A stretch of DNA of 36,280 bases from a virus. Positions within the stretch are counted from its first letter, which is position 1. Each line of letters opens with the position of its first letter. The stretch lies in IMG/VR virus record IMGVR_UViG_3300037502_004178, positions 1 to 36,280 of that record; one strand, written 5' to 3'. The position numbers and the translations under genes are program-made. The notes beneath the pieces were generated by a model. That model was not told where the DNA came from, did not search any database, and saw only the letters and a list, made by a program, of their open reading frames with translations. Shown here piece by piece: positions 1 through 36,280 of this stretch.

Positions 1-520
1 TAAGCTCGCATTGGTCGCCACATCTGCGGCCTTGTAGGCTGCATCGATATCATCCACACGCTGAGACATGGCCGAATCGTTATCCGCAACCGTCTGTTCC
101 AGGCTGGTTAGATTTGCGTTCGTCGCCACATCTGCGGCCTTGTAGGCTGCATCGATACCATCAACACGCTGAGACATAGCCGAATCGTTGTCAGCTACCG
201 TTTGCTCCAGGTTGGTTAAACTCGCATTGGTCGCCACATCTGCGGCCTTGTAGGCTGCATCGATACCATCAACACGCTGAGACATAGCCGAATCGTTGTC
301 AGCTACGGTTTGTTCCAGGCTAGTTAAGCTCGCATTGGTCGCCACATCTGCGGCCTTGTAGGCTGCATCGATATCATCCACACGCTGAGACATGGCCGAA
401 TCGTTATCCGCAACCGTCTGTTCCAGGCTGGTTAGATTTGCGTTCGTCGCTACATCTGCGGCTTTATAGGCTGCATCGATATCAGTGACTCGCTGACTTA
501 ACACCTGCTCGTTGTCAATT
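1..520 (-). repeat. 108-bp tandem repeat inside the fibre gene (about 5 copies)
   Basis: The anchor sequence GTCGCYACATCTGCGGC recurs at 14, 122, 230, 338 and 446, an exact 108-bp spacing (36 codons). The encoded unit contains SLEQTVADNDSAMSQRVD and AAYKAADVATNA. Bases 1-120 are identical to 325-444, so there is a second-order period of 324 bp (three units). The last copy decays after about 490. The array continues past the left edge. Confidence 0.95.
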
Positions 521-1914
521 ACGGTTTGCTCTAACGTTGAGATCAATCCTGACAGGGCAGAATCGCCCGAAGTCATAGATACCTCTAACGCAGATAGTTG
601 CTCGGCCAGGGCTGTATCAGCTTCGGCAAGTACGCGCTGCGTCTCGGTTATCCTGGCGGAAGTGTCTGCGGCCTGGGCATCGTTTCGCGTGGAGTATGCA
701 GCATTCAGCTGTGTAATTTGCTGAGCGAGCACACGCTGAACGTCAGCAAATACAGTCTCAAGATCTTTAATTGTTGACTCTGTAGTGAGGTCGCCCTCCT
801 TGTAAGCAGCCTCCAGGCGAGCCACTTCACCTTCCAGCTGTGATTTAGCATCGCTTAGCGCTGTGCTTATATCAGAATCAGCTTGCTCCAAATCACTCTT
901 AGCTTGAGCAAGCGCCGCATCTGTTGAATCAATCCCCGCCTGAAGCGACGAATCGGCAAGCTCCAAATCGGTCTTGGTTTGTGTGAGCGCTGCATTCGTT
1001 GAGTCAATTCCGGCTTGAAGCGCTGAATCGGCAAGCTCCAAATCGCTCTTGGTTTGTGTGAGCGCTGCATTCGTTGAGTCAATTCCGGCTTGAAGCGCTG
1101 AATCGGCAAGCTCCAAATCGCTCTTGGTTTGTGTGAGCGCTGCATTCGTTGAGTCAATTCCGGCTTGAAGCGCTGAATCGGCAAGCTCCAAATCGCTCTT
1201 GGTTTGTGTGAGCGCTGCGTTCGTTGAGTCAATTCCGGCTTGAAGCGCTGAATCGGCAAGCTCCAAATCGCTCTTGGTTTGTGTGAGCGCTGCATTCGTT
1301 GAGTCAATGGCAGCTTGAAGGGTTAAATCAGCTTGTTCGAAGTCATTACGATTGCTAGTAACGTTAGACTGAAGCTCTTGGAATAGTGTTGAGTTTGCCA
1401 ACTGATCTGCCAGCTCGTCTATCACATCGCCAATATCTTGATTCGTTTCAACGTAAATACCAGTGGCTCCGTGGTGAGGGCCAGCGACATTATTTCGATT
1501 AACAAACCTAACCCAATAATACCATCCCGTACCCATACCTACTACGTCAGAAAACACGGTAGCCGGCGTGGTACCAATCAGAGTGGCCAACGATAGGTTA
1601 TTAGTCGTTGCGCGCCACACTTCCGCATGAGAAAACCCTTGAAAAGCTGGATTATCCCAAGATAAGAGGACCGAACTAAACCCACCAAATCCTTGAACGT
1701 TGGTTGGCGCGTCAGGCTGCTCAATAACTTCATTACTACTGCTACCGGTGCTACTAGCGCGGACAATTGTACTAACGGTACCTTTTAATTCTGAAACCTC
1801 TTTAGCGGTTACTGCCTTATAGGTTCCACCGCGTTGACCGGTTAGTATTTCTACGTTCTCATATAATGCATCTAGTGTTCTCCCCGCACGGAAAGGTGTT
1901 CTGTTTTTTGCCAT
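1..1914 (-). CDS. Tail fibre / host-interaction protein with FN3-like domain and long coiled-coil repeats (partial)
   Basis: The frame is open for 638 codons and runs off the left edge, so the C-terminus is missing. The start ATG overlaps the stop of the upstream gene (TAATG). The N-terminus reads MAKNRTPFRAGRTLDALYEN. Residues about 65-155 resemble a fibronectin type III module (PDAPTNVQGFGGFSSVLLSW near its start, WYYWVRFVNRNNVAGP near its end), a layout common in phage tail fibre and host-specificity proteins. After it come about six 25-residue repeats and about five 36-residue repeats rich in Ala, Asp, Ser, Leu and Gln, which probably form a trimeric coiled-coil shaft. It is the last visible gene of the late operon, next to the tail genes. 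Role as a fibre is inferred; the receptor-binding tip lies outside the window. Confidence 0.75.
   Translation of the reverse strand, partial: MAKNRTPFRAGRTLDALYENVEILTGQRGGTYKAVTAKEVSELKGTVSTIVRASSTGSSSNEVIEQPDAPTNVQGFGGFSSVLLSWDNPAFQGFSHAEVWRATTNNLSLATLIGTTPATVFSDVVGMGTGWYYWVRFVNRNNVAGPHHGATGIYVETNQDIGDVIDELADQLANSTLFQELQSNVTSNRNDFEQADLTLQAAIDSTNAALTQTKSDLELADSALQAGIDSTNAALTQTKSDLELADSALQAGIDSTNAALTQTKSDLELADSALQAGIDSTNAALTQTKSDLELADSALQAGIDSTNAALTQTKTDLELADSSLQAGIDSTDAALAQAKSDLEQADSDISTALSDAKSQLEGEVARLEAAYKEGDLTTESTIKDLETVFADVQRVLAQQITQLNAAYSTRNDAQAADTSARITETQRVLAEADTALAEQLSALEVSMTSGDSALSGLISTLEQTVIDNEQVLSQRVTDIDAAYKAADVATNANLTSLEQTVADNDSAMSQRVDDIDAAYKAADVATNASLTSLEQTVADNDSAMSQRVDGIDAAYKAADVATNASLTNLEQTVADNDSAMSQRVDGIDAAYKAADVATNANLTSLEQTVADNDSAMSQRVDDIDAAYKAADVATNASL
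881..1330 (-). repeat. 75-bp tandem repeat inside the fibre gene (6 copies)
   Basis: The anchor GCAAGCTCCAAATCG recurs at 956, 1031, 1106, 1181 and 1256, with a diverged copy starting at 881. Spacing is exactly 75 bp (25 codons). The encoded unit includes LADSALQAGIDSTNAALTQ and TKSDLE. The inner copies are almost identical, so the array expanded or homogenised recently, while the outer copies are older. Confidence 0.95.
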
Positions 1915-3521
1915 TAACCAAGCTCCTGCATTGATGTGGCTAGCAAGATGCGCTCTACTTTGGCATCACCCATGATTTTGACGATCCACTTAGTGGCGCG
2001 AATTGCTGGAAGCCTAAAGGCATCATTAGTCAGCTCACCTGCAGGTATGGAATGTAGTAACTCCCCATCAGCATAAAATTCGACTGATAGCCTTTCTGGA
2101 TTGGGCGATTGCACTCGTGCGCACGTAAGAAGAACGTCTATCGGAGTAAGAAACGTTTTGCTTTGCCAAGTTAGACTTTTCTCTGTGAGATCGCCTTTCC
2201 AGACATAAACCTCATTGCCTTTCGCCAGGAAAAGCTTGTCAGAGTACAAGTCGTTATAAGCGGCGTCCCAAGAACCACTCAGCGTGATAAATGACTGACT
2301 AACCGGATCGTAGACAAATGCGCCAGCATCACAAAGAGCAACATACTTCCCCTCATTTGCCCAGGCGCGAATGGAACTTGGATTGTATGATTGCCATTGC
2401 TCTCGAGTCATTAACGGCGCAGTTAATACCGTCGCGCTACCGCTGCCTACAGAAACTAAACCGTCAGGACTGGCGTACATAGCCATGCCATTAACAACAA
2501 CCAGGGAACTAGCGCTTACACATGCTTGCTCGAGATTAATTTGCGATCCCGTTAGTGTTGAGGGCATTACGCCAGAAAATAGGTACGGCTTACCCTTAGT
2601 TACAACGATAAGCGATGTTTCAATCGGTGCAATAGCAACGATTTCGCTATCCGTGGTACTTCGATAATCTTCTGGCCAGGCGTAAGGCAGGTACGACTCA
2701 CTAAACATCACTTCATTACCAGCAAAGCCGGCGCAGATTCCGTTAGCCATGTTGCACAAGCCTTGCATGTTTGACGGTGGCACCGTGTAATCCCACGTAT
2801 CGAGGGTAGCGCCGCTTACGTCTCGAGCTGCATCAATGTACTGACTTTGTGATATTGGCAATTCCGCGACCAATAAGAAGTCACCCGCTCCATCACTTGT
2901 CACGCTTCGGTAAAGCCTTGTGTGTGTAATGTTATGCGTGTTAGCGCCAGGCTGAGCCAAGTTAATCGTTAATGTTGAACCTGGCTTAACAACCAGCACC
3001 GACTCGCTAGCATTCCCAGGCGCGCCTTCTTCACCAAAACGAGTAACGTAGGTCTGAATGTAAACTCGGTCCTCATCGTCGTACTCTGGCAGTTCACCCT
3101 CTGGCGGCTCCTCTCCGGTACTCTCATCGACGGTAGTAACCACTGGCGGCACTTCTGGCGACGGCACACCAAGATCATACCAGGCAGCTGGCATAGCGCC
3201 CTCACTGGTCGCAATGTCGCTTGATGTGAGCTTAGGCTTTTGTTGTCCGGTCCAGTAGACACGCTGCCAAGGATCTTGAGCCATTGGATTCTTTATTACG
3301 CTGACGTCCTGTTGAAACGTGAACCAGTAATTGTGCTCATAAAGATACAAAGAGGCCGGTATGATCGGTAAAGTTACGGGCTCCTGGCTATCATTTCGAA
3401 TTGGAGCCACAATGCCTCGCTCAAATTCGCAATCTTGAGCAACGGTCGCAGCATCGTCTGGTAGTAAGTGAGGCTCCAATCTAGGAACCTCACCCTTCAT
3501 TGTTGAAATGTTAATAAGCAT
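1914..3521 (-). CDS. Tail nozzle-like structural protein
   Basis: A 535-residue protein with AGGTGA placed well before the ATG. It opens MLINISTMKGEVPRLEPHLL and has many short hydrophobic, Gly/Ser-rich strands and a FAGNEVMFSES / PDGLVSVGSG type pattern, consistent with a beta-propeller-like fold. An acidic Pro/Glu-rich linker lies near residues 125-150. Proteins of this size and style, placed between connector and fibre genes, form the tail nozzle or hub in P22- and T7-like podoviruses. It overlaps the fibre gene by the TAATG junction, implying translational coupling. I recognise the general type, not a named family; a different tail-hub role is possible. Confidence 0.55.
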   Translation of the reverse strand: MLINISTMKGEVPRLEPHLLPDDAATVAQDCEFERGIVAPIRNDSQEPVTLPIIPASLYLYEHNYWFTFQQDVSVIKNPMAQDPWQRVYWTGQQKPKLTSSDIATSEGAMPAAWYDLGVPSPEVPPVVTTVDESTGEEPPEGELPEYDDEDRVYIQTYVTRFGEEGAPGNASESVLVVKPGSTLTINLAQPGANTHNITHTRLYRSVTSDGAGDFLLVAELPISQSQYIDAARDVSGATLDTWDYTVPPSNMQGLCNMANGICAGFAGNEVMFSESYLPYAWPEDYRSTTDSEIVAIAPIETSLIVVTKGKPYLFSGVMPSTLTGSQINLEQACVSASSLVVVNGMAMYASPDGLVSVGSGSATVLTAPLMTREQWQSYNPSSIRAWANEGKYVALCDAGAFVYDPVSQSFITLSGSWDAAYNDLYSDKLFLAKGNEVYVWKGDLTEKSLTWQSKTFLTPIDVLLTCARVQSPNPERLSVEFYADGELLHSIPAGELTNDAFRLPAIRATKWIVKIMGDAKVERILLATSMQELG

Positions 3522-3573
3522 TTCTTTTCACCTAAAGCTAAGCGCCTATGCGGACGCTTGGGTTTAATTTTCG

Positions 3574-3738
3574 CTACACTTCCTGCTCCTGCTCAATAGA
3601 CCAGCGCTCTTTATCGCGAAGAATGCCTTCAATTATCTCCTCCGCACCTTCCTCCTCCGCGTAGAGCTCAGCCAGGTAAGAAGGATCGCAATTGGTAATG
3701 CGTTGGTACTTAAAATAAAACGAGAACTCATTATTCAT
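3574..3738 (-). CDS. Small acidic protein downstream of the DGR reverse transcriptase
   Basis: A 54-residue frame starting MNNEFSFYFKYQRITNCDPS with a glutamate-rich middle (AELYAEEEGAEE) and an acidic tail. GAGG lies 6 bases before its ATG, and the start overlaps the stop of the reverse transcriptase gene by 8 bases, an arrangement typical of coupled phage genes. No family recognised. Its position could make it an accessory of the retroelement or simply the next tail-operon gene (chaperone or head-tail assembly factor); the sequence alone does not decide. Confidence 0.6.
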   Translation of the reverse strand: MNNEFSFYFKYQRITNCDPSYLAELYAEEEGAEEIIEGILRDKERWSIEQEQEV

Positions 3739-4756
3739 ATTGCCTCACAAATGGAATTTTTAGTGTGGTTTTAAAAAGTGCATCTGCGTTTGCGTGTTTA
3801 ATACACCCGCTATAACTCGCAAGCACGGATGCGACGTGTTTGTTTGATACCTTACCACTTGCATAAAGCGTCCTAAGCCTTTTGACCTTATGCTTAAATT
3901 TTTTTGCCGTGCACTTTCTTAATAATCGGTGTGTTGCATAAATTCGGTAACCCAAAAAATCCAAAGATCTTCCACTTGAGGTCGACACCGGAAAGACCTG
4001 AGTTTTGTGGTTGGTTTTTAGCTTGAGCACCTGCCACAGCCACCTTTCAATGACGCATCTCAGGCGCTGAAGGTGAGCTTTGTCATGATGGATAATCACA
4101 AAATCATCCATGTAGCGAATATAAAAACGCTCACGCAACTCATGTTTTACAAACTGATCGAGCTCATTGAGGTACATGTTGGCAAATAATTGACTGGTTA
4201 GGTTGCCAATGGGGATCCCCGTTCCGCGAGCTTGCGTTTCTGCGCTATCGATTATCAAGCCGAGCAACTGCTTTGTTTTTAAGCAGCTTAAATGGGTGGA
4301 AATTATCGACTTAAGAACAGAGTGATCGATGCTATCAAAGTACTTTGATATGTCTGCCTTTAGGGCGTAAACCCTGCCGTGATTTCGCTTAACTATCCTT
4401 ATGAACTTCTGAGCCCTATCCGCTCCAGCATGAGTGCCTTTGCCTTTTCTGCATGCGTAGCTGTCAAAGATAAACCTCTTGTCTATTATCGGCTCGATAA
4501 CTCGGTGTATTGCGTGATGGACAACGCGGTCATCAAATGGAGGCGCAGAAATTAAGCGCTTCTTTGGCTCATAAACAAAGAACTTTCGATGAGGCTTGGG
4601 CCGATAGCTCTGCCAAATCAAATGATTGTGAGTGTTAATTAAATTCTCTTCTAGGTTTGCAAAATAGCGCATAATGGGAAGCTTGAGGGCTTTGTTCTTC
4701 TTTGCCTCATTGGCTGCGATAAATAGATTTTCAAAACTGCTTATTTGTTCGTACAT
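3731..4756 (-). CDS. DGR reverse transcriptase
   Basis: A 341-residue group II intron-like reverse transcriptase of the diversity-generating retroelement clade. Visible motifs: a catalytic Asp region KADISKYFDSIDH (residues 133-145), the DGR-specific IPIGNLTSQ (181-189, where most reverse transcriptases have QGxxxSP) and the active site YMDD (215-218). There is no maturase or endonuclease domain, so it is not an intron enzyme. In the characterised BPP-1 system this enzyme, with Avd, copies the template RNA while misreading adenines, and the cDNA replaces the variable repeat of the target gene. It is the last element of target-avd-TR-RT. All expected catalytic motifs are intact, so activity is likely. 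Confidence 0.95.
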   Translation of the reverse strand: MYEQISSFENLFIAANEAKKNKALKLPIMRYFANLEENLINTHNHLIWQSYRPKPHRKFFVYEPKKRLISAPPFDDRVVHHAIHRVIEPIIDKRFIFDSYACRKGKGTHAGADRAQKFIRIVKRNHGRVYALKADISKYFDSIDHSVLKSIISTHLSCLKTKQLLGLIIDSAETQARGTGIPIGNLTSQLFANMYLNELDQFVKHELRERFYIRYMDDFVIIHHDKAHLQRLRCVIERWLWQVLKLKTNHKTQVFPVSTSSGRSLDFLGYRIYATHRLLRKCTAKKFKHKVKRLRTLYASGKVSNKHVASVLASYSGCIKHANADALFKTTLKIPFVRQYE

Positions 4757-4769
4757 GGTTAGCCGATTG

Positions 4770-4791
4770 GCTCGGAGATTGCTCTCCGAGC
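4770..4791 (-). promoter_or_regulatory. Stem-loop in the TR-RT spacer
   Basis: GCTCGGAG, a 6-base loop, and CTCCGAGC form a perfect 8-bp stem 14 bases upstream of the reverse transcriptase start codon. In BPP-1 the RNA between TR and the RT gene is structured and is needed for cDNA priming; this hairpin could serve that role or modulate RT translation. Function is inferred. Confidence 0.55.
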
Positions 4792-4891
4792 TTGCGTGTG
4801 TTTCGGCTTCCTGCCTGCGGCCTTGGCATCCTTTCTTTCTGCGCTGGATGTAACGCCTTGGCGATACAACTTCTGGCGTGTTGAAGGGAAG

Positions 4892-5003
4892 CGAGACGAC
4901 TCCCGATGTTGCTGTTGCGATTCGAGCGCGGGTTGTTGAAGTTCAACGCGACCGGACCGGCGTTGCCGCCGTTGTTCCAGTTGCCGCGACGATACGGAAG
5001 TCG
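4892..5003 (-). repeat. DGR template repeat (TR)
   Basis: A 112-bp sequence between avd and the reverse transcriptase that aligns without gaps to the 3' end of the target gene. In the sense of the target it carries AAC/AAT codons exactly where the target varies; read in frame it gives NWNNGGNAGPVALNFNNPRS, the asparagine-rich look typical of DGR templates. It contains 25 adenines in the sense strand, of which 15 are changed in VR. It has an intact spacer to the RT gene, so this copy rather than the middle repeat is the probable active template. It is expected to act as RNA. Confidence 0.95.
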
Positions 5004-5029
5004 AGCAATGCCAAAGCCTTTGGTTGCCA

Positions 5030-5365
5030 CTACGCGACTGACTTAAGCCAGCCGCCCGTCATTTTACCGATCTCAACGTTTTTGCGTTGCCATATTTCAT
5101 ACTTCTTCAAATCCATATATTTGAGATCAAAAGAAACTCTAACCATATTTCTGAGTGTTGATATTTCAACGTCCAGATCTTGAATGGTAGTTTTCTTGTG
5201 GTATCGCTTAGACGCAATGATCGTGAGTCTGAGTATTTTGTATATGCACTGTCTTATTTCAGCGCAAAGCACATGTCGCTCATGCTTGGGAAATTGCTTC
5301 AACGCACAAAAGGCATACGCCATCATTTCTCTAACCTTGGTCTGAATGGTTAATTCTTCTTTCAT
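5030..5365 (-). CDS. avd: Avd, DGR accessory variability determinant (copy 1)
   Basis: A 111-residue basic, helical protein (MKEELTIQTKVREMMAYAFC at the start, GGWLKSVA at the end), matching the four-helix-bundle Avd proteins that form a pentamer and bind the DGR reverse transcriptase and template RNA. It lies between the target gene and TR, as in BPP-1. It is identical in protein sequence to the second avd 557 bp away. The upstream Shine-Dalgarno candidate (GGAG) is rather far from the ATG. The stop codon lies 27 bases upstream of TR in the sense direction. Confidence 0.88.
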   Translation of the reverse strand: MKEELTIQTKVREMMAYAFCALKQFPKHERHVLCAEIRQCIYKILRLTIIASKRYHKKTTIQDLDVEISTLRNMVRVSFDLKYMDLKKYEIWQRKNVEIGKMTGGWLKSVA

Positions 5366-5394
5366 TAATTTAAACTTAGATCTCCAGTATTACA

Positions 5395-5410
5395 CCGCGC
5401 TATCGCGCGG
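5395..5410 (-). promoter_or_regulatory. Duplicate of the DGR target hairpin, beside the chimeric repeat
   Basis: CCGCGC-GATA-GCGCGG on the minus strand, an exact copy of the hairpin downstream of VR. Here it lies upstream of avd copy 1 and downstream of the chimeric TR/VR repeat, where no target gene ends. It was carried along by the 557-bp duplication. Confidence 0.8.
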
Positions 5411-5448
5411 CAATCAAAACACAGCACTCAAAACTCAAGACGCGAAAA

Positions 5449-5560
5449 CGAGACGACTCCCGACGCTGCTGCCGCGATTCGAGCGCGGGTTGTTGAAGTT
5501 CAACGCGACCGGACCGGCGTTGCCGCCGTTGTTCCAGTTGCCGCGACGATACGGAAGTCG
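5449..5560 (-). repeat. Chimeric VR/TR repeat (middle copy)
   Basis: This 112-bp copy matches VR over its sense 3' part, including VR-specific bases at 5464, 5466, 5472 and 5473 and the VR downstream flank. From 5479 on it matches TR at every position that separates the two, and its 5' flank is TR-type. The switch therefore falls within 5474-5478. It keeps most template adenines but has the VR-type initiation end and the downstream hairpin, and lacks the TR-RT spacer. It could be a non-coding acceptor for mutagenic homing, a second template, or inert. Confidence 0.9.
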
Positions 5561-5586
5561 AGCAATGCCAAAGCCTTTGGTTGCCA

Positions 5587-5922
5587 CTACGCGACTGACT
5601 TAAGCCAGCCGCCCGTCATTTTACCGATCTCAACGTTTTTGCGTTGCCATATTTCATACTTCTTCAAATCCATATATTTGAGATCAAAAGAAACTCTAAC
5701 CATATTTCTGAGTGTTGATATTTCAACGTCCAGATCTTGAATGGTAGTTTTCTTGTGGTATCGCTTAGACGCAATGATCGTGAGTCTGAGTATTTTGTAT
5801 ATGCACTGTCTTATTTCAGCGCAAAGCACATGTCGCTCATGCTTGGGAAATTGCTTCAACGCACAAAAGGCATACGCCATCATTTCTCTAACCTTGGTCT
5901 GAATGGTTAATTCTTCTTTCAT
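5587..5922 (-). CDS. avd: Avd, DGR accessory variability determinant (copy 2)
   Basis: Same 111-residue protein as the other avd, with the same upstream sequence. This copy is the one next to the true target gene, 69 bases beyond its stop codon, and is followed by the chimeric repeat. Because Avd acts as a pentamer with the reverse transcriptase, a second intact gene may raise its dosage; identity of the two copies argues for a recent event rather than selection for divergence. Confidence 0.88.
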   Translation of the reverse strand: MKEELTIQTKVREMMAYAFCALKQFPKHERHVLCAEIRQCIYKILRLTIIASKRYHKKTTIQDLDVEISTLRNMVRVSFDLKYMDLKKYEIWQRKNVEIGKMTGGWLKSVA

Positions 5923-5951
5923 TAATTTAAACTTAGATCTCCAGTATTACA

Positions 5952-5967
5952 CCGCGCTATCGCGCGG
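5952..5967 (-). promoter_or_regulatory. DGR target-recognition hairpin downstream of VR
   Basis: On the minus strand CCGCGC-GATA-GCGCGG: a perfect 6-bp GC stem with a GATA loop, fitting the GRNA tetraloop described for hairpin/cruciform elements that follow the IMH of phage DGR target genes. It begins 24 bases past the target stop codon. In BPP-1 such a hairpin increases retrohoming efficiency and target recognition. Confidence 0.8.
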
Positions 5968-5991
5968 CAATCAAAACACAGCACTCAAAAC

Positions 5992-7293
5992 TCAAGACGC
6001 GAAAACGAGACGACTCCCGACGCTGCTGCCGCGATACGAGCGCGGGTAGTAGAAGTTCAACACGACCGGACCGGCGCTGCCGCCGTCGCCCCAGGCGCCG
6101 CGACGACACGGAAGCCGCTCACCATCGGTGTTGTAGTAAAATCGACCGTTAAGCGCTTTTGTGCAATCAATCGGCTCGATGAGTAATTTTTGCAGCAATT
6201 CATGGTCGACGTAGTCTGCCGTTTTTGTAAATAATCCCCACGCCTGATTGCTCGAAGCCGGAAGAGATGGCGCTGTCATTGAGAAGACGTGCCCCTCGTT
6301 AATGTATCGCCCCGTTGCTACCCATTGCACCTCCGGCTGGCCGGAATATTCAGCTACGTAAAACTGACCGTCGACCATTTTTAGTCCGTCAATCCACTCC
6401 CAAACATTGCCAACCCAATCGGATACACCAAACGCGGTGCCGTCATGACGCCATGCGTCCGGCCCAGAACCGGTAAGTGTTGCACCATTGCCGGTGCGGT
6501 CGTTAGAGATTAGACCGTCAACGCGCCTTCCCATCTCACTAATAGCATCATGAGATCGCCCCCACTCCGTGTTCCCGCGCGGTTGCTGTCCGCCGTTCGC
6601 CAAGATTGAAAGAATTTGCCAATTAATAAATGCATCGTGATAGACATCAAGTAGGACAAATCCTCCCGCAAGCTCGCTTGCTTTGGCTTTGAATTCATCA
6701 AAGTTGAGGCTGACATAGGGCGCAAGTCCCGCTCGTGATACGGTCGCGCCATTGACGTTTACTGATTTGTGAATTGCAATACGACACTCACTGCGATACG
6801 TGCCGTCAGAGCGTCTAAATACATCTATCGGCCCTGTAAATGGCATGTCAGGGATCTGCAATTGCTCATATGCCTGAATAGGCCAAACACCGAATAAATG
6901 CGCGTTGCCTAATGCGTCTTTAATGATCTCAAGGCGACCGCCAGACGCAAGGACAATCGCTGTTGCAGCTACGTCCCAATCAAGCCAGTCAGAGCTTATC
7001 TTTCCCTCACTATTCGCTAAAGGTATTTTGCCAGGCGAAGGTTCTAGCGTGGCTGTCCCACCAGTAACGACGGCGGCGACGTTATCGGCGGCTGTTTTAG
7101 CTTCTGCCGCTTTTTGCGTTGCCAGGTCTGCTTTCTCGATAGCTACCGCTTCAGATGCTTTCGCTACAGTGGCGGAGTTGGCTGAATCGAGAGCATTACC
7201 TTGCAGTGCTGTATTGGCCTTCACGTACTCTTGTAGCAATTCCGAGGTTTCATTGGTTAGCGCATTAACGCTGTCAACTAATTCTTGGCTCAT
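5992..7293 (-). CDS. DGR target: variable receptor-binding tail protein with FGE/C-type lectin-like domain
   Basis: A 433-residue protein. Residues 1-75 are an Ala-rich helical, probably coiled-coil, region suited to trimerisation. The C-terminal part carries WVGNVWEW (293-300), a signature of formylglycine-generating-enzyme/C-type-lectin-like folds used by DGR variable proteins. Residues 393-429 are encoded by VR and end in GSRLVFAS, the conserved DGR terminus. Variable positions relative to TR include N400A, N402G, N403D, N406S, N415Y, N416Y, N420Y, N422G, N424S and I425V. The start overlaps the upstream adaptor gene stop (TAATG) with GAGGT before it. It is the likely analogue of BPP-1 Mtd, though the fold and sequence differ. 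Confidence 0.88.
   Translation of the reverse strand: MSQELVDSVNALTNETSELLQEYVKANTALQGNALDSANSATVAKASEAVAIEKADLATQKAAEAKTAADNVAAVVTGGTATLEPSPGKIPLANSEGKISSDWLDWDVAATAIVLASGGRLEIIKDALGNAHLFGVWPIQAYEQLQIPDMPFTGPIDVFRRSDGTYRSECRIAIHKSVNVNGATVSRAGLAPYVSLNFDEFKAKASELAGGFVLLDVYHDAFINWQILSILANGGQQPRGNTEWGRSHDAISEMGRRVDGLISNDRTGNGATLTGSGPDAWRHDGTAFGVSDWVGNVWEWIDGLKMVDGQFYVAEYSGQPEVQWVATGRYINEGHVFSMTAPSLPASSNQAWGLFTKTADYVDHELLQKLLIEPIDCTKALNGRFYYNTDGERLPCRRGAWGDGGSAGPVVLNFYYPRSYRGSSVGSRLVFAS
6006..6117 (-). repeat. DGR variable repeat (VR) with IMH at its 3' end
   Basis: The last 112 bp of homology in the target gene. It differs from TR at 16 positions: 15 at sense-strand template adenines (11 A to G, 3 A to T, 1 A to C) and one C to T at 6062. 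The sense 3' end (GGGAGTCGTCTCG) is the invariant IMH-like segment shared with TR, lacking adenine changes. Homology ends a few bases before the target stop codon. Confidence 0.95.
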
Positions 7294-7922
7294 TAACGGG
7301 CTACCTCACTCTGCTTAATCATCTGAGACTTGGCATTGTCTGAAGCTGTCTTATCGCCCAAGGCAGTAGCAAACGCTTGCAAGTGAAGCTGGGCTTTATT
7401 GCCTTCGTTCGGGTTCTGGCTGTCTTTGTTGTAAGCGCGATACATCACAAAGTCAGCGACAACACCCTCATAAATTTCAGGTAGCGGGAATGCATCGGCC
7501 TCTGCCGCAACACGTAGGTTACGTGAATAAACAAGCTCGACATTTACCTCTGCCGTCGGTGATGGATAAAGAAACAGCGTGGTTTCATCCATTTCGTTTC
7601 GAGTCCAGCAAACCGGCGCTCCTGCCGTGGTGCGCCAATCTGGATAAAGCTGGTTGAGTTTGTTGATATCAACATACTGAGCCGCCACGTTATCTACGTG
7701 GTTAACAGCTAGGATTTGATAAGCGTCACCAGGCAAAGCTACCGTATTCGACGAGGTAGGAACGGTCGCGGTCGCTCGGCTTAAATCAGGACGACGAATA
7801 ACGATGCTTGCAATCGCATCATTCAGGAAGTCGGTCAATTCATTTCGGGACCAGCGCACATTGCGGAGGTCAATCAAATCACGAGAAATGCGATCAATTA
7901 ACGTTTTAACAGTAGTAGCCAT
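7293..7922 (-). CDS. Phage adaptor / head-tail connector protein
   Basis: A 209-residue protein beginning MATTVKTLIDRISRDLIDLR, with RWSRNELTDFLNDAIASIV and a later LVYSRNLRV and PLPEIYEGVVADFVMYRAY. This pattern of N-terminal helix, beta-sandwich and C-terminal helical arm is typical of the phage adaptor proteins found in podoviruses (DUF6682-like from memory), which join the portal to the tail nozzle like T7 gp11 or P22 gp4. Overlapping stop/start junctions on both sides place it in one tightly coupled operon. Confidence 0.7.
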   Translation of the reverse strand: MATTVKTLIDRISRDLIDLRNVRWSRNELTDFLNDAIASIVIRRPDLSRATATVPTSSNTVALPGDAYQILAVNHVDNVAAQYVDINKLNQLYPDWRTTAGAPVCWTRNEMDETTLFLYPSPTAEVNVELVYSRNLRVAAEADAFPLPEIYEGVVADFVMYRAYNKDSQNPNEGNKAQLHLQAFATALGDKTASDNAKSQMIKQSEVAR

Positions 7923-8530
7923 TAGTAGAACTCCCTCTTGCGAGTTGGATTAGAAAAAGTAGAAGCAGCACCGGACTCAACCGAAAAGCGGTACGCCTCT
8001 CTGATCGACTCCTGGAACCATTGGCGGTACTCCTGAGCAAGTTGCGGATTAAACCAGTCAGAGTCAGGCTGAATCAAAAGACGGTGAGCAGCACCATAGC
8101 AAATGCCTTGGGAGTACTCAGTAAATAGGATTTCTGGCAAATGCGTACTGCCTGGAACTGGCTCGATTGCGCATTCAGCACTGATATCCTTTGCATCGAT
8201 ATTAAACATCAGCATGTCACGACTGAGCTTGACGAACTCGGTCCCGAGTGCCATGAGTAATGGGTCGTGCGTGGAAGCATCCCGAGCAACGCTGAAGACT
8301 TCGCAAGCACGAAAATCGCCCTCGTCACCATTAAGATCCGAACTACCCACCACGGAAACCACATCACCTTGACTCACGGTTGCAATTTTTCGCGTGTAGC
8401 GAACCAGGTTCGTTTCTCGACAAAATTCACTCGCAGCCTGAACTACTGCATTACCAAGTAATGGAGGAAGCGATACATTAACCAGTTGGCGTAGCGTAGG
8501 GAAAAAAGCGCTGACAAGGACGGTATTCAT
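7922..8530 (-). CDS. Probable head-tail joining protein
   Basis: A 202-residue protein (MNTVLVSAFFPTLRQLVNVS) in which a conserved-looking core AASEFCRETNLVRYTRKIAT is followed by beta-rich sequence and a C-terminal helix with WFNPQLAQEYRQWFQESIRE. No signal peptide or membrane segment. The start codon overlaps the stop of the preceding gene (TAATG) and its stop overlaps the adaptor start. Assignment rests on position between capsid and adaptor genes; family not recognised with certainty. Confidence 0.55.
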   Translation of the reverse strand: MNTVLVSAFFPTLRQLVNVSLPPLLGNAVVQAASEFCRETNLVRYTRKIATVSQGDVVSVVGSSDLNGDEGDFRACEVFSVARDASTHDPLLMALGTEFVKLSRDMLMFNIDAKDISAECAIEPVPGSTHLPEILFTEYSQGICYGAAHRLLIQPDSDWFNPQLAQEYRQWFQESIREAYRFSVESGAASTFSNPTRKREFY

Positions 8531-8976
8531 TACGCCTCCTCGTTATCGAGGTTGCGAATGTGGTTACGAACACGCAAACGGAAGTCGTCAACCGACTCTT
8601 GCGCGCCTTTCGCTGCAATATCTAGCTCGTTAGCAGCGATCAGCGTTTTAAGTTTTGCTGAGTTCAGCTTGGCTAGGTCAAGCTCTTCGCCTTTAAAAGT
8701 GACCACCATAGACGCGAGCTCCGCTGCTGCCTGTGCCGCTTGCTGTGCTTGAGCTTGCTGGCGCTCTTTCTCTGCTTCACGTTCAGCCTCTACTTTTAGG
8801 TGCGACTCTAGCTCAGACTCTTGAATCCAAACGGTAGGAAAATCAAGCAGCTGATAAGCGATATCTGAGTCAACCGAGACTGGCTTGTTTTGAGGGAACA
8901 CCAGGCGAGAGCCGGTGATGGTGTCTTTTTTACGTGGCTTAGGACCAATGTAAACAATGGAAATTTTATCACTCAT
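8530..8976 (-). CDS. Structural-operon protein with alanine/glutamine-rich coiled coil
   Basis: A 148-residue protein. The first 50 residues (IVYIGPKPRKKDTITGSRLV) form a compact beta-rich segment of the kind seen in head-completion proteins. Residues 55-90 are a highly charged Glu/Gln/Ala helix (EREAEKERQQAQAQQAAQAA). The C-terminal third is a SAP- or HeH-like helical module (LKTLIAANELDIAAKGAQES). It lies directly behind an intrinsic terminator that follows the decoration gene. Function unknown; head or tail assembly is inferred from context. Confidence 0.5.
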   Translation of the reverse strand: MSDKISIVYIGPKPRKKDTITGSRLVFPQNKPVSVDSDIAYQLLDFPTVWIQESELESHLKVEAEREAEKERQQAQAQQAAQAAAELASMVVTFKGEELDLAKLNSAKLKTLIAANELDIAAKGAQESVDDFRLRVRNHIRNLDNEEA

Positions 8977-8991
8977 GTTTTACTCCAAAAA

Positions 8992-9012
8992 AAAGAGGCC
9001 ATTGGCCTCTTT
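8992..9012 (-). terminator. Intrinsic terminator after the decoration-like gene
   Basis: AAAGAGGCC, a 3-base loop, and GGCCTCTTT, followed on the minus strand by a run of U. Confidence 0.85.
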
Positions 9013-9030
9013 CTGGTTTGTCAGGTTGAC

Positions 9031-9408
9031 TTAGTAGCCAACGTTCACGTATTCAAGCTGAACCATCAGCTCACCGGTCGCCGCTGCACCACCGACTTTT
9101 ACTTCAAGTGCCGTTTTCTCAGAAACAAATACCGGCTTGATTACGGTAGATAGAGCGATTGCTCCCGCTACATCCTCACCCGTAACCAGCGGTTCTGCAC
9201 CGATAGCAACGTCGACCGTTGCGCCAGCACCAAGGCCGTCAGTAAACAAGCGAACGCCTGTCACTTTCAAACCGATTGGCAACTCAAGCACCTGGAACAC
9301 ATCATTAACTTGAGCGGCCTTTGCGGTTAGCTTGGCCGTTTCAAGAGACAGGTTGCCGTGTGCGCCAACGTACACACGGTTGTTAAACGTTTCGCTTTGG
9401 TAAATCAT
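9031..9408 (-). CDS. Capsid decoration-like protein
   Basis: A 125-residue Gly/Ala/Val-rich, beta-dominated protein (MIYQSETFNNRVYVGAHGNL) with no charged clusters or membrane segments. It directly follows the major capsid gene with an 11-base gap and is bounded by terminators. Its composition, size and place resemble head decoration or stabilisation proteins of other phages, but no specific family was recognised. The gene ends in EYVNVGY. Confidence 0.5.
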   Translation of the reverse strand: MIYQSETFNNRVYVGAHGNLSLETAKLTAKAAQVNDVFQVLELPIGLKVTGVRLFTDGLGAGATVDVAIGAEPLVTGEDVAGAIALSTVIKPVFVSEKTALEVKVGGAAATGELMVQLEYVNVGY

Positions 9409-9419
9409 TACTTAGCTCC

Positions 9420-10625
9420 TTATTGAGATACTGCGGTATCAAGTGCCATAACACCGTGATCGTTGACACGGCCAGCCTTGTCTTTGAATCGGATCTTCTT
9501 CGAGCCGTTCATCCAGTAGACTGTCACTTCGTCACGGTTGCCAGCATCGGTTTTTTCTTCATGGTAGCGGAACTCCTGGCCACCTTGCGTTTTACCCCAT
9601 GCGTAGGCAAGAGCCTGGCCACCAAGCAACATTGCGCGGTCGATAGTGGTACCCGCTGTTTTCTGCTGAACTGTTGCTGCATTGTCATTAGCTGACACAT
9701 CAACGGTAGAGCCCGTATTGAAGCGAATCGGCATACCTTTGTACTTACGCACCAGGATATTGCCGCGCATAGCACAATCACCACGGAACACTGGATGGTT
9801 GAAGTTGCGTGAACGAGTCATAGCTTGCGCTGTCAGCGCTTGCCAATCTTTACCACTTGCTGAACTGTAGAAATCAGCCCACTGGCGAGGTGTGACGTTT
9901 AGAACGTAGAATGGCTCATCACCGGCTAGCTCATCTTTCGCAAACTTCACTGGCTGTAATGGGTGCGTCATTTCTTCCAGGTAAAGGTTAAGATTATCTA
10001 GAGTCTCAATTGAGAAGATATCCGCTGCATCCAGACCTTCAAAAGTCGTAGCATCACCACCAAAGAAATGACGGTCATAAGTTGGAGGCGTCACATCGTT
10101 AACCATGATCTCGCCAAATTCTTCATCCATGCCTAGTGGTACGATAATGTCATCTGAGTAGTAATCACCACGCGCACCAGCCAGGTGAACGGTTGCTACT
10201 TGGTCTTGCAGTAGGTTGACGTAATCAGGCATCAGAGTGCGAGCAAGCTTACGTAGTTGGTGTTTAGTACGTTGCTGGCTCATCTTACCGCCGCTATCAA
10301 CCTGGTGACGACCTTGGTTGATTTTTAGCGAGAAGTCAGCGAACTCTAGACCTTCACCGCGGCCAGCAATACGGCGATCACCCATCGTTGGACGCTTAGT
10401 TAGACCGTGAACAACTTGCATGTCCACCTCATCACCTGCGCTCTTAGATAGGTCCGAAACGCGAACGATTGGCGCGTGTGGTGACGTTTGTTCTACGCCT
10501 TTCTTTTCACTTTGCACGTTTTGTGGTGCATCTTCCGTGAAAAGGTTACAAAAAGACTTGCCACGTAGCGTAGCTTTAAACAGGGCGGTTTCCTGGATGG
10601 TTACGCCCTTAGTGATAGTAGTCAT
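9420..10625 (-). CDS. Major capsid protein, N4-gp56/DUF4043-like
   Basis: A 401-residue protein with features of the N4 gp56 / DUF4043 capsid family, a HK97-fold group: N-terminal arm, VRVSDLSKSAGDEVDMQVVH, a conserved RRIAGRGEGLEFADFSLKIN, then RTKHQLRKLARTLMPDYVNL and a C-terminal LLGGQALAYAWGK. These capsid proteins mature without a fused protease. It sits between the scaffold gene and the decoration-like gene with its own upstream terminator-like hairpin, so it may be translated from a processed or separately initiated transcript. The family call is from motif memory and gene position. Confidence 0.82.
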   Translation of the reverse strand: MTTITKGVTIQETALFKATLRGKSFCNLFTEDAPQNVQSEKKGVEQTSPHAPIVRVSDLSKSAGDEVDMQVVHGLTKRPTMGDRRIAGRGEGLEFADFSLKINQGRHQVDSGGKMSQQRTKHQLRKLARTLMPDYVNLLQDQVATVHLAGARGDYYSDDIIVPLGMDEEFGEIMVNDVTPPTYDRHFFGGDATTFEGLDAADIFSIETLDNLNLYLEEMTHPLQPVKFAKDELAGDEPFYVLNVTPRQWADFYSSASGKDWQALTAQAMTRSRNFNHPVFRGDCAMRGNILVRKYKGMPIRFNTGSTVDVSANDNAATVQQKTAGTTIDRAMLLGGQALAYAWGKTQGGQEFRYHEEKTDAGNRDEVTVYWMNGSKKIRFKDKAGRVNDHGVMALDTAVSQ

Positions 10626-10642
10626 ACTCTAACTCCAATAAA

Positions 10643-10671
10643 AAAGCCCCGGCAATCACTACCGGGGCTTT
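10643..10671 (-). terminator. Intrinsic terminator between scaffold and capsid genes
   Basis: Perfect 10-bp stem AAAGCCCCGG / CCGGGGCTTT with a 9-base loop, followed by a U-run in the minus-strand transcript. Placed directly before the capsid gene. Confidence 0.88.
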
Positions 10672-10687
10672 GTTTAGAAAAAATCGG

Positions 10688-11692
10688 TTAGAAACCAGCG
10701 TTATACAAAACCTGGTCAATCTGTGACTCGCTGAGTCCATCAAGAATTGAGCTAAGTTCTGACTGGCTGGCGTTTTCTATACGATTCATTAGGTCCGAAT
10801 CGCTTGCGCGATTTGTGTTGCCAAGCTCGCTTGGTGAAGCAGGTAAGCTGCCTTTCGCTTGATCGGCTTTATTTGCTGCGGCTTCCAGGGCTTCTTTAGC
10901 ACTTGGTCGCGGCTGCTCGCCGTAAGCTAGTCGAACTCGCTTACTCACTTCCGCAAATCGCTCGGCGTAATTGCGGTTTGCCCAATCTGGGCTAGAGGCT
11001 AATTCTTCATCAATCTGCTGTGCCATTTTCCAGCGGCCACCACCTTCGCGTGACCAGGCGGTTAGATCCTCGTTCGCTTCTAGCGCAGTGCGTAGTTGCG
11101 GATCAGGACCAGGCTGACTGGTTTGCTCGGATTCGGTTGTTGCCGGTGATGGTTCTGCTTGAGGTTTACCTGCTGATTGTTGACCTACAATGGCTTCAAC
11201 TTTATTGTTGAGCGCGGCAATGTAGGCGTACATTTCTGGATAGTCCTCGCGCAGTTCTTCCAGCTTCGCGTCGTCGAGAACCAAATCTTCAGGCAACTGT
11301 GCGGGTTCAACGCCAAATTCCGCTAATTGCTCGTTACGTCTTTCAATCAGCTTCTCAAGCTTGTCGGCTTGATCTGCTTTTGTTCGCAACAATTCATTTT
11401 CTTCACGGAGCTTTGCTGCTTCCTGGCGCTCCCGTTCCAATACATCGAACGGAATGATGTTCTTACCATCCTTTGCCAGAATCCCTTCCTGGATGCCGTC
11501 TGTTTCCGCAGCTGGCGAGTCTGCGTTCGTATCGCCTTCTAAAACGTCTGACTTATTCCCTTGAGGGTCAACCTGGCTCGGTTCGTCAACTGAACCAGAT
11601 TCAACACCCTCCATCTCATCGAGTAGAGCCTCAAGTTCTTCCAGGCTTTCGTTACCTGTCAATTCAATTTCGTCGTCGTGATTAATGGTCAT
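10688..11692 (-). CDS. Scaffolding protein
   Basis: A 334-residue, strongly acidic and helical protein with no Cys. The N-terminus (ESLEELEALLDEMEG) and central region (AAKLREENELLRTKADQADK) predict long coiled coils, and the C-terminus ends in a compact helical segment (SELSSILDGLSESQIDQVLY). Such a protein immediately upstream of the capsid gene is the usual form of a podoviral internal scaffold, which nucleates procapsid assembly and leaves or is reused. No protease domain is present. Confidence 0.75.
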   Translation of the reverse strand: MTINHDDEIELTGNESLEELEALLDEMEGVESGSVDEPSQVDPQGNKSDVLEGDTNADSPAAETDGIQEGILAKDGKNIIPFDVLERERQEAAKLREENELLRTKADQADKLEKLIERRNEQLAEFGVEPAQLPEDLVLDDAKLEELREDYPEMYAYIAALNNKVEAIVGQQSAGKPQAEPSPATTESEQTSQPGPDPQLRTALEANEDLTAWSREGGGRWKMAQQIDEELASSPDWANRNYAERFAEVSKRVRLAYGEQPRPSAKEALEAAANKADQAKGSLPASPSELGNTNRASDSDLMNRIENASQSELSSILDGLSESQIDQVLYNAGF

Positions 11693-11766
11693 TTTGTCTC
11701 CTTGAGTTAGACGTATCGCTGTCTCTGCGGGTGAACACTCTCGAGAAAGCGCTCACCGGCAGATAC

Positions 11767-11792
11767 AAAAAAGCCCCACCAAGGGCGGGGCA
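11767..11792 (-). terminator. Intrinsic terminator before the scaffold gene
   Basis: Stem GCCCCRCC / GGCGGGGC with one mismatch, followed by six U residues on the minus strand. Confidence 0.75.
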
Positions 11793-11822
11793 AAACTGGA
11801 GAAAGGCTTGTCAGTGGTATAG

Positions 11823-12425
11823 TTATAGGTAATTTCGTTGCTTCATCACGCTACGGCGAACGTGATAAATATCTGTGGCGTCTAAGTAGCAGATAAAGTC
11901 GCCTGGCTTGACCGGCTCGTAATGCACAAACTCAAACTCCTGACCATCAAGCTCAATAACGCTCTTTGATGGACCACCAGTGTAATTGGATGCCATCTTA
12001 ACAATGGTGTCGCCCTCTTGAATCTCGTAAGCTGTGCGGTTGATTTGACGTCCCTGATAGACACGAAAACTCGGACTCAACTCGGACGGTCCAGGCTGCG
12101 TAGACGGCTCTGGCGCTAACAGTTCGGCCAATCCATCACTGGTGCATCCCGCGACTTTTAGCAAGTAACCTTCAAGCTGCCAAAGCGTGTTGGTTGCGTC
12201 AGCTACGGCGCGCTCTCTCGCCCACTTGCATCCATCGTCAAAGTTGTAGTTTCTTGGGTCCACACATGCGCTATCGCCGTGACCTACACGAAATCCATTA
12301 GGCAAATACGCATAACACACCGTGGTTGTGGTGGCGCCAATTCGCTCGTACTCAAACACCAACGAATGCACCAATTGGGCGATAAGGCTTTTGCTTACCG
12401 ATGGGTAAGCTTTTAACTCTGTCAT
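11823..12425 (-). CDS. Gp49-like phage protein
   Basis: A 200-residue protein. Residues 15-110 show the pattern of the widespread phage Gp49 family: TTTTVCYAYLPNGFRVGHGD, CVDPRNYNFDDGCKWARERA, and a closing LWQLEGYLL. The C-terminal half, about residues 115-200, is a separate beta-rich segment ending CYLDATDIYHVRRSVMKQRN, joined by a Ser/Pro-rich linker, which looks like a fusion of two domains. The family's role is not established. Located between the lysis cassette and the head genes. Confidence 0.65.
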   Translation of the reverse strand: MTELKAYPSVSKSLIAQLVHSLVFEYERIGATTTTVCYAYLPNGFRVGHGDSACVDPRNYNFDDGCKWARERAVADATNTLWQLEGYLLKVAGCTSDGLAELLAPEPSTQPGPSELSPSFRVYQGRQINRTAYEIQEGDTIVKMASNYTGGPSKSVIELDGQEFEFVHYEPVKPGDFICYLDATDIYHVRRSVMKQRNYL

Positions 12426-12449
12426 TCTTTCGTACCTTCTTACTTTATT

Positions 12450-12486
12450 ACCTTACCACTAAGCGCAAGTACGCTAGTGGTAAGGT
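12450..12486. other. Long near-perfect inverted repeat between lysis and Gp49 genes
   Basis: ACCTTACCACTA pairs perfectly with TAGTGGTAAGGT, then a bulged A and another GCG/CGC pairing. Neither strand shows a clear U-run, so it may be an RNA processing or stability element rather than a terminator. Confidence 0.7.
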
Positions 12487-12503
12487 GATAGATTCGCACT
12501 GTA

Positions 12504-12713
12504 TTACCAAGATTCGAGCTGAGTTTTGAAGTCACTCAAGCGCGCTGCTGACTGCTCATCAAAGCAGATGCCGCCGTCACTCATCACTGTGACGTTCAGA
12601 CCTTGCGGCCAAGTCGGAGTATTTGTCGGCTGAGTGCTGCACCCTGCCACCAGCAGCCAAGTTGTTAGCAATGTCACTGCGATTGCTAGCGGCTTTTTCA
12701 CGGTTACGTTCAT
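12504..12713 (-). CDS. Rz1-like outer-membrane spanin lipoprotein
   Basis: A 69-residue protein with a lysine-bearing N-terminus, a hydrophobic stretch (PLAIAVTLLTTWLLVAG) and lipobox LVAGC, so it should be lipidated at Cys25. The mature part is short with a Thr/Pro segment and ends DGGICFDEQSAARLSDFKTQ, a tail common among phage lysis lipoproteins next to endolysins. A longer start 15 codons upstream is also open and would overlap the preceding stop by ATGA, but the shorter start gives a proper signal peptide. Works in the final, outer-membrane step of lysis. Confidence 0.75.
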   Translation of the reverse strand: MNVTVKKPLAIAVTLLTTWLLVAGCSTQPTNTPTWPQGLNVTVMSDGGICFDEQSAARLSDFKTQLESW

Positions 12714-12762
12714 TAATCCAACCCCGAATGAGCAAGGCAATAGCTTTAAAGAAGTCATTCAA
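12577..12762 (-). CDS. Overlapping lysis-cassette protein (inner spanin candidate), TTG start
   Basis: A 61-residue frame nested across the spanin lipoprotein in another reading frame. I choose the TTG start because AAGGGGA lies about 7 bases before it; an ATG 15 codons upstream is open but has no such site and lies inside the preceding gene. The product (NDFFKAIALLIRGWINERNR, then charged and hydrophilic) has a short amphipathic N-terminal helix and resembles small proteins that pair with Rz1-like lipoproteins in other phages. Its lack of a strong membrane segment makes an inner spanin role uncertain. Confidence 0.5.
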   Translation of the reverse strand: MNDFFKAIALLIRGWINERNREKAASNRSDIANNLAAGGRVQHSADKYSDLAARSERHSDE

Positions 12763-12988
12763 TCCGATTCCCCTTGATATCTGTGCGAGCTGACAAAAGA
12801 GCCCCATGCTTTGCAGCTAAAGCATTAATGATAACCATGAGTAGGTTCGGCACTTTCTCAGTGACGCTTACTGGTAGGTACTGCACCAGGTGAGAAAGAA
12901 ACACGCAAAGCGACAAGAAGATCATCACATAGGCATCAAAGTCATAGCTAAGAAGCACATCAATCAGTGCGTTTACAAATTCCGTCAT
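12755..12988 (-). CDS. Small one-span membrane protein in the lysis cassette
   Basis: A 77-residue protein with a single clear membrane segment (YVMIFLSLCVFLSHLVQYLPV, about residues 20-40, described here in part) followed by an amphipathic helix and a basic tail. It lies 4 bases after the endolysin stop and its stop overlaps the next start (ATGA). It may be a second holin, a pinholin or an antiholin; the sequence does not decide. Confidence 0.6.
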   Translation of the reverse strand: MTEFVNALIDVLLSYDFDAYVMIFLSLCVFLSHLVQYLPVSVTEKVPNLLMVIINALAAKHGALLSARTDIKGNRIE

Positions 12989-12992
12989 AGGT

Positions 12993-13514
12993 TCACTCCT
13001 GGTCGTTATCTAAAGCAGCAATTCGAAGGACCGCCGCCATTCGGCGCATCCATCCCTTGCCATACATCATGAAAGTGTCGAGGTTGGTGTAGTAATCGAT
13101 TCGAGCGCTAATGAACTGCATAATGAGATCGTTAAGCTCAGTGTTGCGTACCAAGCCAAGCGTATTAGGACCAATGATTCCATCCTCTTTTGCACCAACC
13201 GCTTGCTGTAAAGTCTTAACGGCTCGATACCACCCGTGCTGGACCGCAGCATCAAATAACTGGTATTGCATCGCTGGCCGGAACTTTTCCATGCCGAGCG
13301 CTTGCCACCAGTCCTCAAAGTAAATAGCTTTCACCTGGTCAATCGTCAGATTCTCAATATCCAGGTGCGGATAAGTCATGGCTGATATGCCGTAATTCGT
13401 TCCTTTCAGCTCACCGTGGCCAATACGACCAGTGGTCCAGTTTCCGCGATCATGTGGGTCATTCTGAAAACCACCTTCGTGCAGAACTACACGCTCAAAC
13501 GCTAAATCAAACAT
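12993..13514 (-). CDS. Endolysin, glycoside hydrolase 108-like N-acetylmuramidase
   Basis: A 173-residue protein without signal peptide. The N-terminus FERVVLHEGGFQNDPHDRGN carries the catalytic Glu (residue 13) in the E-G-G motif of the GH108 muramidase family, and the C-terminal half has the peptidoglycan-binding type GAKEDGIIGPNTLGLV segment. It should cleave the glycan strands after release by the holin. I start at MFDLAF, which has AAGGG upstream; an upstream in-frame ATG would place translation start inside the terminator that precedes the gene. Confidence 0.88.
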   Translation of the reverse strand: MFDLAFERVVLHEGGFQNDPHDRGNWTTGRIGHGELKGTNYGISAMTYPHLDIENLTIDQVKAIYFEDWWQALGMEKFRPAMQYQLFDAAVQHGWYRAVKTLQQAVGAKEDGIIGPNTLGLVRNTELNDLIMQFISARIDYYTNLDTFMMYGKGWMRRMAAVLRIAALDNDQE

Positions 13515-13563
13515 GCTTTGATTGCCCTTTTTGTGATGGTGTTGGTCATAAATTCCAGGCATA

Positions 13564-13585
13564 AAAAACGCCCACAAGGGGCGTT
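13564..13585 (-). terminator. Intrinsic terminator between holin and endolysin
   Basis: AACGCCC / GGGCGTT stem with a short loop and a U-run on the minus strand. Confidence 0.75.
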
Positions 13586-13604
13586 AGTAGATAGAGTGTT
13601 AGTG

Positions 13605-13907
13605 TTATTCCGTGAACTTAGCAAACTTGCGCTCAAATAAAGACAAGGCTCTTGTCCCCATAAATCCAGCAGTGCCTGCCATGAAGCCTGCAAGCGGTAT
13701 CGGGGCTTTAAGATACCAACACAACAAACTGGCCAACATGCCGGCAAAACCACTGACAATGACTTGCATTAGTGCTTCTCGCCAAAGAAATGGCTTATTG
13801 TGCTGGCGTATGTGTTGAATGTGAGTCACTAAACCACCCCATAAGGCCGCGCCAGTAAACGCAAGATACGTAATGAGGCTGTAGGTATTTGGGTCTTTTT
13901 CTGGCAT
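13605..13907 (-). CDS. Holin
   Basis: A 100-residue membrane protein with three hydrophobic segments: YSLITYLAFTGAALWGGLV, ALMQVIVSGFAGMLASLLCW and a Gly/Ala-rich IPLAGFMAGTAGFMGTRALS, with a charged C-terminus. This is the layout of class I-like phage holins and it lies directly before the endolysin gene. It would form inner-membrane lesions that release the muramidase. The chosen start drops a 13-residue upstream extension that lacks a ribosome binding site. The gene lies downstream of a double terminator. Confidence 0.75.
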   Translation of the reverse strand: MPEKDPNTYSLITYLAFTGAALWGGLVTHIQHIRQHNKPFLWREALMQVIVSGFAGMLASLLCWYLKAPIPLAGFMAGTAGFMGTRALSLFERKFAKFTE

Positions 13908-13933
13908 AGCTGCTGCTCGTTTGAGGTAGGAAA

Positions 13934-13999
13934 TAAAAAGCCCCACCGACGAAAATCGGCAGGGCTAGATACAAAAAAAGCCACCTAAAAAGGCAGCTT
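13934..13999 (-). terminator. Tandem intrinsic terminators after the portal gene
   Basis: Two stem-loops in series on the minus strand. The first pairs GCTGCC with GGTGGC (two G-U pairs) and is followed by seven U; the second pairs AGCCCTGCCGA with TCGGTGGGGCT and is followed by five U. Together they should strongly separate head-packaging and lysis transcripts. Confidence 0.8.
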
Positions 14000-14044
14000 G
14001 GTCACTATGGAAAAAATATACCCCAGTTTTTTTCAGAGTGCAAA

Positions 14045-16132
14045 TTACATTTGGTCAATCATGCCCTCAACACTTTGTAACATTTGGCTCTGTACTACGC
14101 TCATTTCCTGGCTTAACTGCTCAATCTCTTGCGTAATTCGCTTAGTCTCAGCAACGGTTTTAGCGTCATCATAGCGCTGGCTATCTGTTAGCGTTACTTC
14201 ACGCTCAGCTTTGGCCGCGATGTTCTTAGCTTCGTTCTCAAGTTTCATCACCTTAGCGGCCATTTCACGCATCGATAGCTCGAGCTGTTGTTGTTGCAAC
14301 TGCTGTTGCTGTTGCTGCTCCGCTTGCATTGCTGCCTGTTCTTCTTCTGTCATGTCCTCAACATCTTTTGGCACGTTGAGAGCGCCACGAACACGCTCCA
14401 TGAACTCTTCCTTGTTCGGAACATCAGACAACTCTAATACCAGGTCAATCACTGCCATTTGCACCTCTGGCGGCAATTGAGAGGTGATCATCATCATGCG
14501 CTCAGCGAGCTGTGACTTGTACGCTGCGGTTTGCTGGATTGGAGCAAGGGCAATATGAGCTCGAAGCCTGGTGATATCGTTCGACACAAGACCATCAGGA
14601 CCAACCTCATTAAGCACGACCGTTTTACGTTTTCGCTTATCATCACGGTTAATCACAATCGCGTTGTTCTTACGCGCCTTTAAATCAGTAAGGATGTAAC
14701 AAAGCAAGAGCTCACCAAGCAGCTGAGAGCCAAAGTTGTAGTTATCATTGATTTCAGCAAGGGTCGTTGCACCCTGCTCAACTAGATTTGCAATCGCCAC
14801 GCCGCTACTCGCGTTCGAGTCTTGACCAAGAAAAGCGCCATAAACACCCATAGTATCTTGAATCAACTTCATCGAGTCCTGCATGACGTTAAATTGCTGT
14901 GCGGCTATTTGGAAATCCTGCTGAACCTGGAACACTTCGCTGATTGACTTCTGGTTTTTACGGTTTGGATTTAGTTTAATCAGGCCGTCTGGTCGCTCGA
15001 CTTCCTCTAACACCTGCTCCTGACTCATATCCGTTGCGTCTTTGTCCATCAATACACGCTTAGCTTGTAGTAACCAGGTAAGCTTGATTCGACGGAAGTT
15101 CACTTCGTCCTGGGCCGGAATAGAGCGAGCGATTAGTCCGTATGGCTCGCCGCTAGAGTCTTTACGGAAACCCCAAAAAGGAACAATAGGAAACATACCG
15201 TTAGGCGCTTCGCAATCTCGCGTTCCTAAGTGGTACATGCCAGCGTACCATTCTTCTTTGATAGTGCTGACTTGAGCCAGTCGAACTTCAGCGCGGCCCA
15301 TTGCAAGAGCCATTGCGTGTGCCAGGTCGTTCTTATCGAACTCAATCACGCGACCGTCAAGCGTATCAAGCACCGGCTTACGCTCGATATGTCGAACATA
15401 GACGATTTGCAAGCGAATACGCTCACGGTTATGTGATAGGTACTCGGAATGGTCCCTTGACCAGTTGTTAAACGCATCATGAGCCGTGACCAGCGCAGGG
15501 TCGATGCCTTCAATGTTGTCCACATCAACGAAGCCACGCCAATCATTACGTGCGTTATCGAGAATGCTCGCCTTTTCTGGCACTAACGTTTTAAGCTCAT
15601 CGATATCAATCCATCGGTATCGCATTACCCACCGGCAATCGGACCAATCAGCCTCAACACTAAACCAGTCCCAAAACACCTCATCACGAGGAACAACCTT
15701 AACCTTGTACTTTGGACCGAAGGGATTTGGGTTTCGATAGCACTCCACAAAACCAACACCGGCTTTAATCTGCGACGAGTACGCTTCTGACCGTGCCTTA
15801 TCTAGCCTTGAAAGGCGAGCGGCATCGGCAAATTCAGAGTTGACCGCTTCTGCTAGCAGCTCCATTTGTTCATCTGGGTCGTCAGCGGAAACTAACAGGT
15901 CAGTACGTGTCTTTGCCTCCATACCCAAAACGCCGTCGATAGTCGGCGCAATCAGGTTATGTATCGTTGCCGGTTGGCCACGTTCCTGGAGCTTTTTCTT
16001 TACGCCAGGATCTAATTGGTCACCATCGTAATAGGCCATAGCGGTCTTAGCAGCGGTGCGCCAGTCGGGTTGCCCATCAATATCGGACATTATTCGAGTC
16101 ATGAACTCGTTGGATTTGGAATGTAACATCAT
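14045..16132 (-). CDS. Portal protein, P22-like
   Basis: A 695-residue protein of the size and domain order of P22-type portals. The body includes TIHNLIAPTIDGVLGMEAKT, DEVFWDWFSVEADWSDCRWV and MFPIVPFWGFRKDSSGEPYG, characteristic of this family. Near residue 595 there is a polyglutamine stretch (AEQQQQQQLQQQQLE), followed by a long coiled coil that probably corresponds to the barrel inside the capsid. It forms the dodecameric DNA entry ring at one capsid vertex, docking terminase and then the adaptor proteins. The start overlaps the terminase stop. Confidence 0.88.
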   Translation of the reverse strand: MMLHSKSNEFMTRIMSDIDGQPDWRTAAKTAMAYYDGDQLDPGVKKKLQERGQPATIHNLIAPTIDGVLGMEAKTRTDLLVSADDPDEQMELLAEAVNSEFADAARLSRLDKARSEAYSSQIKAGVGFVECYRNPNPFGPKYKVKVVPRDEVFWDWFSVEADWSDCRWVMRYRWIDIDELKTLVPEKASILDNARNDWRGFVDVDNIEGIDPALVTAHDAFNNWSRDHSEYLSHNRERIRLQIVYVRHIERKPVLDTLDGRVIEFDKNDLAHAMALAMGRAEVRLAQVSTIKEEWYAGMYHLGTRDCEAPNGMFPIVPFWGFRKDSSGEPYGLIARSIPAQDEVNFRRIKLTWLLQAKRVLMDKDATDMSQEQVLEEVERPDGLIKLNPNRKNQKSISEVFQVQQDFQIAAQQFNVMQDSMKLIQDTMGVYGAFLGQDSNASSGVAIANLVEQGATTLAEINDNYNFGSQLLGELLLCYILTDLKARKNNAIVINRDDKRKRKTVVLNEVGPDGLVSNDITRLRAHIALAPIQQTAAYKSQLAERMMMITSQLPPEVQMAVIDLVLELSDVPNKEEFMERVRGALNVPKDVEDMTEEEQAAMQAEQQQQQQLQQQQLELSMREMAAKVMKLENEAKNIAAKAEREVTLTDSQRYDDAKTVAETKRITQEIEQLSQEMSVVQSQMLQSVEGMIDQM

Positions 16133-17835
16133 TATTTAGTCTGCCAGTGGTTAGTTGATGGATCGCGTTTAAGATCTTCGGATATAACTCGAATAGGCAT
16201 TCTCGCTCGCGCTTCCTGCGCTAAGAGATAACTCATCACCTGGTCGTCGAAACAACCGTCTTGTGCGTTCATGCTGCCTTTCTTGTCGTACACGTAACTG
16301 TGAAACTCTGAGATAGTGCCTATCCAGCGGATACCGGACACGCCACCTTTGAATAGTGTTTTCATGCCTTCGGTTAGAATTGGCTTTGACTGTTTGCTGG
16401 TATACCAACCTAACTTAACCGTCTCGTTGTCGTTATCTCGGTCTAAATACTGCTCTGAATAGATACGCTGGTTTGGATACAGGTCTTTAAGCTTTTGAAT
16501 GAAGGCGTGGCCGTGGTTATTTCGTTCGGGCATGATGTATGCCTCGCCGTACATTTGGCCAAGATGCGCGGCAATGTGAGCCAGGAGCTCTACATCGATG
16601 TGACCAAACCAGTGAGCAACCTGTTCACCGTCACTTTTCTTAACGATATCGATACTGCTTCGGTCGCCATGTTCCAAACCTTCCGCGATATCGACGCCGA
16701 TAGCGTATTCCTCATCCTCATCAAACATTTCCCACTGCAGGAGCAAGTTCATTGCGTTACGCTGCAGTCTCAATGGGTCGTCTGAATCTATCGAATGAAC
16801 ACGAGTAAGGTTGCCTGTCACTGGCTCCATGTCGTAGACCAGGAACGGCGAAAGAATGTCTGACTCTGCAGACATGACATGCGTAGGGTTAAAGACTTTA
16901 CGGCCAGAAGTAAGAAACGCTTCCATCGGAGTAGACGGAAACTCTTGCTTCATTTCCTCGCCCTGAACTGATTCTTTCTCGAGATACCACTGCTTTTGCT
17001 CATCATCGAGCTTGCAGTTCATCGCCTTTTCTACGCCTGCAAAGTATTCCTGCATGGCCACTGGCATTACCAAGCCGTTTTTTGGTAATGGCATTCGATA
17101 CTTGGGATCTTGCCACCATGCAAAAAAGTGAAACTTATAGTCCTCGGACGATAGCTCTACGCCGCTTTTGTGTTGCTCCATAGAACGTAGGCACATGCTA
17201 TAGAAGTCACCGCCAACACCTTCAGCGGTCGATTCAATGAAACATATCGCGTTCTTATGTATCGCATTGAGCGTACCGGTCTTAACTTCCTTGGCCTTTT
17301 GCGGGTACTTAGCACAAATTTTCCCGTGCTCCGATACGTGGAGCCGCTGGACCGTTCCTGAACGGAATGAGGTAGCAACTTGAATGGATGAACCATTCTT
17401 AAATACCATGCGACCACCGTTAGCGCCGCCCTTGCGTTCAACGGTTGGTAGTGCTGGCTTGAGCCAAACAGGAAGATTGTCGTAAGGGATCTCAATCTTA
17501 GTTCGGAAGATTTCACCCGCAGCTTGTTTGTCTTGAGCAATGATGCCGCACTTGAGATTCGTATTCCAAAGCGCTTCATCAAGCAGGTAAATATCAATTG
17601 CAGTAGAGAAGCCTAGCTGACGAGCTTTTAAGATGATGTTCTTGTGGCCCATCATCTTGAACAACAAAGCCTGAGCTGGCCTTAACTTGAACGTAACGAG
17701 TTCGCCGTCCTCGTTCTCAATCTTGTACAGATTGTTTATTCGCCACCACTTGTCACTAAGCTTACTTAGCAGATATGCGCGGTCCTCTGGGGAGAGTGAA
17801 GCAATATCGTTGTTAACGTTTATATCTACTGCCAT
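16132..17835 (-). CDS. terL: Terminase large subunit
   Basis: A 567-residue packaging motor. The ATPase domain has ARQLGFST (residues 71-78), the terminase-type Walker A, and a Walker B-like CFIESTAEGVGGDFY near residue 200. The C-terminal RNase H-like nuclease domain has its metal-binding Asp in AIGVDIAEG and a late acidic residue in GCFDDQVMSYLLA. It cuts concatemeric DNA and pumps it through the portal. It is preceded by the YopX-like gene and separated from it by a terminator hairpin. Confidence 0.93.
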   Translation of the reverse strand: MAVDINVNNDIASLSPEDRAYLLSKLSDKWWRINNLYKIENEDGELVTFKLRPAQALLFKMMGHKNIILKARQLGFSTAIDIYLLDEALWNTNLKCGIIAQDKQAAGEIFRTKIEIPYDNLPVWLKPALPTVERKGGANGGRMVFKNGSSIQVATSFRSGTVQRLHVSEHGKICAKYPQKAKEVKTGTLNAIHKNAICFIESTAEGVGGDFYSMCLRSMEQHKSGVELSSEDYKFHFFAWWQDPKYRMPLPKNGLVMPVAMQEYFAGVEKAMNCKLDDEQKQWYLEKESVQGEEMKQEFPSTPMEAFLTSGRKVFNPTHVMSAESDILSPFLVYDMEPVTGNLTRVHSIDSDDPLRLQRNAMNLLLQWEMFDEDEEYAIGVDIAEGLEHGDRSSIDIVKKSDGEQVAHWFGHIDVELLAHIAAHLGQMYGEAYIMPERNNHGHAFIQKLKDLYPNQRIYSEQYLDRDNDNETVKLGWYTSKQSKPILTEGMKTLFKGGVSGIRWIGTISEFHSYVYDKKGSMNAQDGCFDDQVMSYLLAQEARARMPIRVISEDLKRDPSTNHWQTK

Positions 17836-17849
17836 TATCTAACGCGCAC

Positions 17850-17874
17850 AAAAAAGGCCGCCGATTGGCGACCT
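17850..17874 (-). terminator. Intrinsic terminator between YopX-like and terminase genes
   Basis: AGGYCGCC / GGCGGCCT hairpin with a 4-base loop and a run of six U on the minus strand. Confidence 0.8.
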
Positions 17875-17902
17875 GTAATATTTGATACTGGGCTTATCAT
17901 CC

Positions 17903-18307
17903 TTATGACGTTAGCTCTGGGTGTTGGTAAATGTTCCCGATGACTTCTAATTCTGTTTTATCTAAGTAATCACGGCTAAGCTTTACGTTCCAATGAGGGT
18001 TTGGAGTAACATAAAACGCACCATCACCAAATTTAACCTCCATTGGCGCGTATGGCTTTAGCTCTAAAAGATCGCCTTCATAGATTTCAACGTCATTTTT
18101 ATCTTTTAGTCCCGTGAACTGCATTACATGAGTGCATTCATCATAAAACGTATTATAGGGACTCAACGAAGCTGAATCATCGGGGTCGCATATATCGCCG
18201 TTAACATCCACTTCCACATACAATGCAGCGCCTAACCCTGCTATTACGTTCTGCTCCATACTAGAACTAGAGCCATTCCATACTCGGAACTTAATTTCTC
18301 TCATCAT
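17903..18307 (-). CDS. YopX family protein
   Basis: A 134-residue protein with the family hallmarks: an N-terminal REIKFRVWN, a central MQFTGLKDKNDVEIYEGDLL and a C-terminal ELEVIGNIYQHPELTS. YopX proteins are common in phages and prophages of Firmicutes and proteobacteria and have a beta-barrel core; their role is not established. It is placed between the two terminase genes, an unusual interruption of the packaging module, with a 9-base gap from the small subunit stop. Confidence 0.85.
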   Translation of the reverse strand: MMREIKFRVWNGSSSSMEQNVIAGLGAALYVEVDVNGDICDPDDSASLSPYNTFYDECTHVMQFTGLKDKNDVEIYEGDLLELKPYAPMEVKFGDGAFYVTPNPHWNVKLSRDYLDKTELEVIGNIYQHPELTS

Positions 18308-18316
18308 CTATATTCC

Positions 18317-19117
18317 TTAGTGAACAACAAAACCGTTCGAGTCCATGGCCTGAACCTCGGCAACAATATCAGCAATAGCAGTACCCAAACCGGCTTGCTC
18401 TGACGCTAAGCGTTCAGATTCGAGCTCTGACTTGCGAACGTTAGCCTTTGTTTTAAGTAGTGACTCAATCCTGGCCACGTTTCTATCAATGGCGATATCC
18501 GTTTCTTTCCAAAGCTCATACAACTTAACTCGCTCGACCACACCAAGCTCCTCGTTCTGTAACTCGGATTCAATCTCACCATATTTAGTCATAGCGATCA
18601 TGGTTCGAGCGCGGCACATTTCAATCTCGTCATCGATGACGGTCTTACTCGCATCAAAGATTGCGTCCAGGTCACCAAGTCGTCTCGCGTATGCGCCATG
18701 CTTTTGACAGATAGTGTTGTTTGGCATGAAGTGGCCGAGGTGATTTCGTTGTGGATTTTGCGTAGAGCGGCCTGAGTGATCACTTTGATCACTACTTTTT
18801 GCGCAGTTTAACTGATCACTTTGCGTAGAACTGCTTGAACTCTTTGTATTCTCTTGTTTTTCTCCCCTTTTCCCCACTCCCTTTTGATCACTTTCGGACG
18901 GCTTCGCAGAGGTTTTATTGGATGTGTCTTGTGTGGGAGTGCGCAATTTAGGGGCATTTTGCGCAGACTGATCACTTTTAGTGATCACTTTAAGATAGCG
19001 GCGCGCAGTATTGTAATTAATGCGCTTTTTGTCACACCACTGTTTAATCGTAATTCCGCTTTCATTGAAGGCTTGTTCGTATTCTGCTTGTAGCTTTGAC
19101 CAATCGCGGCGAGCCAT
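18317..19117 (-). CDS. Terminase small subunit with N-terminal HTH
   Basis: A 266-residue protein. The N-terminal 45 residues (MARRDWSKLQAEYEQAFNES, then KQWCDKKRINYNTARRYLKV) form a helix-turn-helix for binding the packaging site. A Ser/Gln/Lys-rich low-complexity linker follows (about 50-130). The C-terminal part (QKHGAYARRLGDLDAIFDAS onwards) is helical with charged coiled-coil segments, as in oligomerising small terminases. It precedes the large subunit in the operon. Name given from layout and motif style; the linker is unusually long. Confidence 0.72.
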   Translation of the reverse strand: MARRDWSKLQAEYEQAFNESGITIKQWCDKKRINYNTARRYLKVITKSDQSAQNAPKLRTPTQDTSNKTSAKPSESDQKGVGKRGEKQENTKSSSSSTQSDQLNCAKSSDQSDHSGRSTQNPQRNHLGHFMPNNTICQKHGAYARRLGDLDAIFDASKTVIDDEIEMCRARTMIAMTKYGEIESELQNEELGVVERVKLYELWKETDIAIDRNVARIESLLKTKANVRKSELESERLASEQAGLGTAIADIVAEVQAMDSNGFVVH

Positions 19118-19134
19118 AAAAACCCCTAAAACGA

Positions 19135-19160
19135 AAAAAGTCCGCCAGTTGGCGACCTTT
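19135..19160 (-). terminator. Weak intrinsic terminator before the small terminase gene
   Basis: AGGTCGCC / GGCGGACT hairpin with one mismatch and a 4-base loop, followed by six U on the minus strand. It resembles the hairpin before the large terminase gene. Confidence 0.65.
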
Positions 19161-19225
19161 ATAATTTAGACTTGTGCATTATTGGAAAAGAGTACCCCAG
19201 TTCCCGAAGTCAATCAAGATTCATG

Positions 19226-19509
19226 CTAACTGACTCTATCTTCAGCGTGGTCATATTCGGCGCTTAATCTCTTATCTAGCAGTGATTGAGCTTCTTTCTC
19301 GTACTCGAATAACAAATCGCGCCAGCTGGCTGCAATGCCAGATATATTCTAGGTCCAGCTCTGGGAACTCCCCTTCATATGGTTTTAAGCCATGTTCCAT
19401 CCAGGTCTTACCGCGCTCTAGGTTTTTCTCATAGCAGCTCCAAGTGCTGCAAGGTTTGGGTAACATCATCCCGGAACTCTTCCCGGTCACTTTTAAACTC
19501 AAAAATCAT
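19226..19509 (-). pseudogene. Small acidic helical protein gene broken by two frameshifts
   Basis: Three partial frames join into one sensible reading. Frame 1 starts by ATGA overlap with the upstream gene: MIFEFKSDREEFRDDVTQTL. Frame 2 continues EKNLERGKTWMEHGLKPYEG and FPELDLEYIW. Frame 3 continues ASWRDLLFEYEKEAQSLLDK to a stop at 19226. The two shifts are both in the direction expected of one-base insertions, near 19430-19445 and 19320-19345. The restored protein would be about 94 residues, acidic and helical. It may be a decayed gene or sequence errors; function unknown. Confidence 0.55.
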
Positions 19510-20102
19510 TGCTCTTCCCACGCTGGTGGAGTTAGGGAAAGAATCCAGTTTCTTAACAAGATCATTTGCGGGCAAAACACCATGCTTTCGACATAGGTGT
19601 AAAGTGGCGGGTAGTCATGCTGCTTTCGCGTTATGAATGCCTTCGCGTCGGCTTCAGTTAGGCACGTTCTTACTACTACCTCAATCTCTTGCATGTAGAA
19701 CTTTTTGATGCCGTCTGGCAAATCATGCCAATCAGGATTGAAGGTGTTATTAAAGGCCGCAAGTAGTGCGTCATAGCAATCACCCTCGATATCACCATCG
19801 GGTGCTTTAACGTCCATACTCGCGTGCGCTTCGGCCCACTCAATAAGCCAGTCTGGCTGGCAATCAAATAGGTGTTCAAACAGGCCATCGTAATTATCAT
19901 CGTGAATGGAATGGTAAAGCGTTATGCCGTCTTCAGTGTCGGCAATCTCCCAATGATGCTCGCTATAACCTTCCTCGGTAACAAGGTGTGTTTTGTACCT
20001 TACTTGCCAGCTAGGCGCGTTGGTCGCCCGGTTGTCCTGCTCGTGCATTTGCTTGGACATTTCAAGTAGGAAGCTTGGTATTACTGCGGTTTGCTCTGTC
20101 AT
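19506..20102 (-). CDS. Hypothetical phage protein
   Basis: A 198-residue acidic protein with high Trp, His and Asp content. Distinct features are QVRYKTHLVTEEGYSEHHWE near residue 35, an acidic NYDGLFEHLFDCQPDWLIEW, and a C-terminal VVVRTCLTEADAKAFITRKQ followed by DYPPLYTYVESMVFCPQMIL. No membrane segment or signal peptide. It ends by ATGA overlap with the broken downstream gene. Position in the early region suggests an accessory role in replication control or takeover, but no function can be given. Confidence 0.65.
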   Translation of the reverse strand: MTEQTAVIPSFLLEMSKQMHEQDNRATNAPSWQVRYKTHLVTEEGYSEHHWEIADTEDGITLYHSIHDDNYDGLFEHLFDCQPDWLIEWAEAHASMDVKAPDGDIEGDCYDALLAAFNNTFNPDWHDLPDGIKKFYMQEIEVVVRTCLTEADAKAFITRKQHDYPPLYTYVESMVFCPQMILLRNWILSLTPPAWEEQ

Positions 20103-20118
20103 GGTGTGTAGACCTTAT

Positions 20119-20292
20119 TTAAATGTTCTTTAGTTGCTTGTAGCTGGTACCAAACATCATGTTAATGAAGCGCTTGGATACGTTCTCTTTGAGTAGCTTG
20201 CGAATGCTGACCTTTTGCTCTTCAGTCAGGTTTGGATTGCTGATTTCACGCTGGCGCAGCTTGAACTCTTCTGATCGCATATTGGTAGCCAT
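20119..20292 (-). CDS. Small basic helical protein
   Basis: A 57-residue frame preceded by a strong AAGGGGAAC ribosome binding site. The product (MATNMRSEEFKLRQREISNP, then EEQKVSIRKLLKENVSKRFI) is basic and helical, and could include a helix-turn-helix-like fold, with a C-terminal MMFGTSYKQLKNI. Its 5' end overlaps the 3' end of the DUF4236-like gene by 47 bases in a different frame. The clear ribosome binding site is the main evidence that it is real. Confidence 0.6.
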   Translation of the reverse strand: MATNMRSEEFKLRQREISNPNLTEEQKVSIRKLLKENVSKRFINMMFGTSYKQLKNI

Positions 20293-20503
20293 TACTTGTT
20301 CCCCTTATCTGCTTTATCCAATCGCTTACGGCTCTTAGGCCGGTACCCACCAGCGCACCGTTTAGGTACCAACCGGCACGGCCAATATTCACGGACAGCC
20401 ATTTAAAGCCGATAGTGACGCTCATAAAGCCACGCTTGCCAAAGTTAAGCCAAAGGCCGGGAAGCAGCCTTACGCGCTTGTGAAATCGAATTTGAGTAGA
20501 CAT
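20246..20503 (-). CDS. DUF4236-like protein
   Basis: An 85-residue protein whose first 50 residues follow the DUF4236 pattern: RFHKRVRLLPGLWLNFGKRG, then MSVTIGFKWLSVNIGRAGWY and LNGALVGTGLRA, a repeating strand-and-glycine arrangement. In many such proteins this short beta-rich domain is attached to a membrane or other domain; here it stands almost alone. Role unknown. The C-terminal 15 residues overlap the start of the next gene, so the true end may be less conserved. Confidence 0.65.
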   Translation of the reverse strand: MSTQIRFHKRVRLLPGLWLNFGKRGFMSVTIGFKWLSVNIGRAGWYLNGALVGTGLRAVSDWIKQIRGTSNGYQYAIRRVQAAPA

Positions 20504-20532
20504 TTGATATTACCTAGATAGTTATTTTGTTT

Positions 20533-20829
20533 TTATTGTTCTATTTGATGTGTTCTGTAGTCAGTCTCGCCAGTGACTTTGTGCTCTAAGTTTCCCACCC
20601 GGTTTGTTATCCACTCACCTTTAGGCAGAAACACGCGCTTAAACTCACCGTGCCACGTTCCCGCCCCTTCGATTGGCTCACCGTTTGGGTAATGCGTCGG
20701 ACCGCATACGCAGCATAGAGCGCGGCCTAGATATTCCTTTGGCGTTAGCTCTTCAAAGTCTTTGGCGTGGTAATGACAACAAGCCGTGTTTTCAACACAT
20801 CCACACTCTGCGCATTGAAATAAACTCAT
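20533..20829 (-). CDS. Cysteine-rich zinc-ribbon-like phage protein
   Basis: A 98-residue protein starting MSLFQCAECGCVENTACCHY, with a second cysteine cluster ALCCVCGPTHYPNGEPIEGA and a conserved-looking GTWHGEFKRVFLPKGEW. The two CxxC pairs and His suggest a structural zinc site. This small protein type recurs in early regions of marine and enteric phages. I use the ATG rather than an in-frame GTG four codons earlier, because AAGGAG overlaps the GTG but lies 11 bases before the ATG. Function unknown. Confidence 0.7.
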   Translation of the reverse strand: MSLFQCAECGCVENTACCHYHAKDFEELTPKEYLGRALCCVCGPTHYPNGEPIEGAGTWHGEFKRVFLPKGEWITNRVGNLEHKVTGETDYRTHQIEQ

Positions 20830-20855
20830 TAATAAACTCACTCCTTAAGTTCCTT

Positions 20856-21005
20856 TTAGTTTTCAGTTAAGACAATTCCATCATCAGATGAAGCTGCACC
20901 AGTAATGACTTGACCGCTCTCTGTTCTAACAAGCCCAAATTGTTCAGCCTGTTGGATTGCGTCACGTAGGTTTTCAAGGACTGCTTTTAAGGTTTTTCCT
21001 TCCAT
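20856..21005 (-). CDS. Small hypothetical protein
   Basis: A 49-residue frame (MEGKTLKAVLENLRDAIQQA, ending ASSDDGIVLTEN) with GGAG placed 6 to 7 bases before the ATG. It is acidic, with an N-terminal amphipathic helix. It lies between two other small early genes on the same strand. No family recognised. Confidence 0.55.
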   Translation of the reverse strand: MEGKTLKAVLENLRDAIQQAEQFGLVRTESGQVITGAASSDDGIVLTEN

Positions 21006-21033
21006 ATCCACTCCAAATTTCTGCCTTGCCTAG

Positions 21034-21225
21034 TCAGCGTATTTCCTGTGGCCAACTGACCTTGGTTGTCTTGGTTGGACGCTTGCCGATGTACTGGCAA
21101 GCATCACCTTCAATCACCGCGATATCTTTAACGCCAAACTGCCTGGCGAACTGTTTGGTTATTCCTAATAGTTCGTTGCGTTCTAACGTCTCTATCATCG
21201 AGTCACGGCAATTGTTGAATTTCAC
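21034..21225 (-). CDS. Small hypothetical protein, GTG start
   Basis: A 63-residue frame (RDSMIETLERNELLGITKQF, then FGVKDIAVIEGDACQYIGKR). The GTG start directly abuts the stop of the upstream gene, with AAGG before it; an internal ATG at codon 10 is an alternative. Basic C-terminus. No family recognised. Confidence 0.5.
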   Translation of the reverse strand: MKFNNCRDSMIETLERNELLGITKQFARQFGVKDIAVIEGDACQYIGKRPTKTTKVSWPQEIR

Positions 21226-21414
21226 TTAGTGCGTAGCCTTACCAGGATAAAACGCCATTCGAAAACATACTCGCGCATGGTCAACTATTGAACGGCGCAC
21301 GCTTTTGATCTTCGTTAGTCGTGACGCCACAATCCAGCACAGTGAAGCTCTTAATAATCGATTGTTTCGCTCGTATTCAGTCGCAGCGTGAAGAATTATT
21401 AATTTGATGGTCAT
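21226..21414 (-). CDS. Small basic protein coupled to the helicase gene
   Basis: A 62-residue very basic protein (MTIKLIILHAATEYERNNRL, then RSIVDHARVCFRMAFYPGKA). Its ATG overlaps the stop of the dnaB-like gene (ATGA), and its stop abuts the next start. The basic, Arg-rich helix pattern would suit nucleic acid contact, but no family is recognised. A function in replication is only suggested by place. Confidence 0.55.
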   Translation of the reverse strand: MTIKLIILHAATEYERNNRLLRASLCWIVASRLTKIKSVRRSIVDHARVCFRMAFYPGKATH

Positions 21415-22814
21415 CAGTAATCCGCCTTTCGCTCTTTGTTGTTTGACATAGACGCTAGATTCACAAGGTAAGTATCAGCCTCAACAAAGTAGCCATTGAC
21501 TAAGTTCATGTAGGCCGTGCCAGTTCCGCCATGGCGATTTAAACGAGCGATGACCTCGGTAACGCCCTTTGCCTCTGATGCTACGCTGTCGCTGTAAACA
21601 GACTCTCGATACAACCCCAACCACAAGTCGCAGTCTTGCTCAATCTGCCCTGTGTCGCGGCTATCGCTTGGCATTGGGCGCTTATCGCCACGGCTCTCAA
21701 GGTTTCGGTTAAGTTGAGTCAGCAACAGCACGACACAATCCAACTCTTTGGCTAGGTTCTTTAGCCCCTTGGTGATTTCGCCATACGCCAAATCATTACG
21801 ATCTGCCTTTTCAGCGCGCATCAGTGTTAGATAATCCACTGCGATGAGTCCCAGTGAAGTTTTCTTGGCCAGCTTTCTTGCTTCGTGCTGAATGTGCTTC
21901 AAATCGATGCCTGGTGTGTCGTCGAGGTAGATGTTTGTTTGGTTCAACTCACCTACAGCCATGCTCATTTTTGCGAAGTCCGAATCATCACTTGAGCCGC
22001 AATAAAACACTTCTGATTTGATTTGTGCTCGTGAACTAACCATGCGCTCAAAGACCTGACCGTTCGGCATTTCAAGCGAGAACACGGCGCAAGATTTTTT
22101 ATGCTTGAACGAAAACTGAGAAACAAAATTATTGAGTAAGTTGGTCTTGCCCATCTTTGGACGCGCCCCGACCACAACCAACGAGCCTCGACGTACAAAT
22201 TTTGGGTAAAGAATCTTATCTAGAGACTCAATGCCCGTTGTATAGCCTGCCGCCAATTCTGGGTTGGTAAATCGCTGCTCAAGCTCTTGAGTCCACTTGT
22301 CTGCCACCTCGCTGATGTGAACCAAACCCGATTCCTTACCGCGAGATGAACGCGCACTAATGGATTCGAGTTCTGCCATCATGTCACCAAGCTTTTCACT
22401 CGCTTTGCGTCCGTCTTTTTCGCTCAGCAATGCCAAAGCATTCTGGTATTTACTTGCGATGACACGCTCTATCGCATTCTCGCGAACCATGTCCGCATAC
22501 GCCATTGCGTTAGCTGCGCTTGGCGTGTTCTTGCAGAGGTCAACCAAATAACCTAACCCTCCGCAGTCTTCCAAGTGACCATTTCGATTTAGGCTAGATT
22601 CAAGCGAAATCATGTCCACGTACTCGCCGCGATTTGCCATGTCCCGGATCGTTTTAAAAATAATCTGATGAGCACGATGCAAGAATGAAGATTCTTTCAG
22701 ATACCCAAGGAGCTTTGTTGCCGATTCCTGAGTCATATCACCAATCAGAACCAGAGAGCCAATCACAGACTGCTCTGCTGAATGCACATTGTCTGACGCT
22801 GGATAGTTCATCAT
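21414..22814 (-). CDS. Replicative DNA helicase, DnaB-like
   Basis: A 466-residue protein with the two DnaB domains: an N-terminal helical domain (EQSVIGSLVLIGD, then GGLGYLVDLCKNTPSAANAM) and a RecA-like C-terminal domain with Walker A GARPKMGKT (216-224), a Walker B-like LGLIAVDYLTLM and the late QLNRNLESRGDKRPMPSDSR motif. It unwinds DNA as a hexamer at the phage origin. Its start overlaps the end of the initiator gene by ATGA, the lambda O-P style pairing but with the phage supplying its own helicase instead of a loader. Confidence 0.93.
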   Translation of the reverse strand: MMNYPASDNVHSAEQSVIGSLVLIGDMTQESATKLLGYLKESSFLHRAHQIIFKTIRDMANRGEYVDMISLESSLNRNGHLEDCGGLGYLVDLCKNTPSAANAMAYADMVRENAIERVIASKYQNALALLSEKDGRKASEKLGDMMAELESISARSSRGKESGLVHISEVADKWTQELEQRFTNPELAAGYTTGIESLDKILYPKFVRRGSLVVVGARPKMGKTNLLNNFVSQFSFKHKKSCAVFSLEMPNGQVFERMVSSRAQIKSEVFYCGSSDDSDFAKMSMAVGELNQTNIYLDDTPGIDLKHIQHEARKLAKKTSLGLIAVDYLTLMRAEKADRNDLAYGEITKGLKNLAKELDCVVLLLTQLNRNLESRGDKRPMPSDSRDTGQIEQDCDLWLGLYRESVYSDSVASEAKGVTEVIARLNRHGGTGTAYMNLVNGYFVEADTYLVNLASMSNNKERKADY

Positions 22815-23665
22815 TGGCTAGTTCCCCAGTTAAGAACCTTCTCGTAGGTTGCTGGTCGGCACACATACTCAAGACTGATCTTCCAATTAAATGTCCCGTC
22901 AGCTGAACCCATGCTTGCACGGAATTTAAGGGCAGCTTGGAAGTAATTTCCTATCCATTCACTCACAGGAAGTGCTTCCTGATTGTCTGAAGATTTAATC
23001 TCTTGGTAGAGCTTGTAGGTCTTTGCAATGTCTTTCAGCGATTTCTCAGGAACCACACGAACGATCTGAGCTTGCTCAGGATTATCAGAGCCAGAAGCCG
23101 ATTCATTCCAAATGGACTTGATTTGTTCTTTGGAAATCAATTCTTGCTTCTTGGATTTTTCCTTTTTGGTAGTTTTTAGATCTGTAGTATTTATATGGTT
23201 ATGATCTGTTATAGATTCGGGATTTTCACCGAATCCATGGACTTGGGAATTTGACCGAATGGATTCGGGATTTTCACCGAATGGATTCGGGGATTTCACC
23301 GAATCCAGTTGCGGAAAGGCTTCACAAGGAAAAATTAGGTTTATTAACGCTTCTTGGTTGAATCTGAAGTAATTGGTTGGAATACCATTTGCCTTCTTAT
23401 TCTTGACCTCCAAAGCATCGCCTAATTTCTCTTTCAATTTAGCCAAAGCACCGCGAACTTGATCGACCGTTAAATACGTTTCAGAACCAAGCTCAGCGTG
23501 TGATTTATAGAACCATTCGCCGTTCGGTTTAGTTCCTGACCAAAATACCAATTGGGATAAAACGGCGGCTTGGTTGTAGTTTCGGCAAAACTCCATAAAT
23601 GGCTTATGAATTACAATCGCATCGTTACCACCCATAGCCTGAATTACCTTAAATGCTTTGCTCAT
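22811..23665 (-). CDS. Replication initiation protein, lambda O-like layout
   Basis: A 284-residue protein. The N-terminal 100 residues (MSKAFKVIQAMGGNDAIVIH, then YNQAAVLSQLVFWSGTKPNG) form a winged-helix DNA-binding domain of the phage replication type. The middle (about 125-165) is a low-complexity, repeated FGENPESI segment encoded by the iterons. The C-terminal part is helical and probably contacts the helicase. I start at the ATG with GGTGG upstream, six codons after the first ATG. It overlaps a possible leader frame (ATGA) and the helicase gene downstream, so replication genes are translationally linked. Confidence 0.8.
   Translation of the reverse strand: MSKAFKVIQAMGGNDAIVIHKPFMEFCRNYNQAAVLSQLVFWSGTKPNGEWFYKSHAELGSETYLTVDQVRGALAKLKEKLGDALEVKNKKANGIPTNYFRFNQEALINLIFPCEAFPQLDSVKSPNPFGENPESIRSNSQVHGFGENPESITDHNHINTTDLKTTKKEKSKKQELISKEQIKSIWNESASGSDNPEQAQIVRVVPEKSLKDIAKTYKLYQEIKSSDNQEALPVSEWIGNYFQAALKFRASMGSADGTFNWKISLEYVCRPATYEKVLNWGTSQ
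23162..23305. other. Candidate phage replication origin: four 22-bp iterons and AT-rich tract
   Basis: Copies of a 22-bp unit with inverted arms GATTCGG and CCGAATC lie at 23214-23235, 23240-23261 (degenerate), 23262-23283 and 23284-23305; the last three are spaced exactly 22 bp. Directly beside them, 23162-23213 is AT-rich. Iterons within the initiator gene next to an AT-rich region is the layout of the lambda origin, bound by O. The repeated FGENPESI in the protein is the translation of these iterons. Confidence 0.78.
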
Positions 23666-23982
23666 ACATCCACCCAATCGCATATAGCTCGTGTGCCAAA
23701 ACTTGTGTTCTCGTTATTTTTTGGGTAGTCTAGACTCCCCATTAAAAGATGTGGCCGTAAGTTTATTCTCATAATTGCCTTTACCGACGTATGTATTGTT
23801 GCAACAGCGAATAGACGAGCTATACTTTTGCTGCTGACGATGTTCTTTGCTAATACAAAAGGTGCGGGGCGTTCCCCCAAGCTAATTGCATCAGCTAGAG
23901 TATGTTGTCGCTCCAAGTGGTCGAGACTTGGAACAGGATTGTTGTGACCGCTCCGCAAGGGGCGGTTTTTATTTGTGTACAC
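23662..23982 (-). CDS. Possible leader frame coupled to the initiator gene (doubtful)
   Basis: A 106-codon open frame whose TGA overlaps the initiator ATG (ATGA), the usual sign of translational coupling. The N-terminal third reads through a plus-strand terminator hairpin and lacks a clear start signal; the frame may begin later. The product (LADAISLGERPAPFVLAKNI) matches no family and does not look like a CII protein. It could be a short leader peptide like those that control plasmid rep genes, or chance. Confidence 0.3.
   Translation of the reverse strand: MYTNKNRPLRSGHNNPVPSLDHLERQHTLADAISLGERPAPFVLAKNIVSSKSIARLFAVATIHTSVKAIMRINLRPHLLMGSLDYPKNNENTSFGTRAICDWVDV
23799..23826 (+). promoter_or_regulatory. 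Sigma70-type promoter for a plus-strand RNA
   Basis: TTGCAA, a 16-bp spacer and TATACT, directed opposite to the replication operon. Predicted start near 23833. Confidence 0.5.
23833..23972 (+). ncRNA. Candidate antisense RNA between cro and the initiator gene
   Basis: About 140 bases from a predicted promoter to a clear plus-strand intrinsic terminator, with no convincing plus-strand coding frame. It contains a hairpin formed by TCCAAGT and ACTTGGA and ends in the terminator stem. It is complementary to the leader of the cro-replication transcript, the place of lambda OOP RNA, and also resembles Cop-type antisense RNAs that control plasmid initiators. Existence as a transcript is inferred. 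Confidence 0.45.
23949..23972 (+). terminator. Intrinsic terminator, plus strand
   Basis: ACCGCTCC-GCAA-GGGGCGGT (8 bp, one wobble) followed by five T. No plus-strand gene precedes it, which is what points to a small RNA here. Confidence 0.82.
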
Positions 23983-24188
23983 TTCCTAACTTCCTAGTTG
24001 CTCATTACCATCTCTCCAAAGTGTTTTCGCTGAAAATTCCAATTAACCATCGTGCAAATGGCCTAACCCTGCCGGTATTGGTATAACGCGAGTGCAATCA
24101 CGCTATTACCACCAGCTTTACTCACTAACTAGATATCGCTAACCAACTAATCAGTGCTTGTTACTTTCCCTAATCTTATTCAATCTCC

Positions 24189-24413
24189 TTACGCGCTCTT
24201 TTTTATTTGCGTGTTGTCGGGGAACACATCTTCAAATCCGCATTTAGCACCAAGCGAGCGGAGTGAGTTAACGATTCTCCAACACATCACTATGTCAGGC
24301 TTCCTGTGTGCATTAATGTAGTGATTGGTCGCGCTTTGCGAGATGCCAACGCGACGAGCGAGCTGAACTTGAGTGGTGTCAAGCTCTTTTAAAATTTCCT
24401 TAATGTTATTCAT
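24189..24413 (-). CDS. Cro-like repressor
   Basis: A 74-residue helix-turn-helix protein: MNNIKEILKELDTTQVQLAR, then RVGISQSATNHYINAHRKPD with the recognition helix, and a short tail. I use the ATG with GGAGAGG before it, nine codons after the first ATG. It is first in the minus-strand early operon and divergent from the CI-like gene, so it is expected to bind the shared operators and favour lytic growth by repressing cI. Size and Q-L-A-x3-G-I-S-Q signature fit the lambda Cro/P22 family. Confidence 0.85.
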   Translation of the reverse strand: MNNIKEILKELDTTQVQLARRVGISQSATNHYINAHRKPDIVMCWRIVNSLRSLGAKCGFEDVFPDNTQIKKSA

Positions 24414-24557
24414 AAGGCCTCTCCTATTAGTATTCCACATTGAAGTTTATTACGCAGAAAGATATTACACAATGGCTATTTCATGAAATGTTGCGGCGCG
24501 CAATAATTATGAATTGTATTGAAATGAAATGAATTTGAATGAACGATCAAAACTAGA
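24414..24557. promoter_or_regulatory. Divergent cro-cI control region
   Basis: A 144-bp AT-rich gap between divergent repressor genes, so it must hold both early and maintenance promoters and their operators. A perfect 12-bp palindrome ATTTCATGAAAT lies at 24478-24489, and an imperfect dyad CAATAATTATGAATTG lies downstream of it. GAAATGAAAT-type short direct repeats lie before the cI start. Which of these are true operators cannot be settled by eye. Confidence 0.6.
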
Positions 24558-25232
24558 ATGAAAATGAAATGGAATGACTTGGCTAAAGCCAGAATGAAAG
24601 AAATTCGCGTAACTCAGAGTCAATTAGCTGAGCAAATTGGTGCGTCACAAAGTGGCGTAGCTCACTGGCTGGGAGGGAATAGAGAGCCAAGCCTTGAGGT
24701 TATAGCTGAAATTTTGAAAATTCTAGGACTAGAAAAAATGATACTGAATTCTGATGGGACGATGGAATATCCAATCAGTGAACTTACAAACGTTAAGCCA
24801 ATCGAAAACCAGCCTGAGGTAAAAGGCTTATTCCCTTTGATAAGTTCCGTTCAAGCAGGGCAGTGGTTAGAAGCATGTGAACCCTACGACATAAGAGATG
24901 CACACATGCTTGCCACCACAGAGAAAGCCAGCGATCGCTCCTTTTGGTTAACTGTGAATGGTGATTCCATGACTGCGCCACCAGGCTCGCCACTTAGCTT
25001 CCCTACAGGTGTACGCATATTGGTAGACCCAACTATAGAAGCAAAAGATAAATCATTGGTGGTTGCCAAACTAGACGATGTTAACGAAGCTACTTTCAAA
25101 CAGTTGATCATAGATGCAGGACAGAAGTTCTTGAGCCCTTTAAATCCCGCATATCCTAAACTACCAATAAACGGGAATTGCCGCATTGTTGGCGTGGTCG
25201 TGGATGCAAAGATAAATATTTTTAGATCATAA
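24558..25232 (+). CDS. CI-like prophage repressor (S24 peptidase)
   Basis: A 224-residue LexA/CI-type repressor. The N-terminal HTH (residues 15-45) includes VTQSQLAEQIGASQSGVAHW. The C-terminal domain is an S24 self-cleaving peptidase: cleavage pair Ala100-Gly101 in SSVQAGQW, nucleophile Ser137 in NGDSM, and base Lys171 in LVVAK. It should hold the prophage silent and be cleaved on RecA activation. There is no strong ribosome binding site before the ATG, so the transcript may be leaderless or near so, as for lambda cI from pRM. A second ATG two codons later is possible. Confidence 0.92.
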   Translation: MKMKWNDLAKARMKEIRVTQSQLAEQIGASQSGVAHWLGGNREPSLEVIAEILKILGLEKMILNSDGTMEYPISELTNVKPIENQPEVKGLFPLISSVQAGQWLEACEPYDIRDAHMLATTEKASDRSFWLTVNGDSMTAPPGSPLSFPTGVRILVDPTIEAKDKSLVVAKLDDVNEATFKQLIIDAGQKFLSPLNPAYPKLPINGNCRIVGVVVDAKINIFRS

Positions 25233-25294
25233 GAAGACCACTGATTACTTAGTAGCATTAGCCTTAAGTAAGATAGATTGATGAGAAAATACCA

Positions 25295-25327
25295 ATTCCT
25301 CTTAGCCATGCATAAGCTAAGGGGAAT
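25295..25327. other. Hairpin between convergent cI and repeat-protein genes
   Basis: ATTCCTCTTAGC pairs with GCTAAGGGGAAT (12 bp, one wobble) around a 9-base loop. No long T-run on either side, so termination is possible but weak. Confidence 0.5.
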
Positions 25328-25359
25328 ATAGTTGCCATGATTTTTGTTAGCTTGCAGCC

Positions 25360-25782
25360 CTAATACTCGTTAATACTAAAGCCGCCGCCAAGTGAAGGTG
25401 TGATTTCACCGTAAGCGCCTGTGTCGTAGTCGTAAGTATTGTAACCTCCACCGACCCTAGGAGTAATTTCGCCCATTGCCCCTGTTTCATACTCATAAGT
25501 ATTAAAACCACCACCTACTCTTGGGGTAATTTCACTTAATGAACCTGTTCCATATTCATAAGTGTTATAGCCGCCCCCTACTCTTGGTGTCATCTCAGAG
25601 TAATTACCAGTGCTAGAGTCATACATATCATACCCACCGCCAACACGTGGCGTAATGTCCACATAGCTTCCAGAGCCATTGTCATAGCAAGAAAACCCAC
25701 CTCCAGGGGTTGGCGAGCAATCAGTATTAGCGGAAGCACTCAAAGGCACTAACAACAGAGCAAAAGATAGTATTTTTTTCAT
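25360..25782 (-). CDS. Secreted repeat protein (probable lysogenic conversion gene)
   Basis: A 140-residue protein with a signal peptide (MKKILSFALLLVPLSASANT) and six copies of a 21-residue unit of the form PRVGGGYNTYEYGTGSLSEI, each starting Pro-x-x-Gly-Gly-Gly and rich in Tyr, Thr and Gly. The first copy has two cysteines. The regular aromatic-glycine pattern suggests a small beta-solenoid or propeller in the periplasm or outside the cell. It is on the minus strand beside cI and convergent with it, the usual spot for genes expressed from the prophage. Target or activity unknown. Confidence 0.75.
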   Translation of the reverse strand: MKKILSFALLLVPLSASANTDCSPTPGGGFSCYDNGSGSYVDITPRVGGGYDMYDSSTGNYSEMTPRVGGGYNTYEYGTGSLSEITPRVGGGFNTYEYETGAMGEITPRVGGGYNTYDYDTGAYGEITPSLGGGFSINEY

Positions 25783-26386
25783 TATTTCCTCCGATGAAAT
25801 ATATAAGCCCTACACAGCAAATCATGTAAGGGCAACTCAATAGGCGGGATAGTTATTAATCAACCAGTTTGGCATTGCTTAACTTAACAGCCCTTCAAAC
25901 AGGCCCGAACAATTATACAATCTTTTTCATACAATTACTGTCCTGAGATGTTAATTGTAATTTGTCATCGTCATTAACCCCTTCGCGCAAGATCACAAAA
26001 CTCATCAGACCACTTCAAATTATTTCATTTTGTAATTTACATGATTATTTCGATATGTAATATTATTGAGAAATGGAATGACTACAACCCAGATGGTTAG
26101 TAAGCGATAGTATTACGGTTGAATTATTACACCTCTTACCCTCTCACTTTCCTACCTTCTGATAATCACACCCTTCTACCGTAAGCGTGTGTGAGCGTAT
26201 GACTTTCAGACCCTGCTCTTTAACAATTTATGTAATCGCCTCACTGGATGGCCGCAGTAATCCAGTAATACACCCCAGCAAGTAGCGATTGTTACGGGGC
26301 GTCGTAATGCTGTAGCGAATTAAAGTAAACAGCCCAAATTAAGCATATTTCCTATTACCTACACGCAATTTATGGCGGAGCATTAG
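25783..26386. promoter_or_regulatory. 600-bp regulatory intergenic region
   Basis: No gene of convincing quality. The first 300 bp are very AT-rich and hold repeated TTGTAATTT (25955, 26030) and a near-palindrome TGTAATTTACA (26031-26041), candidate operators or sites for the nearby HTH proteins. The later part holds a boxA-like element at 26214, then a hairpin ACTGGAT/ATCCAGT (around 26240-26265), as in a structured transcript leader. Promoters for the repeat protein (minus) and the second repressor (plus) must lie here. Confidence 0.5.
26214..26226 (+). promoter_or_regulatory. boxA antitermination element
   Basis: TGCTCTTTAACAA is an exact match to the consensus boxA that recruits NusB-S10 in bacterial rRNA operons. 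It lies in the leader of the plus-strand transcript, 160 bases before the second repressor gene. Confidence 0.6.
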
Positions 26387-26620
26387 ATGAAATGGAATGA
26401 ACTCATTAAGTTCAGAATGAAAAAATCAGGCATAACTCAATCAGACCTTGCAGAACTGATGGGAGTTGCTCAAGGTACTATTGGTCGCTACATAAATGCG
26501 CAGCGAGAACCAAGCCTTGAAAGAATCGCCGAGATGATGAAGCACGTTGGATTGAGTCACATTGTTTTATTAAATGACGGCTCAGTAAAAAGTGGAGATG
26601 ACAAGACCTCCACCACCTAA
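26387..26620 (+). CDS. Second HTH repressor, paralogue of the CI N-terminal domain
   Basis: A 77-residue protein with GGAG before its ATG. It aligns end to end with the first 70 residues of the CI-like repressor: both start with KWN, carry a Q-L/D-L-A-E HTH (ITQSDLAELMGVAQGTIGRY) and then NAQREPSLERIAEMMKHVGL. It lacks any peptidase domain, so it would not respond to RecA. It could be an uncleavable competitor, an autonomous regulator of the hok/par region, or a relic of repressor duplication. Confidence 0.8.
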   Translation: MKWNELIKFRMKKSGITQSDLAELMGVAQGTIGRYINAQREPSLERIAEMMKHVGLSHIVLLNDGSVKSGDDKTSTT

Positions 26621-26713
26621 CTTCTTAGTTTGAAAGGCTTATGGTAGACTTCGAGATGGGCGCTCTTGGCTTATTTGCCAAAAGTGACTCTGATGTTTGC
26701 TTATGGCAGATAA

Positions 26714-26786
26714 ACAAAAGCCCCGTTATCCGGTTACTGTTGGAAGCAGTAATCTTCACTTAACGAGGCCTTAGTCATGAACTTAC
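26714..26786 (-). ncRNA. Sok-like antisense RNA
   Basis: On the minus strand TATAAT (26793-26798) with TTGCCT 18 bp upstream (26817-26822) predicts a start near 26786. About 70 bases on, GCCTCGTTA pairs with TAACGGGGC to form a terminator stem followed by UUUU; an inner TTACTG/CAGTAA stem is also present. The RNA covers the mok start region, as Sok does in plasmid R1, where it blocks toxin translation and decays quickly after gene loss. Confidence 0.75.
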
Positions 26787-26851
26787 AACATGATTATACA
26801 GCCTCTTCACCACTGGAGGCAATGAAATGCCTAAAAATAAAACTGCGTTAG
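26777..26851 (+). CDS. Mok-like overlapping leader frame
   Basis: A 24-codon frame (MNLQHDYTASSPLEAMKCLK) that begins just after the Sok-complementary region and ends inside hok, overlapping its start out of frame. This is the exact arrangement of mok, whose translation is needed for hok translation and is the step blocked by Sok. Confidence 0.6.
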   Translation: MNLQHDYTASSPLEAMKCLKIKLR

Positions 26852-26985
26852 CGGGGCTAGTCGTCCTGTGTTTTACGCTCTTGTGCGGTTTATTGATAGT
26901 TCGAGATTCACTTTGTGAGATTCGATACCAAAATAAAAGCACAAGTTTTCTGGTTCATTTTGTTGTCTACGAAGCAATGAAGTAG
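26827..26985 (+). CDS. hok: Hok-family type I toxin
   Basis: A 52-residue membrane toxin with GGAGG 7 bases before its ATG. It has a basic N-terminus, a hydrophobic segment (ALAGLVVLCFTLLCGLLIV), the family-defining RDSLCEIRY (26-34) and the C-terminal VYEAMK (compare AYES/AYEP endings). Hok proteins insert in the inner membrane and collapse membrane potential. Together with the Sok-like RNA and Mok-like frame it makes a complete post-segregational killing locus, useful for stabilising a plasmid or prophage. Confidence 0.9.
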   Translation: MPKNKTALAGLVVLCFTLLCGLLIVRDSLCEIRYQNKSTSFLVHFVVYEAMK

Positions 26986-27073
26986 GACTGGACAGGAGGG
27001 GAAACCCTCCTGATTCAGTTGTAATGCATGGCCTAAGAGCGCCCTTACCAACCTTTCAACTATCCTTATTCTT

Positions 27074-27104
27074 AAAGAGACGCCCTTCACAGCGTCTCTT
27101 TTTT
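27074..27104 (+). terminator. Intrinsic terminator after hok
   Basis: AAAGAGACGC / GCGTCTCTTT stem, 8-base loop, then a T-run. Isolates hok from the par operon. Confidence 0.85.
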
Positions 27105-27120
27105 ATTGCCTCAATAAAAT

Positions 27121-27684
27121 ATGGATGTACCAATGAATCTACCAACTCTAGTTCTAGCCACACTGAAATCTAACAAGCGCAAAGCTATCACTGGATATGA
27201 CCTAACCAAGATCATAAACGACTTGAAGCTTTTCATGTGGCAAGCGAGCCACCAGCAGGTATACCGAGAACTAGGAAAGCTTGAATCGTCCGGGCTTGTC
27301 ACTCACACCGTTGTTCCACAAGTTGGAAAGCCCGACCGCAAGGAATACGAGTTAACCAAGCAAGGTCATGAGCAATTAGCCCGACTATCTCAGGACACTC
27401 ACAGCCTGCCAGCTATCAGGGATAAGTTAGCGGCGCACATCGTGGCGGCGAAAACCCAATCCTTTGAACTAACCGAACAGCTTTTAACGGACTACGAAGA
27501 AAAGCGCGAAGCTCACATAGAAGAAATGAAGAATAAGAAGTCCACCTACGAGAATGACTGGCTTATGTCTTCACTCTTGGAGCGCCAGATACAAATGGCT
27601 GAAATTGATGTGGCTTGGATTAATAAAATCAAAACTTTCGGGCAGAACAGAGTCCAGGAAGAACACCAAAAGGACAGTAAATGA
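27121..27684 (+). CDS. PadR-like transcriptional regulator
   Basis: A 187-residue protein with the PadR winged-helix: NLPTLVLATLKSNKRKAITG, YDLTKIINDLKLFMWQASHQ, QVYRELGKLESSGLV and the wing RKEYELTKQGHEQL, then a long C-terminal helix region for dimerisation (EEKREAHIEEMKNKKSTYEN). The first ATG has no good ribosome binding site; a second ATG four codons on has GGAT nearby. Its TGA overlaps the parA start (ATGA), so it is probably the autoregulator of the partition operon, a role usually played by the parB-like or HTH product. Confidence 0.82.
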   Translation: MDVPMNLPTLVLATLKSNKRKAITGYDLTKIINDLKLFMWQASHQQVYRELGKLESSGLVTHTVVPQVGKPDRKEYELTKQGHEQLARLSQDTHSLPAIRDKLAAHIVAAKTQSFELTEQLLTDYEEKREAHIEEMKNKKSTYENDWLMSSLLERQIQMAEIDVAWINKIKTFGQNRVQEEHQKDSK

Positions 27685-28325
27685 TTGTACTCATAGATTC
27701 GATAAAAGGTGGACCAGGGAAAAGTACCATTGCCGCTAACATGGCGGTCGCGTTCGCCCAGGAAGGAAAGGACGTTATTTGCGTAGATGCTGACAGACAG
27801 CTGTCACTTAGCAAGTTCTTTCATTCGAGAGAGGCCTTAGACAAAACTGACCTGCCACATGTTGATTGCGTCATTCAGGTTGATGATGTTTCTCGCACAC
27901 TAAGACAGTTAGCTAAACGCTGCGACATTGTTATCGTCGATGTTGCCGGGGCGCTTACTCAGGAGATGGTGACAGCGCTGAAAGTTGCAGACGTATCTCT
28001 GTGCCCTATCGAACCAAGCCAGCTCGATATCGATACTCTACCGGCCTACATGGACCAGATAGAAACCGCTCGATGGAATAACCCAAGTCTAAAAGACCTC
28101 TACGTACTTAACCGCTGCGCACCATTGCGCACGATGGACGATGCAAAAGAGGTTGCAGAGATGCTTAAACAGGAAGGTATGAACCTGCTCGATAACTGGC
28201 TATTCACTTATAAACCTTTCCGCTCCCTGTTTAGTGAAGGGTTAACCGTTGCAGAGTCAGACCCTAGCTCTAAAGCGCATCAAAACTTTCATGAGTTTTT
28301 CAACGAATTTAAGGAGCGCATGTAA
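27681..28325 (+). CDS. parA: ParA-family partition ATPase
   Basis: A 214-residue deviant-Walker ATPase: KGGPGKST (residues 9-16) with the signature lysine, DADRQLSLSKFF, and the Walker B-like IVIVDVAGALT. It lacks an N-terminal HTH, so it is the small plasmid type (Ib), in which another protein does the DNA binding and regulation. It moves DNA over the nucleoid together with a centromere-binding partner. Coupled on both sides to the PadR-like gene and the small downstream gene. Confidence 0.92.
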   Translation: MIVLIDSIKGGPGKSTIAANMAVAFAQEGKDVICVDADRQLSLSKFFHSREALDKTDLPHVDCVIQVDDVSRTLRQLAKRCDIVIVDVAGALTQEMVTALKVADVSLCPIEPSQLDIDTLPAYMDQIETARWNNPSLKDLYVLNRCAPLRTMDDAKEVAEMLKQEGMNLLDNWLFTYKPFRSLFSEGLTVAESDPSSKAHQNFHEFFNEFKERM

Positions 28326-28582
28326 TGGTACGTAGCGCAATTGACCATAAAGACATTCAGAAACCACCAACCAAGCAAAGTAACGCTAACCGTGTAAAGC
28401 GAAGCTACAGCATTGGTGCGGATAACGACGAGAAGCTTGAGGACTTATACCCAACACTGGTTGCGGCGCACCGCCAAGGCTCAGTTTCTGCAATCGTCGA
28501 TTATGCCCTGGACAAGCTCTTTGAAGAAATGAGCGACAAAGAAATAGTAAGTAAAGTCAGAGACAAGCTAAACAAGAGGTAA
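28325..28582 (+). CDS. Small ParB-like / ribbon-helix-helix centromere-binding candidate
   Basis: An 85-residue protein that follows parA by a TAATG overlap. A basic N-terminal tail (KPPTKQSNANRVKRSYSIGA) leads into a beta strand RSYSIG and helices DNDEKLEDLYPTLVAAHRQG, SVSAIVDYALDKLFEE, the pattern of a ribbon-helix-helix dimer. Type Ib plasmid partition systems have exactly such a protein after ParA, with the basic tail stimulating ParA ATPase. The pairing is inferred from place, size and pattern. Confidence 0.7.
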   Translation: MVRSAIDHKDIQKPPTKQSNANRVKRSYSIGADNDEKLEDLYPTLVAAHRQGSVSAIVDYALDKLFEEMSDKEIVSKVRDKLNKR

Positions 28583-28584
28583 TC

Positions 28585-29550
28585 ATGTCTACTATGCCTA
28601 ACGTAACCTTACCGCCTGATATGCCAACGTGTATCGAGTCACTAGCTACAGCGGTTAACTCCGGTATGCCTCACACAGCTCTCAACGCACTGGTTCAGGA
28701 AATTAGTCACGCCTGGAACCGTGAATGTGACCAGTCAGACACGTTATTCGATACGCTTGAGGAACGCGATCAGGAAGTCAAAGGGCTCAAAGCTCAAGTG
28801 GAAACCTTAACCACTCGTGAGAGCACCTGGCGAGCTCAAGCAGAGACAGCTCTCCGAGCGGCTGAGCGACAGAGCGCGCTATATCGCAACACCAAAGTAG
28901 ATTTAGACAGAGTTAGTAAGAGCTTAGATAAGGTCGAGCGCGAATTAGAAGTCGAAAGGAAAGACCATAAAAAAGCCAAAGCTCAAGTTAAGCGCTCAAA
29001 AGAATCAGCCGATAAATTCAAGACCAGATGTGAGCATCTGGAAAAAGGCCACAAAGAGCTTCGTAACGATATCACTAAGCTCGAGAGCGACAAAAAGACA
29101 CTAGCCGCAAGCCTTACCGTATCAGCAAACGAGTTGGCGAAATTTAAAATGGCAACCGTTTGGGCTGAGAACGGCGAGGCGCTATTCCTTCTGCCAAATC
29201 AGTTAACCGTAAAAATCGAAGGTAAGAAGGCACCTAGAAAGGCATACACACTAATCTACACAGACTCACGAGGTATATGGCGTCAAGCTGCTATTGGTAG
29301 CGATCATAAAGTGTCGTTTAGTAAGTTTTCATACGACGAAACGAACACCATAACCAAACGTAGCGTAGACATCGCAAACAAAGTGTTACTCCACCCATCC
29401 CCAATAGCAGCGCAAATCGCCCAACGCTGGCTATACAAAGTTAACGTTGTACAGCACGGAAGTATTGCCCTGGAGGATTTAGATATCTACAACACAGCAG
29501 AATATCTGCAGGACGCTGGAACATTGGACGAAGGTAACTACCCAAGCTAG
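28585..29550 (+). CDS. Coiled-coil protein of the par operon
   Basis: A 321-residue protein 2 bases after the ParB-like stop. Residues 50-190 are one continuous, highly charged coiled coil (RDQEVKGLKAQVETLTTRES, then VSKSLDKVERELEVERKDHK). The C-terminal third (KAYTLIYTDSRGIWRQAAIG) is a compact alpha/beta segment. Its length and place recall plasmid KfrA-type coiled-coil proteins that accompany partition loci, but there is no clear N-terminal HTH. Function unknown; an accessory to segregation or a structural filament are options. Confidence 0.6.
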   Translation: MSTMPNVTLPPDMPTCIESLATAVNSGMPHTALNALVQEISHAWNRECDQSDTLFDTLEERDQEVKGLKAQVETLTTRESTWRAQAETALRAAERQSALYRNTKVDLDRVSKSLDKVERELEVERKDHKKAKAQVKRSKESADKFKTRCEHLEKGHKELRNDITKLESDKKTLAASLTVSANELAKFKMATVWAENGEALFLLPNQLTVKIEGKKAPRKAYTLIYTDSRGIWRQAAIGSDHKVSFSKFSYDETNTITKRSVDIANKVLLHPSPIAAQIAQRWLYKVNVVQHGSIALEDLDIYNTAEYLQDAGTLDEGNYPS

Positions 29551-29563
29551 AGAAACCCAAATT

Positions 29564-29734
29564 ATGAATGATGACAGATTGGACGTTTATCATCCTCGGC
29601 ATTTCAGGCCAAAACCAAAAGATGATTATTCAGCGGGTAAGCCCACACCCAAGCAAGTCAAAAAGCGCATAGCGCGCCGAAAACTTGAGGATTTACTCGA
29701 GCAGAAGAAGATAGAGCAGGAACACTCGCTCTAG
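29564..29734 (+). CDS. Small basic protein
   Basis: A 56-residue frame (MNDDRLDVYHPRHFRPKPKD, then KQVKKRIARRKLEDLLEQKK). Strongly basic in the middle, with a helical Lys/Arg/Glu tail. The ribosome binding site is weak, but it fills the gap after the coiled-coil gene on the same strand. No family recognised. Confidence 0.45.
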   Translation: MNDDRLDVYHPRHFRPKPKDDYSAGKPTPKQVKKRIARRKLEDLLEQKKIEQEHSL

Positions 29735-29742
29735 AAAAAGCA

Positions 29743-29807
29743 AAGCCTCTCGACCGCGACCAAACGTTAAAGAGGCTTAATGACCATGTAAAACAACCAC
29801 CGAGAGG
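29743..29807 (+). promoter_or_regulatory. Mutually exclusive hairpins before a small gene
   Basis: AAGCCTCT (29743) can pair with AGAGGCTT (29771-29778), and overlapping CCTCTCG (29746-29752) can instead pair with CGAGAGG (29801-29807), which contains the ribosome binding site of the next gene. This is the form of a switchable leader, though it could simply be an attenuator or a terminator remnant. Confidence 0.45.
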
Positions 29808-29812
29808 TTTTT

Positions 29813-29941
29813 ATGGACCAGTTAAGTGTATCTACATTCGAACAACTACGCAAACAGCTATTAACCCTACCTCGCCAACAATGGTATGAGCATTGCCGTA
29901 AACATGGCTTTCACAACATCTCACCAAAGCTGAGGGGGTAA
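29813..29941 (+). CDS. Small hypothetical protein
   Basis: A 42-residue frame (MDQLSVSTFEQLRKQLLTLP, then YEHCRKHGFHNISPKLRG) with GAGAGG 5 to 6 bases before the ATG. Its ribosome binding site is part of the competing hairpin upstream. Basic, one Cys; no family recognised. Confidence 0.5.
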   Translation: MDQLSVSTFEQLRKQLLTLPRQQWYEHCRKHGFHNISPKLRG

Positions 29942-29942
29942 C

Positions 29943-30161
29943 ATGAACGTAAGCAACCAAGGCATTACCTTCTCATCGTCCGAAGAAGCAGCGCAGTTCA
30001 GACGCAACCACGCCATAGCTCTCGATTTAGTGGTACAGAGAGTAAAAACCATGCAAGGCGTTAACTACGCTGATGTCTGGCTAAATCAAAACTCACCGAG
30101 CTTCGTTGCTGGCTACGATAGCAATGATGAGCAAATCGTTAGAATCAAACTTATTGTGTAA
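29943..30161 (+). CDS. Hypothetical protein
   Basis: A 72-residue protein (MNVSNQGITFSSSEEAAQFR, later GVNYADVWLNQNSPSF) one base after the preceding stop, with GAGGGGG as ribosome binding site. Mixed alpha/beta composition, no membrane segment. Function unknown. Confidence 0.6.
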   Translation: MNVSNQGITFSSSEEAAQFRRNHAIALDLVVQRVKTMQGVNYADVWLNQNSPSFVAGYDSNDEQIVRIKLIV

Positions 30162-30171
30162 GGACACCGCT

Positions 30172-30510
30172 ATGAGCAGAACAATACAAGAGTGTGAGGC
30201 CGAAGTGCTGGATTTTTGCGGAGCACACTTTAAAAAGCAGCGCCGCTTATTTGTCGTTTATGTCGCTCCTACTGGCCAGCTTGATTCATGCGAAGATGAG
30301 GGTTATTTCAGTGTAAATGTCCCTTTCTATCGTGACCAAATGGAGTCCTACGTCATGGGAGAAGGCAACGAAGCAGAGCAATGGATAGGGATAGATCCGA
30401 TTTTCAGTTCCGCACAGTTCATGTCAATGAGAGTTCCCGCTAAAGACTTCGAACGTGTAGCTAATTTCTTTGAGATTGAGCTGGAGCTGTACCAACCAGA
30501 AGCCGAATAA
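30172..30510 (+). CDS. Hypothetical acidic protein
   Basis: A 112-residue acidic protein (MSRTIQECEAEVLDFCGAHF, then QLDSCEDEGYFSVNVPFYRD, ending ELELYQPEAE). I start at the ATG with AAGGA before it; an upstream in-frame ATG would lie in the previous gene. No family recognised. Ends just before an intrinsic terminator, so it closes the par-linked transcription unit. Confidence 0.65.
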   Translation: MSRTIQECEAEVLDFCGAHFKKQRRLFVVYVAPTGQLDSCEDEGYFSVNVPFYRDQMESYVMGEGNEAEQWIGIDPIFSSAQFMSMRVPAKDFERVANFFEIELELYQPEAE

Positions 30511-30519
30511 TCACTCACC

Positions 30520-30543
30520 AGGGCATCACATCGATGCCCTTTT
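30520..30543 (+). terminator. Intrinsic terminator, plus strand
   Basis: AGGGCATC-ACATC-GATGCCCT followed by a T-run. Confidence 0.8.
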
Positions 30544-30557
30544 CATGGGCATAATTC

Positions 30558-30875
30558 ATGAAGAAACGCAAAGCTTGGACGCTGGCCGAGGATCAATTCA
30601 TTGCAAATCACGCAGGAAAGCTTTCCGCACAAGAGATGGGTAAACAACTCAATCGAACGCATGTATCGGTAAAATGCCGAGCAAGACGCATCGGCGTTAA
30701 CCTGCAGAGGTACGGTGAAAATCATCACCTGGCTAAGACCTCAAATCACGACATTGAATTGTGTCGCGCCCTAAATGAAGAAAACATCAAACCCAAAGCC
30801 ATTGCCGAGAAAATGGATATCAGCATTTCTCTAGTGTACTCAGTGATTAATTATCGCTGCAGGCTCAATGGCTAG
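30558..30875 (+). CDS. Myb/SANT-like DNA-binding protein
   Basis: A 105-residue basic protein. Residues 5-48 (KAWTLAEDQFIANHAGKLSA, then LNRTHVSVKCRARRIGV) have the spaced Trp/hydrophobic pattern of Myb/SANT or GcrA-like HTH domains often seen in phage. A second HTH-like segment (KPKAIAEKMDISISLVYSVI) follows. It probably binds DNA; target unknown. It resembles a later protein at 32.2 kb in its first domain. Confidence 0.65.
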   Translation: MKKRKAWTLAEDQFIANHAGKLSAQEMGKQLNRTHVSVKCRARRIGVNLQRYGENHHLAKTSNHDIELCRALNEENIKPKAIAEKMDISISLVYSVINYRCRLNG

Positions 30876-30883
30876 TTAATGCC

Positions 30884-31276
30884 TTACACACTAATTAAGT
30901 AAAACAGTGCTGCGCTATTTATCACGTAACCAATCCACTTAACAACGGTTTGGATCATTGCGCCGAGATGAGTTTTTGACCGGCCATTACCAAACCACCA
31001 GAGAAGTAAAAAATGAAGAATAGTAAAAACACTACCAATCAACTTAAATTCGTCAGGCTTAACAAGCTCTAGAAGTACAGTCTCCAAAAGAAAGGCTACG
31101 ATACAGATAACGATGTAGCGGAAGTACGTTTTCTCAGACAGTGACGATTTTAAATAAGCTAACTTTCTTTCTGCGTCACGCTCTTTCTTTGCGGCTTTTT
31201 TCTGCATTTTTAGCGCACTTAATTCTTGCTCATGCTCCGCTAGCTGTTCAACACAAGTTCCTGATTTTGACTCCAT
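30884..31276 (-). CDS. Three-span membrane protein on the opposite strand (moron candidate)
   Basis: A 130-residue protein. The first 45 residues are a charged coiled coil (LAEHEQELSALKMQKKAAKK). Membrane segments lie at about 52-72 (YFRYIVICIVAFLLETVLLE), 78-95 and 106-128 (WIGYVINSAALFYLISV). It is the only minus-strand gene in the plus-strand early region, 8 bases from the convergent upstream gene, with its own 120-bp upstream gap. Such isolated, oppositely oriented membrane genes are often expressed in lysogeny, for example for superinfection exclusion; that role is inferred. Confidence 0.65.
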   Translation of the reverse strand: MESKSGTCVEQLAEHEQELSALKMQKKAAKKERDAERKLAYLKSSLSEKTYFRYIVICIVAFLLETVLLELVKPDEFKLIGSVFTILHFLLLWWFGNGRSKTHLGAMIQTVVKWIGYVINSAALFYLISV

Positions 31277-31399
31277 AAAAATCCCTCTACGCGACTAAAA
31301 GTGAATATGCATTATGTTGACTTGGAAGTGAGAATTTAGCAAGCCGAACCTTAATACAACATCAAATAAAAACTCAAACTCGACAAGGACTTAACCAAC

Positions 31400-32233
31400 A
31401 TGACTAAAACTATCTGTATTTATCACGCCAATTGTTGCGATGGAATGGGCGCAGCCTGGGTAGTACGCAAAGCACTAACTGGAATGGGTGATATTGAGTT
31501 TATCCCTGCCACCTACCAAGCAGAGCTACCAGATGTAACTGGCGCCAATGTAGTGATTGTGGATTTCAGCTACAAGCAAGACCAAATGCGCGAGCTCGCA
31601 GCACAAGCTGAAAGCATTCTAGTTCTTGACCACCACAAGACAGCACTACAAGAGCTAGCCCCACTCTTAGAGAATGGAGTCATCCAGGGTAAATTTGATA
31701 TGAACTACTCCGGGGCAATGTTGGCGTGGATGTGGTTTTTCCCACAGGTTGAGCCACCAGCGCTAATCAAACATATTCAGGACCGAGACTTATGGCGATT
31801 CGACTTGCCAGGAACTCGAGAAATCCAATCTGCACTCTATTCATTCCCAATGGACTTTGAAACCTGGGACATGCTCATGAGTATCGATACCAGCATTCTA
31901 TACAAGCAAGGTATTGCTATTGACCGTGCACACAAGAAAAACGTTCAAGGCCTCGTCGAGTTCGTTTCCTATCGTGACACCATTGCAGGCTTTGATGTTC
32001 CAGTGCTGAACTGCAATTACATGTTTGCCTCTGACGCTGGCCACGAACTGGCTAAGGGTGAGGCTTTTTCAGCCACGTATTACGACACTGAGGAAAATCG
32101 CAAGTATAGCCTGCGTTCTTCTGAGGACGGCGGCATCGATGTGTCTGAAATCGCAGTCAAGTTTGGCGGCGGAGGTCATCGTCACGCTGCAGGTTTTAAG
32201 ATTCCGCTCTCACAGCTTCACGAACTGAAATGA
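31400..32233 (+). CDS. DHH/DHHA1 family phosphoesterase
   Basis: A 277-residue protein with DHH motifs: HANCCDGMGAAW (9-20, motif I), VDFS (54-57), DHH (77-79, with DHHK) and the C-terminal DHHA1 GGGGHRHAAGF (256-266). These bind two metal ions, usually Mn2+, and cleave phosphodiester bonds in short oligonucleotides, cyclic dinucleotides or pAp in the NrnA/RecJ group. It is shorter than RecJ. In a phage it could recycle nanoRNA or blunt nucleotide signalling; substrate cannot be told from sequence. Confidence 0.85.
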   Translation: MTKTICIYHANCCDGMGAAWVVRKALTGMGDIEFIPATYQAELPDVTGANVVIVDFSYKQDQMRELAAQAESILVLDHHKTALQELAPLLENGVIQGKFDMNYSGAMLAWMWFFPQVEPPALIKHIQDRDLWRFDLPGTREIQSALYSFPMDFETWDMLMSIDTSILYKQGIAIDRAHKKNVQGLVEFVSYRDTIAGFDVPVLNCNYMFASDAGHELAKGEAFSATYYDTEENRKYSLRSSEDGGIDVSEIAVKFGGGGHRHAAGFKIPLSQLHELK

Positions 32234-32243
32234 AGGGCACCGA

Positions 32244-32525
32244 ATGGACGCAACAAACACCCCTACCGATGTCACTTATGACAGATATGGACGCATGAAT
32301 TATCACCCCGACTTACATGGAAACCAGGGCAAGCCGTGGACAACAACAGATCAGCAATTTCTTATCGACAATTACGCATCAATGGGACCAGAGCAAGTTA
32401 GCTTTGCTCTTGAACGTACCATTCACACCGTAATGACTCGAGCATATGAACTACGCAAACGGGGCTTAATGGCTAAGCCAGGTAAGCAAAAATACCATCG
32501 TAGAATGAAACGGAACGGGAACTAG
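32244..32525 (+). CDS. Myb/SANT-like HTH protein
   Basis: A 93-residue basic protein (MNYHPDLHGNQGKPWTTTDQ, then MGPEQVSFALERTIHTVMTR). The GKPWTTTDQQFLIDNY segment starts a Myb/SANT-like trihelical DNA-binding domain and the C-terminus is Lys/Arg-rich. Shares its domain type with the protein at 30.6 kb, but the two are not close copies. Located 10 bases after the DHH gene. Confidence 0.65.
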   Translation: MDATNTPTDVTYDRYGRMNYHPDLHGNQGKPWTTTDQQFLIDNYASMGPEQVSFALERTIHTVMTRAYELRKRGLMAKPGKQKYHRRMKRNGN

Positions 32526-32527
32526 GC

Positions 32528-32794
32528 ATGAAAGCTAAATTAGATGAACTGGTTAATAAGGTCATTGATAGTAATGAGTCGAAGTTTGCTGATGATGATC
32601 AGCTTATCGCAACTGTAGATGGATATGAGTTCGAAATTTACAGGGATGACAACGAAGATTGGTATATCCAAGTAAATCCAGAGGGTGAAGGCAAGCTATA
32701 CGATGGATGGTGGTCGGACTCATGCGATAAGACTTTAGAAGAGGCCGTAAGAGAGGCGATTGTCGGCGCTTGTATCTTGGGTTTGTGTGTTTAA
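32528..32794 (+). CDS. Small acidic hypothetical protein
   Basis: An 88-residue acidic protein (ATVDGYEFEIYRDDNEDWYI, then DGWWSDSCDKTLEEAVREAI), rich in Asp, Glu and Trp. It is the first of a run of small genes preceded by the AACGGRAAC leader motif. DNA-mimic-like charge is notable, but no family is recognised. Confidence 0.6.
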   Translation: MKAKLDELVNKVIDSNESKFADDDQLIATVDGYEFEIYRDDNEDWYIQVNPEGEGKLYDGWWSDSCDKTLEEAVREAIVGACILGLCV

Positions 32795-32814
32795 CGAACT
32801 AAACGGGAAATATT

Positions 32815-33060
32815 ATGGACTCAAAGCAATTTATGAAAAACATGGCAGACGTTGATAATCGCCTGCAATGGCAAGGAAATGAAATCAGAAAAGTGCCTGA
32901 CGTCGATATCGAAGCGCTGACCGACGAATACAACAAATCAGGGCGTTCTAACAATCCGAATCTTCGCGGCGAGTTCATTATCAACGAATACAGCCTCAGA
33001 AACGGGCGCGGTGAAAACTTCTATAAGCCTGAGCGTAAAGCCGTGGTTTATGCCCGCTAA
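32815..33060 (+). CDS. Small hypothetical protein
   Basis: An 81-residue protein (MDSKQFMKNMADVDNRLQWQ, then NNPNLRGEFIINEYSLRNGR) preceded by AACGGGAAA-type leader. Hydrophilic, with a basic end (KPERKAVVYAR). No family recognised. Confidence 0.6.
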   Translation: MDSKQFMKNMADVDNRLQWQGNEIRKVPDVDIEALTDEYNKSGRSNNPNLRGEFIINEYSLRNGRGENFYKPERKAVVYAR

Positions 33061-33090
33061 TCAACTGAATAAATCACACGGAAACTAACG

Positions 33091-33309
33091 ATGACACCAG
33101 AACAATTTGATAACACCGGGTTCAGCGGAAATATGTACGCCATGCATGAGGGTGAGCGAAAGTATGTTGTTACCTGTAGCTTTCCTGAACGTCTTTTTGG
33201 ATTGCTGCCAGAAAAGCCAGAGGGCGAGTTTGATGCATGGGAAATTGAGTGGGTTCGCTGTGAGAGCGTCAGCGAGATCGTTATACCTCAAGTAATTCAA
33301 TTCACTTAA
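33091..33309 (+). CDS. Small hypothetical protein
   Basis: A 72-residue protein (MTPEQFDNTGFSGNMYAMHE, then RLFGLLPEKPEGEFDAWEIE) with leader ACGGAAACTAACG before the ATG. Mixed alpha/beta, acidic. Function unknown. Confidence 0.6.
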   Translation: MTPEQFDNTGFSGNMYAMHEGERKYVVTCSFPERLFGLLPEKPEGEFDAWEIEWVRCESVSEIVIPQVIQFT

Positions 33310-33320
33310 CGGAAACTAAT

Positions 33321-33569
33321 ATGGCTAACAGTAACGACTATTTAAGAATCTTAGCTGCTCAAGGATGGGCATTGATTCCAGTAAGCGTATCTCACGGTGA
33401 TGATGCATCTATGATGTGGGTTGTGGTGGGGTATTTTATGGGAAATATGCCTGAGCGTGTCATTGGTGAATGTTGGGACGAGGATAATCCTCACCTTGCT
33501 ATTGATGATGCGTTAAACACAATCAAAGGCAACTCATACGCTTATAAGTATGAATATAAAGCCTCTTAA
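33321..33569 (+). CDS. Small hypothetical protein
   Basis: An 82-residue protein (MANSNDYLRILAAQGWALIP, then MWVVVGYFMGNMPERVIGEC) with leader AACGGAAACTAAT directly before the ATG. It has a moderately hydrophobic centre, but not a clear membrane span. Function unknown. Confidence 0.6.
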   Translation: MANSNDYLRILAAQGWALIPVSVSHGDDASMMWVVVGYFMGNMPERVIGECWDEDNPHLAIDDALNTIKGNSYAYKYEYKAS

Positions 33570-33589
33570 CGAACGGAACGGAAACCAAT

Positions 33590-34201
33590 ATGGTCGATTT
33601 AACCAAATTTAATGAGCAGGAAGATGTTCGCCCATACGTAAGGGAGCCTTTCAAGTTGGGTGACTATTCGTATCACACCAATGGCTACATTTGTATTCGA
33701 ACTGAATTGAATGATAAACATCAAGAATTAGAATTAACTGAACGCAACAGAAATGTTGTTGACAAGATATCTAAGTTGTTCAGCGAGCGTGATTTTTACT
33801 CTAATGAGCTTATCCAACTTCCAGAGCTGGAAGATATGACCTTTGAGCCATGTAAGCACTGTGATGGAGTTGGAAAGCTTGATACCTGCCCCGAATGTAA
33901 TGGAGATGGTGAGGCTACGGCTAGAACTGAATTCAATGAATATGAAGTACCATGCAAAACTTGCGATGAAACCGGAAAGGTAAAAGCGGAGCAAGCTACA
34001 GAGGATTGTGATTGGTGTAATGGCACTGGGAAAATTATAGGTAACTATAACGAACCTGTTTCTTGCTGTGGTCAACATATGTCCCTTGGTATAGCGCATA
34101 AAATTGCGGATCTTCCAGACCTTAAAGTTGGATTTGAGAAAGGCATATATGTGTTTAAATTTAATGGCGGCGAAGGCGTTCTCATGCCGCTCAACGTGTA
34201 A
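33590..34201 (+). CDS. DnaJ-type zinc-finger protein
   Basis: A 203-residue protein with repeated CxxCxGxG-like motifs: CKHCDGVGK (about 88), CPECNGDG (about 98), CKTCDETGK (about 120) and CDWCNGTGK (about 138), the zinc-binding repeats of DnaJ, but with no J domain. Such domains in phage proteins can act in protein folding or RNA/DNA binding. It has leader AACGGAAACCAAT. Role unknown, although a chaperone-like function is possible. Confidence 0.72.
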   Translation: MVDLTKFNEQEDVRPYVREPFKLGDYSYHTNGYICIRTELNDKHQELELTERNRNVVDKISKLFSERDFYSNELIQLPELEDMTFEPCKHCDGVGKLDTCPECNGDGEATARTEFNEYEVPCKTCDETGKVKAEQATEDCDWCNGTGKIIGNYNEPVSCCGQHMSLGIAHKIADLPDLKVGFEKGIYVFKFNGGEGVLMPLNV

Positions 34202-34211
34202 CGGGTAATCA

Positions 34212-34589
34212 ATGGAAGTTGTACGAATCCAGGACAAAAAAGGCCGTGGTCCATTTGCGCCGGGCCTTACCTCTAAATGGATGGACACTCGCCAAGAAAG
34301 GGATTTTTTGCCTCCTTTCTTTATGGAGTTCCCAGACTTCAAGCCTAGCGGTAAATACCACTTTGGCTGCGCTTGCCTTACTACTGAGCAGCTTAAACGC
34401 TGGTTTAACGAAACTGAGTATCAGAGACTTGTTAAGCTTGGTTTTCAAGCTGTCAAAATGACGGTAGATGAAGTAGTAAGAAAAAGTGATAACCAATGCG
34501 TTATTCGCCGCCGCAGAGCATTTAGAAAAGGCGTCACGCCATTTAACTTGTATCAAACCCCAGATTCAATTCACGCTCTAGTGGAGTGA
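34212..34589 (+). CDS. Hypothetical basic protein
   Basis: A 125-residue basic protein (MEVVRIQDKKGRGPFAPGLT, later LGFQAVKMTVDEVVRKSDNQ and CVIRRRRAFRKG). Such a compact Arg-rich protein is common in phage early regions. The ATG follows the previous stop after 10 bases. No family recognised. Confidence 0.6.
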   Translation: MEVVRIQDKKGRGPFAPGLTSKWMDTRQERDFLPPFFMEFPDFKPSGKYHFGCACLTTEQLKRWFNETEYQRLVKLGFQAVKMTVDEVVRKSDNQCVIRRRRAFRKGVTPFNLYQTPDSIHALVE

Positions 34590-34591
34590 AC

Positions 34592-34825
34592 ATGCCCTAC
34601 ATACCCAGCAAACGTTTAGAGGCTTTAATGAGCCTCTTTTCGTATCGGGACTTACCCAAAGAGACACGCAGCGCCGTTAGGCTTGTCGTCATTAACGGAT
34701 TCACCTATGAGCTAGCAGAAATACAATCTGGCGTATCCAGAAAGCGTATATCACTAGCAGTAAGAAAGCTTGATGAAGCAGACAACACACTGCTTAAAGC
34801 ATACCGAAGCGAATTATCCAAATAG
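34592..34825 (+). CDS. TrfB-like HTH regulator
   Basis: A 77-residue protein with GGAG before the ATG; the preceding GTG two codons earlier is less likely. The HTH reads VINGFTYELAEIQSGVSRKR, then ISLAVRKLDEADN, a pattern of the TrfB/KorA-type regulators seen on plasmids and in some phages. It probably represses a phage operon, perhaps the integration genes that follow. Assignment rests on the HTH pattern. Confidence 0.65.
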   Translation: MPYIPSKRLEALMSLFSYRDLPKETRSAVRLVVINGFTYELAEIQSGVSRKRISLAVRKLDEADNTLLKAYRSELSK

Positions 34826-34849
34826 AAAAATGCATTAAGGAGGCATCAC

Positions 34850-35038
34850 ATGGCCACTCAACCTAAAGAAACCGAACGAATCCTTATCAGCGATAAAGAA
34901 GTACGAGAAATGTTTGGCATCTCTCAGCCGACACTATGGCGCTGGACTAAAAATGACGGATTCCCAGCTGCCATAGTCCGGGCAAAGAGATCTCGAAAAC
35001 AGGTAATGGATTGGGCTCGTGAGAAGAACATGCTTTGA
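34850..35038 (+). CDS. AlpA-like excisionase / regulator
   Basis: A 62-residue protein with AGGAGG before the ATG. It is a MerR/AlpA-type winged HTH: ILISDKEVREMFGISQPTLW, then RWTKNDGFPAAIVRAKRSRK and a short helix. Such proteins act as recombination directionality factors and as regulators of integrase. It lies next to the integrase gene, convergent with it. Confidence 0.82.
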   Translation: MATQPKETERILISDKEVREMFGISQPTLWRWTKNDGFPAAIVRAKRSRKQVMDWAREKNML

Positions 35039-35046
35039 TCGCAAGA

Positions 35047-35096
35047 AAAGCCTACAGCATAACTCTCTCGCCTCCCTCAATTAAACGTTAGGCTTT
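35047..35096. terminator. Hairpin between convergent xis-like and integrase genes
   Basis: AAAGCCTA (35047-35054) pairs with TAGGCTTT (35089-35096) across a 34-base loop; T-rich on both exits, so it may terminate in both directions. The attP core could also lie here, but I cannot identify it without the host junction. Confidence 0.5.
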
Positions 35097-36280
35097 AAAA
35101 TCTTTGTCCACATATCATAAGCCTCTCGCTGTTCATCCAGGTAGTCATAATCCAAGTAGTGACTTTGAACGCCGGTGTGGACCTTGTGCCCCAACATCGT
35201 TTCAGCAACGTGGTAAGGGACACCTTTCGCCTCCCATATATTACGTGCTGTACGGCGCATATCGTGATTGGTTGTCCTTGGGTAGCCTAACGTTACCATC
35301 ATCTCCCCTAGCTTATCCCCAAACCCCACCGGTGTATTTTCTGCCATTGGTCTATCTTTTTTTACCACCACTGGCGGAAACACCACCTCAAAGTTAGGCC
35401 ATAGGTCAAACTGAGCACGAATAACGTCTACCGCTAAATCTGGTATTGGCCTACGTATCTCTCCACCCTCTTTCTTTCTCGTCTTATTGTTTTCTTTCGG
35501 AACGGTCCAAATTCTTGCTGATAAGTCGAAATCTCTCTTACGGGCTAGCCTTAGCTCATTTGGTCGATTGGCAAATATCGCAGTCAAGCGCAGAAAATTT
35601 TTGTTGCTTTCATGAATAGGTAGATCGTCTATCGCTCGCCACAACACTGGAACCGCCACTTCACTCTGTTTACTGCGTTTTGGTTCGGAAGGTGCGCCAA
35701 CATCCCTTTTTTTCAGCTCACCAATAGGGTTATGAGCCACAAGCCCATGACGTACAGCAAACGATATAACTTGCTTGAGGCGAGACATTAAATTAGCGGA
35801 ATGCTTTGGGCCTACCCTCTGCTTAGCTTTCTGGAACACTGGCATAAAATCCACCAGCTCAAGCTGCTTGATAGGGTAAGTGCCCAGATAAGGACTTACA
35901 TCAGTGAGAAACATCTTATGCAGTGCGCGCCACTGTTTAACGTTCTCTTTAGCATGGTGCTCTAACCAATACTCAATGACATCATCAAGTGTCTGTGGTG
36001 ACTCTTGCCGTTTAGTTGTTAAACTTTTTCTAGGATCAATACCCTTAGTCACCAACTCAGCTCGAGCGTCACGTTCACGCAACGCATCGCGTATCTTCAT
36101 AGCTGGGTATTCGCCAAGCTTAACCTTGATCGCTTTACCAAAGAAACTGACACGATAAATCCAGGTCACTTTGCCCTTTGGACTAATGCGAACCCCGACT
36201 CCATCTCTATACGTGATCTCTGCTTTTCCGCTATACGGTTTACCCTGTATCGATCGTAACCAAGCATCTGTAATTGCCAT
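35081..36280 (-). CDS. int: Tyrosine integrase (P4-like, DUF4102 N-terminus)
   Basis: A 399-residue tyrosine recombinase. The N-terminal domain (DGVGVRISPKGKVTWIYRVS, then VKLGEYPAMKIRDALRERDA) is of the P4-like arm-binding type. The catalytic residues are in ANRPNELR (Arg), the HDMRRT box (His and Arg), GHKVH (second His) and the nucleophile Tyr in SHYLDYDY. It joins attP and attB, often at a tRNA gene for this class. The start codon is the last base of the window, so the upstream promoter and any flanking tRNA are not visible. Confidence 0.93.
   Translation of the reverse strand: MAITDAWLRSIQGKPYSGKAEITYRDGVGVRISPKGKVTWIYRVSFFGKAIKVKLGEYPAMKIRDALRERDARAELVTKGIDPRKSLTTKRQESPQTLDDVIEYWLEHHAKENVKQWRALHKMFLTDVSPYLGTYPIKQLELVDFMPVFQKAKQRVGPKHSANLMSRLKQVISFAVRHGLVAHNPIGELKKRDVGAPSEPKRSKQSEVAVPVLWRAIDDLPIHESNKNFLRLTAIFANRPNELRLARKRDFDLSARIWTVPKENNKTRKKEGGEIRRPIPDLAVDVIRAQFDLWPNFEVVFPPVVVKKDRPMAENTPVGFGDKLGEMMVTLGYPRTTNHDMRRTARNIWEAKGVPYHVAETMLGHKVHTGVQSHYLDYDYLDEQREAYDMWTKILKPNV

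Follow-up and report, generated by a model that had tools for sequence, protein, structure and literature searches.

The window—the whole stretch of 36,280 bases that was analyzed, i.e. the virus record IMGVR_UViG_3300037502_004178—bears a canonical DGR plus an extra avd gene and a hybrid TR/VR repeat. Most probably, this arrangement arose when the avd unit was recently duplicated in tandem, by unequal recombination of TR and VR on the DNA level or by replicative template switching. The duplication displays an exact hybrid junction, an identity over 562 bp, and no scars of reverse transcription, and syntenic kin carry a single unit.

Organization of the DGR locus

The record is prophage-like in gene content, with genes for an integrase, an S24-type repressor, a DnaB-like helicase, a terminase, a P22-like portal, a capsid, and an internal virion protein. 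On the minus strand, which encodes all elements of the DGR, the order is target(VR)–flank hairpin–avd–hybrid repeat–flank hairpin–avd–TR–Sp–RT. The target gene (5992..7293, 433 aa) encodes a C-terminal variable domain with VR (6003..6117) at its end. The target protein matches PDB chain 5vf4 (phmmer E 3.4e-36), PHROG 2889 and—weakly—FGE-sulfatase (E 0.021); a C-type-lectin/FGE-like variable domain is a possibility. Downstream of VR lies the hairpin CCGCGC-GATA-GCGCGG (5952..5967), whose GRNA-type loop corresponds to the consensus of phage DGRs at this place (PMC3240598); similar hairpins occur at the equivalent position in the relatives that were folded.

The Avd accessory protein is encoded twice, by a target-proximal (5587..5922) and an RT-proximal copy (5030..5365). 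Both ORFs are intact, mutually identical, and 111 aa long, and the protein matches bAvd PF22296 (4.3e-32) and the curated model NF033474, both above cut-off. Between the copies lies the hybrid repeat (5446..5560), followed downstream by a second copy of the VR-flank hairpin (5395..5410). After the RT-proximal avd come TR (4889..5003; placed by repeat comparison), the Sp spacer (4757..4888), and the RT gene (3731..4756, 341 aa). The RT is of the DGR type: it matches RVT_1 (1.7e-24) and the phage RT family PHROG 1423 (5.7e-135), bears the motifs IGNLTSQ and YMDD, and finds its best PDB match in 8ub7 (E 5.8e-55)—deposited as reverse transcriptase and presumably the BPP-1 bRT-Avd complex.

TR itself lies inside an open frame (4731-5030, minus strand) whose GTG start overlaps the avd stop codon (TAGTG). 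The frame of the hybrid has the same GTG start overlapping the avd stop and comprises 50 codons. An Rfam scan of the DGR locus yielded no DGR-related match above threshold; a sok antitoxin RNA match lies at 26658-26838 on the plus strand (62 bits vs a gathering score of 59).

The hybrid repeat and its junction

The three repeats (4889-5003, 5446-5560, and 6003-6117) are spaced by 557 and 557 bp, and the identity to TR is 96% for the hybrid and 85% for VR. A base-by-base comparison of each position p with p+557 shows unbroken identity over 4917-5478, i.e. 562 bp, which equal 5474-6035, so that the tandem duplication as a whole extends over 4917..6035. An exact repeat of this length cannot be due to chance. 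Coordinates and description of the tandem avd-TR duplication with three repeats 557 bp apart, as given in the sequence-only reading, hence hold. The same reading had the middle repeat VR-like for 30 sense-3' bases plus flank and hairpin and TR-like beyond, which is confirmed at each base: 5' of the switch in the sense direction, no base of the hybrid departs from TR, and 3' of it none departs from VR. This VR-like stretch covers 5449-5478 within the repeat, and the identity to VR runs on through flank, hairpin, and avd. At the switch, TR and VR have only the pentamer ATCGC in common (4917-4921; 5474-5478 in the hybrid), and, counted from the 3' end of VR, the switch—somewhere within 5474-5478—falls at ~25-30 bp, in the IMH zone. 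The longest exact block that TR and VR share now is 15 bp.

VR differs from TR at 17 positions of the 115-bp block, 15 of which are among its 25 TR adenines. Pooled with eight relatives, changes affect 109/212 adenines vs 7/800 non-A sites—an adenine-specific pattern, in which VRs retain 49% of the adenines. The hybrid carries all four VR A→G changes, AACAGCAACATC to GGCAGCAGCGTC (GG..G.G vs AA..A.A), and an independent re-creation of GGGG would have a chance of ~0.7% at the pooled A-to-G rate. A fixed IMH/IMH* difference as source of the four shared G's was rejected, as these sites vary in the VRs of relatives (ATCAGCCTCATT in L164, GTCAGCAGCTTC in L194, and others). Hence, they are mutations of the window's own VR, which recombination brought into the hybrid. 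Two closely related phage DGRs, L159 and L194, bear the same TR with different VR states and represent a natural snapshot of homing.

Relatives and ancestral state

Each of the 31 loci showing target, avd, and RT—some of them from the same phage—has one avd; the window alone has two. In this count, L215 enters with one avd, as its two pieces are overlapping parts of a single frameshifted gene. The unduplicated locus, sought in related prophages as the sequence-only reading had proposed, was found in L164, which is syntenic with the window (adaptor-target-avd-RT-internal virion protein) and bears one avd and one TR. A single avd is also present in L189, L192, L160/L193, L159/L194, L161, L162, and more distant loci. 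The state in these relatives, including the syntenic L164, marks the duplication of the window as derived, and zero mismatches in 562 bp mark it as recent.

In L188 (6001-7221), a target homologue (67%) is followed by 6 kb that match neither avd nor RT, and is possibly an orphan former DGR target. Comparison of L163, L165, L170, and L173 with L164 shows that the slot between adaptor and internal virion protein is occupied by a DGR cassette in some cases and by other sequence in others; the L164 prophage family hence seems to have a modular slot for receptor binding. The 1.5-Mb genome G331 (L236, L248, L252, L254, L256-L258) bears 12 matches to the bAvd family, several of them equal-scoring and kilobases apart.

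Origin of the duplication

The proposed event would start from a functional-looking phage DGR of the order target-VR-hairpin-avd-TR-Sp-RT. TR of one copy would recombine—or template-switch—with VR of another, and the product chromosome, reading TR into VR, would then bear VR-avd-(TR/VR hybrid)-avd-TR. A tandem repeat that is exact over 562 bp should readily collapse, and the duplication might accordingly be transient.

Could the DGR itself have made the duplication, by homing a long cDNA of VR-flank, avd, and TR into VR? Homing links TR sequence to IMH close to the 3' end of the repeat, and the switch is located there, as this mechanism would have it. However, reverse transcription is expected to change about half of the adenines, and the copies of the duplicated unit disagree at 0/161 sense adenines; under a cDNA origin, this would have a probability of about 3e-51. 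The TR-like part of the hybrid likewise has 18/18 adenines unchanged, 11 of which are changed in VR. Moreover, a motif in the avd 3' end reportedly halts reverse transcription (PMC12875486). An RT-mediated duplication, hardly credible on the adenine count, was rejected, which leaves DNA recombination or template switching; it is this pathway that we infer.

A more serious concern is an artefact of assembly or amplification, in which a single avd unit was traversed twice owing to the likeness of TR and VR, perhaps helped by mixed VR variants or a chimeric molecule. The perfect identity of the two units, the uniqueness of the duplication among all loci examined, and the source—a virus record of 36,280 bases whose method is undisclosed—would all agree with it. 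Yet the 5 bp shared by TR and VR at the junction and the <=15 bp of exact match elsewhere are too short for k-mer joins, and the artefact would need a VR variant that is TR-like over one k-mer length and nevertheless carries GGGG. Relatives that are near by capsid bear numbers of the kind given to isolate genomes—a hint, but no proof, of a clonal source. We therefore regard an artefact as unlikely, with a chance that still has to be reckoned with.

For the recombination of TR and VR, the short exact homology—5 bp at the switch and at most 15 bp nearby—counts against the ordinary RecA pathway, as classical RecA exchange is inefficient at 85% identity with such blocks. The event went through annealing or slippage, unless VR was then closer to TR in sequence. 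The genes scanned, a subset of the record's ORFs, included no identifiable phage annealing recombinase, and a search for the same TR/VR junction in viral contigs—a set from which near records may be missing—returned no second copy. In a reconstituted BPP-1 DGR, TR-VR recombination was rare (PMC12875486). The earlier statement that TR and VR recombine as ordinary homologies thus stands for the recombination as such and has to be narrowed to a homeologous or microhomology exchange—or to an older, more TR-like VR.

A special case of this recombination is a crossover provoked by the DGR: abortive homing would leave a nick or break at the IMH or hairpin of VR, and the TR region of a sister chromosome would serve as template for the repair. 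Breaks at the IMH/hairpin belong to the published model (PMC3240598), the switch falls into the IMH zone, and a hairpin able to form a cruciform lies downstream. On the other side, there is one event only, and the position of the switch fits plain recombination equally well, which makes the provoked crossover rather improbable. Taken together, the unequal recombination of VR and TR claimed in the sequence-only reading is the best-supported origin, given the exact junction, the unduplicated syntenic relatives, and the unchanged adenines; its main interpretation is probably right. A general route for DGR expansion, as also suggested there, is overstated on the basis of one unreplicated case from a record without reads.

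Predicted role of the hybrid repeat

The Sp spacer recruits RT-Avd and primes cDNA synthesis (PMC12875486). In the window, it bears conserved GCCAGAA, AAAGGATG, and GCCGAAA-like motifs that are shared with relatives, and its stems covary, with two-sided changes at 13/24 predicted pairs in a set of only 8 sequences. No Sp is present 3' of the hybrid, where the VR flank follows instead; the hybrid as a second template is thereby disfavored. An acceptor requires the IMH zone, flank, and hairpin (PMC3240598), all of which are found 3' of the hybrid repeat, with the sequence of VR at every base past the switch. Hence, the hybrid would be at most an extra acceptor—which is plausible from its sequence elements—and probably not an extra template, so that of the "extra templates or acceptors" proposed earlier only the latter are retained.

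Mutated adenines as a sign of acceptor use are absent from the TR-like part of the hybrid (0/18 changed). As VR keeps its four G's and the hybrid all 18 TR adenines, neither appears to have been homed since the event, which itself is very recent. The hybrid lies outside the target gene in its 50-codon frame, and homing there would hence leave the target protein unaltered—a silent acceptor. The avd dose is possibly doubled. Quite doubtful, in our view, is the wider idea that the hybrid, next to a doubled avd, acts as a live acceptor without coding function and that DGR breaks at IMH or cruciform promote TR x VR crossovers. If true, DGRs would themselves be a source of copy-number variants and of new acceptors.

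Comparison with known systems

The locus combines known parts in a rare rearrangement and is not a new system, and its significance is moderate. It preserves, as a clean fossil, a DNA recombination of the template of a DGR with its target, and suggests how DGR modules get copied—or lose avd in the reciprocal product. Furthermore, the hybrid offers a natural internal test of the acceptor cis elements, i.e. IMH zone and hairpin, free of the coding constraint of the target gene.

Among 218 RT-bearing loci surveyed, no other hybrid of this architecture was present. Some repeat pair passed the scan in 173/218, a figure that may include repeats unrelated to TR/VR, and the multi-repeat loci inspected (L036, L107, L126, L140, L147, L153, L155, and L156) bear repeated VR/target regions or TR/VR-unrelated repeats. 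In the open-access literature, we found no published case of a duplicated avd or a TR x VR hybrid, which is not proof of absence.

The window resembles the BPP-1-type phage DGR (mtd-avd-TR-brt) in gene order, Avd, RT, A-specific VR/TR differences, the GRNA-loop hairpin after VR, and the spacer between TR and RT, and adds to it the second avd and the intervening hybrid repeat. The DGRs of the Vibrio phages 1F273_PE002, vB-Vv-ZX4290, and VP58.5 and of prophage L164 bear the same cassette, with Avd 58-78% and RT 55-75% identical; unlike the window, they have a single avd, a single TR, and no hybrid. More than two repeats of the TR/VR family are shared with DGRs bearing several VRs or TRs, and multiple VRs occur in 28.6% of non-redundant DGRs (PMC6642488). 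There, however, most of the extra repeats are VRs that belong to target genes, or else additional TRs, whereas the third repeat of the window is chimeric and lies outside any target gene. Duplicated and recombined DGR modules are also known from the intragenomic DGR duplication in Thiohalocapsa PB-PSB1 (PMC10907252). That case is transposon-linked and involves larger modules—in the window, TR and VR themselves recombine.
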